Shown piece after piece: positions 1-64,000 of a stretch of 64,000 bases of DNA. Source of the DNA: Gemmatimonadaceae bacterium (lineage in GTDB: Bacteria; Gemmatimonadota; Gemmatimonadetes; Gemmatimonadales; Gemmatimonadaceae); assembly GCA_040882285.1 (NCBI GenBank), contig JBBEBQ010000005.1:62001-126000 (forward strand), in the 5' to 3' direction. The stretch's first letter is position 1, and each line of letters opens with the position of its first letter. The translations under genes and the position numbers were made by a program. A model generated the notes under the pieces. The model saw only the letters and a list, made by a program, of their open reading frames with translations. It ran no database searches and had not been told where the DNA came from.

Positions 1-716
1 ACTACCACGGTTCCGCTCCTGGCCGTCTCGAACGCGCCCGGCCGGGCCCGGTTCGCGCCCGGGTGCGAGCCAGCTTCGTGCCCGAACAACGCGCTGTCGA
101 CGTCGTACTCGGTGGGCCCGTCGGCGTCGACATTGACCAACTGCTTCGCCTGCGACGCCGCGCGGATCTCGTGGACGAAAATATCCTTTCCTGTCCCGCG
201 CTCACCGGTGATCAAGACCGGGAGCCGGCTGTCCGCGATCTCCCGTATCCTCTCCACCGCGGCGAGCACGCGCGGGTCGCGACCTATGATCGGGTCGTGG
301 TCCGCGGCTCTCCCCAGAGCGGACTGCAGGCGCGAGTTCTCGGCGGCGAGGTCCCGCTTCTCTCCCGCTTTCTGCACTACGACTTCGATCTCCCCCATCC
401 GGTACGGCTTGGTCACGTAGTCGTAGGCGCCGAGCTTCACTGCCGTGATCGCGCTGTCTATCGTGCCCTCGCCGGTCATGATCACGACTTCGGGCGGCTC
501 CGGCTCGTTGCGCATCTGGCGCAGAACCTCCAGCCCGTTGAGTCCCGGCATGTTGATGTCCACCAACGCGACATCGAACAGCTGCTCCCGAAGCCGGGCC
601 AGCGCCGCCGTCCCATCCGCGACCGCCACGGTTGTGTGCCCCTTGCTCTTCAGATAGCGCTCGAGCAGAGCACGGAGGTCCTCGTCGTCCTCCGCGATCA
701 GAACATACCGGTGGAT
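1..716 (-). CDS. NtrC-type response regulator, cut by the window edge
   Basis: Receiver domain (LIAEDDEDLRALLERYL, VALVDINMPG, VIMTGEG, YVTKPY) followed by the start of an AAA+ sigma-54 activator-type domain with Walker A GERGTGKD. The C-terminal part lies outside the window. The segment ALFGHEAGSHPGA stands where family members have the sigma-54-contacting GAFTGA motif, so that motif is altered to GSHPGA. No ATG, GTG or TTG exists in frame between the upstream stop (near 837) and the receiver domain. An AGGAG at 723-727 lies 6 nt before an ATC codon at 716-714, which is the best start by position. The family call is firm; the start codon and true sigma-54 dependence are not. Confidence 0.85.
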   Translation of the reverse strand, partial: MHRYVLIAEDDEDLRALLERYLKSKGHTTVAVADGTAALARLREQLFDVALVDINMPGLNGLEVLRQMRNEPEPPEVVIMTGEGTIDSAITAVKLGAYDYVTKPYRMGEIEVVVQKAGEKRDLAAENSRLQSALGRAADHDPIIGRDPRVLAAVERIREIADSRLPVLITGERGTGKDIFVHEIRAASQAKQLVNVDADGPTEYDVDSALFGHEAGSHPGANRARPGAFETARSGTVV

Positions 717-912
717 ACGAAGCTCCTGTTGGGTTGAACAAAGGGTATTAGAAGGACCACAATCGGTAAAGATGACCGAACGAGACTTTTGGTCGTGCCA
801 ACCTGGCAGACTGGAAAGCCAAAGCCATCGGCTCCCTTACCTTGGTCAAATCGGCAAGTCGTTGCAGGTACAGCGGTTGCGGAAAGCGCTAATCGCTCCG
901 GGCGCGAGCATA

Positions 913-945
913 AAAAAAGGCGAGTCTAGAAGACTCGCCTTTTTT
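913..945. terminator. Bidirectional rho-independent terminator
   Basis: A perfect stem, AAAAAAGGCGAGTC (913-926) and GACTCGCCTTTTTT (932-945), with a 5-nt loop. The A-run and T-run make it read as an intrinsic terminator on either strand. It lies 20 bp past the stop of the minor-pilin operon and separates it from the response regulator. Confidence 0.93.
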
Positions 946-964
946 GTCACTGCCTTGCAGATCC

Positions 965-2095
965 TCAGTGCACTTCGGTCCAGGCGCGCTCTACGAGTCG
1001 GCGCGGGGTGGACGACCCCCCGAGCGCCAGCTCGATCGCGCAGCTCGAGTAGTTAATCGTCGCGTCGCCGAGCACCGTATTCGTCTCCAGGTCTACGTTC
1101 GCCGCCATGACACCGCCGTTCAGCTTGCCGCCGGTGCCGGTGCTCTTGATGCGGCCGCGCACGATGACCGGGCCATAGAACTCGAATCCGCCGGAGATCT
1201 CGAGGTCGCCGTCCACTAGCAGAATGCCCTGGCCCTTGTTACCGGTAAGCTTGAGGGCGCCACCGGTTCCCGTCGCGTGGATGATCGGAAAATAGTTTTC
1301 GCACGCGTTCGCCGGCAGCGTGTGAGTGGGCGCGCCCCAATTGCTCAGCTGGCTCTTGTCGCACGCCCCGTTGGTCACCACAGGGTTGATCTGGCTGAGC
1401 GTGGTATTCGGCGGGATTATCTTCGTGGCAGCGGCCGTAAGCGTGGCCCAATCCTCATCGCCAAACTTGAAGTAGCTCGTGGTGTCGCCGGCGGACGGGT
1501 CCTGCAGGATTTGCGGCGAGCCGACCACGAGATGAGCATTACCAGAATAAGAGATCTGGGTAGAGTCGGCTATGGCGATGCCGGCCAGCACATCCGTCAC
1601 GAGCGGGCAGGTTGCCCAACCCGCCGGATTGGTGTTGGCGCCGTTGATGACCGAGCTTCCGCCGATCTGCGTCGCTCCCCGCACGGTCAGAGCGCCCAGG
1701 AAGTCGAACTCCGGCGCCGAGAGGCGCACGCTGAGCAGCGTCTGCTTGCGCGAGCGCGCGAAGCGTCCCGCGCCCGCGGTCCCGGTAGAGAGCATCGAAT
1801 ACGCCCGCTGAGTGAGCTTGGTGACCACCACGGTGTCCACCCAGCCCGTCCCGGCATAGGCCAGCGTGCGCATCCCGCCGATGGGCATCGCGTACATATT
1901 GGGCGAGTCCCAGGTAGCGAGGGCGGTGTTGAGCCCGAGCTCCGCCGCTCTGAAGGCGCGCTCCTGCGCGATCGAGCCGCCGCTGATCTGGCTCTCCTGC
2001 GTGGACACGAAGAAGACTCCCGCTATCAGAGCGCCGATCACGACGATGCCGCCCAGGGCCGCGATGATCGCGATTCCGTTCCGTCTGGTGTTCAT
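965..2095 (-). CDS. PilX-like pilus assembly protein
   Basis: 376 aa. The N-terminus (MNTRRNGIAIIAALGGIVVI, then GVFFVSTQESQISGGSIAQE) is a short basic stretch followed by one membrane helix, as in PilX-type minor-pilin proteins, without a clear prepilin GFTLIE box. The body resembles PilX-type proteins with many small and polar residues. The ATG at 2095 is preceded by GAGGTG, which favours it over a longer in-frame extension. It is the last gene of the operon FimT, PilV, PilW, PilX; the gap to the PilW stop is 35 bp. Family assignment rests on the N-terminus and position. Confidence 0.7.
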   Translation of the reverse strand: MNTRRNGIAIIAALGGIVVIGALIAGVFFVSTQESQISGGSIAQERAFRAAELGLNTALATWDSPNMYAMPIGGMRTLAYAGTGWVDTVVVTKLTQRAYSMLSTGTAGAGRFARSRKQTLLSVRLSAPEFDFLGALTVRGATQIGGSSVINGANTNPAGWATCPLVTDVLAGIAIADSTQISYSGNAHLVVGSPQILQDPSAGDTTSYFKFGDEDWATLTAAATKIIPPNTTLSQINPVVTNGACDKSQLSNWGAPTHTLPANACENYFPIIHATGTGGALKLTGNKGQGILLVDGDLEISGGFEFYGPVIVRGRIKSTGTGGKLNGGVMAANVDLETNTVLGDATINYSSCAIELALGGSSTPRRLVERAWTEVH

Positions 2096-2130
2096 ACGAG
2101 CACCTCTATCAAAGGCCTTGTCGCCGCGCA

Positions 2131-3030
2131 TCATTGCCGGTTCCGGAGGGCCACGCTTAAGCGCAGCGAATCGCCGACTTGCGCGTTCTTGTATCCCAAG
2201 TCCACCAAACCTCTTGTTTGTCCTCGCACGACGATGCCGACCTGCGCGACGTTCGCCGGAACCGCGGTCACGTTCCCGGCCGCATCCTGGTAGCTGAACG
2301 CGACTCCAGCCGTCCCGGCGCCTGCCGGCAGAAACGGGCCTGCGATCGCTTGCGGCGCGACCCCCGCGCAGTCGGGCGAGCAGTAGCCCAGGTACCACGC
2401 GTTGTCCGCGGCCTGAAACAGGGTGTAGCGCGTCCGGCGGACGAACCGCAGCGGCGTGCCCTCGGATATGTCTGGGCGCAACGGCTCGCTCAGCGGAAAC
2501 GCATACCGTGACGTCGTCGCATCCGCGAGCCCCGTCAAGCTGGCGCACTGAGCCAGCGACGATGTCGGCGGGCCGGTTATTCCGTAGGCATGCCAATAGT
2601 CGTCGCCCGAAGCTATCGTGCCGCCGTCATGGTACACGTATATCGTATCACCCGCTTGCGGTGTCAGCGTAAAGCTGGCGAGGATGTTGTTGTTGGCCAG
2701 CGCGAGCGGCGGTACGGCGATGCTGGTCGCCGAAGCGGCCGGCGCACAAGCCACAGCCTGGCCGATGGTCGCCCAGAAAAGCATCGCTGTTTCCGAGAGC
2801 TCGAGGATGTCGCCGCCCACGGTAGAGACGCCGCGAAGGTCGTAGGGGATGATCCCCGCCGCCTGCCGGATCTGGCTGCGAGTCTCGATCAGATCGGCGG
2901 TGCCGCGGTAGAACCGCTGCTGCCGAACGAGCACCGACGTAAGGCCGCCCATCACGATCGTGGACAGCGCCAGAATCACGATCAGCTCGACCAGCGAGAA
3001 GCCGCTTCGCCGCGCGCGGTGGTTTGTCAT
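2131..3030 (-). CDS. PilW-like type IV minor pilin
   Basis: 299 aa. Prepilin signature RRSGFSLVELIVILALSTIV near residue 10: a basic leader, Gly-Phe cleavage site, and Glu at +5 before the hydrophobic helix. Processed by PilD and expected to prime pilus assembly at the inner membrane. The ATG at 3030 overlaps the stop of the upstream PilV gene (ATGA), indicating translational coupling. The C-terminal domain is a long, pilin-type beta-rich region without further recognised motif. Confidence 0.85.
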   Translation of the reverse strand: MTNHRARRSGFSLVELIVILALSTIVMGGLTSVLVRQQRFYRGTADLIETRSQIRQAAGIIPYDLRGVSTVGGDILELSETAMLFWATIGQAVACAPAASATSIAVPPLALANNNILASFTLTPQAGDTIYVYHDGGTIASGDDYWHAYGITGPPTSSLAQCASLTGLADATTSRYAFPLSEPLRPDISEGTPLRFVRRTRYTLFQAADNAWYLGYCSPDCAGVAPQAIAGPFLPAGAGTAGVAFSYQDAAGNVTAVPANVAQVGIVVRGQTRGLVDLGYKNAQVGDSLRLSVALRNRQ

Positions 3031-3398
3031 AGCGTGCACGCGATCGCAGTGCGGATTCCGATTTTCCGCGTCCCGGTATTTACGGCGTAGCTGACGGTGT
3101 CGTGCACGATCCTGGCGCGAGGGCCGAGCGGGGAGACCGTCCAGCTTTCGGTCATCCCCCGCACCGTGGCGGTCCCGCTCGTGATCGACGCGCACGGGTC
3201 CCCCTCGAGCTGCTCGAAGCGCGACTGCGCGATGGATACGGCTATCGTCTGGGCAGTTCCGCCCCGCGTCTGCTTGAGCACGACGGCGCCGACCGCGGCC
3301 AGCCCGAGCAGACCGATCGTGAGCATCAGCATCGCGACGATGAGCTCCACGAGCGTGAATCCGGCCCGACGACGTTTACGACCCTGAGTCGCTTTCAT
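3027..3398 (-). CDS. PilV-like type IV minor pilin
   Basis: 123 aa. Prepilin leader RRRAGFTLVELIVAMLMLTI, then a small pilin head with two cysteines (DPCASI and IACTL) that may form a disulfide. The ATG at 3398 shares one base with the TAA of the upstream gene (TAATG), so it is preferred over an ATG 12 bp earlier that overlaps further. The operon order and overlaps match minor-pilin clusters (FimT/GspH, PilV, PilW, PilX). Confidence 0.85.
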   Translation of the reverse strand: MKATQGRKRRRAGFTLVELIVAMLMLTIGLLGLAAVGAVVLKQTRGGTAQTIAVSIAQSRFEQLEGDPCASITSGTATVRGMTESWTVSPLGPRARIVHDTVSYAVNTGTRKIGIRTAIACTL

Positions 3399-3847
3399 TA
3401 GAGCCCGCACGTTGGGGATATCATGCCGAGCCGAGTAACGCAGATGGAGTCGCTCGCGGACGCCTTGGAGACGACGAACTTCGAGGTCTGGGCCGGATAG
3501 ATGGCGAAACCCCGCGCGTCGAATACGATCGAATCCGTCGTGGAGGTCATGGTGATGTTAAAGGTAGCCGCCAGGGGTATCGGCGGCGCGATGAGCTCCG
3601 GCGCGCCCGGCTGCTGAATCTCGATCCACATCGTGTCTGCCTGCGTCTTGAAGTTGGCACGCATCCCCCGGCGAATGGCGGACGCGCGCGCGGACGCCAC
3701 ATAGGCGCCGATCTGCTGCGTCGCCGACCGCACGGAGGCCTGGTCCCTGATTGATCCGAGCTTTGGCGCGGCGATTGCCGTGATGATCCCCATCAGCACG
3801 ATGGCGATCATCAGCTCTATCATCGTAAATCCGCGTGGTGTGTGCAT
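3398..3847 (-). CDS. GspH/FimT family pseudopilin
   Basis: 149 aa. Prepilin cleavage box RGFTMIELMIAIVLMGIITA directly at the N-terminus, followed by the GspH/FimT-type head (RSATQQIGAYVASARASAIRRG). First gene of the minor-pilin operon. Members prime type IV pilus or type II pseudopilus assembly. The ending SPTCGL carries one of two cysteines that probably bond (ICVTRLGMISPTC). Confidence 0.88.
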   Translation of the reverse strand: MHTPRGFTMIELMIAIVLMGIITAIAAPKLGSIRDQASVRSATQQIGAYVASARASAIRRGMRANFKTQADTMWIEIQQPGAPELIAPPIPLAATFNITMTSTTDSIVFDARGFAIYPAQTSKFVVSKASASDSICVTRLGMISPTCGL

Positions 3848-3935
3848 TCGCTAGTAGACGGCTGAGCGACCTGCACCGTCACAACTCCCGCGGTCGCCCC
3901 AGGTTGCGTGCTGCCAGCGCGATAGCTCGACGCGC

Positions 3936-4403
3936 TTAGCTCGAATGGTCGTGCACGGCCTTCCAGCCGGCTGCCGTGCGGGTCCAGACGAGGGTGAACC
4001 AACCGGTTTGATCAGGCTGACCGCCGCCGCTGAGGACGAACCGCCCGATTTGTAAAGCCGTATCGCTGTCGAGCCTGCGGATGACGATCTGCTCAAACCC
4101 CAATGCCTGCTTCGGTTTTCCCTCGCTGAAATAGACGCGGGAAAACTCCTGCTCGATTGCGCGAGCGCCGGTCCGGGGGCCGGTGCGCGTCATGAACGTC
4201 ACGCTGTCGGCATAGATGGCGAGATGTCCCCGCAGATCGCCGCGGTTCCAGGCGTCGGCCGACGCGGTCGTCGCCGCGCGTATGGCGGCCTCGTCCGCTG
4301 CCCATGCGGATGCGGGCGAGCCATCACGCTGGCGGACCGCGCACGCTGTGAGCGCCGCGAGCGCGAAGGCGGGCAGGACGCGCACCAGGCGAGCAGACGC
4401 CAT
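3936..4403 (-). CDS. NTF2-like/SnoaL-type lipoprotein (DUF4440 class)
   Basis: 155 aa. Lipoprotein signal peptide ending AALTAC (lipobox) near residue 21. The body (AIRAATTASADAWNRGDLRGHLAIYADSV..., cut here) shows the start of a DUF4440/SnoaL-like cone fold, with the usual C-terminal TGWFTLVWTRTAAGWKAVHDHSS. Substrate unknown. The gene starts 11 bp after the stop of the M28 peptidase gene and is probably co-transcribed with it. Confidence 0.8.
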   Translation of the reverse strand: MASARLVRVLPAFALAALTACAVRQRDGSPASAWAADEAAIRAATTASADAWNRGDLRGHLAIYADSVTFMTRTGPRTGARAIEQEFSRVYFSEGKPKQALGFEQIVIRRLDSDTALQIGRFVLSGGGQPDQTGWFTLVWTRTAAGWKAVHDHSS

Positions 4404-4414
4404 CGGTATCGCTC

Positions 4415-6013
4415 CTACTGCCGGGGCGGCGTGGGCGGCGTGGGCGGTGCGGGGGGTGGCGGCAACGGCTCGCGCGGCAGCAGCGTTGGCCTGTTCGCCG
4501 CGTGATACACGAAGCTCGCGACGATGACCGCGTTCTTCTTGAGGTCATCGGCGATCAGCCGCTCGTAGCTGTCCATGTTCGAGTGATGCGTGCGGCTGCG
4601 GTATTCGATCTCGTCCTGGATGAACTGAAAGCCCGGCAGTCCGACCGCGTCGAAGGCCTGGTGATCGGTCCCGCCCGTGTTCCGGATGGTGATGGTGGTC
4701 ATGCCGAGGTCCTGGAACGGTTCCATCCACGCGCGGAAGATCGGTCCTATGGCTTCGTTCCCCTGGAGGTAAATGCCGCGAAACGCGCCGGTCCCGTTGT
4801 CCATGTTGAAGTACGCCTGGAACTTCGCGTGATCCGGCTTGAGCTGCATCGTGGCGCGGTCCGCGAAGTGATCGTTCACGTACGCGCGCGAGCCGAGCAG
4901 CCCCTGCTCTTCTCCCGTCCACAGCGCGAGCCGGACCGTCCGCCGGAGCGGCAGGTTGAGCGCTTCGAGGATGCGCATCGCCTCGAGCATCACCGCGCTG
5001 CCGGAAGCGTTGTCGGTCGCCCCGGTGGCGTAGTGCCAGGAGTCGAAGTGCGCGCCGAGCATCACTACTTCGTCTTTTTTGTCGGTGCCCGGGATTTCCG
5101 CGATCACGTTGAACGCCGTGCGGTCCTGCTCGTGCGCCGTGCTCTGCACGAACATCTCGAGCACGACCGGCAGCCCCTTCGCGAGCGTGCGCGCGATTCT
5201 ATTGTAGTGCTCAGCGGCGAAGCCGAGCCCGATCAGGTTGGAGAGCGCGTCCTGCCGGCGCGTGCCGACGGAGGCCGCGGCGAACACCGTTCCGAAATCG
5301 TTGCGCGGGCTGCTCGATACGACGGCCGCCACGCCTTCATTCTCGAAAAACCGCAGTCTAGCGGCGGCTGACAGAGTGCCTTGCGGCTGCGGCGGGCCGA
5401 ATTGCCCGTCGCCTGGAGAAGCGGGCGGGACGGCGATCGCGTCCAGCGCGCTGTCCGAGTAGCGCCGCGCATCCGGGCGGAAGCGCTGTGCGATGCCGGG
5501 CGGATCGGTGATCAGCACGAACTTGCCGCGCAGCTTCCCGGCGTACTTCGCGAAGACGCTGGAATCGGTCAGGTCGTTGACCATCACCGCTTCCCCGCGC
5601 ACCCATCCGCTGGTGCTCGGCGTCCAGGCCGCCACGTTCGCGATGATCGGATACGCCTGCGGCTCGACCGCGCGCACGAACAGCGCCTGGTTGCTCCAGC
5701 CGATGCCGAACGTTCCCCACGGCTCCATACGGCCGTTGTCGATCCCCCACGAGGCGAGACGGCGAATCGTCCAGTCAGCCGCGGCGCGCGCATTGGGCGA
5801 GTTGGTCAGACGCGGGCCGTACACGTCGGTCAGCCAGCTCGCGGTCTCCATGACCTGCGAGCGGTTGAATCCTTCGTCCCGGATCCGGGTGACGACCGCC
5901 GTGTCGGCTCGGTCGGGTTGCTGCGCGTGCGCGGCCGCGGGCGAGAGGATGGCGAGCACGAGTATCGCCGCAACGGGACGCGCGCGGAAAGCGACCGGGT
6001 AGTACGACGGCAT
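4415..6013 (-). CDS. Secreted M28-family zinc aminopeptidase
   Basis: 532 aa with signal peptide MPSYYPVAFRARPVAAILVL...AHAQ. A protease-associated (PA) region lies in the first half. M28 zinc motifs follow in order: GAHFDSWHYATGATDNASGS (His, Asp), LWTGEEQGLLGS (Glu-Glu), YFNMDNGTG (Asp) and GGTDHQAFDAVG (His). Predicted periplasmic or outer-membrane peptidase. The C-terminus is a Pro-rich tail (PPPPAPPTPPTPP), encoded by GGC-rich repeats. The ATG at 6013 starts the signal peptide; a longer in-frame extension lacks secretion features. Confidence 0.9.
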   Translation of the reverse strand: MPSYYPVAFRARPVAAILVLAILSPAAAHAQQPDRADTAVVTRIRDEGFNRSQVMETASWLTDVYGPRLTNSPNARAAADWTIRRLASWGIDNGRMEPWGTFGIGWSNQALFVRAVEPQAYPIIANVAAWTPSTSGWVRGEAVMVNDLTDSSVFAKYAGKLRGKFVLITDPPGIAQRFRPDARRYSDSALDAIAVPPASPGDGQFGPPQPQGTLSAAARLRFFENEGVAAVVSSSPRNDFGTVFAAASVGTRRQDALSNLIGLGFAAEHYNRIARTLAKGLPVVLEMFVQSTAHEQDRTAFNVIAEIPGTDKKDEVVMLGAHFDSWHYATGATDNASGSAVMLEAMRILEALNLPLRRTVRLALWTGEEQGLLGSRAYVNDHFADRATMQLKPDHAKFQAYFNMDNGTGAFRGIYLQGNEAIGPIFRAWMEPFQDLGMTTITIRNTGGTDHQAFDAVGLPGFQFIQDEIEYRSRTHHSNMDSYERLIADDLKKNAVIVASFVYHAANRPTLLPREPLPPPPAPPTPPTPPRQ

Positions 6014-6254
6014 GACAGGCTTCCTTTGCTGAGGTCGTCGACGAATCGAAGATACGACAGCGCCGCTTCCGCCGCCTGCCGGACCATTTGCAATCTGCAA
6101 AAAATCAGGCAAAAAGCGAACGCGCAAGAACAAGCGAATACCGGCGAAACGGCATTACCAAAATCACCGCTGGCACGTCCGGGGAATAGAGAGATCGCGC
6201 TCCGCGCACGTGATGGAGGCATGCGCGGAGCACTACGTCCTTCTGGAGATTACC

Positions 6255-6812
6255 ATGCGCACTCGTCAGAGCGCCCATAACTCGATGCACTCGGTAGTCC
6301 GGCACGCGGCCACAATCCTGTTTTGCGGCCTCGCCGCGCTCGGGTTGCTACGGCGTTCCGAGCCGGTTGGAATCCCTGTGGACCGCGACCTGGTGCTGCT
6401 GGAGCGGTTCGCCGCCACCGCGAACCCGAGCTCCGATCTCCTCGCCTCCGTGAAGCCACTGCTCGTCACCGAGAGATGGCGGCAGATGCTTCGATCCATC
6501 CGGGAGCGGAGCGCCAACGTAGCGCCGCGCTTCACGCATCTTGGCGGACCCGACTACGCGGTGACTTCGATTCCCATTGCGCCGGTCCCACGCCGGCCGG
6601 CACGCATCCCCATCTCGCGGACGACGACAATACCACCGGACTGATCGAGATCGGCTTCGACTTCAAGTTCTTCGGCACTACGCACTACTTACAACAAGAT
6701 CAGCAGCGCCACGAACGGTATCGTCGGCTTCAACGCCGAGATGGGCTCGCGGTCACGCCCCGCCAGAGTACCTACTAACAGCAGTAGTGCGGGGCGGCCC
6801 GCTGGGGGCTGA
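6255..6812 (+). pseudogene. Frame-disrupted secreted protein fragment
   Basis: An ATG at 6255 with GGAG 7 nt upstream opens a secreted protein (MRTRQSAHNSMH..., hydrophobic stretch AATILFCGLAALGL). After about residue 110 the sense continues in another frame (DDNTTGLIEIGFDFKFFG, near 6620-6680) and then returns to the first frame (YNKISSATNGIVGFNAEMG, 6690-6750). This is the pattern of secreted proteins with a 'FxFxFFG...SNGxxxF' beta-domain. The rest of that domain is absent. Two frame changes mean either a decayed gene or sequence errors. Confidence 0.7.
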
Positions 6813-7330
6813 CGCCCAATCAAGGCCAAGTTCCCGGCGCAATTCTATCGCTGCAGAATCGCCGACAAAAATCTTACCGTTGATGAAGAATGTTGGGGTC
6901 CCGGTGACACCGTAGCGCTGCCCGTCCTGTAGGTCCTGTAAGACGACATTCTTCTTCTTCCCGGAATTTAGGCAGGCCTCGAACCTTGCCGTGTCCAGCC
7001 CGAGTCGCGCGGCGAACCGCGTGAGACTGTCGCGTGGAAATCTTGGCGACCGCTCGAAGAGTGCTCTATAGGTACTCCCAAAACTTTCCTTGTTCGAACG
7101 CGCATTCAGCCGCTTCTGCTGCCTTCTGTGCATTGGGATGCAGACTAGCTACAGGAAAGTTGCGCACGACATGAACGAAGGTGCCCCGCGTTAGCGGAGA
7201 GGAGTGTGTCGTACGTTTCCATGAAATGCCGAGCACAGTATGGACACTGGTAGTCCGTAAACTCGACGAGCGTCACAGCGGCGCGTTCAGGACCTCTCGC
7301 GGGGCGACCCGATATCCTCACAATGACTCC
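6753..7330 (-). pseudogene. Frame-disrupted DsbA-family thiol-disulfide oxidoreductase
   Basis: Three frames together rebuild a DsbA/Thioredoxin_4 domain. Frame 1 has [18 protein letters not shown] (7276 downward), carrying the CPYC redox site. From about 7185 frame 2 gives [20 protein letters not shown] and FEQGKFWEY. From about 7070 frame 3 gives [20 protein letters not shown] and the conserved GVTGTPTFFINGK. No single reading frame encodes the whole domain. The stop is at 6753. The N-terminal signal is not clearly visible. Overlaps the neighbouring broken gene at its 3' end. Confidence 0.82.
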
Positions 7331-7391
7331 TGGGAAAGTCAGTCGCGACCGTAGGTGGCTGGCACCAGGAATTCGTGTGTCCCGCGATGCC

Positions 7392-10133
7392 TCACCGCGC
7401 CGCGGCAGTGGGGACTTCGCTCGAATTTACCCCGCCGACGAGGACGAACGATGCCCAGCTCGAAGGATGCGCGCGGTCCCCGCGACTCGTCGCCCATTCG
7501 CGCCGCATCTCCAGCAATGCCCCGGCGGGCGATCTGCCCTCGCGTACCCGTCCGTAGAAGCTGACCATGAAATCGGCTGCCAGCCGATCCGCTATCGGCC
7601 ACAGCGTCACGACCACGCTTCGCGCACCGGCCGCGAGAAACGCATGCGGGAGGCCGATCACGCCTTCTCCGCGCATACGCTGGCCAAGGCCCGTCTCGCA
7701 GGCGGAGAGCGTCACGAGCTCGGCGCGCAGCGGCAGCTCCCGGATGCGCGCGAGGTCGAGCCGGCCGTCGACCAGAACGAGCGCCGTCTGCATTGCCTCG
7801 CGGTCGCTCACCTGAGCGTGTGCAGCGAAGTGGAGGTACCGGTAGCGCGCCGGCTGTATGGAAAGCCACCGTTCCAGAGTCGCTCTGCGGCCGACGAGTG
7901 CGTCGGCTCCCCGGCGGCGGAACATCTCGGCTATCGCCCGCGCCTCCTCGGCCGCGTGCGGCAAAGGGCGCAGCGGCGACGCGCGGTCCCCATCGGCACC
8001 GCGTCGAATCCATTCCCGGGCCTGGGATGGGTTGCCGACCGCGAGCATGGTGCGCGCCCAACCCTCGGATCTCGGCGCGCGGGCGAGCGCCAGGAGCACG
8101 GATGCCGACGGCCCATACGTGATATGCCGCGCTGTGCCCCATGGCAGTCCGCTTCGGGGGACGAGAACTTCCAGCGGCACATAGGTGAGCGGCCCGTCGG
8201 CCACCACGAACAACTCTTCCGCGTCCGTCGGGTTGAGCGGCGCGACGAAGACGTCGAAGGCGTGACGAGCCGGAGCTGTCCAGTCTGCGCCGGACGACGG
8301 GCTCTCCACGGCGCCGCGAAGGAAATCGGCGAGCGCCGCGAGCGAATCGGCGGCGCCGAGACGCGCTGCGCGCACGCTTTCCGCGGTGATCCACCATCCG
8401 TAGACCGCGCTGTCACCCCAGAAGTATGCGAGTATCGCGCGCTTACCTCCGAGAAGCTCGGATCGGAGATTCGACATCGAGGCCAAATGTGGATTGCCGA
8501 TGGTGGCCCCCCCGCCGGCGGAGCGGTTACCGCGCTCGAGCAGCTCCAACTCGCGTCCGAGTCGGCCTACCTCGCTCTGGATCTGCTCGCGCAGATCGTT
8601 TCGGCGTACGGCGCCCGATGCCTCGTGCTGCTCCTGGAGCAGGCGCAAGAGCTCGGTGCGCCGTGAGCTTGTTCGGTCACTTCGCCCACGCTCGGCCATC
8701 ATCTCGAGCAATAGGCGTCCTCGCGCCCGCTCCGCGACGAGGAACGCCTCCTCCGCGCGGCCGCGGGCGAGCAGCGTTCGGATAGCACCCTCGTACACCC
8801 CCAGCCGGGGCTCGGCGACGCCCATCCGCAGGTCGCCGAGTGCGAGCCGGCCCCGCCATGACTCGAGCAGCTCAATCACGTTCAGGTATGCTGCGGTCGC
8901 GTCGACACTTCCCGCCGCCTCCAACGCCGCGCCGTGCGCCTCCCCTGCCTCGTATTGCGCCTCGGGATCGCCGAGCGAGTCGGCGAGCAGTACCGCTTCG
9001 TTGGCCCACCGGCGTGCGGCGCGTGCGTCACCGCGCGCCACCGCTAGCTCGGCGAGAAATGCTCTCGCGCCCGCACGCTGACGTCCGTAACCCAACGAGT
9101 CGGCGAGTGTGAGCGTCTCGGTAAGCGCGCGCCCGGCCGCCGCCAGTGATCCTGTGCGCAGCTCAAGCTCGCCGAGGTTGAGCAGGATGACCGTCACGTT
9201 GTATGAAAGCCCGGCGCGCCGGGCGAAATCGAGCGCACGCCGGAGCGGCGCCCGGGCGGCCTCCAGATTTCCCGCCTGCAGGTACACGGTGGCGAGACCG
9301 GTCAGAACGAAGGCCTGCCCGCGAGGATCCTCGATCTGTTGGGTGAGCGGTACCGCTTCGGTGAGCAGGGCCAGGGCCTCGTCCCTCTCCCCGGACATCA
9401 GGTGGACATTGGCCAGATTGTTGAGCACGCGTGCCTGCCCCTCGGGGTTACCGTTCGCACGGTAGAAGGCGAGCGCCTGCCCGTAGACAGCGGCAGCGTC
9501 CGTGAAGCGGCCGAGATGCCGGTAATCAATCCCAAGCTCGTTGTACGCGTCCGCGATTTGTTTCGGCGACGCTCCGTCTGCCTGCCGCGCCGCCAGCAAC
9601 CGCATGTGCGCGGCGAGGGCATCGCGGTAGCGACCGCTCAATGAGTGGATCCGCCCGAGCGCATTATGTGCGTCCCCCTGGCGCGCGAGATCGCCGCTCT
9701 GGCGTCCCAGCTCGAGCGCGCGGGTCGCCTCGGCGAACGCGAGGTCGAACTGCCCCTGCCGGTCGAGGAGCACGCTCCGCGTATAACGGGTCTGGCTCTC
9801 CCGCCGCGGATCGTTGCCTGCAAGCGCCATCGCCACATCGAGCGCTGCGGCTGCGCTGTCGCGTTGGCCGAGACGCATGAGCGCATCCGCCCACCAGAGC
9901 TGAGCGCGCCAATGACGCTGCGTATCGGGCGTCTGCGCGAGGGAGTCACGGAGAGCGCGGTAGTGATCAAGCGCCTCCGCGAACCGGCCTTCGAGACGGA
10001 GGCTGTCGGCAACGGCGAATATCGGATCGCGCGCCGGCTCCGCCGCGGATGGACGCCGGTCGCATGCGGCCGTGCAGAGGACCATGGCCAGGACAAGTGC
10101 CGGCGCAACGGACGCCCGCAAGCTGCAGGGCAA
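7392..10133 (-). CDS. TPR-CHAT caspase-like peptidase lipoprotein
   Basis: 913 aa. Lipoprotein signal (ALVLAMVLCTAAC), a long TPR array (about residues 30-450), and a C-terminal CHAT domain. The likely catalytic dyad is His772 in YLHFAAHA and Cys812 in LSACETGLG. CHAT domains are clan CD cysteine peptidases; TPRs usually bind the partner or substrate. The start codon is TTG, supported by a GAGAAG box upstream; no ATG lies nearby. The gene is 11 bp after the anti-sigma gene, so all three genes of the ECF unit are probably one transcript. Substrate unknown. Confidence 0.9.
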   Translation of the reverse strand: MPCSLRASVAPALVLAMVLCTAACDRRPSAAEPARDPIFAVADSLRLEGRFAEALDHYRALRDSLAQTPDTQRHWRAQLWWADALMRLGQRDSAAAALDVAMALAGNDPRRESQTRYTRSVLLDRQGQFDLAFAEATRALELGRQSGDLARQGDAHNALGRIHSLSGRYRDALAAHMRLLAARQADGASPKQIADAYNELGIDYRHLGRFTDAAAVYGQALAFYRANGNPEGQARVLNNLANVHLMSGERDEALALLTEAVPLTQQIEDPRGQAFVLTGLATVYLQAGNLEAARAPLRRALDFARRAGLSYNVTVILLNLGELELRTGSLAAAGRALTETLTLADSLGYGRQRAGARAFLAELAVARGDARAARRWANEAVLLADSLGDPEAQYEAGEAHGAALEAAGSVDATAAYLNVIELLESWRGRLALGDLRMGVAEPRLGVYEGAIRTLLARGRAEEAFLVAERARGRLLLEMMAERGRSDRTSSRRTELLRLLQEQHEASGAVRRNDLREQIQSEVGRLGRELELLERGNRSAGGGATIGNPHLASMSNLRSELLGGKRAILAYFWGDSAVYGWWITAESVRAARLGAADSLAALADFLRGAVESPSSGADWTAPARHAFDVFVAPLNPTDAEELFVVADGPLTYVPLEVLVPRSGLPWGTARHITYGPSASVLLALARAPRSEGWARTMLAVGNPSQAREWIRRGADGDRASPLRPLPHAAEEARAIAEMFRRRGADALVGRRATLERWLSIQPARYRYLHFAAHAQVSDREAMQTALVLVDGRLDLARIRELPLRAELVTLSACETGLGQRMRGEGVIGLPHAFLAAGARSVVVTLWPIADRLAADFMVSFYGRVREGRSPAGALLEMRREWATSRGDRAHPSSWASFVLVGGVNSSEVPTAAAR

Positions 10134-10144
10134 TTGGCTTCTCT

Positions 10145-10813
10145 TCAGAATGATTCTACGGGCAGCTGAAGGCTCCTCGGCCCGGACCGGGCAACCACGC
10201 GGCGGAGTGCGTCGAGCGCCTGCACGTCCCAGTAAATCACCGAGCGCGGCGCCGCGCGCATAAGCGAGTCGATGGCGACAGAGACCGTAGTGGCGGCTGT
10301 CTCGCGCTCCATCAGCAGCGCGCCGCCCGCCGTCAGCAGGCGCACGCGGTAACGGTCGCCACCGCGCGAGGGTCTCCAGGAGGCAAACACGGAATCGGCG
10401 TCGGCCCGCGTCGTGACGGGAAGGGAGTCCACCTCGCCCCGAACCGTCTCCGTCAAGCCGGCGTTACCGCGTCCGTCCGCCTGCCATATGGCGACCGCCC
10501 CGAACATGATCGACGCCGCAGCGGCCACTGGCCACCAACGGCGAGCTCGGACGTTGCGCGACTGCAGCGGTACGACGCCAGGGGCAGAATTCTGGACCAC
10601 CGCCGGGGGTGCATGACCCGCTTGCGCGTCCGCCGCTCCAGTCTCCGCGGCGCGTACATCGAGCGCGCGCTGAACTGCCGTCCAGCAACGCTCGCAGCCA
10701 AAGTAGTGCGCCTCGAACGCTTCAGCCTCTTCGGGCGGGAGTGTTCCGGCAAGGTAGCGCGCCTCCATGTCCCTCTCCTGAACCGCCGCGCAGGTCAGCT
10801 CGCGTGTTCCCAT
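10145..10813 (-). CDS. Anti-sigma factor with zinc-finger (zf-HC2 type)
   Basis: 222 aa. The N-terminus carries HYFGCERCW, the His-x3-Cys-x2-Cys zinc motif of anti-sigma domains. A single membrane helix (about residues 94-110, WWPVAAAASIMFGAVAIW) precedes a periplasmic region. Expected to hold the adjacent ECF sigma factor at the membrane. Starts 33 bp after the sigma gene. The C-terminal region is a compact beta-rich domain (RYRVRLLTAGGALLMERETA) of the type seen in ECF-associated sensors. Confidence 0.85.
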   Translation of the reverse strand: MGTRELTCAAVQERDMEARYLAGTLPPEEAEAFEAHYFGCERCWTAVQRALDVRAAETGAADAQAGHAPPAVVQNSAPGVVPLQSRNVRARRWWPVAAAASIMFGAVAIWQADGRGNAGLTETVRGEVDSLPVTTRADADSVFASWRPSRGGDRYRVRLLTAGGALLMERETAATTVSVAIDSLMRAAPRSVIYWDVQALDALRRVVARSGPRSLQLPVESF

Positions 10814-10846
10814 ATACCCCCGTGTTCCCGATAAGGCCGGATCGTT

Positions 10847-11434
10847 TCAGGGTTCACGTTCGTCGAGCAGCTTGGCCAACCGATGTAGCGCCCGGTGCTT
10901 TCGGACGCGCAAGGCCGCGGCCGGCATGCCGAGTCTGCCGGCGATCTCACTGGCATCCAATCGTTCGAAAAAATACAGTCGAAGCAATTCGCGATCACTG
11001 TCTGCCAAGCGATCGAGTGCTGCTCGCACGGTCGCACGGCGCTCTTCGCTGATCAGCGCGACGAGCGCGTCGGGCGCCTCGGCCCCGCCGGTCGGTTCGT
11101 CGTGCAGCCGTGCCAGCGCGCGAGCCTCTCGTCCAGCCGAGCGCTGATGCTGGAGGCAAACGTGGGACGCCGTCTGGAACACGAAGCCAGGCAGTGCGAG
11201 CGGATTTTCGATACGGCCGGCGCGCATCGCATCGATCACCCTGCGCAGTGTCTCCTGCGCGACGTCCTCCGCGGCAGCAGCGTCCCGGAGCCGGCGTGTC
11301 GCGAACAGTCGCAATCGATCGCTGAAGCGAAGGACGAGCTCCGCCTCTGGGACAAGCAGGACCGCCCGAGGGGGTTCCGCCTGTGCCGAGGCGCCTGTCG
11401 CCGGGGTGTAACGCTTTCCGTCGAGCGGCGACAT
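10847..11434 (-). CDS. ECF-type RNA polymerase sigma factor
   Basis: 195 aa. Region 2 (RLFATRRLRDAAAAEDVAQE) and region 4 (DRELLRLYFFERLDASEIAG, then GMPAAALRVRKHRALHRLAK with the helix-turn-helix). An N-terminal extension of about 30 residues precedes region 2. First gene of the sigma, anti-sigma, CHAT unit. The 170-bp gap to the divergent gene at 11605 must hold promoters for both directions; likely targets include the divergent secreted genes, but that is inference. Confidence 0.9.
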   Translation of the reverse strand: MSPLDGKRYTPATGASAQAEPPRAVLLVPEAELVLRFSDRLRLFATRRLRDAAAAEDVAQETLRRVIDAMRAGRIENPLALPGFVFQTASHVCLQHQRSAGREARALARLHDEPTGGAEAPDALVALISEERRATVRAALDRLADSDRELLRLYFFERLDASEIAGRLGMPAAALRVRKHRALHRLAKLLDEREP

Positions 11435-11604
11435 AGGGATGGAGAAGCCGGGTGGACGCGTGGACCAATCCTCATGGGCCAGAGGCGGCTACAGATCGAT
11501 CGCCGAGCGCGTACGGAGATACTACCGCCTTCCAATGCCGGGAACAAGAAGCGCCGCCGATCGGCGCGAGCTGAAATAAACCCATTTCGAGTCACGAGGT
11601 TCCA

Positions 11605-13596
11605 ATGCATCGTTCACACGGCTTCTTGCTAGCCGCATTGTCGGTCCTGACCCTGGTGCCGTTCGGCCGGCAGCCATCGGCTCAGCGAAGGCCGCCGGTT
11701 GCTCGTCCCACAATTGCTCGACCTCTGCCTCCCCCTCCCGCACCGGACTCGACGCCGAGCAAGCCGGGCACCAGGCCGGACGTGGCCGCTGTCGCGCCGC
11801 AGGATCTCCGCCGGTGGACGATGCCAACGATTTCTTACGGGCCTCCCCAGCCGCGCACGCTCGCCTCGCTCGCCTCGCTCGCCTCGCGCGGTGGACGCGA
11901 CCTGTTCGCCGAGCCCGGCCCCGACGAGAAAGCGGTTCCGCGCGAGTTGACGACTGTCGTCGCTGGTCAAAACGTCACCAGGAAGGTCCTGCGTCTTCGC
12001 GGCCTGGATGACATCGAGCAGTCCGAGCTTCCAGACGGAGCCAAGCGACTCCTTCTCATGCACATGGGAACGATCGCCGCCGATCAATCCGATCAGTACA
12101 TCGTCAATCCCGACCTGGCCGAAGAGTGGATGCGAACCCATCCGCCGGTGCCTTCCCACATCAAACCACCGGAAAAAAAGAAGGAGAGTCAGGGATGCAG
12201 CACGAGGCACATGTCGTGGAAGTGCGTGAAGAACGAGGGCCAGCAAGCCATAGACAAGGCCTCGGAAGAATGGGAGAACCTGCGCCGGGAGGCGCAGCGC
12301 GCCTGGAGCAACGCCTCCGACGAGCTGAGCCGGTCGTGGGAGATGGCGGAGGGCTGCTTTGCCGATCATACCCTGTCGCTCAGGGAGATCCCCGTTACGT
12401 TCGACATCGACCCCACCATGTCCATCCCCATCGAGGGGGGGGAAATGAAGAGCAGCTCAGTGAGGGGAGAACTCTCGGGAAGCGTGAGTCTCGGGATTCC
12501 GATGAAATCGGATTTCACCGCTCAGCTCGAGCTGTTCTACATCCCCTGCCTGCCATTCGTGCTCAGACCCAAGGCGCTCTCGGCGGATGGCAGCATGACG
12601 GTCGGCGAAACACTCACCGGCACCGTGACGGCCACGGGAAGATTCGGCCGGGAGTTCAAGATCCCCCCGGGCGGTGGTCCCTCGATTCCCATAGCGATGC
12701 TCCCGATCGTCGTGGGCGGGGTGCCGGTGGCAGAGCTCGATATAGCAGCATATATCGAGGGCTCGGTGACGCTGGCCGGGGACGGCAAGGCTGAGGGGAG
12801 CTTTCAGGTCAAGAACACGAACACCGTCGAGTTCGACGTCGCGTGCGATGGCGGCGGATGTAGCTCCAGGTCGCAGATGACACGCGACCCGATCATCGTC
12901 ACCGAGAGCGCCCAGCTCCAGGGACAGGTATCTGTCGAGCCGGCCATCTATACGGCGCTGCAGCTCAACTTCAACTTCAACGCCCTGAGCTTGCGGGCGG
13001 GCCCGCAGCCGTATCTCCTGGCTGAGATGGCGGGCTGCATTGCGGGGGCCGCGCAACAGACAGAAGGCGGCGGCTCGAGGTCCAGTCACAACGAAGGGCT
13101 CATGGCCGATCTGGATTGGGGAGTCAAGTTTAGGGCAGAAGCGCTGGTCATGGGCGAGGTCGTCGGCAATCCCTACGTCAAGTCGGTCACGGGAAACAGG
13201 CACGTCATGTTCCGCGACTTGGTCCGTGAAGGCTCGACCGCGCTGGTGGCGGTCGTAGACACCGCGCCGCAAGTGACCGCGGGAAAGCCCGCCACGTACA
13301 GGGTGAGGATGCCCTCGTGCTACCCCTACACCACTCCGGTCCAGTACCGCATTTCATGGACGGGCGGCGCGACGGCTCGGCCAACCGAGGGCTGCGACTG
13401 GCAAAGGGGCATCTGCAAGTTCGACCCCAAGAAGGACCTGGTGATCGATCTCACCTGGCCGGCCGAGGGCAGCTATTCGCTGACAATCGTTCCGGTCGGC
13501 GATGAACACGGGACCGGCCGGAGCACACAGCTTCGCACGTTCGAGCCGGCGCCAAAGGCCACGGAGCTGAGCATCACCGTAATGCCAGAGGGTTGA
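11605..13596 (+). CDS. Large secreted protein of unknown function
   Basis: 663 aa. Signal peptide (MHRSHGFLLAALSVLTLVPF) and a Pro-rich linker (ARPLPPPPAPDSTPSKPGTR). A 9-bp tandem repeat near 11862-11890 encodes LASLASLASRG. A charged, helical stretch (WENLRREAQRAWSNASDELS) is followed by beta-rich regions, several Cys pairs (DVACDGGGCSS; GCDWQRGICK), and a C-terminal Ig-like region (TAGKPATYRVRMPSCYPYTT). No family is recognised. GAGG precedes the ATG. It lies 80 bp before a Ycf48-like gene on the same strand and is divergent from the ECF sigma gene. Confidence 0.75.
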   Translation: MHRSHGFLLAALSVLTLVPFGRQPSAQRRPPVARPTIARPLPPPPAPDSTPSKPGTRPDVAAVAPQDLRRWTMPTISYGPPQPRTLASLASLASRGGRDLFAEPGPDEKAVPRELTTVVAGQNVTRKVLRLRGLDDIEQSELPDGAKRLLLMHMGTIAADQSDQYIVNPDLAEEWMRTHPPVPSHIKPPEKKKESQGCSTRHMSWKCVKNEGQQAIDKASEEWENLRREAQRAWSNASDELSRSWEMAEGCFADHTLSLREIPVTFDIDPTMSIPIEGGEMKSSSVRGELSGSVSLGIPMKSDFTAQLELFYIPCLPFVLRPKALSADGSMTVGETLTGTVTATGRFGREFKIPPGGGPSIPIAMLPIVVGGVPVAELDIAAYIEGSVTLAGDGKAEGSFQVKNTNTVEFDVACDGGGCSSRSQMTRDPIIVTESAQLQGQVSVEPAIYTALQLNFNFNALSLRAGPQPYLLAEMAGCIAGAAQQTEGGGSRSSHNEGLMADLDWGVKFRAEALVMGEVVGNPYVKSVTGNRHVMFRDLVREGSTALVAVVDTAPQVTAGKPATYRVRMPSCYPYTTPVQYRISWTGGATARPTEGCDWQRGICKFDPKKDLVIDLTWPAEGSYSLTIVPVGDEHGTGRSTQLRTFEPAPKATELSITVMPEG

Positions 13597-13676
13597 GCTC
13601 ATAATCGCTGCGAGCTGCGAAGAGGAGAGAAGGTAAGCGGCCTCAGAACCAACCTTTTACTAGAGGAAACGAGGAC

Positions 13677-15410
13677 ATGCAAAAACAGCTTCTAACCATT
13701 GTTCTGGCGGCGCTAATCGGAGGGATCGCGTCCGACGCTACGGCGCAGCAGCGTCCGGCGGTGCGAACCCAGACGTCGCCAGCAAGAGCGGAATGGCGCA
13801 CCCCAATCCCGCGGACCGTGATCTACGGCGAGCTCAACGGAGCTCAGTTGATCGCCGTGGAAATGCTGAACCACAACGTTGGCTGGGCGCTTGGCCATGG
13901 CTCCCCGCATACCGTGCTATTCCGCACCGCCGACGGGGGTAAATCGTGGGAACGGCTGACGACGTTCGATGGCCAGATTTCCCATTTGAACGACATCGGT
14001 TTCGCGGACGCGAACAATGGGTGGATTGTCGGGTCCGCGCACATTCTTCGCACCACCGACGGTGGCGAGTCGTGGTCACCAGTGGACACCGAGAAGGTGA
14101 CCGGAACCGGTTATTACGTTTCCGCGAAGGAGCTCCTCGTGCTGGGGCCGGACGCGATTGTTGTAGGCACAGACGGACAGAACAGACAGATCATGCGGAC
14201 CCTCGATGGGGGCATTACGTGGGAGGCTATCGGGCTCGTAAAGGATGGCGGCGGAGGGGCGGCGAGCGAGAATACTGTGACGGGGCTCGCCCTTGCCCAA
14301 GGCACGAGGATATTTGCTACGACCGGCGGTCACGCTTACACCAAAGGAAGGATCTACCGCTCGGATGACGGCGGGCATTCCTGGGAGAACGTGGCGGAAG
14401 CCCAGGGGCCCCTGCACGGCATTGCCGTTCGGGGCCAGCGCGGCGTTGCCGTCGGGGAGAATGTTGCCTTCTTTACCGAGAATGGTGGCGATACCTGGCA
14501 GCGTGTAGTGATTCCCGGGAGGCGATACGCAGTCGATTTCCTCGATGGGAACTCGGTTATCGCGGTCGGCAGAGACCCCGGTGTGGTAATCAGCAGGAAT
14601 GGTGGCAAGACATGGCAAGCCGCGACAAGTCCGGCCCTCGAATCGGGCGCGTTCATAGCTGTTGATGCTGTCGATCCGGGCTGGTGGTTCGTGGCGAGCA
14701 CCCACGCGCTGCACCACTTCATCGATCCCAATCACACCGAACCGATCGTGAGCGGACGGTTTCCCATACCGGTCGATCTTCGGATTCCGGGCGGCCGCGC
14801 CCTGCCACGTGGCGTCTACGATGTCATGCTGGGCCATCGCGGCGATGAGCACGTGCTGAGACTCGATCGGAAGGGGGACGTAACCACCTCCCGCCCGGGA
14901 AGCTCGTCCGGAGAGCAGGAGTCCTCAGCCGAGCTGGACGCGGCAGTTGCTCGGCAACGGAGCCAGACACCACCTGCCTGCGCCGCGCCCTGTGCGGCAA
15001 CGTTTCCCGCTGATGTCACCTATGAGAAGGAAGATGTCGCAGGGGAAGCCGACATCGGATCGTTCTTCCGGATCTCGCTCGAGCCGACCGGGAGCGGATT
15101 TGCCGTAGTGGTTCGAACCGCGCTTACTCCGCCACGCAATGTCGCGCTCGCGCTGGCCGCGGTCGGCGCGCCGCAGAGCTCGGAACAGGAAGTTCGCCAG
15201 ACCGCGAGAAGCGCCGGTACCAGGGCCGGGGGGCTTCTCGGTCGGATCCAAAAGGCGGCTACGGGCGACGTGCGCGGGGCTGTCGCGGGATCTGGGCTCG
15301 ACGCACGGGCGACGCAGGCACGATTGCGTGCGGCGAAAGCCGCTCCACCCGCTGTCTACAAAGTCACCCTCCGCCACTCGCTCGACCTGTTCGGTGAAAA
15401 TAAGGAGTAA
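13677..15410 (+). CDS. Secreted Ycf48/BNR-repeat beta-propeller protein
   Basis: 577 aa with a signal peptide (LLTIVLAALIGGIASDATAQ). At least six BNR/Ycf48 blades are visible: TADGGKSWERL, TTDGGESWSPV, TLDGGITWEAI, SDDGGHSWENV, ENGGDTWQRV, RNGGKTWQAA. The repeats end near residue 330; the remaining 240 residues are a separate domain, with CAAPCAATFP and a basic helical tail. Ycf48-like propellers often act in assembly or binding; the role here is unknown. Follows the 663-aa secreted gene and probably shares its transcript. Confidence 0.8.
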   Translation: MQKQLLTIVLAALIGGIASDATAQQRPAVRTQTSPARAEWRTPIPRTVIYGELNGAQLIAVEMLNHNVGWALGHGSPHTVLFRTADGGKSWERLTTFDGQISHLNDIGFADANNGWIVGSAHILRTTDGGESWSPVDTEKVTGTGYYVSAKELLVLGPDAIVVGTDGQNRQIMRTLDGGITWEAIGLVKDGGGGAASENTVTGLALAQGTRIFATTGGHAYTKGRIYRSDDGGHSWENVAEAQGPLHGIAVRGQRGVAVGENVAFFTENGGDTWQRVVIPGRRYAVDFLDGNSVIAVGRDPGVVISRNGGKTWQAATSPALESGAFIAVDAVDPGWWFVASTHALHHFIDPNHTEPIVSGRFPIPVDLRIPGGRALPRGVYDVMLGHRGDEHVLRLDRKGDVTTSRPGSSSGEQESSAELDAAVARQRSQTPPACAAPCAATFPADVTYEKEDVAGEADIGSFFRISLEPTGSGFAVVVRTALTPPRNVALALAAVGAPQSSEQEVRQTARSAGTRAGGLLGRIQKAATGDVRGAVAGSGLDARATQARLRAAKAAPPAVYKVTLRHSLDLFGENKE

Positions 15411-15553
15411 CGACCCGGGGTACGTCCGGCGATCGGATCGTTGAGGATATGGAAGACTCCATCCCTAGTTTTGAGGATGCAACGAGAGCGACAATATTCA
15501 CAAGGTCTAGATTTCGCGAATCAGACAGATCGCGAACTCCCTCGGAGATTGCA

Positions 15554-16429
15554 ATGAAATGGAGGACGTTGGGTGCGGCGGCGTTTCTCATCGCCATGGG
15601 CGCGGTTCCCGTTGCGTCTCAAACGCTGACGATATCGGTGACCGGAACGGGCAAGGTTACCGGGACAGGAATTGACTGCCCTTCGGACTGCAGCGAGGCG
15701 TTTCAACAGACTTTGTCACGGGTACGCCCGGGCCGATCGCGTACCGTAGTCCTGACAGCAACGGGATGGGGAACCGACCCCGTCAATGGAGCGGCCACGT
15801 GGGGCAGCGGGCCCAACTGGGGCGGAGCGTGTCAGGGGACGACGGGCTCGACATGCACTGTTACGGTGCCGGCAGGTGGAGCGACCGTTTCGGCCGGATT
15901 CGCGACGGTCAGCATGCCGGATGTTGGCGGGATCTTCGGTTCGATGCAGGATGCGATGATTTTGGCCCCTTCTACTGTCGGCCCTGGCACCGTTACCAGC
16001 TCGACATCCGGTACCTCGCGGACGCACCGCGCCGAGCCGAATGCCGGCGCCTCATTTGCCGGCTGGTCGGGAGCGTGCACGGGGACTGATCTGGTTTGTA
16101 CGCATTCCCTCGGCGGCACTGTGCAGAGCCTTAAAGCGAGCTTCGGCTGGCCGGTGACAGTGGTAATGATCGGAGGCGGCGGCCGTGTCACAGGCCCGGG
16201 AATCGACTGCCCCATGTCTTGCACAGCAGTGGCCGTGCCACCCACTCTTATTCTCGAGGCCACCGCGATCGCATCCGTCTCTCTCAAGGAATGGGGTGGC
16301 GACTGCAAAACGGCTGGGAGCACGACGTCTGGAGCCGTGTGTTCCCTCGCCATTACAGGACCGAAGAGCGTCAGTGCCGGATTCCAGGCTACCCTCCTCA
16401 CCCCCTCCGGCGTCCCCCCTTCACCATGA
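15554..16429 (+). CDS. Secreted protein with bacterial 'GxGxVTGxGIDCPxDC' repeats
   Basis: 291 aa. Signal peptide MKWRTLGAAAFLIAMGAVPV. Repeats of the type VTGTGKVTGTGIDCPSDC and IGGGGRVTGPGIDCPMSC, each with a paired-Cys motif, alternate with FAGWSGACTGTDLVCT and LKEWGGDCKTAGSTTSG. These resemble the Listeria-Bacteroides/InlB B-type repeats of cell-surface proteins. GGAG 6-9 nt upstream supports the ATG at 15554; an earlier in-frame start lacks a signal peptide. Third in a row of secreted genes. Confidence 0.75.
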   Translation: MKWRTLGAAAFLIAMGAVPVASQTLTISVTGTGKVTGTGIDCPSDCSEAFQQTLSRVRPGRSRTVVLTATGWGTDPVNGAATWGSGPNWGGACQGTTGSTCTVTVPAGGATVSAGFATVSMPDVGGIFGSMQDAMILAPSTVGPGTVTSSTSGTSRTHRAEPNAGASFAGWSGACTGTDLVCTHSLGGTVQSLKASFGWPVTVVMIGGGGRVTGPGIDCPMSCTAVAVPPTLILEATAIASVSLKEWGGDCKTAGSTTSGAVCSLAITGPKSVSAGFQATLLTPSGVPPSP

Positions 16430-16738
16430 ACGGGGCGTAGTCCCGCTCGGATTCTGCGCGACTCTGTCCTGCGGTCTCGATATAGGGGAGGAAGCGGCAC
16501 CGCAGTAACCCGCCCCATTGTTTGCACGAGCTGCCGCTAGTTCCCGCTGCAGGACCTGCCTGATCGCGAGTTCGTCATTCGGATTCGCAGTCGATGTTGA
16601 CGCGCCATTCTGTTGCCCCTGCTGACAGGCTGTGATTGTCAGAAGTACTAGAGCTGTGCAACACGAAGTGGCCCACGGTCCACAGCATAGAAAAAGGCTC
16701 GACCGCGTAACCAGCGACCGAGCCTAGACATAGAGAAG
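16430..16738. other. Intergenic stretch of about 300 bp
   Basis: No convincing coding sequence. It holds the 3' flank of the repeat-protein gene and the terminator of the tRNA-Ala. Translations in all frames are short and lack motifs. Confidence 0.6.
16691..16725 (-). terminator. Rho-independent terminator of tRNA-Ala
   Basis: On the minus strand: stem AGGCTCG, partial inner pairing, then CGAGCCT followed by TTTT. It lies just downstream of the tRNA on the same strand. Confidence 0.8.
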
Positions 16739-16811
16739 TGGAGCGGAGGGGAATCGAACCCCTGACCCCCTGCTTGCAAAGCAGGTGCTCTCCCAACTGA
16801 GCTACCGCCCC
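16739..16811 (-). tRNA. tRNA-Ala (anticodon TGC)
   Basis: Minus-strand cloverleaf: acceptor GGGGCGG pairing with CCGCTCC (one G-T pair), D-arm GCTCAGTTGGGAGAGC, anticodon arm CTGCTTTGCAAGCAG with anticodon TGC, and T-arm with GGTTCGATTCC. The discriminator is A. The 3' CCA is not encoded. Confidence 0.97.
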
Positions 16812-16825
16812 GGCAGAAGAAATAT

Positions 16826-16918
16826 AGTGATCAGTGATCAGTGATCACTGACTGCCGGTTGGCTCTTACTAGTCACTAGTCACTAGTCACTAGTCACTAG
16901 TCACTAGTCACTAGTCAC
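16826..16918. repeat. Two heptamer arrays (AGTGATC and CTAGTCA)
   Basis: 16826-16853 holds about three AGTGATC units running into ACTGACT. 16868-16918 holds more than seven perfect tandem ACTAGTC units. The second array stops 2 bp from the stop codon of actF. Unlike the other loci, the ACTAGTC arm has no matching opposite arm here, although each unit is itself nearly self-complementary (ACTAGT). Confidence 0.95.
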
Positions 16919-16920
16919 CG

Positions 16921-18252
16921 TCACTCGTGCGCCGGCAGCGGCTCCATCGTCTTCGGATCCACCGGCACCTGCACCTCGTCGCGATACGGCGAAGTGATGA
17001 GCGTCACGCGCATCCGCGGGAACGCGTCCATGAACGCGACGTAGCACAGCCCCCACAGTCCCAGGTACCCTAGTCCGATGGCGATCTCCCAAATGCCGAA
17101 CGGCAGATTCGCCGCCGCGCCGTAGATCGACGGATAGATCTCCAGATAGCGGTGGAACCAGAGCCCGACCACCGTGCAGCTCGTGAACAGCGCCAGCGTC
17201 GGCAGGTACACCTTCGCGGCGCGGGACAGCAGGCCGAAGAACGGCAGCACGAACATCAGCGCCACGACCGCCAGCGACAGCCCTATCCACGGATCCATCA
17301 GGCGCAGGCGCATCCAATGCGTCTCCTCCGAGATGTTGCCGTACCAGATCACCAGGTACTGGGCGAACGTGATGTAGCCCCAGAACGCGGTGAAGGCGAA
17401 GCACAACTTGCCGAGATCGTGGAAATGATGCTCGGTGATCAGATCGTCTCTGCGCAGGTGCCTCCGCCACGCTATCGTCAGCAGCGTGAAGCTCGCGAGC
17501 GCCGCCACCCAGCCGCTCATGAACACCCACCAGCCGTACATCGTGCTGAAGAAGTGCGGGTCCAGCGACATGGACAAATCCCACGCCAGCACGATCCAGC
17601 CGAAGGCGAACGCGAATGCCAGGAAGACGGCGAGCTTGCCCTGGAGCGAGTGCGTCGAGTGGATCTCACGCCGCTCGTCCCGGAACCCGCGCCGCATGCG
17701 CTCGCGCAGCGACCGTGCCCAGATCGCGCCGCCTTCCGGCGAGTGCCCGACGTCCAGCCGCACCGACGTGTAGATGTACCACAGGCTCAGGCCCGTCATG
17801 ATCGCGAACACGCCGAGCACGCGCAGCGTGAAGAACAGCGTGTTGCCCAGGTAGAGCTGCTTCTCCGGCCCGGGGATCGGCTCGTGCGTCCACGGGAAGA
17901 TGTGTCCCTTCCCGAAGCTGATCAGCAGCAGCAGGATCACGAACGCGACCGGGAGCCACGCCACGTACCCCTCGAGGAAGCGGATGATGGTGCGCGACCA
18001 GCGCGCGGTCGTGATCCGCTGCACGGCGACGAACATCACGCCGGCGGAGGAGATCGTGGTGAACACCAGCCAGTTGAAGTGCATGGACTGCCAGGCGCGA
18101 TCCGGCGCGAGGAACAGCCCCACGAGAAAAGCGAGCAGACCGATCGCGGCCAGGACGATGCATGCGGTCTTGATCCACGCCGCAACCGGCTTCGAAGTGC
18201 CCGCGAGAATCTCCTCGCGCGTCAGGTGCGGGGCGTGCGTGTGCAGATTCAT
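16921..18252 (-). CDS. actF: Alternative complex III subunit ActF (quinol:cytochrome c oxidoreductase membrane subunit)
   Basis: 443 aa, about ten membrane helices (for example IVLAAIGLLAFLVGL, LAVFLAFAFAFGWIVLAWD, LPFFGLL). Homolog of the NrfD-like ActC. ActF is one of the two large integral subunits of alternative complex III, which oxidises menaquinol and passes electrons to cytochrome c or an oxidase. The ATG at 18252 overlaps the actE stop by 4 bp (ATGA). Last gene of the operon; a heptamer array begins immediately beyond it. No oxidase genes are in the window. Confidence 0.92.
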   Translation of the reverse strand: MNLHTHAPHLTREEILAGTSKPVAAWIKTACIVLAAIGLLAFLVGLFLAPDRAWQSMHFNWLVFTTISSAGVMFVAVQRITTARWSRTIIRFLEGYVAWLPVAFVILLLLISFGKGHIFPWTHEPIPGPEKQLYLGNTLFFTLRVLGVFAIMTGLSLWYIYTSVRLDVGHSPEGGAIWARSLRERMRRGFRDERREIHSTHSLQGKLAVFLAFAFAFGWIVLAWDLSMSLDPHFFSTMYGWWVFMSGWVAALASFTLLTIAWRRHLRRDDLITEHHFHDLGKLCFAFTAFWGYITFAQYLVIWYGNISEETHWMRLRLMDPWIGLSLAVVALMFVLPFFGLLSRAAKVYLPTLALFTSCTVVGLWFHRYLEIYPSIYGAAANLPFGIWEIAIGLGYLGLWGLCYVAFMDAFPRMRVTLITSPYRDEVQVPVDPKTMEPLPAHE

Positions 18253-18989
18253 GGCTGCGGCCTCGCGGGCGCAGTCGCCGGGGCGACGGGAGCGCCGGCG
18301 CGCGCGGCGGGCGAATTGAAGTACGGCGACGGTCGCGTCGGGCCGCGGTGCGTCGCTCCGGGGATCTTGTCGCCCGTCACGCCCGGAGCCGCCAGCGGCC
18401 CGACCGCGACGGCCGCTCCGCTCTGCAGCGCGCGCACGTAATTCACCACGTCCCACCGGTCCGGCTCTTCGATCCGGTTGTACGTCGGCATCAGCCCGCG
18501 CCCGTTGCGGATCATCCCGTAGATGTAGCCGTCGCTCCGCCCGCGCGTGGCGTCGCCGGTTATCGCGATGCCCGGCATCCCGTACTTGGTCACAGGGCCG
18601 TCGCCCATCCCGCGGTCGCCGTGACACACCGCGCAGTTGATCTGGAAGTACATCCGGCCGTTCGCGAGCGACGCCGCGCTGCTCGGTGTCGGATTCGTCA
18701 GCCCCGACATCGAGTCCACCGTCGTGGGCATGCCGCTGTACGAGACCTCGAATCCGCTCACGGCCATCCCCGAGATCGGCACCGATCCCTGTGGATTGCC
18801 GCGCGAGGCGGTGAGCGTGTCCGGGCTCGCCCACGGATAGATCACGGGCTGCTTCTTGAAATCGGAAAACCACTCGCACCCGCCGAGCGGAACGAGCATA
18901 AGCAGTATTGCTCGAGCCGCGAGCCTGCGACAGCGCGCGATCGCCGTGCCGGCTGAGGCGGCGTGAGCGTTCGCAAGGCCGCCGGTCAC
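18249..18989 (-). CDS. actE: Alternative complex III subunit ActE (mono-haem cytochrome c lipoprotein)
   Basis: About 246 aa. Lipobox LLMLVPLGGC precedes a mature protein with one haem site, CAVCH in FQINCAVCHGDRGMGDG, and a distal Met candidate in GRGLMPTYNR. The C-terminus is Ala/Pro-rich. The start is uncertain: GTG at 18989 is the closest candidate, and an ATG at 19028 lies inside a 54-bp tandem duplication. The signal peptide core is far from either start, which is unusual. Position between actD and actF matches other act operons. Confidence 0.82.
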   Translation of the reverse strand: MTGGLANAHAASAGTAIARCRRLAARAILLMLVPLGGCEWFSDFKKQPVIYPWASPDTLTASRGNPQGSVPISGMAVSGFEVSYSGMPTTVDSMSGLTNPTPSSAASLANGRMYFQINCAVCHGDRGMGDGPVTKYGMPGIAITGDATRGRSDGYIYGMIRNGRGLMPTYNRIEEPDRWDVVNYVRALQSGAAVAVGPLAAPGVTGDKIPGATHRGPTRPSPYFNSPAARAGAPVAPATAPARPQP

Positions 18990-19000
18990 GGCGCCGCCGC

Positions 19001-19108
19001 GAACGTCTCTAGCCGCCGATGCCGGCATGGCATCGCGCGCGGGCCATGGCGAGCGAACGTCTCTAGCCGCTGACGCCGGCATAGGCTGGCGCGCGGGCCA
19101 TGGCGAGC
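19001..19108. repeat. 54-bp tandem duplication upstream of actE
   Basis: Two adjacent units, 19001-19054 and 19055-19108, both begin GAACGTCTCTAGCCGC and end GCGCGCGGGCCATGGCGAGC. They differ at a handful of positions in the middle. The second unit runs exactly to the actD stop codon. The duplication probably pushed the actE start away from actD. Confidence 0.88.
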
Positions 19109-19608
19109 TATCGCTCACGCCGCACCTCGGTCGCGCCTTTCGCGCGCAGCAGCTCCTCGCACCGCGCGGCGTCTTCCGGATCACACTCCACCCACACGCC
19201 GAAATCCCCGTGGCTGAATCGCGCATCATAGCCCACGGTGTGAGTCACCCTGGGCAGCCGCGAGTTGATGAACAGGCCGGCTACCGTGGACAGCGCCCCG
19301 ACCAGCACCATCACCTCGAACCCGATGATCGTGTACGGCACCCACGACGCTATCGGCTTGCCGCCCACCACCAGCGGCCAGTAATCCGACACCCAGATCG
19401 CGATCCAGTAGCCGAACGTCACGCCCAGCAGACCGCCGATGAGCGTGTACTTCCGCACCGCGCTCGGGCCGGCCGAGATCACGTGCTCCAGCTCGTGCCG
19501 CGGCGTCGGCGAATACACGGTGATCGGGCCGTAGTCGCCCCGCTTCAGCTCCTCGATCGCCTCGACCGCCATGTCCAGCTCGCGGAAATGCCCGAGTACG
19601 CCGCGCAT
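19108..19608 (-). CDS. actD: Alternative complex III subunit ActD (DUF3341)
   Basis: 166 aa. N-terminal soluble segment (LDMAVEAIEELKRGDYGPIT) and two membrane helices (TLIGGLLGVTFGYWIAIWV and IIGFEVMVLVGALSTVAGLF), then a soluble C-terminus with FGVWVECDPEDAARCEELL. This is the standard DUF3341 subunit of the complex. The start shares one base with the actC stop at 19608. Confidence 0.92.
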   Translation of the reverse strand: MRGVLGHFRELDMAVEAIEELKRGDYGPITVYSPTPRHELEHVISAGPSAVRKYTLIGGLLGVTFGYWIAIWVSDYWPLVVGGKPIASWVPYTIIGFEVMVLVGALSTVAGLFINSRLPRVTHTVGYDARFSHGDFGVWVECDPEDAARCEELLRAKGATEVRRER

Positions 19609-21077
19609 TACTCGTGCTCTCCCGGCGTCTCACGCTCGAAGGCGAGATGCTGCCCGGCAGTGTCGATGCCGTGATCGTGCGGCTTCCTGAGCCGCGGCTT
19701 CACGATCTCCTTCACCTCGGCGATAGCGATCACCGGGAACTGCTTGATGAACAGCAGGAACCACATGCTGAACCAACCGAAGCTTCCCGCCAGAATCGCC
19801 ATATCGACCCACGTCACACGGTAGCCGGACCACTGCCACGGATTGTACTCGTGCGCCAGCGACGGGACCACGATCACGAACCGCTCGAACCACATCCCGA
19901 TGTTGATGAAGATCGAGAGGATGAACAGCCAGGTCGTGTTCCGCCTGAGCCTCTGCGAGAACAGCGATAGGGGCAACACCATGTTGCACGTGTACAGGAT
20001 CGCCGACGCCCACCAGTACTGGCCGAAGACGCGGTTCCAGAAATAATCCTGCTCCACCTGGAGCCCGCTGTACCACGCGATGAACCACTCGACCATGTAC
20101 GCGCAGCCGACGACCAGCGACGTGAACAGGGCAAGCTTCGCCGCCGCGTCGAGATGATTGAGCGTCACGTAGTGCTGCAGCCGGAACCACTTTCTCACCG
20201 GAATGATGATCGTGAAGACCATCCCGAGTCCCGAGAAGATCGCGCCGGCCACGAAGTACGGTGCGAAGATCGTCGTGTGCCAGCCGGGGGGCAGGCCCAT
20301 CGCGAAGTCGAAGGAGACGACGGAGTGGACCGACAGCACCAGCGGCGTCGAGAACGCCGCCAGGAAGAGATAAGCCCGCGCGAAGTGCCGCCACTCCCGG
20401 TCGCTGTTCCGCCAGCCGAGCGAGAGCACGGCGTAGATCCGGCGGCGGACCGGGTTTTTCTCCCGGTCGCGCAGCACCGCGATGTCCGGAATCAGGCCGA
20501 TGTACAGGAACGTCGTCGAGACAGTGAGGTACGTGAGGATCGCGAACACGTCCCATACCAGCGGGCTCTTGAAGTTCGGCCAGATGTAGCGCCAGTTCGG
20601 GTACGGGATCAGCCAGAAGAACTTCCACGGGCGGCCGAGGTGCAGGATCGGGAACAGTCCCGCCGTCATGACCGCGAATACGGTCATCGCTTCGGCACAG
20701 CGGTAGATCGTCGTCCTGAATCCGGCCCGGAACAGGTACAGAATCGCGGAGATCAGCGTGCCCGCGTGTCCGATACCGATCCAGAACACGAAGGTGATGA
20801 TGTACACGCCCCACATCACCGGCGGGTTGTAGCCCGCGACTCCGAGCCCCGAGTAGATCTGGTACATCCACGCCGCGATGCCGATCAGCAGGAACGTGAT
20901 GGCGGTGAACAGCCCGATGTACCAGGCCCCGGTCGGACTCAGCGTCGCCGAGATCTCGTTGTCTACCTGCTCGTAATCCCGGACCGCGGGGAGCTGCACG
21001 TCCGCCGACGCGATGTTCGGCCGGTGCAGCACCTCCAGGTCGCGCGCTTCGTCCACGGGCTTGGCTGCGGCTGCCAT
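19608..21077 (-). CDS. actC: Alternative complex III subunit ActC (NrfD-like quinol-binding membrane protein)
   Basis: 489 aa, about ten membrane helices (LFTAITFLLIGIAAWMYQIY, GHAGTLISAILYLFRAGF, MTAGLFPILHLGRPW). NrfD/PsrC family; ActC carries the quinol site near the Fe-S subunit. The ATG at 21077 is 2 bp from the actB stop. The motif IGHAGTLISAI and LHLGRPWKFFWLIPYPN match the family. Confidence 0.93.
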   Translation of the reverse strand: MAAAAKPVDEARDLEVLHRPNIASADVQLPAVRDYEQVDNEISATLSPTGAWYIGLFTAITFLLIGIAAWMYQIYSGLGVAGYNPPVMWGVYIITFVFWIGIGHAGTLISAILYLFRAGFRTTIYRCAEAMTVFAVMTAGLFPILHLGRPWKFFWLIPYPNWRYIWPNFKSPLVWDVFAILTYLTVSTTFLYIGLIPDIAVLRDREKNPVRRRIYAVLSLGWRNSDREWRHFARAYLFLAAFSTPLVLSVHSVVSFDFAMGLPPGWHTTIFAPYFVAGAIFSGLGMVFTIIIPVRKWFRLQHYVTLNHLDAAAKLALFTSLVVGCAYMVEWFIAWYSGLQVEQDYFWNRVFGQYWWASAILYTCNMVLPLSLFSQRLRRNTTWLFILSIFINIGMWFERFVIVVPSLAHEYNPWQWSGYRVTWVDMAILAGSFGWFSMWFLLFIKQFPVIAIAEVKEIVKPRLRKPHDHGIDTAGQHLAFERETPGEHE

Positions 21078-21079
21078 GG

Positions 21080-24000
21080 CTAGTGTGCCGCCTGCGGAGC
21101 CGCGCCGGCTCCGGTGGTCGCGCCGGCTGCCGCGGTCGCGGCTCCCTCGCGTGGATGATTCACTTTCTTCAGATAGACGACCGCCGTGTAGGTGTTCAGC
21201 TCCTCGAACACGTGATACGCCCGCTCGTCGTCGATCAGCTTCGTCACGGCCCACGACGAGTCCGCCGCGTCGCCGAACGTGATCGCGCGCGACGGGCACG
21301 CCTGCGCGCACGCCACCGTGAACTCGTCCGCCTGCAGCGGCCGCTTCTCGGACGACGCTCTATGCTCCGCCTCGCGGATGCGCTGGACGCAGAACGTGCA
21401 CTTCTCCATCACGCCCTTCCCGCGGACCGTGACGTCCGGATTGAGCTGCCAGTTGAGCGGCTCGGGGAACGCGTACTGCGACCGGTTCGGCTCGCCGTAG
21501 CCGAACCAGTTGAAGTAGCGGACCTTGTACGGGCAGTTGTTCGAGCAGTACCGCGTCCCGACGCAGCGGTTGTACACCTGCACGTTCAGCCCGTCCGGGG
21601 CGTGATACGTAGCGTACACCGGGCACACCGGCTCGCAGGGGGCGTTGCCGCAGTGCTGGCACAGCATCGGAATGAACCGCGTCTCGAAATCGCTCCCGCC
21701 GTCCTCTCCGCCCTCGAAGTACCGCTCCAGCCGGATCCACGCCATCTCGCGGCTGCGGACGATGTTCGCGCCGAAGCCGGTGCGATCCGGGAACACCTTC
21801 GCGTTCTGCCAGTCCCCGCCGACGGTGGGAATGTTGTTCTCCGCGTAGCACGCGGTAACGCACGCCGAGCACCCCGTGCAGCGCGCGAGGTCGATCGTCA
21901 TCGCCCAGCGACGCTTCGCCATCCCGCTCCAGTGGTCGGGATGGTACATCCCCTTGTCGTTGGAGTTGGGGTCGCCGAGGTCGCCCTGCGCGTCGTTCGC
22001 GACGGGCGCGCGCAGTCCCGGGAGGAACTCGCGGCTCGCCATCCCTTCCATCTCGGGCACGACGTGTCCGTCTTCGTGGTGCCCGCCTTCGTCCGCGCCG
22101 TGCGCATCCGCCGCGGCGGGCGCGTGCGCCTGACCGAGCGAGCCGGCTGCTACCGCGCGCGCGATTCCGCGACCGTGCTGGCGCGCCGAGCCTTCGGTGG
22201 TGACCAGCTCGTGATGCCCGCCGGCCTTCGTCACCTGCGCCTTCGTGCTGACGTACGCCAGCGCGCCGCTCGAGTCGGCGGCGGCCGCGGGGAGCAGATC
22301 GAGCGCGTTCATTCCCGCTCGCGCGTACCGGCCCGAGTGGTCCCGCCCGCGGCCGATCGCGATCGCGACCGTGTCCTCGCGCACGCCGAGATAGACGAGC
22401 GCGGGGAGCGTGAGCGATCCCGCCGCAGTCTGCACCGTCAGGAGATCGCCGTTCTCGACGCCGAGCCGCTCTGCCGCGCGCGGATGAATCTCGGCGACCG
22501 TCTGCCAGCAGATCTTGGTGACGGGATCGGGCATCTCCTGGAGCCACGGCTTGTTGGCGCCGCGCCCGTCGCCGAGGAGCGGGTGCTGGTACAGCATCAG
22601 GTACATGTCGCCGCGCGTGGACTCGATCGCCGGGCTCGCCACCGCGGTGACCGCCGCGGCGCCCGTTCCGCCCGCGATGGCTCCAGCGGTCACGCCGCTC
22701 GGCAGCGCTTCCGTGAGGCCGCGCGCTCCTCCCGGGAACCGCGAGATCAGCCAGTTGCGATAGCCCGGCTCGGGGGTCTGCGCCGCCGTGGAGGGGCTGC
22801 GGCGGGACAGCTCGAGCAGGACGTCGGCCGTCGCGCGCGTGTCGAACACCGGCTCCATCGCCGGCTGCTGGAGTCCGATCGTGCCGCGCACCGGCGCCGC
22901 GTCACCCCAGCTCTCGAGCGAGTGGTTGTCCGGCAGGATGAGATCGCACAGCTCCGTGGTCTCGTCGGGCACGCTGGAGAAGCTGACCTTGAATGGAACC
23001 TTCGCGATCGCTTCCGCGACGCGCGCCGCCTTGCCGAAGGCATGCACTGGATTGACGCCTCGCACGAACAGCAGCGGAACAGTCCCGGCGCGCATCCGCT
23101 CCACCGCCGCGCGTACAACCGCGGGAGAATCCATGCCGTCGTAAGCGGTCACTGCTTCGGCGACGTTTACGGTCGAGCCGACGTTCCCCGCGTTCAGCGC
23201 GTTCACCGCGAGCGCGAGCTGCATGGCTCCCGGTCCGCTGCCGCCGGCCAGCGCGAGGTTCGGGCGCAGTGCGGTGAAATCCTGCTGCAGGCTCGCCAGC
23301 TGTTCGGCGGGCACACCGGAGGCCGCGGCTGCCGCTGCTACCGGAATGCCTCCGGCAAGCATGCGCACGATGAAGAGCTCCTTGCCGGGCATGCACGGGA
23401 TCCACTCGTCCGCGTTGAGACCCGTGAGCGACCGGCGCGGGCCTACATAGATCAACCGCGGCGCGTTCGCCACGTCGGCACGGGCGTCGGCCCAGGCGAG
23501 CTGCTGCGAGACGCTCGGCCCCCAGCTGTCGAGGAAGTCGGCGCCGAAGGAGATCACCATTCGCGCGGCGCGGAAGTCGTACCGCGGCCAGGAGACGCCG
23601 TACGTCTGCCGGTTGGCGGCGATGGCGGCGAAGTCGCTCTGCGCGTCGAAGCTGATGTGCGGCGGCATGCCGATCGCGTTCAGCCACGCGTCCAGGAATC
23701 CGGGGAAGCTACCGCTCTCGTGCTGGTTGATGAACACCGCGGACGACGCGCGCCCGCCCGCGCGCGTCTCGCCGAGCTTCTGCGCGAGCAGCTGCAGCGC
23801 CTGCTCCCACGTCACGCGCTCGAGCGTTCCGTTGCGCCGGATCATAGGACCGCGGAAGCGGTCGGGGTTGTACAGCCCCTGCACCGCCGCCTGCCCGCGC
23901 GCGCAGATCGCGCCACGGCTGAGCGGATGCTGCGGATTCCCCTCGACCTTGATGACGCGCCCGTCGCGCGTCTCCGCCAGTACGCCGCATGCGGCCGAGC

Positions 24001-24166
24001 ACTCGCGGCACGTGGTCGCGTAATAGTTCGACACTCCCGGCACCGTCTCGTCGGGCGAGACGAGGTACGGGATGAGCCGCTCGACCTCGCCGGTGCCGCA
24101 GCCGATCGTGGCGGTAGCCGTGCCGGCGCCGAGAACCTTGAGAAAATCTCTGCGCTTTACCGACAT
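21080..24166 (-). CDS. actB: Alternative complex III subunit ActB (Mo-oxidoreductase-like/Fe-S fusion)
   Basis: 1028 aa. Tat-like N-terminus (KRRDFLKVLGAGTATATIGC). The first part, to about residue 700, is a molybdopterin-oxidoreductase-like B1 domain that in characterised complexes binds no Mo cofactor. The B2 domain has Fe-S motifs CTGCSACVTAC, CQHCGNAPCEPVC, CVGTRYCSNNCPY and CTFCVQRIREAEH...CAQACP. Four cysteines in B1 (C53, C56, C60, C88: CRECSAAC and AICARG) have the spacing of a further N-terminal Fe-S site. Second gene of the operon; a repeat-built hairpin separates it from actA. Confidence 0.95.
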   Translation of the reverse strand: MSVKRRDFLKVLGAGTATATIGCGTGEVERLIPYLVSPDETVPGVSNYYATTCRECSAACGVLAETRDGRVIKVEGNPQHPLSRGAICARGQAAVQGLYNPDRFRGPMIRRNGTLERVTWEQALQLLAQKLGETRAGGRASSAVFINQHESGSFPGFLDAWLNAIGMPPHISFDAQSDFAAIAANRQTYGVSWPRYDFRAARMVISFGADFLDSWGPSVSQQLAWADARADVANAPRLIYVGPRRSLTGLNADEWIPCMPGKELFIVRMLAGGIPVAAAAAASGVPAEQLASLQQDFTALRPNLALAGGSGPGAMQLALAVNALNAGNVGSTVNVAEAVTAYDGMDSPAVVRAAVERMRAGTVPLLFVRGVNPVHAFGKAARVAEAIAKVPFKVSFSSVPDETTELCDLILPDNHSLESWGDAAPVRGTIGLQQPAMEPVFDTRATADVLLELSRRSPSTAAQTPEPGYRNWLISRFPGGARGLTEALPSGVTAGAIAGGTGAAAVTAVASPAIESTRGDMYLMLYQHPLLGDGRGANKPWLQEMPDPVTKICWQTVAEIHPRAAERLGVENGDLLTVQTAAGSLTLPALVYLGVREDTVAIAIGRGRDHSGRYARAGMNALDLLPAAAADSSGALAYVSTKAQVTKAGGHHELVTTEGSARQHGRGIARAVAAGSLGQAHAPAAADAHGADEGGHHEDGHVVPEMEGMASREFLPGLRAPVANDAQGDLGDPNSNDKGMYHPDHWSGMAKRRWAMTIDLARCTGCSACVTACYAENNIPTVGGDWQNAKVFPDRTGFGANIVRSREMAWIRLERYFEGGEDGGSDFETRFIPMLCQHCGNAPCEPVCPVYATYHAPDGLNVQVYNRCVGTRYCSNNCPYKVRYFNWFGYGEPNRSQYAFPEPLNWQLNPDVTVRGKGVMEKCTFCVQRIREAEHRASSEKRPLQADEFTVACAQACPSRAITFGDAADSSWAVTKLIDDERAYHVFEELNTYTAVVYLKKVNHPREGAATAAAGATTGAGAAPQAAH

Positions 24167-24171
24167 ACGGC

Positions 24172-24258
24172 GCTATTAGCTCTTGGCTGTTGGCTATTAG
24201 CTCGAAGCGATTGTCCGTTGGTAGTTAGCCAACAGCCAATAGCCAATAGCCAATAGCT
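24172..24258. repeat. Hairpin built of GGCTATT-type heptamers, inside the act operon
   Basis: The left arm (24172-24204) has GCTATTAGCTCTTGGCTG and related words. The right arm (24225-24258) has AACAGCCAATAGCCAATAGC and repeats of AGCCAAT. The arms pair over about 30 bp with several mismatches around a 20-nt loop. It sits between the actA stop (24264) and the actB start (24166). Confidence 0.88.
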
Positions 24259-24263
24259 CTCTT

Positions 24264-24797
24264 TCAGTGGTGGCATGTCGAGCAATCGTATCTCGCCCTG
24301 AAGGGCGGATTGGATTTTCCGATGTGACAGCTCACGCACCACCCCATGCCCAGCGACTGCGTCTGGGACACCTGCGCCATGTTCTGCACGTTGCCGTGAC
24401 ATGTCTGACAGGAAACGCCGGCGCCCACGTGCCGCATGTGGGGAAACTTCACGTACTCCGGCAGCTTGTGGATGCGGACCCATGGCACCGGCTGCTGCCT
24501 CGTCCAATAGCCGGCGAGCTTCTGGATCTCCGGCTTGGCCGCGCCTGCCACCGTGTGACAGCCCATGCACGTGCTCATCGCCGGCATGCCGGGATCGGGC
24601 GATTTGTTCGCGGCGAAGTGGCAATACAGGCAGTTCATCTTCAGCGTCTGGACGTGGATCGGGTGCGGAAACCGGACCGGTTGCGTCGGGCTGTTGCCCG
24701 TGCGGGACGAGGCGCCGCTGTATGCGGATACGATCGCCGCCAGGGTGGCGAGCGCAAAGAAAGCCGGCACTGCTGCCCACTGACGCCGCAGTTTCAT
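24264..24797 (-). CDS. actA: Alternative complex III subunit ActA (pentahaem cytochrome c)
   Basis: 177 aa. An N-terminal membrane anchor (WAAVPAFFALATLAAIVSAY) is followed by five haem sites: CLYCH, CMGCH, CQTCH, CVSCH and CSTCH at the very C-terminus (DCSTCHH). The ATG at 24797 is chosen because it places the anchor at residues 7-27; an earlier start at 24887 would run into trmJ. First act gene; it begins 43 bp after the trmJ stop. ActA is one of the electron carriers of the complex. Confidence 0.92.
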   Translation of the reverse strand: MKLRRQWAAVPAFFALATLAAIVSAYSGASSRTGNSPTQPVRFPHPIHVQTLKMNCLYCHFAANKSPDPGMPAMSTCMGCHTVAGAAKPEIQKLAGYWTRQQPVPWVRIHKLPEYVKFPHMRHVGAGVSCQTCHGNVQNMAQVSQTQSLGMGWCVSCHIGKSNPPFRARYDCSTCHH

Positions 24798-24840
24798 CAA
24801 TACTCGAGAGAGTGCATTTGGGGAGGCCTTGTGAAGTTTT

Positions 24841-25605
24841 TCACAAGGAGTCGGAATGAAGATTAGTCTGACTCTCGGCTCGCGCAAGCGCCCTCAGCAC
24901 CTCGATCGCCATCGCGCGCAGCAAGTCCAGCTCGCGCGCATCCGGCGCGGCGCGGAAGACCAGCGTACGGACGGACCGCATGATGTGCTCGTGGTTTCTC
25001 GTCTTGAAGAAGTCGATCGCTTCGAGCGCCTTCTCCGCGTCGGCAAACATCAATTCGTAGTGCCCTGCCGTCGGTGGCGGGGCCTGCTTCCTCGGAGGCG
25101 GCAGCTCCCGCGTCGAGTCCGACGCGCGCAGATGCAGCTCGTACGCCGCGAGGAGCACCGCCTGTGCCAGATTGAGGGACGCGTGCCCGGTGGTCGGTAT
25201 CGTCACGACGACGTGGCACATGTCCAGCGCTTCATTCGGGAGACCGTGATCCTCACGGCCGAACAGCAGCGCCACCGGACCGTCCCGCTCGAGCAGCTCG
25301 CGAGCCGCTTCCTTGGGCGTGGTTATCCGCCATTTCGCGGCCCGCCTGCGCGCCGAAAAGCCGGCGACGGCGACGCAATCGGCGACTGCCTCCTCAAGCG
25401 TGGGGAAATGCTCGATGGCGCCGAGAATGTCCGCGGTGTCGTGGGCGATACCCTCGAGCCGCCACGGATCGTATTCCACGGGCCGCACCAGCCGCAGCCT
25501 GGCGAGCCCCATGTTCTTCATCGCGCGCACGGCGGCGGCGATGTTGACCGGGTCCTGCGGCTCGTACAGGACGACGCGGATCGCGTCGAGCGCGGACCCG
25601 GTCAC
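24841..25605 (-). CDS. TrmJ-type SPOUT tRNA methyltransferase (TrmH family)
   Basis: 254 aa. SPOUT signature: VVLYEPQDPVNIAAAVRAMK, LLFGREDHGLPNEALDMC, and IPTTGHASLNLAQAVLLAAY (SAM knot). The N-terminal two-thirds match TrmJ, which methylates the 2'-O of tRNA position 32; the C-terminal extension (HIMRSVRTLVFRAAPDARE) is TrmJ-like. Starts with GTG at 25605; no ATG in frame nearby. The gene lies 18 bp after the small membrane protein on the same strand. Confidence 0.85.
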   Translation of the reverse strand: MTGSALDAIRVVLYEPQDPVNIAAAVRAMKNMGLARLRLVRPVEYDPWRLEGIAHDTADILGAIEHFPTLEEAVADCVAVAGFSARRRAAKWRITTPKEAARELLERDGPVALLFGREDHGLPNEALDMCHVVVTIPTTGHASLNLAQAVLLAAYELHLRASDSTRELPPPRKQAPPPTAGHYELMFADAEKALEAIDFFKTRNHEHIMRSVRTLVFRAAPDARELDLLRAMAIEVLRALARAESQTNLHSDSL

Positions 25606-25623
25606 TGCTTCATCAGCTGCGGA

Positions 25624-25776
25624 TCAGGGGATCGGCTTCCGCCCCGTGATGATGCGGTACAGCACGACGATGATGGCGATGACGAGGAGGATGTGAATGA
25701 GACTGCCTCCAACCGGCATCACGAACGCGCCCAGCAACCAGAGAATGAAGATGATTACGGCGATCGTCCACAGCAT
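25624..25776 (-). CDS. Small two-helix membrane protein (lmo0937/DUF5670-like)
   Basis: 50 aa: MLWTIAVIIFILWLLGAF, a short turn with MPVGGSLIHI, a second helix LLVIAIIVVLYRII, and a basic tail TGRKPIP. AGGAG lies 8 nt before the ATG at 25776. The pattern matches small two-helix proteins of the lmo0937 type, commonly annotated next to stress genes. Too short for many gene finders. Confidence 0.85.
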   Translation of the reverse strand: MLWTIAVIIFILWLLGAFVMPVGGSLIHILLVIAIIVVLYRIITGRKPIP

Positions 25777-25857
25777 GACCGAGCTCCTCTAAGAGAGTGA
25801 GTACTGCCCGCCAGCAACAGCGCGTACCGCACCGGCAACAGTCGTACCGTTACAGCT

Positions 25858-25949
25858 GTGACTAGTGACTAGTGACTAGTGGCTAGTGACTAGTGGCTAG
25901 TCAACTGAAAACCGCGGTTCCTAGTCACTAGTCACTAGCCACTAGTCAC
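25858..25949. repeat. Hairpin built of GTGACTA heptamers
   Basis: The left arm (25858-25900) is tandem GTGACTA with two GGCTAG variants; the right arm (25921-25949) is CTAGTCA-type with one CTAGCC. The last 29 nt of the left arm pair with the whole right arm at 28 of 29 positions, the remaining one being a G-T wobble. The 20-nt loop holds the palindrome AACCGCGGTT. Confidence 0.92.
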
Positions 25950-25953
25950 CGTT

Positions 25954-26367
25954 TCAACGCGGGCCCCGCTCCACGAACTCCTTCTTCGGCGGATCGGCCT
26001 GGTGCAGCTGCATGCGGCCGAGCAGGATCCGTCCGGCGCGAACGTCGTGCCCCATGTCTATCAGGAGAATGGCGAGATCGCCGCTCCCCCACAATAGACC
26101 CGCGAGAACTACGAGCCGGCTGGTCTCGGCGAGCAGCGTCGGGATCGCCGCCCTGCCTTGCGCCACCAGCCCCGTGATTATCTCCGCCACGAGCAGCAGG
26201 AGGAGAATTATCGCCATCAGCTTGAACAGCTTGGACAGATACCGCAAGCCGACGTACGGCTGGAGATCGTCGGCGCGCACCTGCATCGTCGGATCCCCCG
26301 GATGGTCGCGCTTCGGCGTGGTCCGGTATTCGTCCTGCTCCGCTGCTGTGATATCGCCTGTCATCAT
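25954..26367 (-). CDS. Predicted membrane protein of unknown function
   Basis: 137 aa. Two membrane helices (LFKLMAIILLLLLVAEIITG and ETSRLVVLAGLLWGSGDLAI). The N-terminus is polar (MMTGDITAAEQDEYRTTPKR). No family is recognised. GGAG precedes the ATG at 26367, which lies 16 bp after the M15 peptidase stop, so they are probably co-transcribed. Confidence 0.75.
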   Translation of the reverse strand: MMTGDITAAEQDEYRTTPKRDHPGDPTMQVRADDLQPYVGLRYLSKLFKLMAIILLLLLVAEIITGLVAQGRAAIPTLLAETSRLVVLAGLLWGSGDLAILLIDMGHDVRAGRILLGRMQLHQADPPKKEFVERGPR

Positions 26368-26383
26368 GCTTCTCCGGTTGCGG

Positions 26384-27499
26384 TCACCAACGCGCCCTGT
26401 ACCCGCGCGTGTCGATGTGAGTAAAGGGGCCGTGGGCGGCGTTCGCCCGGTACACACCTATCCCGCCTATCAGCGAAGGATGTGCCCGTTCGACGCGCTC
26501 GGCCGCGGAACGAATGAATTGTGCGTCTCCGATGTCGACCCGGCCGTCCCTGTTCAGGTCGTCCATGCTGCCGTTCCCATCGTTGTCGATGTAGATGTCG
26601 GCGGCGTCCCCGTACATGTGCCGGCTGAGCGACGCCCGGCCGCGCGTGTCGCCCACTCCACTGTTGTACTGCGGCGTACGGAAGCCGCTCATCACGCGCA
26701 CACCCCTGGTGTCCACGCCCTGCTTGCGCAGCTCTTCCAGCACCAGCTCGAGCTTATCCAGCAGTTTGGTCTCGAGGACCAGGTATTTCGGCCAGACGTT
26801 GAACTGATCCTTCGGGAGGAAATCCCGCAGCCGGAAGTGCTCCGATACGTATGTATCCCGGTTCTCCAGCGTGACTTCGATGAAGCCACGGGGCGGCGCG
26901 TAGTTGCCCTTGGCGGCGGCGCCGCCCCGCGCCGAGGGCCAGTTGCCGATGTAGTACAGGCCGATCCGTCCGCCCTTGGCCGCGCTGGCCGGCTTGAGCG
27001 TTATGACGCGGAAGTCGGTCATCGGCTTGATAGCGCTCCCGACCTTTATCGCGAGACTCCAGATGCCCGCCCGCCGGGGCGCGCGCGGCGCCGAGCCTGC
27101 CTCGGTACCGGCGACAGTCACGATCGCTCCGCTCGGGAGCGTATCCCGCAGAATCGGAGCGCCCTCGGCGGAGATCTGCGCCCGGAGCCGGCCGCTCTCG
27201 CCGCGAAGCGGCACGAACGCGTTGAGCACGGCGTCGGTGAGGTACGCGGTTGACGTCGCATTAGGCTCGGTTATCGAGGCCGCCATCGCCGACGCCGCGG
27301 GCGCGACGGCCGTGCTGTCCCCCCCCCAATTCGCCGACGTCGGCCGCGCCGTGGCGATGGACCACGACCAGCCCATCGCGATGAGCAGCACGAACACGCT
27401 CGACAGCACGTTGAACGCGCGCTCGCTCCGCGTGGAGAGCCCCGCGCGATGGTACCAGCGCGACGGCCGGGGTGGCACGCGAATCGCCCAATCAGACAT
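26384..27499 (-). CDS. M15-family (VanY/Hedgehog-like) zinc peptidase with Ca-binding-type loops
   Basis: 371 aa, with a membrane anchor near residue 35 (AFNVLSSVFVLLIAMGWSWS). The C-terminal domain has the M15 zinc motif SRHMYGDAADIYID (His and Asp) and the second histidine in HGPFTHIDTRG. Between them lies DNDGNGSMDDLNRDGRVDIG, which has the D-x-D-x-N-G and D-x-R-x-D spacing of dockerin or EF-hand loops. M15 enzymes cleave peptidoglycan stem peptides. The protein is likely periplasmic and anchored to the inner membrane. Confidence 0.85.
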   Translation of the reverse strand: MSDWAIRVPPRPSRWYHRAGLSTRSERAFNVLSSVFVLLIAMGWSWSIATARPTSANWGGDSTAVAPAASAMAASITEPNATSTAYLTDAVLNAFVPLRGESGRLRAQISAEGAPILRDTLPSGAIVTVAGTEAGSAPRAPRRAGIWSLAIKVGSAIKPMTDFRVITLKPASAAKGGRIGLYYIGNWPSARGGAAAKGNYAPPRGFIEVTLENRDTYVSEHFRLRDFLPKDQFNVWPKYLVLETKLLDKLELVLEELRKQGVDTRGVRVMSGFRTPQYNSGVGDTRGRASLSRHMYGDAADIYIDNDGNGSMDDLNRDGRVDIGDAQFIRSAAERVERAHPSLIGGIGVYRANAAHGPFTHIDTRGYRARW

Positions 27500-27560
27500 A
27501 CTTCGCCGCTTCGCGCAGGACCCTTCTCGGCTTTCTCTCTTTTCCGGCAGCGTTCACCGC

Positions 27561-28193
27561 ATGGATTGGTTTCGCGAGCTCTATCATCTGCTGTCCGATC
27601 TCCCGACCCTGATCAAGTGGGGCGGATACGTCGGTCTTACGACTATTGTATTCACGGAGACGGGCCTCCTCGTCGGCTTTTTTCTGCCGGGCGACTCTCT
27701 GCTCGTCACGGCCGGGCTGCTGGCTTCGCAGGGTTTTCTAAACGTATACGTCATGGGCGCGCTGCTGACAGTGGCCGCGATCGCGGGCGATTCCGTGGGT
27801 TACTCCATAGGCCGCGCCGCGGGCCCGCGGCTGTTCCGCCGGGAAGACTCGTTTTTCTTCAACAAGAAACACCTCTATCGAGCCCATGATTTTTACCTCC
27901 GGCACGGGGGCAAGACCATCGTCATTGCGCGTTTCGTGCCTATTTTGCGGACCTTCGCCCCCGTCGTGGCCGGCGCCGCCGACATGCCCTACCGCAGGTT
28001 CATCTTTTTCAACATTGCCGGCGGCATCGGCTGGATCTGGAGCATGCTCATGGTCGGCTACGTGCTCGGCCGCTACATCCCCGGCATCGAGAAACGCATC
28101 GAGTGGGTGATCGTCGCGGTCATCGGGCTGTCGCTGGTGCCGATTCTCGTCGAATACTTGAAGTCGCGCAAGAAAAATGTGACTAGTGACTAG
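27561..28193 (+). CDS. DedA-family membrane protein
   Basis: 210 aa. DedA/SNARE-associated hallmarks: FTETGLLVGFFLPGDSLLVT, then ARFVPILRTFAPVVAGAADM and GGIGWIWSMLMVGYVLG. The family includes phospholipid scramblases and transporters for undecaprenyl phosphate. The last residues (KNVTSD) and the TAG stop are encoded by the first units of the adjacent GTGACTA array. Divergent from the M15 gene, 61 bp away. Confidence 0.9.
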   Translation: MDWFRELYHLLSDLPTLIKWGGYVGLTTIVFTETGLLVGFFLPGDSLLVTAGLLASQGFLNVYVMGALLTVAAIAGDSVGYSIGRAAGPRLFRREDSFFFNKKHLYRAHDFYLRHGGKTIVIARFVPILRTFAPVVAGAADMPYRRFIFFNIAGGIGWIWSMLMVGYVLGRYIPGIEKRIEWVIVAVIGLSLVPILVEYLKSRKKNVTSD

Positions 28194-28300
28194 TGACTAG
28201 TGACTAGTAACCGCCCCGCCCCCTACCCCTTTCCACGTCTTCCGCATTTACTAGTCACTAGTCACCAGTCACTAGTCACAGTTCTTAAGTCACTAGTCAC
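28179..28300. repeat. Hairpin built of GTGACTA heptamers, overlapping the dedA end
   Basis: Left arm 28179-28209 is four GTGACTA units and includes the dedA stop codon. The right arm, from 28249 to 28279, is TACTAGTCACTAGTCACC-type and pairs at 30 of 31 positions. Further CTAGTCAC units continue to 28300. The 39-nt loop is C-rich. It lies between dedA and the superoxide dismutase gene. Confidence 0.9.
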
Positions 28301-28318
28301 GGTTTCCAAGGAGCCCCC

Positions 28319-28945
28319 ATGCCGCACTCGCTGCCTCCCCTGCCGTACGATTTCGGCGCGCTCGAGCCGCACATCGACGCGAAGACGATGGAGATCCACC
28401 ACGGCAAGCATCATCAGGCGTACGTCACCAAGCTGAACGAGGCGCTGGAGAAGGCGCCTGACCTCGCGAACAAATCGCTCGACGAGCTGATGCAGAGCCT
28501 GGACAAGGCGCCCGAGGCGGTAAAGACCGCGATCCGCAACAACGGCGGCGGGCACTGGAACCACAGCTTCTTCTGGCAGCTCATGGCGCCGAATGCGGGC
28601 GGTAAGCCGGCCTCGCGCGAGCAATTCCACGGGCAGCAAAAACTGATGGACGCCATCAACTCTTCTTTCGGCGACTTCGCGAAGTTCAAGGAGCAGTTCG
28701 CGTCCGCGGGCGTCGGCCGGTTCGGCTCGGGCTGGGCCTGGCTGGTGCGCGACGGCGACAAGCTCGCGATCACCAGCACGCCCAACCAGGACAACCCGCT
28801 CATGGAAGGCAAGCGCGCGATCCTGGGCCTCGACGTGTGGGAGCACGCGTATTACCTGAAATACCAGAACCGCCGCCCCGACTACATCACCGCGTGGTGG
28901 AATGTGGTCAACTGGAACGCGGTCGCGAAGAACTTCGGCAGTTAA
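28319..28945 (+). CDS. Fe/Mn-family superoxide dismutase
   Basis: 208 aa. N-terminal [20 protein letters not shown] and [14 protein letters not shown] (metal His). [12 protein letters not shown] and [14 protein letters not shown] (Asp-x-Trp-Glu-His) supply the rest of the site. The GGGHWNH and NQDNPLM contexts suit an Mn-type or cambialistic enzyme more than a classic Fe-type. AAGGAG 5 nt before the ATG. Converts superoxide to peroxide in the cytoplasm; no signal peptide is seen. Confidence 0.95.
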
Positions 28946-28973
28946 CAGATCGCGGTTTCAACGTTGGTGTAAG

Positions 28974-29068
28974 GGCCGAACTGCCGGGGGTCCCTCGCGT
29001 GGCGGCTACGCGCGCAAACTACGCGCGCTAAGACGCCGCCTGCGAGGGACCCCTCGGCGCGTTCGGCC
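28974..29068 (-). repeat. Long hairpin with conserved loop, copy A
   Basis: The left arm (28974-29006) has GGCCGAA, then GGGGTCCCTCGC and GGCGGC; the right arm (29035-29068) is its complement with a few bulges. On the minus strand the 28-nt loop reads GTCTTAGCGCGCGTAG, then TTTGCGCGCGTA. That loop matches copies B and C while the stem sequences do not. The element lies in a convergent gap after the superoxide dismutase gene. Confidence 0.9.
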
Positions 29069-29225
29069 TCCTGACATCGCGGCAACCGCGAACACGTTGT
29101 CCCGCCGCCGTTCGCGCCCGCTTCCAGAATTGTCTTTTGCGCTAGGAACGGAAAGAGCGGGAAACGTGGGCGGTCGCGAGGGGCTACACGGGCCTGGTTG
29201 TGCGCCGTCCGATCGGCGATGCCTG

Positions 29226-29324
29226 GGCGGTCGAGCGAGCCGGGTGCCGTTCGCAGGACCGTCTTAGCGAGCGCAGTTTGCGAGCGTAGGTCCAGCGAAC
29301 GGTCATCCGGCTCGCTCAACCGCC
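29226..29324 (+). repeat. Long hairpin with conserved loop, copy B
   Basis: The left arm (29226-29260: GGCGGTCGAGCGAGCCGG, then CCGTTCGCAGGACC) pairs with the right arm (29289-29324: GGTCCAGCGAACGG, then CCGGCTCGCTCAACCGCC) over about 35 bp with few mismatches. The 28-nt loop begins GTCTTAGCGAGCGCAG and ends TTTGCGAGCGTA. The element lies 158 bp from copy A and in the opposite orientation, next to the speA stop. Confidence 0.93.
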
Positions 29325-29333
29325 GCGGAACGA

Positions 29334-31271
29334 CTATCGAGCGGCTTCGCCTTCCAGATATGTGTAGCCCTCGAGCCCGGCCACGTAATCGGCGATGAAG
29401 GTGTTGGCTTCTTCGCGGGTTATGCTCGTCGCGGCGCCTACTTTTCGGCGGAATGTCGCCAGTAGATCCGGCGCGCGGAACTGCACGTAGGCGAGCACCT
29501 CGGTCACCGTGTCGCCGTGCACGAGGTCGGTGATCTCGTACCCGTCAGTGGACAGCTCCACGTGCACCGCGTTCGTGTCGCCGAACAGGTTGTGGAGATC
29601 GCCCAGGATCTCCTGGTACGCGCCCGTGAGAAAGATCCCCAGGATGTACTGCTCGTTGTCGTCGAAGGTGTGCAGCTCGAGGCTGGGCCGCGGATCGCGC
29701 GAGCCCACGAACCGGTCGATCTTACCGTCCGAGTCGCACGTCACGTCCTGAATCGTCCCGCGCCGCGTCGGCTCCTCGTTCAGCCGGTGGATCGGCATGA
29801 TCGGGAAGAGCTGGTCGATCGCCCAGCTGTCCGGCAGCGACTGGAAGAGGGAGAAGTTGCAGAAGTACCGGTCCACCAGCGTCGCCTCGACGTCATCGAT
29901 GATGTCCTGATACTCCTCGACGTCGCGCTGGGCGATGCGCGCGACCGCGTTGACCGTCGCGAGATACAGCTGCTCGGCCATCGCCCGGCCGCGAAGCGAG
30001 AGCACGCCGCTGTTGAACAGCTCCTGCGCGCGCTCCTTGGCGAAGATCGCGTCGTGGTACACCTCGCGCGCGCGCCGCTTGCTCACGCGCTTGAGCTCCG
30101 CCGCCATGTCGTGCAGCAGCGGATGGTCGTCCTTCTTCAACTCCGGAATCGCGACGTCGCCCTGCGACTCCACCTCGATCACGCTCAGCAGCAGCAGCGA
30201 ATGGTGCGCGGTCAGCGCCCGGCCCGACTCGCTGATGATGTGCGGCATGTCCAGCCCGCCGCGCCGGCACGTCTCCGCCAGCGTGTACACGACGTCGTTG
30301 GCGTACTCCTGAATCGAGTAGTTGACGCTTGCGTGCGCCGTGGAGTTCGTGCCGTCGTAATCGACGCCGAGCCCGCCGCCGACGTCCACGTGGGTGAGCT
30401 TGAGACCCATGCCGCACAGCTCGGCGTAGAAGCGGCTGGCCTCCTGGAGCCCGGCCTTGATGTAATGGATGTCGGTGATCTGGCTGCCGAGGTGGAAGTG
30501 GATCAGCTTGATCACGTCGAGCCGGTCCAGCTCGGTGAGACGGTCGATCAGCTTCACCAGCTGCGCGGTGGTCAGACCGAACTTCGATTTCTCGCCGCCG
30601 CTCCGCGCCCACCGGCCCGCGCCTTCCGCGTACAGCTTGATCCTGACCCCGGCGGTGGGATTCACGCCCATCTCGTCGGCGACCTTGAGCAGCACCTCGA
30701 GCTCGCTCACCTGCTCCAGCACGATGAAGACCTGGTGTCCGAGCTTCTGCGCCATCAGCGCGAGCCGCATGAACTCCTCGTCCTTGTAGCCATTGCACAC
30801 GATCAGATGATCGGTGTGCGTCGCCAGGCCGAGGATCGCCTGCAGCTCCGGCTTGCTCCCGCACTCGAGCCCGATTCCGTCCTCGTGCCCGAACTCGACG
30901 ATCTCCTCGATGACGTGCCGCTGCTGGTTGACCTTGATCGGGTACACGGTCGTGTACGGGCCGGCATACGAGAACTCCCTGATCGCCTCCGCGAAGCTCC
31001 GCGACAGCAGCCGGATGCGGGAGCGCAGAATGTCGGAGAAGCGCAGCAGCAAGGGCATGCCGATGCCCTGCGCTTCCAGATCCAAAGCGAGCTCGTACAG
31101 GTTCAGCTCGCGCGCGGGCGAAGACGCGTCCGGGCGCACAACTACGTGGCCCTGGTCGTTGATCTCGAAGTACCCGCCCCCCCATCCCCCGACGTTGTAG
31201 AGAACGCGGGAGTCGTCGACGGTCCAGGTGGGCGGGGCTTCGGTGTCCATCGCTTTACTTGCTGTAGCCAT
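29334..31271 (-). CDS. speA: Biosynthetic arginine decarboxylase
   Basis: 645 aa, close to the family length. Fold-type III PLP-binding lysine in YPIKVNQQRHVIEEIV. LECGSKPEL, IHFHLGSQI and HVDVGGGLGVDYDGT are barrel motifs, and DSWAIDQLFPIMPIHRLNEE is SpeA-typical. Makes agmatine from arginine for polyamine synthesis; no signal peptide, so cytoplasmic. No other polyamine genes lie nearby. The upstream region to 31396 contains a repeat-built hairpin. Confidence 0.95.
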   Translation of the reverse strand: MATASKAMDTEAPPTWTVDDSRVLYNVGGWGGGYFEINDQGHVVVRPDASSPARELNLYELALDLEAQGIGMPLLLRFSDILRSRIRLLSRSFAEAIREFSYAGPYTTVYPIKVNQQRHVIEEIVEFGHEDGIGLECGSKPELQAILGLATHTDHLIVCNGYKDEEFMRLALMAQKLGHQVFIVLEQVSELEVLLKVADEMGVNPTAGVRIKLYAEGAGRWARSGGEKSKFGLTTAQLVKLIDRLTELDRLDVIKLIHFHLGSQITDIHYIKAGLQEASRFYAELCGMGLKLTHVDVGGGLGVDYDGTNSTAHASVNYSIQEYANDVVYTLAETCRRGGLDMPHIISESGRALTAHHSLLLLSVIEVESQGDVAIPELKKDDHPLLHDMAAELKRVSKRRAREVYHDAIFAKERAQELFNSGVLSLRGRAMAEQLYLATVNAVARIAQRDVEEYQDIIDDVEATLVDRYFCNFSLFQSLPDSWAIDQLFPIMPIHRLNEEPTRRGTIQDVTCDSDGKIDRFVGSRDPRPSLELHTFDDNEQYILGIFLTGAYQEILGDLHNLFGDTNAVHVELSTDGYEITDLVHGDTVTEVLAYVQFRAPDLLATFRRKVGAATSITREEANTFIADYVAGLEGYTYLEGEAAR

Positions 31272-31298
31272 GGGCGGATTCTAACTGGTTCAAAATGA

Positions 31299-31396
31299 GC
31301 TGTTGGCTATTGGCTATTGGCTTTTTGTACCGGCGAAACAGCAGCAGCGGCAGCGGCAGGCTGTTCGCTAACAGCCAATAGCCAACAGCCAATAGC
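31299..31396. repeat. Hairpin built of GGCTATT heptamers
   Basis: Left arm 31299-31321 reads GCTGTTGGCTATTGGC and on; right arm 31367-31396 reads GCTAACAGCCAATAGCCAAC. They pair with few mismatches around a 45-nt loop rich in CAG/CGG. The element lies between the pdxH stop and the speA start and resembles the one at 24172. Confidence 0.88.
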
Positions 31397-31400
31397 GCCG

Positions 31401-31997
31401 TTACGGATAAAGCGTCTCGACCTTCCATCCTCCGCCTTCGCGAGTGTAGCGCGTGCGGTCATGCAGCCGGTTCGCCCTGTTCCGCCAGAACTCGATCCTC
31501 TCCGGATGCACGCGGAAACCGGACCAGAACTCCGGGCGGGGCACGGCCCGTCCCTCGAACTCCCGCTCGTACCGCGCGACCCGCGCGTCCAGCTCGCCCG
31601 CCGGCTCGATCGCTTCGCTCTGTCTCGACGCCCAGGCGCCGATCTGGCTGCCGCGCGGGCGCGAGGCGAAGTATTCGTCGGCCTCCTCGTCGCTCACCTG
31701 CGTCACCTTCCCGTCGATCCTGATCTGCAGGTCCAGCGCCGACCAGTAGAAGCACAGCGCCGCGCGCGGCCTGGCGCGCAGGTCACGCCCCTTCCGGCTC
31801 GCCAGGTTGGTGTAGAACACGAATCCACTCTCGTCCACGCCTTTCAGCAGCACGATCCGCAGCGTCGGCGCTCCGTCCGCGCCCACCGTCGCCAGGCTCA
31901 TCGCGCTCGGCTCCGGCAGCAGCGCGCGGTCGGTACGCTGCGCGCGCGCGAACGCGTCCTGGAAGATCGCGATCGGGTCCGTCAACGCTTCCGTCAC
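31401..31997 (-). CDS. pdxH: Pyridoxamine 5'-phosphate oxidase
   Basis: 198 aa. FMN-binding PdxH pattern: SAMSLATVGADGAPTLRIVL, DESGFVFYTNLASRKGRDL, PRAALCFYWSALDLQIRIDG, and the C-terminal PEFWSGFRVHPERIEFWRNR with RLHDR. Final step of pyridoxal phosphate synthesis and salvage, in the cytoplasm. Located 3 bp after the MoeB-rhodanese gene and so probably in an operon with it. Confidence 0.93.
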   Translation of the reverse strand: MTEALTDPIAIFQDAFARAQRTDRALLPEPSAMSLATVGADGAPTLRIVLLKGVDESGFVFYTNLASRKGRDLRARPRAALCFYWSALDLQIRIDGKVTQVSDEEADEYFASRPRGSQIGAWASRQSEAIEPAGELDARVARYEREFEGRAVPRPEFWSGFRVHPERIEFWRNRANRLHDRTRYTREGGGWKVETLYP

Positions 31998-32000
31998 TCG

Positions 32001-33164
32001 TCAGTACCTCGGCACCGACGGATCGACTTCCACGGACCAGCGCGATATCCCGCCCGCCAGGTTCGCCACCCTGGCGAAGCCCGCGCCCGCGAGCTGGGTC
32101 GCGGCCGCCATGCTCCGCATCCCCGACTTGCAGTACACGATCATCTCCCGCCGCGGGTCGAGAGAATGCATCTCATCCGGAAGAGTGCCGAGTGGGACGT
32201 GCCGCGCGCCGGGCAGCCGCGCGATGGCCCACTCGTACGGCTCCCGCACGTCGAGCAGCTCGAAGTCGTCGCCGCGCGCGATGCGCTCGGCCAGCTCCGC
32301 GGGAGTTATCTCTCCGACCGCCGAGCCCCGCTCTTCGGCCGGCGCGGCGGAGGCGGCGCCGCACCACGCCTCGTAATCCACGAGCTCGCGGATCTCGCGC
32401 GTGCCGCACATCGGACACGCCGGATCGCGGTGCACCTCCATTGTGCGAAAACGCATCGCCAGGGCGTCGAACAGCAGCAGGCGGCCCACGAGCGGCGACC
32501 CGGCCCCCGTGATCAGCTTGATGGTCTCCGACGCCTGTATGCTCCCCATGATCCCCGGGACCACGCCGAGCACGCCGGCCTCCGCGCAATTGGGGATCAG
32601 TCCCGGCGGGGGCGGATCGCGGAAGAGACAGCGATAGCAGGGGCCGTCCGGCGCGGCGAACACGGACGCCTGCCCCTCGAAGCGCAGCACGCTCGCGTAC
32701 ACGTTCGTCTTGCCGAGCAGTACCGCCGTGTCGTTCACCAGGTAGCGCGTGGCAAAGTTGTCCGTGCCGTCCACGATGATGTCGTAATCGCCGGCGATCT
32801 CGAGCGCGTTGTGCGAGGTCAGCCGCGTGTCGTACGTCTCGACGTGCACGTGCGGATTCGCCGCGCGTACGCGCGCCGCGGCGGCTTGCGTCTTCGAGCC
32901 CCCGACGTCGGCGTCCGTGTACAGGATCTGCCGGTGCAGGTTGGTGACGTCCACCGGATCGAAATCCACCAGTCCTATCGTGCCCACTCCGGCGGACGCC
33001 AGGTACAGCAGCGCCGGCGAGCCGAGGCCGCCCGCCCCCACGACCAGAACGCGGGCGCGCTTGAGCTTCCGCTGGCCGTCGATGCCGACGGACGGCAGCG
33101 ACAGCTGGCGGCTGTAGCGCTCGAGCTCCTGCTGCGACAGATCGGACAGGCTCCCTGCTGTCAT
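32001..33164 (-). CDS. MoeB/ThiF E1-like adenylyltransferase with C-terminal rhodanese domain
   Basis: 387 aa. ATP-binding GAGGLGSPALLYLASAGVGT, DFDPVDVTNLHRQILY, CYRCLF and CPMCG (zinc Cys pairs), catalytic region PNCAEAGVLGV. The rhodanese domain (from about residue 290) has the persulfide Cys in YCKSGMRS. Such fusions activate and sulfurate sulfur-carrier proteins for molybdopterin or thiamine. No carrier-protein gene is in the window. Confidence 0.93.
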   Translation of the reverse strand: MTAGSLSDLSQQELERYSRQLSLPSVGIDGQRKLKRARVLVVGAGGLGSPALLYLASAGVGTIGLVDFDPVDVTNLHRQILYTDADVGGSKTQAAAARVRAANPHVHVETYDTRLTSHNALEIAGDYDIIVDGTDNFATRYLVNDTAVLLGKTNVYASVLRFEGQASVFAAPDGPCYRCLFRDPPPPGLIPNCAEAGVLGVVPGIMGSIQASETIKLITGAGSPLVGRLLLFDALAMRFRTMEVHRDPACPMCGTREIRELVDYEAWCGAASAAPAEERGSAVGEITPAELAERIARGDDFELLDVREPYEWAIARLPGARHVPLGTLPDEMHSLDPRREMIVYCKSGMRSMAAATQLAGAGFARVANLAGGISRWSVEVDPSVPRY

Positions 33165-33179
33165 CCGGCTCCGCTGGTT

Positions 33180-33305
33180 GGTGACTAGTGACTGGTGACT
33201 AGTGACTGGTGACTAGTGACTGGTGATTCGTAATTGCAGGCCCTGACCCTGTAGCTGCTACTTTCCGTCTTGAACTAGTCACTAGTCACTAGTCACCAGT
33301 CACTA
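33180..33305. repeat. Hairpin built of GTGACTA/GTGACTG units
   Basis: The left arm (33180-33226) alternates GTGACTA and GTGACTG; the right arm (33274-33305) is CTAGTCA-type with one CCAG variant. The CTGG and CCAG variants face each other in the fold, so pairing is kept. The loop is about 47 nt. It sits between divergent genes, so it cannot be their shared terminator. Confidence 0.9.
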
Positions 33306-33328
33306 ACTAATATCCACTCCTTCCGCCC

Positions 33329-35203
33329 GTGACGCACCCGCCGACAGGCGGATTCATACCGCCGACCCGACCCGACACCCGCGACACGACGTGGCGCGAG
33401 CGGCTGGAGGCGCTGCGATACGTGCCGGCGCTCGCCAAGCTGGTGTGGGAGAGCCATCGCGGGCTCGCCTTCGCGATGGCGTCGCTCCGGATCGCGCGCG
33501 GCTTCGTCCCGATCCTCACGTTCTGGATCGGCAAGCTGATCATCGACTCCGTACTCGAGGCGCGCGCGGGACGGGGCGACTTCGGCGACGTCTGGCGCTA
33601 TCTCGCGATGGAGCTCGCGGTGGTCGTCACGGGCGAAGTCCTCGCGCGGGCATCCTCCCTGGTCGAGAGCCTGCTCGGCGACCTCTTCTCGAACAGGATG
33701 AGCGTGCGGCTGATGCAGCACGCCGCCACGCTCGATCTCGCGCAGTTCGAGGACCCCGGCTTCTACGATCATCTCGAGCGCGCCCGGCGGCAGACCGTCG
33801 GCCGCATCGCGCTGCTCACGCAGCTGCTCGCGATCGGCCAGGACCTGATCACGCTGCTCACTGTCGGCGCCGCGCTGGTCGCGTACAACCCGCTGCTCCT
33901 GCTGCTGCTCGCGGCCGCGATCGTCCCGAGCTTCCTCGGCGAGACGCACTTCGCGTCCCTCGGCTACTCGCTGCTGTTTCGCTGGACGCCGGAGCGGCGC
34001 CAGCTCGACTACATCCGCTACGTGGGCGCGAGCGACGCGACGGCGAAGGAAGTGCAGATGTTCGGGCTCGCGTCGTGGCTGACCGACAGGTACCGCACGC
34101 TGGCGCAGCGCTTCTACGAGGAGAATCGGAAGCTCTCGATCAGGCGGGGAATCGTGAGTACGCTGCTCTCGATTCTGGGCACTATCGGGTACTACGCTGC
34201 GTACGTGATCATCGTGCTCCGCGCGGTCCGCGGGGAAATCACGATCGGCGATCTTACTTTCCTCGCCGCGTCGTTCGCGCGCGGGCGCGACGTCATCCAG
34301 GCGGTGCTGCTGGCGGCGAGCGCGGTGTACGAGCAGGCGCTCTTCCTCCGCGACCTGTTCGTCTTCCTCGACATGAAGCCGACGATCACGTCGGGGCCGG
34401 CAGCGCTGCCGGTACCGCGCCCGGTTCGCGACGGCTTCGTGTTCGAGGGCGTTTCATTCCGATATCCCGGGAGCGAGCGCTGGGCCGTGCGCGATCTCAA
34501 CTTCACGTTAAATCCCGGCGAGCGGCTGGCGCTCGTCGGTGAGAACGGCGCGGGCAAGACGACCATAACGAAGCTGATCGCGCGGCTGTACGATCCGACC
34601 GAGGGACGGATTCTCCTCGACGGGCGCGACCTGCGGGAGTACGACCTTGCGTCGGTGCGGAACGCAATCGGCGTGATCTTCCAGGACTTCGTGCGCTACG
34701 ACCTGCGCTTCGACGAGAACATAGGCGTCGGCGAGATCGAGTCGGTTCGCGGCGGGCTGGAGAACGGCGACGAGATCCCGGAAAGCATCCGCGCGGCGGC
34801 CGACAAGTCACTCGCCTCGAGCCTGCTCCCGCGCTTTCCCAAGGGCTACAAGCAGATGCTCGGCCGCCGCTTCGAGCAGGGAGTGAATCTGTCCGGCGGC
34901 GAATGGCAGAAGATCGCTTTGGCACGCGCCTACATGCGCGACGCGCAGGTGCTCATTCTCGACGAGCCGACCGCCGCGCTCGACGCGCGCGCCGAGTATG
35001 AGGTCTTTCTCCGCTTCTCGGAGCTCGTCGCGGGAAGAATGGCGATCCTGATCTCACACCGCTTCTCGACGGTGCGGATGGCCGACCGGATCATCGTCCT
35101 CAGCAACGGCGCCGTCGAGGACGAGGGGACGCATCAGGAGCTGGTCGCGCGAGGCGGGCTGTACGAGGAGCTGTTCAGGATGCAGGCGGCGGGGTACAAG
35201 TGA
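33329..35203 (+). CDS. ABC exporter (fused permease and ATPase)
   Basis: 624 aa. Six membrane helices, then an ATPase domain with Walker A GENGAGKTT, Q-loop VIFQDFVRYDL, signature LSGGEWQKIALARA, Walker B LILDEPTAALD and H-loop LISHRFSTV. A half-transporter likely to work as a homodimer; the substrate is not predictable. Starts with GTG at 33329 close to the end of the repeat. The gene is monocistronic here and meets the YceI gene tail to tail with no gap. Confidence 0.9.
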   Translation: MTHPPTGGFIPPTRPDTRDTTWRERLEALRYVPALAKLVWESHRGLAFAMASLRIARGFVPILTFWIGKLIIDSVLEARAGRGDFGDVWRYLAMELAVVVTGEVLARASSLVESLLGDLFSNRMSVRLMQHAATLDLAQFEDPGFYDHLERARRQTVGRIALLTQLLAIGQDLITLLTVGAALVAYNPLLLLLLAAAIVPSFLGETHFASLGYSLLFRWTPERRQLDYIRYVGASDATAKEVQMFGLASWLTDRYRTLAQRFYEENRKLSIRRGIVSTLLSILGTIGYYAAYVIIVLRAVRGEITIGDLTFLAASFARGRDVIQAVLLAASAVYEQALFLRDLFVFLDMKPTITSGPAALPVPRPVRDGFVFEGVSFRYPGSERWAVRDLNFTLNPGERLALVGENGAGKTTITKLIARLYDPTEGRILLDGRDLREYDLASVRNAIGVIFQDFVRYDLRFDENIGVGEIESVRGGLENGDEIPESIRAAADKSLASSLLPRFPKGYKQMLGRRFEQGVNLSGGEWQKIALARAYMRDAQVLILDEPTAALDARAEYEVFLRFSELVAGRMAILISHRFSTVRMADRIIVLSNGAVEDEGTHQELVARGGLYEELFRMQAAGYK

Positions 35204-35812
35204 CTATTTCACCGCCGCCACCGAGATGTCGATCTTGACCTCGTCCCCTATCAGCCATCCACCGGCCTCGACCACGCGATTCCACGCGAGCCCGAAGTCC
35301 TTCCGGTTGATCGTCGTCGACGCCTCGAAGCCGGCGCGCGTGCGGCCGCGCTCCTGCGCGGTTCCGGTGAGCTGACCCTCGAGCACCACCGGCCGCGTCA
35401 CACCGCGAATGGTCAGATCACCCGTCATGCGCAGCCTGTCGCCGCTGCGCTCGATCCTGGTGCTATTGAACGTGATCGTCGGATACGTCTCGACCTCGAA
35501 ATGATCCTTCCCGCGCAGGTCCGCGTCGCGCCGCTCGTGATTGGTGTCGATGCTCGACGCGTCGATCGTGACGTCCACGATCGCGCTCTCCCAGTCGGTG
35601 AGGTCGCCTGTGATCGTGCCGCTCCAATTGTTGAACTGGCCGCGCACGCGGCTCACCATGTGTCGTATCGAGAACGTCAGCTCGGAATGACCGCGGTCTA
35701 TCCGCCAGCCGGCGGCCGCCGCCTGAGCAGGCGCGCCGGCGGGGTTCTGCGCGAGCGCCGGCGTCGCGAGTCCAATGAGCAGGGCGGTGAGCGCGTAACG
35801 TGGCATTTTCAT
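35204..35812 (-). CDS. YceI-family periplasmic protein
   Basis: 202 aa. Signal peptide (YALTALLIGLATPALAQ). YceI lipocalin-like pattern: WRIDRGHSELTFSIRHMVSR, GQFNNWSGTIT, IDASSIDTNHERRDADLRGK, FEVETYPTITF, and GDLTIRGVTRPVVL. The family binds isoprenoid-type lipids. The start overlaps the upstream stop by 4 bp (ATGA); third gene of the M14 peptidase operon. Confidence 0.93.
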   Translation of the reverse strand: MKMPRYALTALLIGLATPALAQNPAGAPAQAAAAGWRIDRGHSELTFSIRHMVSRVRGQFNNWSGTITGDLTDWESAIVDVTIDASSIDTNHERRDADLRGKDHFEVETYPTITFNSTRIERSGDRLRMTGDLTIRGVTRPVVLEGQLTGTAQERGRTRAGFEASTTINRKDFGLAWNRVVEAGGWLIGDEVKIDISVAAVK

Positions 35813-36621
35813 TTTGTGTCGGGCCGAGGTGCGTTTCTCCAGCGGGCCGGCTCGAAGAGGGCCGGTAAGAAGGGCACGTTCACGCGCACGTCGGCGTAAA
35901 CCTCCCTGAACACCGGCCTGCCCGCGCGGTACACCGTGATCTCGGCGGGAACCGCTTGGCCCTCGATGTTCTTGTACGCGCCAAGCCGCGTATCGCTGGA
36001 CGCGCGGCGCGCACCGGTCCCCTGCCGCTCGATCCAGCGCACCAGCAGCAGCCGGTCCGCGTCGACCCACAGCTGATTGGAGAGCGTGTCGCCCGCGGCC
36101 GCGCCGACGACGTACACGCGCCGGCCCTCCCAGCGGTCCTCGCGAAAGCGCGACCTTCTGACGCCGAGCGAATCGAGCCGGCGGAGCGTCACCGAGGGCG
36201 GCAGGACGTAGACGTCGCTGGTCAGAAGAACCAGCGGATGGATCTGCCGCTTCGTGTCGATCCTTCTTCCGCCCTCGAACGTGTACGCGCGGCCGTTGGT
36301 GAAGAGAATCCCGCTGCCCGAGCTTCGCGGCAGGAACTCGATTCTGAGCTTACCCGGCACCGACATGTACTCCATCCACTGGCTCTTCTCTTCCCTGCCG
36401 TCGGTCGTGAAGCGGGTGTTGTTCTGGAGAAAGGTCAGGGTCCGGTACCACTTGCCGTCGTAGCGCTCGCGCATCTCCCGCACGAGCTCCGCGGCGCTGG
36501 TGATCTCCACGCGTTCGCCGCGCGGGGCGGGGATGCCGGCCTCGGGGGCGCCGCGGAATACCTGGCAGCCCGACAGAGCCAGCACCAGAACAACAGCGAC
36601 GAACCCGCGCCGGGAGGTCAC
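35809..36621 (-). CDS. Outer-membrane-lipoprotein-sorting-like lipoprotein
   Basis: 270 aa. Lipobox LVLALSGC near residue 19. The mature protein (REMRERYDGKWYRTLTFLQN, IEFLPRSSGSGILFTNG, YKNIEGQAVPAEITVYR) has the layout of LolA/LolB-like lipoproteins, but no export chaperone role can be shown. Starts with GTG, overlapping the M14 gene's stop by 4 bp, so translation is coupled. Confidence 0.75.
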   Translation of the reverse strand: MTSRRGFVAVVLVLALSGCQVFRGAPEAGIPAPRGERVEITSAAELVREMRERYDGKWYRTLTFLQNNTRFTTDGREEKSQWMEYMSVPGKLRIEFLPRSSGSGILFTNGRAYTFEGGRRIDTKRQIHPLVLLTSDVYVLPPSVTLRRLDSLGVRRSRFREDRWEGRRVYVVGAAAGDTLSNQLWVDADRLLLVRWIERQGTGARRASSDTRLGAYKNIEGQAVPAEITVYRAGRPVFREVYADVRVNVPFLPALFEPARWRNAPRPDTK

Positions 36622-39365
36622 CGCCAAGCCTGCGCCCCTCCGTAGTGAATCCCGTTGAACAGTAGCTTGAACGTCCCGTGCGGCTGCGCGCGGAAGAGCA
36701 CCTCGGGGCCGTACAGGACCAGCGTGCCCTGTCCCACCTGCGCCTCGACGATCGCCGCGGCGTTCTCGAGGTAGCGCTGACCCCAGGCCCAGCCGCTGCG
36801 CAGCGGAGTCGCCGAATCGAACCACGCGATCCGTCGGATCCCCTGCTGGGCCGCGCTCTGCGCGAGCCGGAACGAGGGGCTGTTGTCGAAGAACATGTCG
36901 GCGTACCGCGGCATGCCGTGGGCGAGCGGATGCGTGTTGTCCACGCGCGCGCGCAGGATGGAGCCGGGAACGTAGTACGCCGACCGCTGCAGCCCGCGCC
37001 CCGCGGAATCCGTCAGCGCGTCTTCCACCGGCAAGCCGAGTGAGGCGGCCAGCTCCGTCGCGCTGCCGATCGCCAGGATCCTCCCGCCGTTCTGCAGGAA
37101 CTCGCGCAGCCGCGGGACGGTGATCGTCTCGCTTATGAATCCGCTGCGAGCGCGCCACTCCGCCGGCGCGTCTTCCGGCGCCGTCGAGGACGCCAGCGCG
37201 CGCTGCGCGCCCCGTGAGGCCGGATCCACAGGCGCCGCGCCATCGGGAAGAATGACGACGTCGAACCGCTCACGCAGATTGCCGGCGTCGAGGTCCGGCG
37301 GATACACCACCGTGAACGGAAATTCGAACTGCTCGAGCAGCCAGCGCGTCCACCCGGAGGGCATCGATCCGCCGTACGTATCCCACAGGGCGACCCGCAC
37401 AGGGCGGAGCTTTATCGCTGCGCCCGCCGCCGGCGCGCGTTGCGCCGCGCGGATCGTCAGGCCTTTTTCGGCCGCGACTTGCCGGAGGAGCGGCAGTACT
37501 GCCGCTCCGGCGGGGACGTAGTACGCTCCCGCACCGAAGCTCTGCTCACCCGCGCGGACGCTGTCCCGCAGCCAGTACACGTCGTGCCCGGCCGCGAGCA
37601 GCCGGTTCACCGCGACGAACGCGTCGTTCGTCTCGTGTCCGAGCAGATAGCCCGGCGCGCCGGCGACTTCCACGACCGCTCCCCGCGGAACCGGCGCGAA
37701 GCCCGAGATCCGCTCGAACGGCCCGGTGAACCCGTCGAGGATCCGGTCGAACGCCACGCCCATCTGGTACGCCAACGTCCAACCCGCCGCGTCGTACGGC
37801 GGAGTCGGCGGGCCGCCGGGATAAGGAATGTCGTTGGGATGGTTCTGCGGCTCGAACATGTCGCGCACATGCGGCCGGAACGCCTGCGCCGCAAGCACGA
37901 CGAACGAGCCGGCGGGATAGCTCTTCCCCGCGACCGGGAACGGCGCGGTCGCGCGGTGGACTGTGACGCCGGTCTTGATCAGGGTGTTCACGAACTTCGT
38001 GGCCGTCGCGAAGTCGCGCTGGTCCGCGCTGATGATGTAGCCGCGCGGATCGCGGTCCTCCGGCTCCTTGAACGTGGCGACGTACCGCTGGATGTCCGCC
38101 GGGGTCTGGGTGCCGGTGTCGGCGGCGACTGCCTCGGACAGCTCGGCCACCCGGTCGGGCGTGCTCGTCCAGTGGTCGCGGCTGCCGCGCTCGATCGAAT
38201 TGCGCCCCATCCTATAGATGTTGTACAACAGCTCTTCCCGGTGCTTCGAGGCGAAGTCGAGCACCGCGCGATTCGCCGTACGCTCGTAATTCATCGACTG
38301 CCGGAAGCGCCAGAGCTGCGGCTCGATCGGGAACGGCAGGCTGCCGCTGGGCAGCAGCCGGCGCGGCACCAGCTGGATCCAGCTCGGCGTGGGATTACCG
38401 AACGTCTCCGTAAGCAGGCCGACCATGTTGTGGAAATACACCGTCGTGCGCAGCCCGCCGTTCCACCAGGTGGAGAAGTTCGCGCCGCCGCGCATCACGG
38501 TGCCCGGCTTGCCCTCAGCGATCATCCTGCTGTGCATCGCCGAACCGACCTGGTCGAGCATCGTCACGACCAGCGGATCGAAGTTGTAGTTGAACGGGTC
38601 GCGGAAGGGTGGCGCGAACATGATCGTCCCCGCCGGCGCCGTCTGGTGGTGGTTGTACATGATCTGCGGATACCAGGCGCGGAACATCACGCTGTCCATC
38701 GCTCGCGTTTCCAGCTGCGACGCCATGAAGGAATCGCGGTTGTTGTCGTGCCCGACGTACTTGTGGTACAGCCGCGGAACGCCACGCGTGGAGCGCTGCA
38801 GCGTGTCGCTCCGGCGCATGTACCAGTCCGCCAGCAGATCGTGCCCGTCGGGATTGGCGTGCACCGCCAGCACGATCACGTCCCGCAGAAAGCGCGTCGT
38901 CTCGGCGTCGGTTCCGCTCGCCAGCTCGTACACCAGCTCCATGAGCTGCTGGGCGCCGAGCACCTCGCTGGCGTGCAGCCCGCCGTCCACCCACACCACG
39001 GCGCGCCCCTCGCCGGCGAGCGCCCGGGCCTGCTCGTCGGAGATGCCTTCCGCGAGCGCGAGCGTGCGGGCGATCTCCTGGTACCGGCCGAGCTTCGCGT
39101 GGTTCTCCGGCGAGGTGATCAGCGCCAGCAGCATGGGCCGGCCTTCGCTCGTGACGCCGATCTGCTCGACCCGCACCCTGTCGGACTCGGCGTCGATCTT
39201 CCGCCAGTAATCCGTGAGCTGGCGATAGTTGGCAAGGAAGTAGTCGTCACCCAATCCGTGGCCGAACTGCTGGCGGGGAGTCGTGATCGGGAGCTGGGCC
39301 GAGGCAGGCAGCGACCCCAGGAGGGCGACACACAGCGCGAGTGCGAAGCGGAGCATGGGTCTCAT
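36618..39365 (-). CDS. Secreted M14-family zinc carboxypeptidase
   Basis: 915 aa with signal peptide RFALALCVALLGSLPASAQ. Zinc ligands of the M14 family: His and Glu in GGLHASEVLGAQQ, third His in VLAVHANPDGHD. DNNRDSFMASQ and YNHHQTAPAG follow. The C-terminal half (about 450 residues, GYLLGHETNDAFVAVNRLL...) is a separate glutamine-amidotransferase-like region. First gene of the peptidase, lipoprotein and YceI operon. Starts at the ATG at 39365. Confidence 0.88.
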   Translation of the reverse strand: MRPMLRFALALCVALLGSLPASAQLPITTPRQQFGHGLGDDYFLANYRQLTDYWRKIDAESDRVRVEQIGVTSEGRPMLLALITSPENHAKLGRYQEIARTLALAEGISDEQARALAGEGRAVVWVDGGLHASEVLGAQQLMELVYELASGTDAETTRFLRDVIVLAVHANPDGHDLLADWYMRRSDTLQRSTRGVPRLYHKYVGHDNNRDSFMASQLETRAMDSVMFRAWYPQIMYNHHQTAPAGTIMFAPPFRDPFNYNFDPLVVTMLDQVGSAMHSRMIAEGKPGTVMRGGANFSTWWNGGLRTTVYFHNMVGLLTETFGNPTPSWIQLVPRRLLPSGSLPFPIEPQLWRFRQSMNYERTANRAVLDFASKHREELLYNIYRMGRNSIERGSRDHWTSTPDRVAELSEAVAADTGTQTPADIQRYVATFKEPEDRDPRGYIISADQRDFATATKFVNTLIKTGVTVHRATAPFPVAGKSYPAGSFVVLAAQAFRPHVRDMFEPQNHPNDIPYPGGPPTPPYDAAGWTLAYQMGVAFDRILDGFTGPFERISGFAPVPRGAVVEVAGAPGYLLGHETNDAFVAVNRLLAAGHDVYWLRDSVRAGEQSFGAGAYYVPAGAAVLPLLRQVAAEKGLTIRAAQRAPAAGAAIKLRPVRVALWDTYGGSMPSGWTRWLLEQFEFPFTVVYPPDLDAGNLRERFDVVILPDGAAPVDPASRGAQRALASSTAPEDAPAEWRARSGFISETITVPRLREFLQNGGRILAIGSATELAASLGLPVEDALTDSAGRGLQRSAYYVPGSILRARVDNTHPLAHGMPRYADMFFDNSPSFRLAQSAAQQGIRRIAWFDSATPLRSGWAWGQRYLENAAAIVEAQVGQGTLVLYGPEVLFRAQPHGTFKLLFNGIHYGGAQAWR

Positions 39366-39400
39366 ATTTTGAGGAAAACGGCGATTTAACCGGCTGCTTC

Positions 39401-40336
39401 TTAACCGGCTGCTTCTGTAGTATAAACGGCTGCCTCGCCCCGCCCGCTGGGGCGCTCGCCCAGGACGGTCAGCACGACGCCGGCAAGTATCACCGCGCCG
39501 CCGGCGATCGTGGACAGCGGCGGGATCTCGCGGATTCCCGGGAGCGCGGCCGCGATCAGAGTCGCGCCGACCGGCTCGGCGAGCACCGTGAGGTTGACCA
39601 CGTAGGCCGGCCGGTAGCGGAGCGCGTAGTTCATCGCCGTGTGTCCCAGCAGCATCGGGCCGATCGCGAGCCCGAGGAAAATCCATATCTCGCGCGCGGG
39701 CTGCGGCGCGAGATCCACACCGGATACGACGGCCATCGCGGCCAGCGAGGCGAAGCACGCGCCGTATACCACGGCGACGTAGGGCCAGAGGCCGAGACCG
39801 GTCCGGAGCCGTCGTCCGCTCAGATAATAGATGGAGGCCGTGACCGCGCCGAGCAGCGCGAGCGTATTCCCGAGAGGCGCGTTCGGGCTCACGGCCGCGG
39901 CCGCGGAGAAAAGCGCGGGCGTGCTGATCACGAATGCGCCGGCCAGCGCGATCAGAATGCCGGCGACCTGCACGGCCCGCGGCCGCTCGCGCAGCAGAAC
40001 TGCTGAGAGCACGGCAACGATGGCAGGCTGCAGGCTGACCAGAGTGGTAGACGCCGCGATCGTGGTGAGATCGACCGAGGCGTTCCACGACCAGAAGTGC
40101 ACGGCCAGCATGACACCCGCGGCGACGCCGATCGCCAGCTCGCGCCGGCTCAGCGCCCGCAGCTCACGCCACGTGCCGGTCGCAAGCAGCGCGACGAGCA
40201 CGAAGGCGAGCGAGAACGCCAGCCGCCAGAAAGCGATCGCAATGGGATGGGCGTCCGACAGCCGGACGAGCGGCGCGGCGACGGAGATGCCGAGTACGGC
40301 TAGGGCGAGCGCAGCCTCTGGGTGGGGCCGGTGCAT
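39401..40336 (-). CDS. DMT-superfamily (EamA) transporter
   Basis: 311 aa, about ten membrane helices (two EamA repeats; LALAVLGISVAAPLVRLSDA and VSLQPAIVAVLSAVLLRERP). The substrate cannot be told; family members export metabolites. A TATAAT lies 6 nt before the ATG with no ribosome-binding site, suggesting a leaderless mRNA. A short, direct duplication of TTAACCGGCTGCTTC lies at the stop. Confidence 0.9.
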   Translation of the reverse strand: MHRPHPEAALALAVLGISVAAPLVRLSDAHPIAIAFWRLAFSLAFVLVALLATGTWRELRALSRRELAIGVAAGVMLAVHFWSWNASVDLTTIAASTTLVSLQPAIVAVLSAVLLRERPRAVQVAGILIALAGAFVISTPALFSAAAAVSPNAPLGNTLALLGAVTASIYYLSGRRLRTGLGLWPYVAVVYGACFASLAAMAVVSGVDLAPQPAREIWIFLGLAIGPMLLGHTAMNYALRYRPAYVVNLTVLAEPVGATLIAAALPGIREIPPLSTIAGGAVILAGVVLTVLGERPSGRGEAAVYTTEAAG

Positions 40337-40348
40337 CGCCGAATTATA
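40337..40348 (-). promoter_or_regulatory. Probable -10 element for a leaderless transcript
   Basis: On the minus strand TATAAT (40348-40343) is followed by 6 nt and then the ATG of the transporter gene, the spacing expected if transcription starts at the initiation codon. No clear -35 box; the expected position lies inside hairpin C. Confidence 0.5.
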
Positions 40349-40358
40349 GGAGGTGCGT

Positions 40359-40467
40359 GTGAGTCCGGGCTGCGACCGGCTGCTCCGCGCAGGCCCGTCT
40401 TGGCGAGCGAGCGCAGCGAGGGAGCGTAGGGCCCGCGCGGAGTGCCCGGCCGGCAGCCCGGGCTCAC
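40359..40467 (+). repeat. Long hairpin with conserved loop, copy C
   Basis: The left arm (40359-40396: GTGAGTCCGGGCTGC, then CCGGCTGCTCCGCGC) pairs with the right arm (40429-40467: GCGCGGAGTGCCCGGCCGG and GCAGCCCGGGCTCAC). The loop of 32 nt runs GTCTTGGCGAGCGAGCGC, then AGCGAGGGAGCGTA, the same as in copies A and B apart from a 4-nt insertion and a few changes. It lies between the DMT transporter start and the lytic transglycosylase stop. Confidence 0.92.
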
Positions 40468-40478
40468 CCAAGGCACGA

Positions 40479-41375
40479 CTATTTCGAGAGCTTGATCTCG
40501 CCCAGCACGACCTGCCTTGGCACCTTGATCGGCGCTGGCTTGGGCGTCGCCCGCGGACGCGTGGTCCGCGCGCGCGTCGCGCGCTTGCTGGCGGTTCTCG
40601 TAGTGGTCGCGCGCTTCGCCGTGCGCACCTTCTTCGGCGCGGCCGGCACGCTGTACCGGCGTACTTCCGTTCCACCGAGCGACGCCATCAGGCGCGACGC
40701 GTTGTTCGCGTGCTTGTAGACCTTGGACGAGTACGTGTAGCAGCGGGGAGTGTTCGTCCCGCGGACGCAGCCGTTGTAGCGCAGCAACGCCTTGTGGAGA
40801 TTCTTGGGCGAGCGGCGGACGTAATCCGCCAGGATCGCAACGCCGTGACAGATGTTCGACTCGACGTTGACGAGATTGTCCGAGCCGCAGCCCCATTCCC
40901 CGGCGTGGAAGGGCATCACCTGCATCAGCCCCGTGGCGCCCACGTTGCTCTTGGCCAGCGGATCGATGGCGGAGTTCTCCGTGATCATCAGGCCGACGAG
41001 CAGCACGGGGTCGATGTTCTTCCTGGCGGCCTCGCGCACCAGCGCCGTCGCGGCGCGATCGGCAATGCGGTCGTCCTTGGCGAACTTGCGCAGGACGAAC
41101 GCGATTCGCTGCGTGACCGGAGCCGACAGATCGGGCGTGGCGTCGCCAATGAGAATCTCTTCCGGCGTGAGCGTCTGCTTCACTACTGTAGCGGGGAGCG
41201 CGAGCAGCTCGCCGGGCCTGGCGTACACCGTCCCCACGCGCGTCCCCGCCCAGACCACGCCGGCAAGCATCATCACGGCGGCAAAGACCATCTGCGGTAC
41301 CGTGCCCAGCCGCGCGCGCATCGATCGCGACGGCGGCGCCTGCTCGATCCTGCGGCGGTCGTAGTTGGAGCTCAT
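40479..41375 (-). CDS. SLT-family lytic transglycosylase
   Basis: 298 aa with an N-terminal membrane anchor (MVFAAVMMLAGVVWAGTRV). Catalytic segment ENSAIDPLAKSNVGATGLMQ (Glu, then GLMQVMP), and NICHGVAILADYVRR and LLRYNGCVRG as in Slt70-type enzymes. Cleaves peptidoglycan glycan strands. The C-terminal tail is very basic, Arg/Thr/Ala-rich (TRTASKRATRARTTRPRATP), likely wall-binding. Confidence 0.9.
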   Translation of the reverse strand: MSSNYDRRRIEQAPPSRSMRARLGTVPQMVFAAVMMLAGVVWAGTRVGTVYARPGELLALPATVVKQTLTPEEILIGDATPDLSAPVTQRIAFVLRKFAKDDRIADRAATALVREAARKNIDPVLLVGLMITENSAIDPLAKSNVGATGLMQVMPFHAGEWGCGSDNLVNVESNICHGVAILADYVRRSPKNLHKALLRYNGCVRGTNTPRCYTYSSKVYKHANNASRLMASLGGTEVRRYSVPAAPKKVRTAKRATTTRTASKRATRARTTRPRATPKPAPIKVPRQVVLGEIKLSK

Positions 41376-41406
41376 GTCCGTCCTGGTTCCAAGGTTGAGA
41401 AGTCCG

Positions 41407-41955
41407 TCAGGCGACAGGGACCAGAATCCGGCCCTTGTCGTCCTTGAATGCTCTTCCGAGGCGATCAGCATAGCGCTCCATCGCCGCCACATCGTGTTCC
41501 CCAACTTCGTATTCCGCAGCCGTGGTAGGCGCGCGCTTCAGTCCCGTCCAGCTTAGCGCCTTCTTCACCAGCTTCCGCTCCCGCACGCGCGTGGCACCGC
41601 GCGCATTCGCGAACCCCCACATCCGCCGGCCTATCTGCGAATTCGTCAACGGACAGTCGGGATGGTTCTCCCGGATGAGGTGGATGAAGTGATCGCTCGC
41701 GATCACCCGTCTCGCCTCCTCCGCCCGTGCCTTCGATTCGACTTCCCGCGGCTCCAGCGTGACCCGCACGTCCGCGCCCAGTACCTGGGCGATCTGACCC
41801 AGCAGATCGAGCGAGACGTTATACCGTTCGTCGTGCTCGATGTTGCGGATCGTGGAAACGGACACGGGTTGCCGGAGCTGAGCGGCTACATCCTGGCGGC
41901 GCATCCCTCTAAGCTTCCGAAGACGCTTGAGGTCGCGCCCGATCCACTCGGCCAT
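41407..41955 (-). CDS. XRE-type transcriptional regulator
   Basis: 182 aa. N-terminal Cro/CI helix-turn-helix (RLRKLRGMRRQDVAAQLRQP, VSTIRNIEHDERYNVSLDLL). The C-terminal domain (SDHFIHLIRENHPDCPLTNS, then GATRVRERKLVKKALSWTG) is not recognised. A 12-bp palindrome 27 bp before the ATG is the natural autoregulatory site. Confidence 0.88.
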   Translation of the reverse strand: MAEWIGRDLKRLRKLRGMRRQDVAAQLRQPVSVSTIRNIEHDERYNVSLDLLGQIAQVLGADVRVTLEPREVESKARAEEARRVIASDHFIHLIRENHPDCPLTNSQIGRRMWGFANARGATRVRERKLVKKALSWTGLKRAPTTAAEYEVGEHDVAAMERYADRLGRAFKDDKGRILVPVA

Positions 41956-41981
41956 GACCTTTGTTGGTAATACGGTTGTAG

Positions 41982-41993
41982 TTATACGTATAA
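41982..41993. promoter_or_regulatory. Perfect 12-bp palindrome, probable XRE operator
   Basis: TTATACGTATAA is a perfect inverted repeat in otherwise GC-rich DNA, 27 bp upstream of the XRE start codon. It overlaps a TATAAC -10-like box on the minus strand, a place where binding would block transcription. Confidence 0.65.
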
Positions 41994-42059
41994 AGGTAGT
42001 GTCATTTACGGATTAGAGCAATACAATCCGGGGGTTAACGGCTTCTGGCGGGGCTCAAG

Positions 42060-42195
42060 GGAATCCAAGAGGTGAGAAGCCAGATCGCCAGCTTGGCAGA
42101 TGGCCAGATGACTGCACCGGAAGCCCCTGCATTTTTGTGATATCGTTCTCGCCAGCTGGCACTCTGGCTCTCTGGCCTCTCAATTCTTGGATTCC
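42060..42195. repeat. Long imperfect hairpin of GCCAGA/CTGGC words
   Basis: Left arm (from 42060) GGAATCCAAGA, TGAGA, AGCCAGA and TGGCCAGAT; right arm (to 42195) CTGGC, TCTGGCTCTCTGGCC, CTC and TTCTTGGATTCC. Arms of about 45 bp pair imperfectly around a 40-nt loop. The outermost bases are shared with the hairpin at 44402 (GGAATCCAAG). Between divergent genes. Confidence 0.8.
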
Positions 42196-42235
42196 CCGTC
42201 CAAATTCCGGAGCCTGAGATGATCCATTGCGGGGT

Positions 42236-43057
42236 ATGGAGCTTGCCCCTTCTCCCCCGGCAGATCCCCAGGGGAAATTCCAGGAAATGAAAGAATCTGA
42301 AGGGCTGTACCGCTCGTTCCGGCTGCTCCGGCGCCTGGCGATCGGGAGCCTCGTGATCGTGCTCGGGATCGCCGTGTTCGGCTACGTCTTTTTCATGCGC
42401 GGGGTGGACATCCCGGAGGCCCGGGAGCTGGCCGAGCGCGAGCTCTCGAGCGGCACTCTCCGGTTCGGCGAGAAGGTGCACCGGCAGGCGCACGTGTACA
42501 TGCGCCGCCCTGCGGACTATTTCCGCGGCACCAACGGGGTCCTCGCCGCTACCGACGAGCGGCTGATCTTCATCGGCGTGGCCCCCCAGGACAACCTCGA
42601 GAGCCTCGACGCGCCCCCGTCCATCATCGTGGAGGAGTTCCCCAACGATACTCTTTTAGGGGTGGATCCCGGGCACGTCTATTTCCTGAGCGCGCCGGGA
42701 GTGACGGTCAGGCGCGAGGGACGATCGGCGACCTTCGCCGCCACCCGCGCGCACCGCCGGGAGCTGGACTCGCTCGAAGCCTACGTCAACGGCTCGCACA
42801 CGGCCCAGCGCGAGCTCGCGGCGCGGGAAGCGCAGCTCCGCGCCAAGGTGCGGGAGATCGCGAACGCGCCGCTCCATTACGTCGTGCAGCGCGGCGACGC
42901 CGTCTCCACCATCGCCAACACCTTCGGCACGACTGTCGAGCAGCTGCAGGCGTGGAACAATCTCGCCGGTCCGCGTATCCGGATCGGCGACCGGATGATC
43001 GTGAAGCCGCCGGGCCCGCGTCAGCCTCCCGCCGAGCCGGCTACGCCCAGGAGATGA
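42236..43057 (+). CDS. Membrane-anchored LysM-domain protein
   Basis: 273 aa. One membrane helix (about residues 38-56, AIGSLVIVLGIAVFGYVFFM) and a C-terminal LysM domain (HYVVQRGDAVSTIANTFGTT, QLQAWNNLAGPRIRIGDRMI) that binds peptidoglycan. The middle domain (150 residues) is not recognised. Start is uncertain: ATG at 42236, or an internal ATG at 42287 with CAGGAA. The 3' end overlaps the Nramp gene tail to tail by 17 bp. Confidence 0.85.
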   Translation: MELAPSPPADPQGKFQEMKESEGLYRSFRLLRRLAIGSLVIVLGIAVFGYVFFMRGVDIPEARELAERELSSGTLRFGEKVHRQAHVYMRRPADYFRGTNGVLAATDERLIFIGVAPQDNLESLDAPPSIIVEEFPNDTLLGVDPGHVYFLSAPGVTVRREGRSATFAATRAHRRELDSLEAYVNGSHTAQRELAAREAQLRAKVREIANAPLHYVVQRGDAVSTIANTFGTTVEQLQAWNNLAGPRIRIGDRMIVKPPGPRQPPAEPATPRR

Positions 43058-44360
43058 GCAGGATGATCGCGCCCGCGCCCATGAGCAGCGCGGCCGCGAT
43101 CCCGCCGGTGTTGATCAGCCAGCCGTTCCGCTTCTCGCCCATCACGCCGCGGTTGTTGCAGATGAGCAGGATCACGACGATGAGCGGCGGCGCGAGCACG
43201 CCGTTTACCACGGCCGCGCCGAACAGCATGCGCATCGGGTTCACCCCGCCGAAGTTCAGCGCCATGCCGATCAGCATCGCGAGCACGATGACGAAGTAGA
43301 AATGATGGGCCTGGCGCGGCTTGCGATTCATCCCCCGGTGCCACTGGCCCGCTTCCGCCACCGCATAGGCCGCCGAGCCCGCGAGGACCGGGACCGCGAG
43401 CATTCCCGTGCCGATGATTCCGATCGAGAACACGAGCGCCGCGGCCTTCCCCGCGAGCGGCTCGAGGGCCATGGCGGCATCCGCCGCGGAGTCGACCGTC
43501 GTGATCCCGGCCGGGTGCAGCGTCGCGCCGGCGGTGAGGATGATGAAGAACATGATCACGTTCGATATCAGCATCCCGGCGCCGACGTCTCGACCGGCGG
43601 ACCTGAGCTCCCGCTCGATCGCGCGGCGCGGGCGGCCGGGCTCGGCTGCATCCGCGTAGTGCTCGACGTTTTGCGCTGCCTGCCAAAAAAAGAGATAGGG
43701 CGATATGGTCGTCCCGAGGATGGCGACGAACGTGAGCAGGTACCGGCGGTCCATCGCGAAGTGCGGATGGAACGTGCCGTCGAGCACCTCGATCCAATCC
43801 GGCTTGGCCAGAAAAGCAGCCGCGACGTAGGCAAACAGCGCCAACGCCAGCCACTTGAGCACGGAGCTCATCAGCCGGTACGACGAAAACACCAGGAACG
43901 CGATCGTGATCACGGTGAACAGGGGCACCCAGAGAATGCTTCTCCGCCCCGTGACGAGCCCGGCCGCGGCGCCCATCCCGCCGAGGTTGGCCGCGATGTT
44001 GACGACGTTGCCGAACAGCAGCAGCGCGCACACCGCCCAGAGCAGGTACTTCGAGTAATGATCCCGCACCACGGCCGCCAGTCCCTGCTGCGACACGAGC
44101 CCGATGCGCGCGCACATCAGCTGCACCGCTGTCATCAGCGGGAGCGTGATGATCGTCGTCCACAGCAAGCCGAAGCCGAACGCTGCTCCGGCCTGGGAGT
44201 AGGTCGCGATTCCCGACGGGTCGTCGTCCGCGGCGCCGGTGATGAGCCCGGGCCCGAGCTCGCGTCCGAAGCTCCGCAGCCGCGTCACGATAGTGCGGTC
44301 GTACTCCCGCTCGGGACGCGGCGCCTCGCGCCTCTCCTCCTTTTTCGGTGCGTCGGGCAT
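43041..44360 (-). CDS. Nramp-family divalent metal transporter
   Basis: 439 aa, about eleven membrane helices. TM1 carries the metal motif as DDDPSGIATYSQ rather than the canonical DPGN, and the TM6 Met-containing motif is not obvious. This form belongs to the DPSG-type group, whose substrate range differs from Mn/Fe-type Nramp. Start ATG at 44360. Confidence 0.85.
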   Translation of the reverse strand: MPDAPKKEERREAPRPEREYDRTIVTRLRSFGRELGPGLITGAADDDPSGIATYSQAGAAFGFGLLWTTIITLPLMTAVQLMCARIGLVSQQGLAAVVRDHYSKYLLWAVCALLLFGNVVNIAANLGGMGAAAGLVTGRRSILWVPLFTVITIAFLVFSSYRLMSSVLKWLALALFAYVAAAFLAKPDWIEVLDGTFHPHFAMDRRYLLTFVAILGTTISPYLFFWQAAQNVEHYADAAEPGRPRRAIERELRSAGRDVGAGMLISNVIMFFIILTAGATLHPAGITTVDSAADAAMALEPLAGKAAALVFSIGIIGTGMLAVPVLAGSAAYAVAEAGQWHRGMNRKPRQAHHFYFVIVLAMLIGMALNFGGVNPMRMLFGAAVVNGVLAPPLIVVILLICNNRGVMGEKRNGWLINTGGIAAALLMGAGAIILLISWA

Positions 44361-44401
44361 AGGACCGAATCCTAGTGGCTGGCTACTGGGATTTGGATGG
44401 G

Positions 44402-44496
44402 GGATCCAAGTCGGGAGTGTGGCAGTCAGGAGGGAGCAGTTAGGAGAAACTCCCTACTCCCTCACTCCAGACTGCCACACTCCAGACTTGGATTCC
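44402..44496. repeat. Long hairpin of GGAGTGTGGCAGTC-type arms
   Basis: Left arm: GGATCCAAGTC, GGGAGTGTGGCAGTC, AGGAGGGAGCAGTTAGGAG. Right arm: CTCCCTACTCCCTCACTCC, AGACTGCCACACTCC, AGACTTGGATTCC. About 45 bp pair with few mismatches around a very short loop (GAAA). The outer bases match those of the hairpin at 42060. Confidence 0.9.
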
Positions 44497-44517
44497 TCGT
44501 AAGAATCCCAGGAGCCG

Positions 44518-44631
44518 TCAGAATCCGAACCAGTAGCTCGCCTTCACGAGGAAGATGTTGTCCGGATGCGCCCCGAACAGCGCGCTGCGGTCCCGTGAGA
44601 AATCGAAATCTCCGAGGGGCGCGAAGCCATG
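44518..44631 (-). pseudogene. C-terminal remnant of an outer-membrane beta-barrel protein
   Basis: The frame ending at 44518 encodes GFAPLGDFDFSRDRSALFGA, then HPDNIFLVKASYWFGF and a stop. It ends in Phe with alternating aromatic residues, the C-terminal signature of barrel proteins. An in-frame TGA stands 6 nt above the preserved part and no start exists, so only the last ~37 codons remain. Confidence 0.7.
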
Positions 44632-44668
44632 GCCTCACTCCTAGACGCGAGCTACCCTCGAAAAGGTT

Positions 44669-45397
44669 TCACAGCCGGCTGCGAAGAAACTCCGGGGTCA
44701 TCGGCTGCAGCCACTGCGACAGCAGGATCATGGTGTCCGTGAGCATCAGCAGTCCGATCGCGATGAGCAGCGCGCCCGCGATCCGCGACATCCACACGAG
44801 TCCGCCGCGGTACCGCTCGAACAGGGCCACGAACCTGTCCACCATCAGCGCGGCCGCCACGAACGGAACCGCGAGGCCAAGCGAATAGGCGAGCAGCAGC
44901 ACGAGCCCGCGATTGAGATCAGCCGAGCTCGCGGTGTAGGTGAGCACCGCTCCCAGAATCGGTCCGATGCACGGCGTCCACCCCGCCGCGAACGCCATTC
45001 CAACTACCAGCGTTCCGACATAGCCGAGCGGCTTCGTTGCCAGGTGAACCCGCCGCTCCCGCGCGAACGGCCCGAAGTTGAACGCGCCTATCAAATACAG
45101 CCCGAGCAGCACCACCAGCACGCCGCCGATCCGTCCCACCCACACCCGGTGGTAGCCCAGCAGCCGTCCGAAAGCCGTCGCAGTCGCGCCGAGGGCGAGG
45201 AAGACGAGCGTGAACCCGGTGACGAAAAGAAGCGAGTGCACCAGCGCGATCCGGCGCGATCGCTTCACGTCCTCGAGGCCGAGTCCGGTGATGAACGTCA
45301 CGTAGCTGGGAATCAGCGGGAGGACGCAGGGCGAGAGAAAGCTCAGCACGCCCGCGGTGAAGCTGATCGCGAGGCCGACGGAATCAGATCCCTGCAT
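44669..45397 (-). CDS. ccdA: CcdA/DsbD-type thiol-reductant membrane transporter
   Basis: 242 aa, six helices with the paired Cys motifs FLSPCVLPLIPSY and GWTPCIGPILGAVLT typical of CcdA. Moves reducing equivalents from cytoplasmic thioredoxin to periplasmic TlpA-type proteins for cytochrome c and copper-site maturation. It overlaps the TlpA gene start/stop by 1 bp. Confidence 0.92.
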   Translation of the reverse strand: MQGSDSVGLAISFTAGVLSFLSPCVLPLIPSYVTFITGLGLEDVKRSRRIALVHSLLFVTGFTLVFLALGATATAFGRLLGYHRVWVGRIGGVLVVLLGLYLIGAFNFGPFARERRVHLATKPLGYVGTLVVGMAFAAGWTPCIGPILGAVLTYTASSADLNRGLVLLLAYSLGLAVPFVAAALMVDRFVALFERYRGGLVWMSRIAGALLIAIGLLMLTDTMILLSQWLQPMTPEFLRSRL

Positions 45398-45924
45398 CAG
45401 CTCCCGAGCGCCTCTTCGAGCGCTCTGGCAAGCGTCGCGTCTCCGGGCTGAATGGGCCCGGTCTTACGCCACCGGAGCACGCCCTCCCTGTCGATCAGGA
45501 AGGTCGCGGGCACGCCCACGACGTGGAACTGCGCGGAGACACGCTCGGCGGGATCGCGCCACACGGGATACGTCATCCGGAAATCGCGCATGAACGCGCG
45601 GATCGCGTCGTCAGCGCTCTCGGCGTCGACACTGATGCCGACCAGCTCGAGCCCGCGCGCCGCGTACCGCTCGTGCAGCGCCTGCAGCTCGGGGATCTCG
45701 TCCCGGCACGGATGGCACCACGTCGCCCACACGTTCAGCAGCACGACTTTCCCCCGCAGCGCCGCGAGCGACACGCTGTCACCGGCCAGCGACGTCGCGG
45801 CGTACGCGGGAACCGGCGCGCCGATGTCCACGCGCGCGATGCCCGCTTCGCCCGAGCATCCGGCAGCCGCCAGCGCGCAAAAGGCGAGCGCCCGCAACGT
45901 CAATCGCACTCGCGCTTCGCTCAC
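45397..45924 (-). CDS. TlpA/ResA-type thioredoxin-fold lipoprotein
   Basis: 175 aa. Lipobox (FCALAAAGC) then redox site NVWATWCHPCRDEIPELQAL (CHPC) and cis-Pro in VVGVPATFLIDREG. Likely partner of CcdA downstream. The start overlaps the stop of the beta-propeller gene by 4 bp. Confidence 0.93.
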   Translation of the reverse strand: MSEARVRLTLRALAFCALAAAGCSGEAGIARVDIGAPVPAYAATSLAGDSVSLAALRGKVVLLNVWATWCHPCRDEIPELQALHERYAARGLELVGISVDAESADDAIRAFMRDFRMTYPVWRDPAERVSAQFHVVGVPATFLIDREGVLRWRKTGPIQPGDATLARALEEALGS

Positions 45925-47156
45925 CGGCCGGGATTCGACAGCTTCGCGAGCCGTATCGCGGACGGCTTCCCCGGCTCCGTCCAGGCGAAGATCGCGTCAC
46001 CGCCGTGAATGATCATTCGGGGAAATCCGCTGGCGCGCGCGGCCGACGACGTGGCGACCGTGATCGCCGGCGCGAGCTTGCCGTCGGCCGTCATGTGCCG
46101 CACCCGCACCGCGGCGGTGTCTCCGCCGGTGCGCTCGATCCAGCTCACCAGCGCGCCGCCGTCACGCAGCAGCGCGACGTCGACGCGCCCCGCCGGCTGT
46201 CCTTCATCGATGCGCACCGGCGCCCCGAAAGACGCCCCCGCATCGGACGAGAAAGCGACTTTCACCTTGGCGCTGTCGTTCGCCGAAGTGAACCACGCGA
46301 GCGCCACTCGCTCGTCCTTCGCCGCCAGGGCCGGCCCGTTGACCGGGCACGCGGCGATCTTCCAGCCGTCGGCGTGAACCGGCACGGGCGTCGTCCACCG
46401 GTCGTTCACGCGCCGCGCGACGTAGATGTCGCGGATCTCGTCCGCCGACCTGTCGCGATACGCCACGATCGGTCCACCGGACGTGATCGCGACCGCGGTC
46501 TGGCAGCAATCGCACGCGCGCTCGTCGATCGGAGACTCCACGCCGAGGCGTCCGTCAGGCGCGATAGTCGTAGTCATGACCATCATCTCGTTCGTGGGCG
46601 AATGGCCGGCGGTGTTGTATTTCCGTCCGTCGAGCCAGACGGCGCCCACGTTCAAGCCTTCGCGCCAGAGCGTGACGAAACCGTGCTCGGTGTCGGACGA
46701 ATCGCGGTGCGGTATCAGCGGCTCGCTCCACGTCGCGCCGCCGTCAGCGGACTGCGAGACGCGCACGCCATACGCGTAGGTCGCGGACCCGGTCCTCTGC
46801 AGCCAGTGCGCGACGAGCCGCCCGTCCCCCATCACCTTGATCGACGGGAAATCGGCCCAGTTCACGAAAAAATCGCGGCCCTCGCGAATCGTGCGCGGCG
46901 CTGACCACGACGCGCCGTCGTAAACGGCAAACTTGAGCGCGTGCGCCGAATCGATTGGCTCGAGCCAGCTGAGGTACATGACTCCGTCGGAGCCCAGCGC
47001 GAGGAACGGCTCGCCGGATCCAGGGCCCGCGGGACTCGTGACAGGCGTGACGAGAGGGACGGCACCCCGTCCGCCGGCATCTCCAACGCCCCCGCACGCC
47101 GCCGCGCCAAAGAGTGCGATCGGCACGAGAAGGCTGAAGGACAAAACGCATTTCAT
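45921..47156 (-). CDS. Secreted sialidase-like beta-propeller (BNR) lipoprotein
   Basis: 411 aa with lipobox LFGAAAC. Asp-box motifs (SADGGATWSEP, SSDAGASFGAP) and other propeller blades. Internal cysteine cluster ERACDCCQTAVAI (CDCC). Sialidase fold does not prove sialidase activity: the Arg triad could not be assigned. Operon with TlpA and CcdA suggests a thiol-redox or metal role. The ATG at 47156 gives the signal peptide. Confidence 0.8.
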   Translation of the reverse strand: MKCVLSFSLLVPIALFGAAACGGVGDAGGRGAVPLVTPVTSPAGPGSGEPFLALGSDGVMYLSWLEPIDSAHALKFAVYDGASWSAPRTIREGRDFFVNWADFPSIKVMGDGRLVAHWLQRTGSATYAYGVRVSQSADGGATWSEPLIPHRDSSDTEHGFVTLWREGLNVGAVWLDGRKYNTAGHSPTNEMMVMTTTIAPDGRLGVESPIDERACDCCQTAVAITSGGPIVAYRDRSADEIRDIYVARRVNDRWTTPVPVHADGWKIAACPVNGPALAAKDERVALAWFTSANDSAKVKVAFSSDAGASFGAPVRIDEGQPAGRVDVALLRDGGALVSWIERTGGDTAAVRVRHMTADGKLAPAITVATSSAARASGFPRMIIHGGDAIFAWTEPGKPSAIRLAKLSNPGR

Positions 47157-47562
47157 ACCCACTGCTTCTCCGTTGCAAGACTCATCAGTCCAGCGGCGCA
47201 GAGCTTCTTGCATCGCTTGATCTCCTTTGCGCGAGTCTACGGACGCCGCTCGTCCCACCGTTTCCGCGGGTCTGGAGAAATATAGACCGCGACCACCCAC
47301 GATCGATGGCGTATAAGTGTGGCCATCCGATATTCGTGGAAGCGAATGCGAGCGCGACCCGATTCACCCGCGACACGCGGAGCGCACGGAAGACATCGCG
47401 TCCAGCGAGCGAAGAATCGTCGCGATGACCGTCAGCGCGCCGAGAATCGGAGCGGCGTGCGATGCGATGACATCGGTACGTCAGTTTGACCGGGCAAAGG
47501 CACGTTTTATGCCCCATAAAATAAGCAGGCACATGCCCGTTCCCCACCCCGGAGAAACCAAG
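47157..47562. other. Divergent control region of about 400 bp
   Basis: No supported gene. It contains the promoters for the propeller gene (minus) and the Csp-like gene (plus), including the inverted repeat at 47505-47521. Confidence 0.7.
47505..47521. promoter_or_regulatory. Candidate operator of the copper island, site 1
   Basis: Inverted repeat TTTTATG-CCC-CATAAAA, perfect over both 7-bp half-sites, 41 bp upstream of the Csp-like start codon. The flanking GCACG matches site 2 (54813-54829), which has TTTTATG-CCG-GATAAAG. Confidence 0.7.
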
Positions 47563-47910
47563 ATGCCGCACCCAGCGAAGTCCGCCATGATGGAGAGCTG
47601 TATATCAGCCTGTACCGACTGTGCACGCACCTGCTGGGAAACCCACGCGCACTGTCTCGAGCTGGGCGGCGAGCACGCGTCCCGCTCGCACATCACACTG
47701 CTCGCCGACTGCGCCGAGATTTGCGCGACCAACGCGGCTTTCATGGCGCGAGGCTCGGACCTGCATGGGAAAATCTGTACCGCATGTGCCGCGGTCTGCG
47801 AAGCATGCGCGGAAAGCTGCGAGAGCATGGCCGGTTCCGACCAGACGATGAAGCGATGCGCCGAGATTTGCCGGAAGTGCGCGGCAGAGTGCCGGAAGAT
47901 GGCCGCATGA
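47563..47910 (+). CDS. Cys-rich four-helix-bundle copper-binding protein (DUF326/Csp-like)
   Basis: 115 aa with 16 or so cysteines in a repeating CxxxC/CxxC pattern: ESCISACTDCARTC, HCLELG, DCAEICATNA, CTACAAVCEACAESC, RCAEICRKCAAECRKMAA. Csp proteins store many Cu(I) ions inside a four-helix bundle. GGAG precedes the ATG at 47563; no signal peptide. It overlaps the DUF305 gene by 4 bp (ATGA). Confidence 0.92.
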   Translation: MPHPAKSAMMESCISACTDCARTCWETHAHCLELGGEHASRSHITLLADCAEICATNAAFMARGSDLHGKICTACAAVCEACAESCESMAGSDQTMKRCAEICRKCAAECRKMAA

Positions 47911-48491
47911 GCGCCAACTCGAGGATCGCCGCCGGCTTGATGGTGATTTCGGCCGGTACCTTGGCTGCGGCATGCGCCGGCGAGCGCGAGGTGCCGGGCG
48001 AGGATACCGCCGTGGCCGCGGCTGCGCCTGCGGTCGGCGCCGCCGCCGAAGCCGATAAGGAGTTTCTTGCGAAGATGATCGGCCACCATAGCGGCATGCT
48101 TGTGATGGCAGAGGCCGCGATGGCATCCGCGACCGGCGAGGCGAAAAGCGACGCGCAAACAGCGCATCACATGCAGGCCATGGAAATAGACAGCATGTCC
48201 GCGATACTGAGTATGCGATACCTGACCATGATCACGCCAGCCGTGAGCGCAGAGGCCCGAATGATGGCCGACTCGCTGAAAAACCTGTCGGGCGCGTTCG
48301 TGACACACGCTTTCTATGACATGACGATCCAACACCACAGGGCGGCGATCGCAATGGTCGACGAATATTTGCCGCGCCTCTCACCGGCCATAGCAGCCAT
48401 GACTTCCAAAATGAAGGTCGATCAGACCGCGGAGATCTCGGAGTTCCAGCGGAAGGCGGGCGAGGCTCATCCGTCCCGACCCTCACCATAG
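47907..48491 (+). CDS. DUF305-family secreted protein
   Basis: 194 aa. Signal (LMVISAGTLAAACAG, lipobox-like). Two DUF305 blocks: FLAKMIGHHSGMLVMAEAAM and FYDMTIQHHRAAIAMVDEYL, each with a His-His pair and Met residues. DUF305 proteins are ferritin-like bundles frequent in copper clusters. Converges on CopC-CopD. Confidence 0.9.
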   Translation: MSANSRIAAGLMVISAGTLAAACAGEREVPGEDTAVAAAAPAVGAAAEADKEFLAKMIGHHSGMLVMAEAAMASATGEAKSDAQTAHHMQAMEIDSMSAILSMRYLTMITPAVSAEARMMADSLKNLSGAFVTHAFYDMTIQHHRAAIAMVDEYLPRLSPAIAAMTSKMKVDQTAEISEFQRKAGEAHPSRPSP

Positions 48492-48494
48492 TCG

Positions 48495-49895
48495 CTAGTC
48501 CATCGGCATAGGAAGCGCGACCAGCACCGCCGTTACGGCGACAACCAGCGCCGCGATTCCGATCTCGACGCCGGCGGTCCGGCGCAGGCGCAATGCGCCG
48601 GTCTGGTCTCCGAGCGTCGGACGAACCCGCAACCAGTTGTACGCGCCAGTCAGCGCAGTCAAGGACAGCAGCCCGACCTTGAGCAGCAACACCCTGCCAT
48701 AATCGGTGCCCGTGAGCGCGGCGAGGGAGCCCACATGAGTCCACGCCATGAACACTCCGGTCGCTCCGGCGAGCCCGCCGAAACCAAGTGCCGCCGGCGA
48801 GAACGCGTTTACGACATCGCGTACCACCGTCCATCTGTCATCGCGGTCGAGACGCCACGCCAATGGGAGTCCAACGAGGAACACCACCAACAGATTTCCG
48901 AGCCACCCGGACGCAGCGACGGTATGTATGGAGTTGGCCACGATCGATTGCGCAACCAGCCGTGGGACCGACGCGGCGTGACTCGCCAGCGCGAGTCCGA
49001 CCACGAGCGCAACGGTTGCCGCGCCGGCCACATACCACGCTGCCTGCCGCGAGCGATGGATAGCGGCATACGAGGCGACCGCGGTGATCGCAGCGGCCAT
49101 CTGCAGCAGCCACGCCCTCCCCCAGTTGGTATCGGTGAGCATCGGCGCGATCAGCGCTGGATCCCACATCTCGTTCCCGCCATGCATGGCGCGCGATTGA
49201 AGCAGGAGCCGCGCGATCGCCACTACAGCCACCGTGGCGGACGCGACGAGCCCCACTATGGCGGCCCCCCTCGCCGCCGCCGGGAGATAATCCGTCTTGA
49301 TCTCGCGGTCGATTTCCAGCGAAACCCGTGCGAGCACGGTAAGCCGGAAAGCCACTGCCCCGATCGCGACGATCGCGCCGGCGAGCGTGAACCACCGCAG
49401 AATCACGGCGAGAAAATCCTTCGCCACCCCGCCCCGCTCATCGCCCGACGTAGCCGTGTGGCCCACCATCTCCGCATGCGACTGCGCGGGCGGCGACATC
49501 GTATCTCCGCCGGCCGCGTTGGAGTCGATCGCCAATTTGACCGTAAAGGGAAACTGGCCCGAGACGGGATGCCCGTCGGCGCCGGCCGTGCGCCATTCGA
49601 CGCGATAGACTCCGGGCTCCAACACGCCGGGAATTTTCGCCGCCGCCACCATCCCCGGCAAAATTTCGAGGGGACCCAGTAATATGTCCCCGGCCGGTCC
49701 CGCAAGCCGGATCCGCGTGAACGTAAGCTCGGGCGCTTCTGTAAAAGTCAGCCGGATCACCCGCGGCGGGCTCGTGAGAACCGACTGCGCCGCGGGAGAC
49801 GAGCTCCGCAATAGGCCGTGCGCGAGTGCCGCTCCCGGCAGTGCAATGGCGACAGCCCAGACAATTGCCGATAGTCGGCCGGCCCCGAAACGCAT
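48495..49895 (-). CDS. CopC-CopD fusion, copper-binding and membrane protein
   Basis: 466 aa. Signal peptide, then the CopC domain starting AHGLLRSSSPAAQSVLTSPP (N-terminal His is the copper ligand after cleavage), ending near residue 125. The CopD part (from about 170) has eight helices with conserved His (NSIHTVAASGWLGN, MAWTHVGSLAAL). Likely passes periplasmic copper to the cytoplasm. The start overlaps the upstream gene (TGATG). Confidence 0.92.
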   Translation of the reverse strand: MRFGAGRLSAIVWAVAIALPGAALAHGLLRSSSPAAQSVLTSPPRVIRLTFTEAPELTFTRIRLAGPAGDILLGPLEILPGMVAAAKIPGVLEPGVYRVEWRTAGADGHPVSGQFPFTVKLAIDSNAAGGDTMSPPAQSHAEMVGHTATSGDERGGVAKDFLAVILRWFTLAGAIVAIGAVAFRLTVLARVSLEIDREIKTDYLPAAARGAAIVGLVASATVAVVAIARLLLQSRAMHGGNEMWDPALIAPMLTDTNWGRAWLLQMAAAITAVASYAAIHRSRQAAWYVAGAATVALVVGLALASHAASVPRLVAQSIVANSIHTVAASGWLGNLLVVFLVGLPLAWRLDRDDRWTVVRDVVNAFSPAALGFGGLAGATGVFMAWTHVGSLAALTGTDYGRVLLLKVGLLSLTALTGAYNWLRVRPTLGDQTGALRLRRTAGVEIGIAALVVAVTAVLVALPMPMD

Positions 49896-50920
49896 CAGTG
49901 CTGTCCGTGCGTTGTCGTCGAACTTGCCGCCACCGCGTGCGGACACGGCTTGCCCCCGACTACGTAGTGAGTACAGAACAGATGCGATGCGGCCCATCCG
50001 GAATGCTCCAGACATGCACTTCCGGCCGCGTCCGGACCGTGGAGCGGGTGAGCGACCACCGCGCCCGAAAGCCAGACGACGGCGAGAGCCGCTGTCGCCC
50101 CGGCGAACGCACGGCGGGTTATACGCGATGGGAGTGGAGGGCACTCTCCGGCCAGCCGGCGCACCCGCACGTCGAGCAGATCGTCGCGAATGAGGGGACT
50201 CACATGCGCGAGGCGAAGCGTGGTCCGCTCCTTCGCCGCCTTGATCAGTGCCGAGGCCATGACCAGGGGTCGGTCTCCTGCGCCGGCCAGATCAGCTTCC
50301 AGCTCGGCCTCGATCGCTACGTCGGCGGCCATGCGACTCAACGCGGGAATCCAGAACAGCGTCAGCCCTAAAAAGCGCAGTACGGAAAGGCGGAGTGGAT
50401 CCCGGCGGAGGACATGACAAGCCTCGTGCGCGAGCACGCAGCGCAGCTCGTCGTCGGAGAGTGACGACTCGAGGGCTTCGGAAATACACACCTTCGGCCG
50501 CCAGCCTCCGAAAGTGAAAGCAGGATTCCCTGCCTCTCTCGCGATGAACACAACGGCGGGATTCAAGCCGGCCGTGTGCGCAGCGACGAACATCCGCGAT
50601 CCCGGCACCGCCGGGCTGATGTCGAGACGTCGCATCCCGCGTCGCAGGCGAACTCCGGCACGCACCCTGTCAAAAATGGCGTACGCAAGACCGCCAGCGA
50701 GCAGCACGTGAATGACCCCGTGAATCGGCGCGAGCGCGAGGTGAAGAGTTACGAGGCAGATCGCGCCTACGCGCTCAAGCTGCCCCAGCTCTCCGAGTCC
50801 CGGGAGAGGAAGGTGGTGCGCGAACACCGGAACCGTACCCATCAGCAAGACAACAGCGATGCCTACGAGTAGCGCGCGCTCGTGCGCCGCCCCGCGTCGG
50901 GGGATCGCCCGGCTCGTCAA
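49895..50920 (-). CDS. M56-family (BlaR1-like) membrane metallopeptidase with Cys/His-rich tail
   Basis: 341 aa. Membrane helices at about 17-34, 55-75 and 272-290. Zinc motif HEACH (165-169: LAHEACHVLRRDP) with Glu in EAELEAD. M56 peptidases of BlaR1 type sense an outside signal and cleave a BlaI repressor. After the last helix the 51-residue tail (291-341) has three Cys (303, 316, 326) and eight His, where BlaR1 would carry a beta-lactam sensor domain. The gene overlaps the BlaI gene by 4 bp. A copper- or metal-sensing tail is inference. Confidence 0.88.
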   Translation of the reverse strand: MTSRAIPRRGAAHERALLVGIAVVLLMGTVPVFAHHLPLPGLGELGQLERVGAICLVTLHLALAPIHGVIHVLLAGGLAYAIFDRVRAGVRLRRGMRRLDISPAVPGSRMFVAAHTAGLNPAVVFIAREAGNPAFTFGGWRPKVCISEALESSLSDDELRCVLAHEACHVLRRDPLRLSVLRFLGLTLFWIPALSRMAADVAIEAELEADLAGAGDRPLVMASALIKAAKERTTLRLAHVSPLIRDDLLDVRVRRLAGECPPLPSRITRRAFAGATAALAVVWLSGAVVAHPLHGPDAAGSACLEHSGWAASHLFCTHYVVGGKPCPHAVAASSTTTHGQH

Positions 50921-51354
50921 CGATCCTCCTCTTCCGCCAATCTCTCTTGCACCAGGCGCGCAAGCTCTTCGAGCGCCTCATGGTCGGTTTCTGCCAGCAC
51001 GTCCACTAGCGAGGCCGTGACGAGGTCCCGACTGAAACCAAGGACGCCCTCGACGAGACGGCGCGAGACATACGTGTCGAATGCGGCGCGGGAATACCGT
51101 GCGCCGAAATGGAGCAGGCCGTCGCGGCGCACGCGCTTGACCAATGCTTTCGCGACGAGCTTGTTGAGCACAGTGACGACCGTCAGCAGTTGCACCGGGT
51201 GCTGCCGCGCCACGCGCTCATGAACGGCGCGCGCCGGTGCCTCGCACTCGATATCCCATAGTGCAATCATGACTTTGGCTTCGAGGTCGCCCAGCACCTT
51301 GGCTACGCCGCGCGCGTCGAGACGCAGCGTGGGCCGTAATCGCGGGGGCTTCAT
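50917..51354 (-). CDS. BlaI/MecI/CopY-family repressor
   Basis: 145 aa. Winged-helix pattern: LGDLEAKVMIALWDIECEAP, VARQHPVQLLTVVTVLNKLV, HFGARYSRAAFDTYVSRRLV. The C-terminal half (LVDVLAETDHEALEELARLV) is the dimerisation segment. Start ATG at 51354 overlaps the DUF4198 stop (ATGA); the longer form lacks homology. The CxCxxxxCxC copper motif of CopY is absent, so sensing would depend on the M56 partner. Confidence 0.9.
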   Translation of the reverse strand: MKPPRLRPTLRLDARGVAKVLGDLEAKVMIALWDIECEAPARAVHERVARQHPVQLLTVVTVLNKLVAKALVKRVRRDGLLHFGARYSRAAFDTYVSRRLVEGVLGFSRDLVTASLVDVLAETDHEALEELARLVQERLAEEEDR

Positions 51355-52247
51355 CGCAACGCGGCGTGAAACACGATGCTGACCCAGTGCGTGTCCCAAT
51401 CAGCGCCGGAGCCCGGCTCGGCGGGGGCGATGTGGATCCCGCGCACGTTCCAGAGCCCCGCCGCGCCCAGACGCACGACGATCTCACCGGACCGATCGGT
51501 CACGAGAGTCGTGTCGGGTGAAGTCACGACAGGCGACTCAAGGCTGGTCGCCGAGTGGACGACCGCCCCAGCCGTGAGACGCGCACCCTCGAGCGGCGCA
51601 CCTCTATATAGAAGTCGAAAGCGCAACGTGTCACCGCGCCGCGCGGCGGATGGATCACGCACGGGGAGGAGCTCCAAAGGATGGCCTGCAACTTCGGCAA
51701 ATGCGCGTGGGCCACCACGCCCGACCTGCACGAAAGTCTTCGCGTACTTCGCGTACCGCCGCGTCACGCTGTCCCGGCCAGCCAGCGTTCCGTCGGCCTC
51801 CAGACGTCGACGGGCTTCCGGCGCCCCCTCAAGCTCCAGGTATCGGAGAAAACTGCCGACGGATTCCCTGATGGAGCGTGGCTCGAGAGACACGGCGACG
51901 ACGTATTGCGCGGAGCGGCGTGGGCGATGCCGGAGTCGCAGCGACTTGCCGTCAATCGCCAAGCCTGTAATGCGATCGGCGCCGCCCTTTGATATCAGCC
52001 GCGCATCGGCAACCCGCTCGACGGCGACCGCAGACTCGCTCGTTGGAAAGCGGCTGCTGGTCTGGCCCCGAACCTCTACCATCCCGCCCTGCCTCGCGTG
52101 GAACGCGTTGGGGACGAGCCAGAAATCGTGCGCCCACGAAACGGTGCCAACCGTCATCGCCAACGTCAACACCACGAACACCGCGCGCACCGGGTACCAC
52201 CCGATCTTTGCTGTCGTTCGCGTCAGCCCGCGTGACAATAGTCGCAT
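51351..52247 (-). CDS. DUF4198-type secreted protein
   Basis: 298 aa. Signal peptide (VLTLAMTVGTVSWAHDFWLV); the mature N-terminus HDFWLVPNAFHARQGGMVEV is the DUF4198 hallmark (N-terminal His as in CopC-like metal binding). The C-terminus has Ig-like strands (HIAPAEPGSGADWDTHWVSI). Family proteins associate with metal transporters. A half-site TTTTATC lies 15 bp upstream. Confidence 0.85.
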   Translation of the reverse strand: MRLLSRGLTRTTAKIGWYPVRAVFVVLTLAMTVGTVSWAHDFWLVPNAFHARQGGMVEVRGQTSSRFPTSESAVAVERVADARLISKGGADRITGLAIDGKSLRLRHRPRRSAQYVVAVSLEPRSIRESVGSFLRYLELEGAPEARRRLEADGTLAGRDSVTRRYAKYAKTFVQVGRGGPRAFAEVAGHPLELLPVRDPSAARRGDTLRFRLLYRGAPLEGARLTAGAVVHSATSLESPVVTSPDTTLVTDRSGEIVVRLGAAGLWNVRGIHIAPAEPGSGADWDTHWVSIVFHAALR

Positions 52248-52339
52248 GGATCAAATCCCTGGATAAAAGGACAAGGCAGCTGGAATTACATGCCCGGGTG
52301 GCTTGCAGCGGCACCGGTCATGGTCGAGACGCGCGAGCG

Positions 52340-53947
52340 CTAGGGTTTCTTGGGCGGCGGCGGCATCGGCATCTTGCTGTGATCCATCCCCTCCATCGGA
52401 TCGGGCTTCGGCGCCGGACGCGCAGCAGCCGGCCGTGCCGCCGGTTTCCGCGCGGGCGTGCCGGTCCGCCGTGCAGGAGTCGAACGCGCGGGCGTCGCAC
52501 GCCGGGGTGCTGTCCGCGCGCGCGGAGCGGGGAGTGGCGCTGCCATCAGCGCCTCCAAGTGGGCTCTGTGCTCGGCGGGCATGTCCGCGATCATCTCGCG
52601 CATCATCCGGCTCAGCGTAGTGTCCGAGCGAATGTGGCGGCGCATCCCGGTGTCGGCCAGCATGCGCATGTGCAGCGCCATCACGTTTTCCGCGTGCCCG
52701 CCGGAATCGTGGCCCATCGCCGCGTGATCCATTCCGGCCATCCCCCCGGCACGGGAGCTATCAACGCCCGTCCGCGAGTGATCCATCCCCGCCATCGACG
52801 GAGTGGCGCCGGCGCGAGACGAGTCGTGTGCCATCCCCTGCATTCCGGCCATCCCCGGCATCGCGCCCATGGTGGAGTGATCCATTCCCGCCATCACTGC
52901 GCCACGCTCGACGGTCGGCGTGGGAAAGGCGGCGAGAAAGCCCAGGACGGGTCCACCCATGTTCTGGATTCCCATCATTCGCGCCATCGCCAGCCATTCG
53001 TCGCGCGTCTGAACGAAAGAGCTGTCGTCGCGATACCGGCGAGCCGCGAGCAGGATTTCGGCCCGCTTCCGCTCCCGAGGGACCGCGGGATTCGCGAGTA
53101 TGTCGGAAACCACGTCGTGCATCGAGTGAAGGTTGTCGAAAATGATCGCGGCTTCGGGATAGCGAGCTGTGAACAGCGGCGCGACCTCGGGGGTCATCGG
53201 CATGACGCGCGGCATCCATGTCGGCGGGTCCTCGATCATTTGCCGGAAGCGCGTCACGGTGGCGAGTACGCCCGTCTGCCGCTCGTCCTTGTTCTTCCCC
53301 GCCAGTAGCGGCTCGTATAGTCCTATCTGCAGCCAGTGGTAGGCCCAGATCAATCCGTTGAACTTGGGATAATTCTTTCGGAACGCCGTGGAGTACGGCT
53401 GGCCCTCCATTAGCTCCATCGTCTTCGGCATGGAGCTGAAAGCGAGATCGGGGCGGGACTTGTAGTACGCCACCATCTCTGCGACGAGCGCATCCTTTCG
53501 CTCGACAGGAATGCGCTCGTCCGCCCAGACGTCATATATCTGGCGGTGAAGCAGGTGCGCCCAATCGAACATCAGCTTGGCCTCTGGCGCCAGCTTCGCG
53601 TACTGGATCTCAATGGCCGATTCCTCCAATGGTACGTGCGGAGGATGGACGAGTATTTCCTTGGTGAGGCGATCGTACCATCTCACCTCTAGCTCGCTCA
53701 CCGGAGCATTGGGCTTGGTCCAAAGCGACTCATATAGTATGGCGTGTCCGAAATCGAATGCGTTGAACAGCTTCGCGCCGGCCGGATAGTTGTGCAGGAA
53801 CTGCCAGTTGAACTCCCCCGGCAGATAAAACTGCTCGTACGTGCGCGACCACTGTGCCCCGGCGGGAACGCTGAACGCCGCCGCGGCGAGCACTCCGAAA
53901 ATCGCGGTCCGGAGCCGGAGTGGCGCGGCTCCAAATTGAATACGCAT
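52340..53947 (-). CDS. Met/His-rich copper-island protein with MDHS repeats
   Basis: 535 aa with signal peptide. The N-terminal 330 residues (SRTYEQFYLPGEFNWQFLHN) form a domain I do not recognise. Residues about 330-430 contain MAGMDHSTMGAMPGMAGMQG, GMDHSRT, GMDHAAMGHDSGGHAE and MALHMRM. The C-terminal Ala/Pro/Arg-rich tail ends with GMDHSKMPMPPPPKKP. MxxM and MDHx clusters match copper-binding segments of PcoA/CopA and CopB. Gene lies 4 bp after the barrel gene. Confidence 0.85.
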   Translation of the reverse strand: MRIQFGAAPLRLRTAIFGVLAAAAFSVPAGAQWSRTYEQFYLPGEFNWQFLHNYPAGAKLFNAFDFGHAILYESLWTKPNAPVSELEVRWYDRLTKEILVHPPHVPLEESAIEIQYAKLAPEAKLMFDWAHLLHRQIYDVWADERIPVERKDALVAEMVAYYKSRPDLAFSSMPKTMELMEGQPYSTAFRKNYPKFNGLIWAYHWLQIGLYEPLLAGKNKDERQTGVLATVTRFRQMIEDPPTWMPRVMPMTPEVAPLFTARYPEAAIIFDNLHSMHDVVSDILANPAVPRERKRAEILLAARRYRDDSSFVQTRDEWLAMARMMGIQNMGGPVLGFLAAFPTPTVERGAVMAGMDHSTMGAMPGMAGMQGMAHDSSRAGATPSMAGMDHSRTGVDSSRAGGMAGMDHAAMGHDSGGHAENVMALHMRMLADTGMRRHIRSDTTLSRMMREMIADMPAEHRAHLEALMAAPLPAPRARTAPRRATPARSTPARRTGTPARKPAARPAAARPAPKPDPMEGMDHSKMPMPPPPKKP

Positions 53948-53951
53948 AGTC

Positions 53952-54776
53952 CTACCTCACCGCGCGACCGATCGGGAACAACGATCTGATCCCGAACGCA
54001 CGCGCCAATCCGAATGTGATGTGCCAAGCCTGCTCGTCGCCCGTAATCGCCTTTCCGACCCCGCCGTCTATGGAGATCGTCGGTGATACCTGATACCTGA
54101 CACCGGCGCCAATGCTCCACTCCGTGTCCTCGGCCTCGACGATCGGCTGCCGCGCGACCGTCTCCGCAGTGATCAACAGGGCCTTGAGCGGGAAAGTGCG
54201 ATCGACGGCGACGCCGGCCATCCAGCGCGACAGGTCCGGCGCGCCGAGCCGAACGGAGCCGGGGGCCGGCTCACTGCCGAAGGTGTATGCTCCGTTCAGG
54301 TGGAAGCGAGCCCATGACAGCGAACGCGTCGCAATCCCCTTCACGGTCCCATACGTGTCCTCGTGCGCCAGCGACCCGACGGGGAAAAGGACTTCAGCCG
54401 CCACGCCGAGGGCAGGAATGGAAGTTTCCGCATTGAGATTATGCAGCGCGGAAAAGGTAATGCCGCTCAAGCCGGCGTTGCGCGCGCCGCCGCCGGCATC
54501 CGCATAGGCGATCGGGAAGCCAAGCTCGACATGAGTACGGGGAAATATCCCGTACGCGATCTCAGGCTCCACCTCCCAGCTGTACAATCCCCCGCGCGCG
54601 CGCTCGAGCCGCAGGGGCGCTAACTGCAGTTCAAAGGCGTAGCGCTCCGTCGCATAGGCGTCCTCGACCGTGATCGGACGACCCGCATCGGTGTTGTAAT
54701 AGTCGGTTTGTGCTGCGGCCGGGACCGCGGCGAGGCAGGACGTCATGGCAATCAGGCAAGAAACGCGGAGACTCAT
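53952..54776 (-). CDS. Outer-membrane beta-barrel protein of the copper operon
   Basis: 274 aa with signal peptide (LIAMTSCLAAVPAAAQTDYY). Alternating-hydrophobicity strands (RYAFELQLAPLRL, EPEIAYGIFPRTHVELGFPI, EWSIGAGVRYQVSPTISIDG). First gene of the minus-strand copper transcript, 37 bp from the candidate operator. Function within the family is unknown; a role in copper efflux or binding is inferred from context. Confidence 0.75.
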   Translation of the reverse strand: MSLRVSCLIAMTSCLAAVPAAAQTDYYNTDAGRPITVEDAYATERYAFELQLAPLRLERARGGLYSWEVEPEIAYGIFPRTHVELGFPIAYADAGGGARNAGLSGITFSALHNLNAETSIPALGVAAEVLFPVGSLAHEDTYGTVKGIATRSLSWARFHLNGAYTFGSEPAPGSVRLGAPDLSRWMAGVAVDRTFPLKALLITAETVARQPIVEAEDTEWSIGAGVRYQVSPTISIDGGVGKAITGDEQAWHITFGLARAFGIRSLFPIGRAVR

Positions 54777-54812
54777 GGCATTTGGAAAGGGTAGACCAGC
54801 CCGGTACGCACC

Positions 54813-54829
54813 TTTTATGCCGGATAAAG
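54813..54829. promoter_or_regulatory. Candidate operator of the copper island, site 2
   Basis: TTTTATG-CCG-GATAAAG, an imperfect copy of site 1 at 47505. It lies 37 bp upstream of the barrel gene start and is flanked by GCACC. In the + direction the 14 bases GCACsTTTTATGCC are shared by both sites. Confidence 0.68.
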
Positions 54830-54994
54830 CTAACCCTCGCAGTGAGCTATTTGGAACCCCTGAGCCCGCCGGCGACGCTCGCTCTCACAGTCACCACGGT
54901 GATACTTTTTCTCCGTGACCAACCCCGCGCACGAGTCTGCCTGCGCTCCGCGGAGCACCGCCGGAGCGAGGCGCCCTCTAGCCGAAAACTCGCC

Positions 54995-55669
54995 ATGTGC
55001 TTCTCCGCCACCGCGAGTTTCGTAGCCGGCGCGTCGTTGTCCGCCGTTGGCGTGGTGACCATCGCGAAAGCGGAGCGCCGATCCGAGCTCCCTTTCGCTG
55101 CGATCCCCCTGCTGTTCGGAATCCAGCAGCTCGTCGAGGGAGTCATCTGGCTCACCTTTAGGCACGACGCGCCGCTGCTCAAGCAGATGATGACCAATAC
55201 CTATTCGGTCTTCTCGCACGTGCTATGGCCCATCTACGTCCCGTTCGCGATCGGCTTCCTCGACGCTACGCCGTGGCGCAAGAAGACGCTGCTTGCGTTC
55301 CAGGCCGCGGGAATCGTGGTGGGACTCTATCTGCTGTATTCGCTCGCGGCCCGACCGATCGACGCGCAGGTCATCGGCAAGCACATCGTATACGTATCGC
55401 CGCACTTCTACCTCCCGGCAGTGATGGTGCTCTACCTCGCGGCAACCTGCGTCAGCTGCTTCTTCTCTAGCCATCGCTTCGTGAACCTCTTCGGAGCCCT
55501 CGCGCTGATCTCCTTTATCGCGGCCTACTTCTTTCACGCGAGCGCCCTGGTGTCGATCTGGTGTTTCTTTGCGGCGATCCTGAGCGTGCTCATCTATCTC
55601 CACCTGCGGTATCGGCACCTCGGGGGCTTTCCGCCGCCTCACCCGGCGCAACCTCACCCGGGCACATAG
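54995..55669 (+). CDS. DUF6629-family membrane protein
   Basis: 224 aa. Starts MCFSATASFVAGASLSAVGV, the usual N-terminus of this family, and has about seven helices (IPLLFGIQQLVEGVIWLTF, PAVMVLYLAATCVSCFFSS). Function unknown. The 3' end overlaps the cyclopropane synthase tail to tail by 16 bp. Confidence 0.85.
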   Translation: MCFSATASFVAGASLSAVGVVTIAKAERRSELPFAAIPLLFGIQQLVEGVIWLTFRHDAPLLKQMMTNTYSVFSHVLWPIYVPFAIGFLDATPWRKKTLLAFQAAGIVVGLYLLYSLAARPIDAQVIGKHIVYVSPHFYLPAVMVLYLAATCVSCFFSSHRFVNLFGALALISFIAAYFFHASALVSIWCFFAAILSVLIYLHLRYRHLGGFPPPHPAQPHPGT

Positions 55670-57078
55670 AGATCCGCCCGGGTCGGCGGCAGGTTGCAGG
55701 AGCCGTCCGGAGTCGCGCGCGAGAACAGGAGCTGCACGACGCCGATGCGCGCTGTCGCGAACGCGCGCGCGGATGCCGCCATGTACAAGCGCCAGATCCG
55801 GTATCGCTCCGCTCCGACCAGCGCGACGGCACTCGATGAATGCTCCTCGAGCCGGGCGACCCAGTGGCGCAGCGTGCGCGCGTAATGCTCGCGCAGGCTC
55901 TCCACGTCACGCGTCTCGAACCCGGCCGCTTCGGCGGCCGCCACCGCCTGGCTCAACGTAGAGAGGGAGCCGTCGGGGAAGACGTACCGATCCATGAACC
56001 TCCCGCCACGCCACGCGAGGTGGGCGACCCGCTTCGCGAGCGTGCGCGGCACGGCGCGTTCGAGCGTGACGATACCGTGGTTCAGGAACAGCCCGCCCGG
56101 CCGCGTGAGGCGGCGGGCGGCGGCGAAATATGTCGGGAGCTGCGCTGCGCCGACGTGCTCGAACATGCCCACGCTCACGACTTTGTCATAAGCGGCAGCA
56201 AGCGGCAGACTCCGATAGTCAGCCACGTCTACGCGGCAGCGGTTTGACAATCCATCCGCGGTGATACGTTCGCGCGCGAATGCCGCCTGGGCGTGGCTGA
56301 GCGTGATCCCGTGAGCCTCGACTCCGTAGTTGCGAACGGCGTGGCGGATCAATCCGCCCCACCCGCAGCCGATGTCGAGGAGCGACTCACCCGGCCGGAG
56401 GCGCAGTTTCCGGCAGACGAGGTCGAGCTTGTGCCGTTGCGCGTCATCCAGATCGTCCACACCGTCCGCGAAGTAACCGCAGGAGTAGACGAAATCCGCG
56501 TCGAGCCAGAGGGAGTAGAACTCGTTGCCGACATCGTAGTGATGTTCGATCGCGGCTGCGTCGCGCCGCCGAGTGTGACGCCGCCCGAGCAGCGAGCGCC
56601 GCTGGCTGGCGCCGGCCGATGTCTCCGCCGCCGCGGCGGGCTTCGCGCGCGGAAGACGGAGCAGGAGCCCTGCGAGCCGCGCGAGTCGTCGCGCGGAGCG
56701 GAGCCGCTCCGCGACCGCTCCGGTTAGTACCGCGGCGGCTTCGACGTTCCCCTCGACACTCACGTCGCCGCGAACGAACGCCTCTCCGAGCGCGAGCTCC
56801 GAGGGCGGCCAGAACATGCGGCGCAGCGTCGCGGCGTGGTGCAGCACCAGCGTAAACGGCTCGCGCCCGGCTGTCATTCCGTGCTCGGTCTCCCCCGTCC
56901 AGTAGCGAACCGCGAACGCGCGGGCGCCTGGCGGGCCAAAAAGCTCTTCCATGACGGCGCGGCTGAGCAACACATGCCGGTCGGTCGAAAAAAGAGGTCG
57001 TGCCTGTTCCGTCGCGTCCGCGCGTAAAGCATCTGCGTGTTCGACCAGTGACTGATTGAATGCGCCCGTTCCGTTCAT
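55654..57078 (-). CDS. Cyclopropane-fatty-acyl-phospholipid synthase
   Basis: 474 aa. SAM-dependent methyltransferase fold (ESLLDIGCGWGGLIRHAVRN), substrate region EHHYDVGNEFYSLWLDADFV and YSCGYFADGVDD, later GMFEHVGAAQLPTYF. Adds a methylene group to membrane lipid double bonds. An ATG at 57078 with GGAG 9-12 nt before it is preferred over a GTG at 57105. Somewhat longer N-terminal region than E. coli Cfa. Confidence 0.93.
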   Translation of the reverse strand: MNGTGAFNQSLVEHADALRADATEQARPLFSTDRHVLLSRAVMEELFGPPGARAFAVRYWTGETEHGMTAGREPFTLVLHHAATLRRMFWPPSELALGEAFVRGDVSVEGNVEAAAVLTGAVAERLRSARRLARLAGLLLRLPRAKPAAAAETSAGASQRRSLLGRRHTRRRDAAAIEHHYDVGNEFYSLWLDADFVYSCGYFADGVDDLDDAQRHKLDLVCRKLRLRPGESLLDIGCGWGGLIRHAVRNYGVEAHGITLSHAQAAFARERITADGLSNRCRVDVADYRSLPLAAAYDKVVSVGMFEHVGAAQLPTYFAAARRLTRPGGLFLNHGIVTLERAVPRTLAKRVAHLAWRGGRFMDRYVFPDGSLSTLSQAVAAAEAAGFETRDVESLREHYARTLRHWVARLEEHSSSAVALVGAERYRIWRLYMAASARAFATARIGVVQLLFSRATPDGSCNLPPTRADLYVPG

Positions 57079-57126
57079 ATGCCCTTGCTCCGAGTGTTGG
57101 GTCACGCAGACGCGCCCGGGGGCGCC

Positions 57127-58053
57127 CTATCCGGGTCGCCCGTCGGAGACGGCGTACCGGGCGTCAACCGCGCCCGCAAGCTCCGAGGAAAGATCGATGG
57201 CGTTGGATGGGTGCGGGATCGTATTACAGCTGACGATCCGTGCCGCGCCCGCCCGCCGCAGCTCGTCGTAGGCGCCGGCGACGAACACCGGATGAACCGC
57301 GACGCACACGGGCGCAGCCACGCCCTCGCGCTGAAGATGGTGCACGGTCTCGATCATCGTTCGCGCCGTCGAGACGATGTCGTCGACGAGGACCGGCGTA
57401 TGATCGCGCCATCGGCTCAGGTCTGGAACTGTGACCGAGACGTCACGATCGCCGCGCCGAACCTTCTGCAGCACAACCGAGGGCGCGCCTGCCGCCTCGG
57501 CTACCGCGGCCACCCACTGCGCGCTCTCCTCATCGGGACCGATCAACAGCGGGCGCTGGACATTGGACCGAATCCACCCGGCTACGTGCGGCGCCGCGCG
57601 AACGACTTCGGCGGGAATGCTGTAGATCTCGGACAGCGAGGCCCGCCGGTGAAGATGCGGATCCACGGTGACAAGCCAGTCGACGGCCCGGGATAGCAGC
57701 GCGGCGAAGTACGCCGACGTCACTCCTTCCCCGTCGATGAAGCGCCGGTCCTGCCGCATGTAGGCCAGGTACGGCGCGATGAGGCCGACGCTGGCCGCGC
57801 CAAGGTCCCGCGCCGTCTCCACCAGAAATAGCAGCGGCAAGACCTTATCGTCGGGGCGATCGAGCGTACAGACGATCGCCACGGCACGGCCGGCGATGGG
57901 CGTGTTGATGCGCACGTAACTCTCGCCGTCGGGGAAACGGCGGAAAGCGACAGTCTCGCGCCCAGGCGGATCCGGAACAAAGTGGCCGAGCGCCGCCTCC
58001 AGCGCATCACACATTTTCTCGTTGCCCGGAAGCGGGAGCAGCAGAAGCCTCAT
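57127..58053 (-). CDS. Ribose-phosphate pyrophosphokinase-like protein
   Basis: 308 aa. Prs layout: RFPDGESYVRIN, YLAYMRQDRRFIDGE, VDPHLHRR, and the PRPP-loop PVLVDDIVSTARTMIETVHH (canonical VDDIxxTGGT, here TARTM). The family makes PRPP from ribose 5-phosphate. Overlaps the phosphorylase gene by 4 bp. The diverged PRPP loop and operon context suggest a specialised enzyme. Confidence 0.85.
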   Translation of the reverse strand: MRLLLLPLPGNEKMCDALEAALGHFVPDPPGRETVAFRRFPDGESYVRINTPIAGRAVAIVCTLDRPDDKVLPLLFLVETARDLGAASVGLIAPYLAYMRQDRRFIDGEGVTSAYFAALLSRAVDWLVTVDPHLHRRASLSEIYSIPAEVVRAAPHVAGWIRSNVQRPLLIGPDEESAQWVAAVAEAAGAPSVVLQKVRRGDRDVSVTVPDLSRWRDHTPVLVDDIVSTARTMIETVHHLQREGVAAPVCVAVHPVFVAGAYDELRRAGAARIVSCNTIPHPSNAIDLSSELAGAVDARYAVSDGRPG

Positions 58054-59579
58054 GTGTCTTGGGCTCCGATGACAAGGATGTCGCTGTTACCGGCCACATA
58101 GGCTAGCGCGTATTCGAGCTCGCCCGGCGACTCCGCGTGCAGCGTGAAGAGGGGTTGCCCGGCCGCGACCGAATCACTGAGCCGCACGTGGAGCTCCATG
58201 CCGGCCGACTTGGCGGCCGGCGCGCCGGCCAGCTTCGCGGCGAGCGCGAGCCGGCGATTGTCGATCGAGGTGAGGACACCGTCGCGAGCAGCCTCCACCG
58301 CATGACGGTACGCGGCGACCGGCGGCTCACGCATTCCACCCTGCGCCTCGCAGATCGCCTCGAATTTCCGTAGCGCGCGCCCGGAATGGAGTAGCTCCCC
58401 CGCAATCGGCTCCCCCGCCCCCGGCACCAGGCCGCGGCCGACCTCGATGATGCGGCCGGCGAGCACGAGCGCGCGGTCGCGGAGGTCGGCCGGAGCGGCG
58501 GGTTCGCCGCGCAGCACCGTGAGCACGTCCCGGGCTTCGAGCGCGGGGCCGATCCCCCGACCCACCGGCTGCGACCCATCGCCTTCGCACACTTCCACCG
58601 TCAACCCGATTTCCCGTCCCACTGCAGTCAGGATCGCGCCGAGCGTCCTGGCTGCGTCGCTGCTTCGCACCTTTGCCGTCGGGCCGACGGGCATGTCGAT
58701 CACGACGTGCGTCGAGCCGGCCGCCGCCTTCTTCGATAGCACCGACGCGACCAGCTGGCCGTCGCTGTCGAGGTTGAGCGGCCGCTCGATGCGAATGATC
58801 GCGTCGTCCGCCGGGCTCAATCGCACCGCGCCACTCCAGACTATGCAGCCGCCCTCCCGCTCGACCACGCGCCGCATTCCCGCAATGTCGAGCGCGACCG
58901 GCGCAACGGTCTCCATCGCATCCGCGGTCCCGGCAGGTGACGTAATCGCGCGGGACGACGTCTTGGGCATGACCAGTCCCGCCGCGGTCACGATGGGCAC
59001 GACGAGCATCGTCGTCCGATTGCCCGGAAGTCCTCCCACGGAGTGCTTGTCCACCACGACCGGATGCGTCCAGGTGAGCCGGTCGCCGACCTCGATCATC
59101 GCCCTGGTAAGCGCGACCGTTTCGCCGAAGTCCAACCGGCCGCCGGCGCAGGCAGCGACGAACGCGGTGAGCTCGATGGCCGAGTACCGCCCGGCGACTA
59201 TGTCGCGTATGATGGGCGCGAAATCACCCGCTGCGAGTCGCTCGCCATACAGCTTTCTGCGCACGAGCGCGAGCGACGTAACCGGCCGCGGGTGGGAAGC
59301 GGCGACATTATCCCCCTCCTCGACGCCGAGAATCGCCCACGCGGCGTCGGAGAGGCTCACTTCGTCGGGCGCCAGCAGCGATCCGGTGACAACGTTGAGT
59401 GTGGCGATCACCGACCGGCCGCCGAACGAGACCAGCACGCGAGCCTGCGCGGACCATCCCTCGGAGCGGCACACCGGACAGTCCGCGGCCATGTACACGA
59501 CCGGCTCCTGGTATGTATCGATGCCGAGCCGCCGCAATCGCAGTGAGCTGGCCGTATGCTCCCGCGCCACTGCTGTCAC
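58050..59579 (-). CDS. Thymidine phosphorylase-family (AMP phosphorylase-type) enzyme
   Basis: 509 aa. An ~90-residue extra N-terminal domain with YMAADCPVCRSEGWSAQARV is the trait of archaeal-type/bacterial AMP (NMP) phosphorylases rather than DeoA (440 aa). Catalytic regions: DKHSVGGLPGNRTT, KTSSRAITSPAGTADAMETV, SKKAAAGSTHVVIDMPVGPT. These enzymes split NMP into base and ribose 1,5-bisphosphate. Overlaps both neighbours (ATGA). Confidence 0.88.
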   Translation of the reverse strand: MTAVAREHTASSLRLRRLGIDTYQEPVVYMAADCPVCRSEGWSAQARVLVSFGGRSVIATLNVVTGSLLAPDEVSLSDAAWAILGVEEGDNVAASHPRPVTSLALVRRKLYGERLAAGDFAPIIRDIVAGRYSAIELTAFVAACAGGRLDFGETVALTRAMIEVGDRLTWTHPVVVDKHSVGGLPGNRTTMLVVPIVTAAGLVMPKTSSRAITSPAGTADAMETVAPVALDIAGMRRVVEREGGCIVWSGAVRLSPADDAIIRIERPLNLDSDGQLVASVLSKKAAAGSTHVVIDMPVGPTAKVRSSDAARTLGAILTAVGREIGLTVEVCEGDGSQPVGRGIGPALEARDVLTVLRGEPAAPADLRDRALVLAGRIIEVGRGLVPGAGEPIAGELLHSGRALRKFEAICEAQGGMREPPVAAYRHAVEAARDGVLTSIDNRRLALAAKLAGAPAAKSAGMELHVRLSDSVAAGQPLFTLHAESPGELEYALAYVAGNSDILVIGAQDT

Positions 59580-60208
59580 GGCCGGGTACGCGCACCCGGC
59601 GCGCCTCGCTCCGCTTTGGCCAGCGTGATCAGGAAGCCGAACGCCGGATCCTTGGAATCGGAGTGGCGGAGCACTTCCCAGTGCTCGTCCAGGTAGGCAC
59701 GCAGAAATCGCGTGACGTGGCCGAGCGAAATGACGAGATGGCGGCCCGTGTCGGCGCCGTCGATCGTCGAAGCGAATATCGCGGTGCGCACTCGGTGCCC
59801 ATTGGGCAGCAGCGCGTGTCCATCACGAACGAGCGCTGCGGCGACGCGCGGAGCTATGTCGTGTGGCGAGCATCCGAAGCCGGCCAGGACCGCTCGCAGC
59901 ACGACCGGATCGTTCGCGGCCCGGTTGAGCTGCGCGCGCCCCTCCTTGACCTCGCCGATGAGCATGTCCGGCAGTTCGGCTTGGACGCCGAGGGCTTCGT
60001 CGACCGCGAGATGATCTTCGTCTCCGCCCGGGCGACGCCCCGGAACGAGACGGCCGGCGTTCGGAAAGCGAACCGCGAGGATGTCGAGGTCCGTCGCGGT
60101 GCGATATGCGCCGTCCCGCCTCGCCGCGATGACCGGGTATTCCGTCACCGTGAAATATCCATTGACCCGGAGGTACGCCTGCACCAGCGCGATGGCGTTG
60201 TCCATCAT
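59576..60208 (-). CDS. PD-(D/E)xK-like protein, unknown function
   Basis: 210 aa. The N-terminal half has TEYPVIAARRDG, TATDLDILAVRFPN (Asp42) and IGEVKEGRAQL (Glu86-x-Lys88), the D...ExK arrangement of restriction-nuclease-like folds (VLR-type). The C-terminal part (HLVISLGHVTRFLRAYLDEH) is not recognised. The 4-bp overlap with the phosphorylase gene and common operon imply a function tied to nucleotide turnover, but this is inference. Confidence 0.7.
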   Translation of the reverse strand: MMDNAIALVQAYLRVNGYFTVTEYPVIAARRDGAYRTATDLDILAVRFPNAGRLVPGRRPGGDEDHLAVDEALGVQAELPDMLIGEVKEGRAQLNRAANDPVVLRAVLAGFGCSPHDIAPRVAAALVRDGHALLPNGHRVRTAIFASTIDGADTGRHLVISLGHVTRFLRAYLDEHWEVLRHSDSKDPAFGFLITLAKAERGAPGARTRP

Positions 60209-60256
60209 GCGGCCGTGGTCACAGAACGCTCGCGATGACGCCGGCCGCGCGCTCGA

Positions 60257-61183
60257 TTAGCCTAGCTGGTCAGGGTCGTGCGCGGGGCGGCGAACCAGAA
60301 CGGGCACGGCGGCACCGCGCACTACCTTGTCGGCGACGCTGCCGAGGAAAAACCGCGATAAGGCGCCGCGCCCGTGTGCGGACAGCGCGATCAAGTCAAT
60401 GTCCTGCTGCTCCGCATACTCGAGAATGCAAGCTGCCGGCCGCTGATGCACCACTACCCTTGTCTCCACCAGGGCACCGCTCTCGCGCAGCTCTTCGGCC
60501 GTCCGGTTCAGGTATGCCAGTTCCTCGGCGACGCGAGGCTCGACATCGGATGCCAGGGTAAAGGGTTCGGAGCCCGGATACGATTGAGCTAGCAGCGGCG
60601 GTGGCACCACGACGGTCAGCAGCGTGTACACGGTAACGTCCGGTGTCCCAAGCGACAGTACGATATCCAGCACCTCCTCGGCCATCGCGGAGCCGTCGAG
60701 CGGAATCAGAACGCGGCGAAAGAGCGGCTCGAGAAGATCGCCCGGCCATTCCGCCCCGGATCGCACCAGCAGCAGCGGCACCGGCGTGCCGCGCAGGAGT
60801 CCGTCCGCAACGCTGCCCAGCCAGGCGCGGCTCAGTCCGCCCCGTCCGTGCGTCATCATCACCACCAGATCGTGGGAGCGCCCGGCGAGATATCGCTGGA
60901 GCGTGGGAACTACCGGCCCGTCCAGGAATTCCGCTTTCACCGGTAGCGACGTTTCCCGTGTGAGCTGCTCCGCGAGAGCGCTCAGGTCCGTCCGCATCTC
61001 CCGCCGCAGCTCACTGTCAAGCCGCGTTTCGTGCATCGATGCGCTGCCGGAGTACACGACCGGTTCGTGCACGTGCACGAGGTGCACTGCCGCATCGCTG
61101 CGGCGAGCCAGCGCGAGCGCGGCTGGCAGCGCACGCCTTCCGAATGCGGAGCCGTCGAGCGGAACAGCGATCGAAGTGTACAT
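60257..61183 (-). CDS. Tandem universal stress protein (two UspA domains)
   Basis: 308 aa: two repeats, each ending in the nucleotide-binding G-x2-G-x9-G(S/T) motif: MMTHGRGGLSRAWLGSVADG and ALSAHGRGALSRFFLGSVAD. ATP-binding type. Cytoplasmic stress protein; follows the PD-(D/E)xK-like gene by 48 bp in transcription order upstream and a His-rich gene by 1 bp. Confidence 0.93.
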   Translation of the reverse strand: MYTSIAVPLDGSAFGRRALPAALALARRSDAAVHLVHVHEPVVYSGSASMHETRLDSELRREMRTDLSALAEQLTRETSLPVKAEFLDGPVVPTLQRYLAGRSHDLVVMMTHGRGGLSRAWLGSVADGLLRGTPVPLLLVRSGAEWPGDLLEPLFRRVLIPLDGSAMAEEVLDIVLSLGTPDVTVYTLLTVVVPPPLLAQSYPGSEPFTLASDVEPRVAEELAYLNRTAEELRESGALVETRVVVHQRPAACILEYAEQQDIDLIALSAHGRGALSRFFLGSVADKVVRGAAVPVLVRRPAHDPDQLG

Positions 61184-61184
61184 G

Positions 61185-61415
61185 TTAGTGCGGGTGTCCC
61201 GTGCGCCCGAAGGGACGCTCGTCCCGCGGTGAGACGTCTCGGTTCTTCTCGTCGTCGCGCCGCGGCCGGCGGCGGCCGCCGTGGCGCCCGTGGCCTCCGT
61301 GGCCTCCGTGGCCTCCGTGGCCTCCGTGGCCTCCGTGGCCTCCGTGGCCGAGATGCATTACTACGAACAACACGGCCACGACAAGCCAGAGCCAGTTCTG
61401 CGCAAGCCACCTCAT
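61185..61415 (-). CDS. Small membrane protein with Gly-Gly-His repeat
   Basis: 76 aa. One membrane helix (WLWLVVAVLFVVMHL), then HLGHGGHGGHGGHGGHGGHG, then an Arg-rich, charged tail. Encoded by a 9-bp tandem repeat. Layout like DUF2933-type small metal-cluster proteins; the His repeat would bind metal in the periplasm or cytoplasm. Lies 2 bp from the stress protein gene and upstream of it. Confidence 0.8.
   Translation of the reverse strand: MRWLAQNWLWLVVAVLFVVMHLGHGGHGGHGGHGGHGGHGGHGRHGGRRRPRRDDEKNRDVSPRDERPFGRTGHPH
61290..61349. repeat. 9-bp tandem repeat (GTGGCCTCC), coding
   Basis: Nearly seven copies in succession; on the minus strand they encode the GGH repeat. In-frame unit length (3 codons) allows gain or loss of copies without a frameshift. 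Confidence 0.93.
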
Positions 61416-61443
61416 GATTTACTCCATTAGTCAGCGGTGCGCC

Positions 61444-61650
61444 TCACGCCTCCTGCGGCGTATAGCCGGCGAACGCGATCGCAGCGGCGATGACGGCACC
61501 GTTGGCGATCGCCGGATCGTACGCAACAGTCGCAGACCCGATGCTGACGTCCGCGCTCAGCACGCCGGGAACGCGGCGGATTGCCTCCCCGACTTCGCGC
61601 ACGCAGTTGTCGCAGCTCATGCCGCGGATGGGTATGGTAAGCGGATCCAT
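61444..61650 (-). CDS. Heavy-metal-associated (HMA) domain copper chaperone-like protein
   Basis: 68 aa: MDPLTIPIRGMSCDNCVREV with the GMxCxxC metal site, then the βαββαβ remainder ATVAYDPAIANGAVIAAAIA. GAGGAGGAG lies just before the ATG at 61650, which excludes the longer form. CopZ-type Cu(I) or similar metal carrier. Confidence 0.92.
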   Translation of the reverse strand: MDPLTIPIRGMSCDNCVREVGEAIRRVPGVLSADVSIGSATVAYDPAIANGAVIAAAIAFAGYTPQEA

Positions 61651-61779
61651 GGCTCCTCCTCGAGGACGATTGGTAACGCCTGTAATGTCGAGCCCGCGCC
61701 TGAAGCCAGCCTGAGGGGCAGATGAGCACTGCGCGCCCGCTGACATTCTGAACGCGCCGGCACGGCGGAAGTCAGGACT

Positions 61780-63141
61780 CTATACCCAACTCCCGGAAAA
61801 TCCCGCACGCCGCAAGCCGCTGATCAGATACGGGCACCCTCGCATCAACCGCCATAACAAGCCCGTGCGATAATTCTCGATCATCAGAACGATCGGGCCC
61901 TGGTTCAGCCCGAAATGCCACGGCGATACCCAGCCGAGCGGAGTGTCTCCTTCTCCGGGGAAGGTCTGGTTGAACGACGCTTTGAAGCCGTATGGATTCG
62001 GCTGTGTCAGCTTCGCCTCGTGAATGCAATAGCCGAGCATCGGCAGCGCGATCTCGGGCGCAAACGGCAACGACGCCACCACGGCCCACGGCGCAATGGT
62101 CCCGTCGTCCGGTCCGTACGGTACGCCGCGCGCCACGTAATCGAAGAACTCCCGCTCGATGCCATTGACCCTCATGCTGCCTGGACCGGGACCTTCGCTG
62201 GCGGTGATACCCCAGCAATCGGCAGCATAGCCCTCGAACTCCAGCGGGTTCTCGATCGCGTACTGTTGCTGCACGTACGTAGCGCGGCGGCTGTTCTCGA
62301 AATAGTCAATGCCTTTATCACGCATGAAGGCATCCTGGATGCCGCGAAAGTCGATCCAGACATGCGAGAGCTGGTGGGTGAACAACGACCCGGCGTAGAG
62401 ATACTCCTGGCCGTAAATCCGTTTCCACTCGTAGGTGGAACACCACGCCGGGTAGCTCGCCTCCGGCAAGGGATGCGTGGGCGAGCCTAGTCCAAGGACA
62501 TAGAGCAGCAACGCCTCGTCGTAGCCTTCCCATCGATATTCGAGAAAGCCGCTCTCGGGCCTCCAGCCGTGAGTTACGGTCGAGCCTCCATCCAGCGCCC
62601 ATTGCCAATCCGCGCGGCGATACAGCGCGTCGGCCAGGGAGCGGATCTCCCGCTCGTCGGACGTATCCGCGTCAAAATAAAGTCGCGCCGCCAATGCGCC
62701 GGCCAACAGAAACGTGCTGTCCACCGTTGACAGCTCGCATTGCCGGGCGCGCCGGCCGGTATGCATATCGAGAAAGTGGTAATAGAACCCTTTATAGCCG
62801 GTGGCATCCAGCTCCGGACCTTGCGAGCTGTTCCAGAAGAAGCGCAGCGTGGTGAGCGTTCGTTCTACTGCCGCGGCACGCGACATGTAACCCCGCTCGA
62901 CCCCGACGGGATATGCCGCGAGCGCCAGGCCGGTGGCGGCGATGCTCGCGGGCCAGTCCGGCGCTGTCTTGTCGATCACCAGCCCGTTGCTGGCGTTCGC
63001 CTCATACAGGAAGTAGTTGAACGATTCGTGCTGGAGCTGGTCCAGATCGGCATCGGTGGTTGGCTTTCGGTGGTTCACATGGCCTTCACCGTGGTCTGCA
63101 CGCGCCTTGTCGCCAGCGCGGAAAAAGTCGGCAGCGGTCAC
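61780..63141 (-). CDS. Glucoamylase-family (PF10091-type) protein
   Basis: 453 aa. Starts with GTG at 63141, 8 bp after the zwf stop. Family motifs: SSQGPELDATGYKGFYYHFL, TVDSTFLLAGALAARLYFD, WRPESGFLEYRWEGYDEALL, EYLYAGSLFTHQLSHVWIDF, ADCWGITASEGPGPGSMRVN. Uncharacterised glucan-related enzymes, related to the cyclic glucan synthase C-terminal domain. No signal peptide seen. Confidence 0.88.
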   Translation of the reverse strand: MTAADFFRAGDKARADHGEGHVNHRKPTTDADLDQLQHESFNYFLYEANASNGLVIDKTAPDWPASIAATGLALAAYPVGVERGYMSRAAAVERTLTTLRFFWNSSQGPELDATGYKGFYYHFLDMHTGRRARQCELSTVDSTFLLAGALAARLYFDADTSDEREIRSLADALYRRADWQWALDGGSTVTHGWRPESGFLEYRWEGYDEALLLYVLGLGSPTHPLPEASYPAWCSTYEWKRIYGQEYLYAGSLFTHQLSHVWIDFRGIQDAFMRDKGIDYFENSRRATYVQQQYAIENPLEFEGYAADCWGITASEGPGPGSMRVNGIEREFFDYVARGVPYGPDDGTIAPWAVVASLPFAPEIALPMLGYCIHEAKLTQPNPYGFKASFNQTFPGEGDTPLGWVSPWHFGLNQGPIVLMIENYRTGLLWRLMRGCPYLISGLRRAGFSGSWV

Positions 63142-63148
63142 TTGCGGC

Positions 63149-64000
63149 TCATTCTTCGGGCGAATGCCAGCGCCGCCCGTCGAGGGCGAGCAGCTTGTCA
63201 GCCGCCAGGGGACCCGCGGAGCCAGCCGCGTAATTCGGGAAGTTCGTCGCTCTTTCCGCTTCCCACTTGGCGAGCACCGGCTGCACGATCTCCCACGCGG
63301 CTTCGACTTCATCTGCGCGGGCAAAGAACGTTGGATCGCCGCGCAGCGCGTCGAGGAGAAGATGCTCGTAAGCGGACGGCGACTCCGCCGCCTTCGGGTC
63401 GCGCGTATAGCAGTAGTCGAGGTCGATGCGCCGGAGCTGCATGTCCTGTCCCGGCAGTTTCCCCTCCACCTGCAGGACAACCCCCTCGTGCGGAGAGATG
63501 CTGGCGACGAGCTTGTTCGGGCGCACTCCTGAGCCGCCGGCTCCGCCGGGAAGGAACGGAGTGTGGGGCGCAGGCCTGAACTCAACCACGATCTCGGTCG
63601 CGCGCTTCGGCAGGCGTTTACCGGACCGCAGGTAGAAGGGCACTCCCGCCCAGCGCATGTTATCAATGTGGAGCCTGAGCGCAGCGTAGGTCTCCACGTA
63701 GGAGGCCGCTGATACTTTCTCCTCCTCGCGATAGGCTGACACCGGCTCGCCTGCGATGAAGCCCGCGCCGTACTGCCCGCGCACGGCGGAGCTGCCGACA
63801 TCGTCCGGCGGGATTGTCCGGACGGCGCGCAACACTTTCACTTTTTCATCGCGTACGGCGCGCGGGTTCCATTCGGCGGGGGGCTCGATGGCCACGAGGG
63901 CGCAGAGTTGCATTAGGTGGTTCTGCACCATGTCGCGCAGAGCGCCGGCCGTTTCGTAGTAACCTCCCCGCCCCTCAACGCCAAGCGTCTCTCCCGCCGT
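63149..64000 (-). CDS. zwf: Glucose-6-phosphate dehydrogenase, 5' part outside the window
   Basis: C-terminal ~283 codons visible. YYETAGALRDMVQNHLMQLC (family motif), PVSAYREEEKVSAASYVETY, NMRWAGVPFYLRSGKRLPKR, EGKLPGQDMQLRRIDLDYCY, and the end WHSPEE. First step of the oxidative pentose phosphate pathway, producing NADPH. The stop lies 8 bp before the glucoamylase-like gene start. Confidence 0.95.
   Translation of the reverse strand, partial: TAGETLGVEGRGGYYETAGALRDMVQNHLMQLCALVAIEPPAEWNPRAVRDEKVKVLRAVRTIPPDDVGSSAVRGQYGAGFIAGEPVSAYREEEKVSAASYVETYAALRLHIDNMRWAGVPFYLRSGKRLPKRATEIVVEFRPAPHTPFLPGGAGGSGVRPNKLVASISPHEGVVLQVEGKLPGQDMQLRRIDLDYCYTRDPKAAESPSAYEHLLLDALRGDPTFFARADEVEAAWEIVQPVLAKWEAERATNFPNYAAGSAGPLAADKLLALDGRRWHSPEE

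Follow-up and report, generated by a model that had tools for sequence, protein, structure and literature searches.

Why would a copper operon carry a BlaR1-type membrane peptidase beside a BlaI-family repressor, and what could such a peptidase sense? We took up this question for one locus of a Gemmatimonadaceae bacterium, within a stretch of 64,000 nucleotides that is called the window below (contig JBBEBQ010000005.1, positions 62,001 to 126,000). A sequence-only reading of this DNA had proposed that the peptidase senses extracytoplasmic copper through a Cys/His-rich tail and relieves repression by cleavage.

The BlaI/M56 pair and its copper island

The island contains the following features, in window coordinates:

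54814..54828: probable BlaI operator TTTATGCCGGATAAA, 37 bp 5' of the start codon of the operon's first gene
53952..54776, minus: first gene of the operon, outer-membrane-type protein (Phenol_MetA_deg, PF13557, barely above cut-off)
52340..53947, minus: Met/His-rich protein, 535 aa, without a Pfam family
51351..52247, minus: DUF4198 protein, overlapping the start of BlaI by 4 bp
50917..51354, minus: BlaI/MecI/CopY-family winged-helix repressor, 145 aa (Pfam PF03965)
49895..50920, minus: M56 (BlaR1-type) membrane metallopeptidase, 341 aa, TTG start (Pfam PF05569)
50708..50815, minus: second Cys/His cluster of the M56, in the TM1-TM2 loop and TM2 (from conservation and predicted topology)
49895..50050, minus: C-terminal Cys/His tail of the M56, residues 291-341 and stop, predicted extracytoplasmic
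48495..49895, minus: CopC-CopD fusion, 466 aa, its ATG start overlapping the M56 stop
47907..48491, plus: DUF305/CopM-like protein, 194 aa, directly 3' of the Csp-like gene (CopM match below threshold)
47563..47910, plus: Csp1-like Cys-rich copper-storage protein (TIGR04401 match below threshold; DUF326; start re-assigned)
47506..47520: second operator-type site TTTATGCCCCATAAA, 42 bp 5' of the likely ATG of the Csp-like gene

The earlier claim that a blaI gene overlaps an M56 gene with the motif HEACH in a copper operon proved correct. The overlap is 4 bp (TTGA), and both products match their Pfam families (PF03965, Penicillinase_R domain, 54.7 bits against a cut-off of 22.6; PF05569, 37.3 bits against 31). 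The DUF4198 and blaI genes likewise share 4 bp (ATGA), and the M56 and CopC-CopD genes share 1 bp (TGATG). Because all four genes overlap, they are probably translationally coupled. At the thresholds used, the pair comprises the sole M56 and the sole BlaI of this genome (2.9 Mb in 27 contigs, 96.6 per cent complete).

Two other island genes deserve comment. The Met/His-rich protein has forty Met, twenty His, and no Cys, is seen again in the copper islands of relatives, and is a candidate copper binder. The reading frame of the Csp-like gene as listed is too long at its 5' end (47317-47562), because the second operator-type site sits within the extension, where it would encode FMPHK; the ATG at 47563, with GGAG upstream, is the likelier start.

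The nearest named relatives are Gemmatimonadota bins, and a contig scan with a single protein matched the nearest relatives only; a tblastn search of plasmids with both proteins gave no match. Among 99 relatives searched, many of the sampled genomes being draft bins, orthologues occur in 18, the window's own genome included. When 394 genomes of the phylum were searched with a profile, about fifty M56 proteins formed a discrete group, nearly all above 250 bits; the remainder score below about 75 bits, with few intermediates. In a tree built from protease-domain columns, with the tail excluded, the 54 orthologues split from the other 23 sequences with a support of 0.89. BlaI adjoins the M56 on the same strand in all 52 assessable loci, and BlaI orthologues (E below 1e-40) are found in the 18 M56-bearing genomes out of 99 and in no other.

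A recurrent dyad and the genes behind it

Upstream of blaI in the relatives we found a recurrent dyad, TTTAY-N5-RTAAA, which the sequence-only reading had overlooked. The window holds two copies, versus none in 100 shuffles. Across the whole 2.9-Mb genome there are just two sites, both in the copper island, and one match to a reversed control pattern. All 18 genomes with the pair contain the dyad, versus 10/81 without it (99 genomes; Fisher p = 5e-13); none of the loci of 20 other M56 proteins of the phylum has it. Bases that flank the search pattern are also conserved (RY before TTTA). By contrast with CopY and BlaR1/BlaI systems, the TACAnnTGTA box is absent from the window and from the regions upstream of 21 blaI genes. 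From these sequence patterns, TTTAY-N5-RTAAA is probably the BlaI operator. Three loci (L035, L145, L149) carry the pair with no strict operator nearby.

The loci examined hold 104 dyad sites, 89 of which lie at most 260 bp from a gene start. Eighty-one of those 89 stand before genes of families that recur in the islands, though the reference families were partly taken from the genes behind the sites, so that the independent part of this result is the recurrence and not the total. Among the products of the genes behind the dyad are BlaI, CopC, CopD, CopC-CopD, a multicopper oxidase (copper_res_A, above its cut-off), a P1B ATPase (copper-type, above the TIGR01511 cut-off), OEP, DUF305, the outer-membrane protein, and a protein of the SnoaL/DUF4440 family that is apparently secreted.

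Small, apparently secreted proteins of this last family recur behind the operator in fourteen cases (e.g. L044 1140-1655, L046 10562-11074, L047 13359-13841, and L116 6290-6817). One genome (G014; loci L113-L116) has five operator-like sites and no BlaI/M56 orthologue. Two of its sites are near a SnoaL/DUF4440 gene, as in the copper islands, and two stand before TonB receptors; the missing pair perhaps reflects an assembly gap or a loss.

The Cys/His residues of the M56 and what they might bind

The M56 carries HEACH at residues 165-169, along with E206 and D210, and HExxH is present in all 54 Gemmatimonadota orthologues. S. aureus BlaR1 was its best solved-structure match in both Foldseek searches, with weak E-values (3e-3). 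As had been read from the sequence, the protein lacks a penicillin-binding sensor: we found no Pfam match to such a domain, and 51 residues alone follow the last helix. A beta-lactam-sensor reading was rejected on this ground.

Hydropathy and two AlphaFold models predict three TM helices (about 16-34, 51-84, and 270-289), with the gluzincin domain between the second and third. Positive charges fall on the side where the protease lies; the tail contains a single Lys and lacks Arg. Given this helix layout and charge distribution, the TM1-TM2 loop and the tail should lie on a common outer side, provided that the protease faces the cytoplasm, as it does in BlaR1. AlphaFold confidence is low for the tail (pLDDT about 50 or less), which was modelled without metal.

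An exact count upheld the earlier description of the tail (residues 291-341): 51 residues with three Cys and eight His, the two together making up 21.6 per cent of the tail versus 5.2 per cent of the remainder. Conservation of the tail had been put forward as a check on its role, and the motif C-x(1,2)-H...HL(F/I/L)C is kept in 51/54 orthologues, with the closing C-x-H in 49/54. The motif occurs in 0/20 other M56 proteins of the phylum, so the pattern is beyond chance. One locus (L038) has a degenerate or altered tail. The conserved tail residues are H291, C303, H313, C316, C326, and H328.

The sensor as first described was nevertheless incomplete. A second cluster, in the predicted TM1-TM2 loop and TM2, comprises H36, position 50, C55, H60, H67, and H71, where position 50 is Arg in the window's own protein and His in most relatives. 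Outside the protease domain, 23 positions are at least 90 per cent conserved among the 54 orthologues, and 12 of these are Cys or His: six of the thirteen in residues 1-98, none of the three in the last helix, and six of the seven in the tail. With six further Cys/His positions conserved in the outer loop and TM2, the predicted metal site is larger than the tail.

Copper need not be what such a site binds. The M56 could sense the outside and inactivate BlaI with another metal (zinc, silver) as its chief ligand, given that several soft metals bind Cys/His sets, or it could respond to disulfide-forming oxidation, and the three tail Cys are indeed nearly invariant, as expected of disulfide partners. 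We consider this unlikely, since the annotation of the regulon is copper-specific (CopC, CopD, the copper_res_A oxidase, the copper-type ATPase, and the Csp-like protein) and disulfides fail to explain why conserved His outnumber Cys.

The tail might also be a copper-binding appendage with no part in signalling, with regulation constitutive or driven by another signal, e.g. envelope stress. Many M56/BlaI pairs of the phylum are tail-less (15 of the 20 control M56 proteins adjoin a BlaI and have no Cys/His tail), so the M56/BlaI module works with other inputs. In the present group, however, the tail goes along with the operator and the copper genes, and the simplest role for a fixed metal-ligand set on the regulator of a detoxification operon is that of a sensor; we regard a non-signalling tail as very improbable.

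Variation on the module is seen elsewhere in the phylum. Sister M56/BlaI pairs with short Cys-pair tails (PPCNICLI..., ...VCHTCPPF) are found at L160 750-1724 and 3577-6189 (genome G393) and at L175 580-1545 (genome G346), and the pair at L160 is accompanied by an unassigned gene, an HMA-domain protein, and a copper-type P1B ATPase. These are possibly cases of another metal input feeding the same module. In another M56/BlaI group (L178-L187), several M56 proteins end in a charged, Glu/His-containing tail without Cys (e.g. GEHELRERRER).

The repressor itself has MecI and BlaI as its PDB relatives. It had been said to lack CopY's copper motif, and this was confirmed: the CxC is absent from BlaI and from all 20 orthologues examined, and the single Cys of BlaI is at no conserved position. 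We accordingly rejected a CopY-type reading of the pair. A cytoplasmic copper sensor in BlaI, with the M56 merely a turnover protease, has in its favour that CopY is another member of the BlaI/MecI/CopY family, that H52 is invariant, and that two further His are kept in 17/20 orthologues, but it seems highly doubtful to us because none of the 20 orthologues has a conserved Cys or CxC, no BlaI orthologue occurs without the M56 in 99 genomes, and the conservation of the M56 tail would be left without a reason. The MecI cleavage site known from the BlaI/MecI literature aligns near the conserved ASLVDVLAE of BlaI, in a weak profile alignment to MecI that serves as a lead only.

A proposed copper switch and its known relatives

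The best explanation for this locus, and in our judgement a likely one, is a one-step proteolytic copper switch made up of BlaI and the M56. BlaI bound to the TTTAY-N5-RTAAA dyads would silence the csp-DUF305 unit and the copper operon (outer-membrane protein, Met/His-rich protein, DUF4198, blaI, M56, and copC-copD). The zinc gluzincin domain of the M56 would face the cytoplasm, and its TM1-TM2 loop and C-terminal tail would lie outside. Copper would bind the loop/TM2 set (H36, position 50, C55, H60, H67, H71) and the tail set (H291, C303, H313, C316, C326, H328), the membrane helices would shift, and the protease would be activated. The active M56 would then cleave BlaI or cause its loss, turning on the regulon, its own circuit included, until copper drops. 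The copper-sensing part of the original proposal is well supported, because the tail is conserved, the BlaI-M56 pairing is strict, the neighbourhoods are rich in copper genes, and the operator regulon is restricted to copper functions; copper as the ligand, the binding of BlaI to the dyad, the sidedness of the M56, the cleavage of BlaI, and the direction of the response we infer.

Elsewhere in the genome, a CsoR/RicR-like repressor adjoins a CopA-type ATPase, with no BlaI-type operator near. It resembles the pair as proposed here in being a copper regulator next to copper genes, but it is a cytoplasmic sensor of another family. CsoR could be the main copper sensor of the genome; its presence also suggests a possible division of labour, with CsoR inside and BlaI/M56 outside.

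A broader reading is evenly balanced in our view. It would make these proteins a separately evolved class of copper sensor, in which the M56 outer loop, TM2, and Cys/His tail form a copper site that gates transmembrane proteolysis. On this reading, many Gemmatimonadota would rely on the sensor as their extracytoplasmic switch for copper stress, operator and regulon would be its own, and the sister proteins would place other Cys tails beside other metal pumps.

The pair resembles BlaR1/BlaI and MecR1/MecI of staphylococci and bacilli in having an M56 gluzincin membrane protein with HExxH and an adjacent BlaI-family repressor. BlaR1 and MecR1 have four TM helices, whereas three are predicted here; their penicillin sensor is absent and the 51-residue Cys/His tail stands in its place; and their dyad is TACAnnTGTA rather than TTTAY-N5-RTAAA. 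Detailed knowledge of how a BlaR1-type protease is activated from outside is confined to beta-lactams, which act by acylating a large sensor domain. If the proposed switch is correct, the input would be far simpler, consisting of a 51-residue tail plus a helix, with about twelve fixed Cys/His, and could reveal how metal binding gates BlaR1-type proteases. The predicted operator, ligand residues, and regulon are ready for testing.

CopY of the Firmicutes shares the winged-helix family and a copper regulon. It carries a copper-binding CxC and binds the TACAnnTGTA cop box (PMC10141476), both of which are absent here.

The closest precedent is PetR/PetP of Synechocystis sp. PCC 6803. There, a BlaR1-like protease degrades a BlaI-like regulator in a copper-dependent manner (Garcia-Canas et al. 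2021, as summarised in PMC7896320 and PMC13421787; see also PMC12292863). Because of this earlier pair, the original description of the locus as a distinct copper-regulation pathway is too strong. Both systems combine a BlaI-family regulator with a BlaR1-like protease that lacks a penicillin sensor, in a copper context, as judged from published descriptions of PetRP. The four proteins under PetRP control serve the plastocyanin/cytochrome c6 swap, and PetR acts as an activator as well, whereas the regulon predicted here is one of copper resistance. A 2023 review (PMC10141476) points out that copper homeostasis is not among the responses driven by PetRP, and that BlaR homologues found in other marine bacteria still lack an explanation. 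Our literature search, whose coverage largely excludes subscription papers, returned nothing that describes such a pair, either in an operon for copper resistance or in Gemmatimonadota, and the BlaI/M56 family seems to be undescribed, as do its sensor and DNA site. Given the PetRP precedent, we regard the pair as a new variant and not a wholly new kind of system. If the proposed switch holds, copper-triggered repressor proteolysis, seen in the cofactor swap of a cyanobacterium, would also serve copper resistance in a different phylum. What is new relative to PetRP is the link to copper resistance instead of a cofactor swap, together with a defined candidate sensor and operator.
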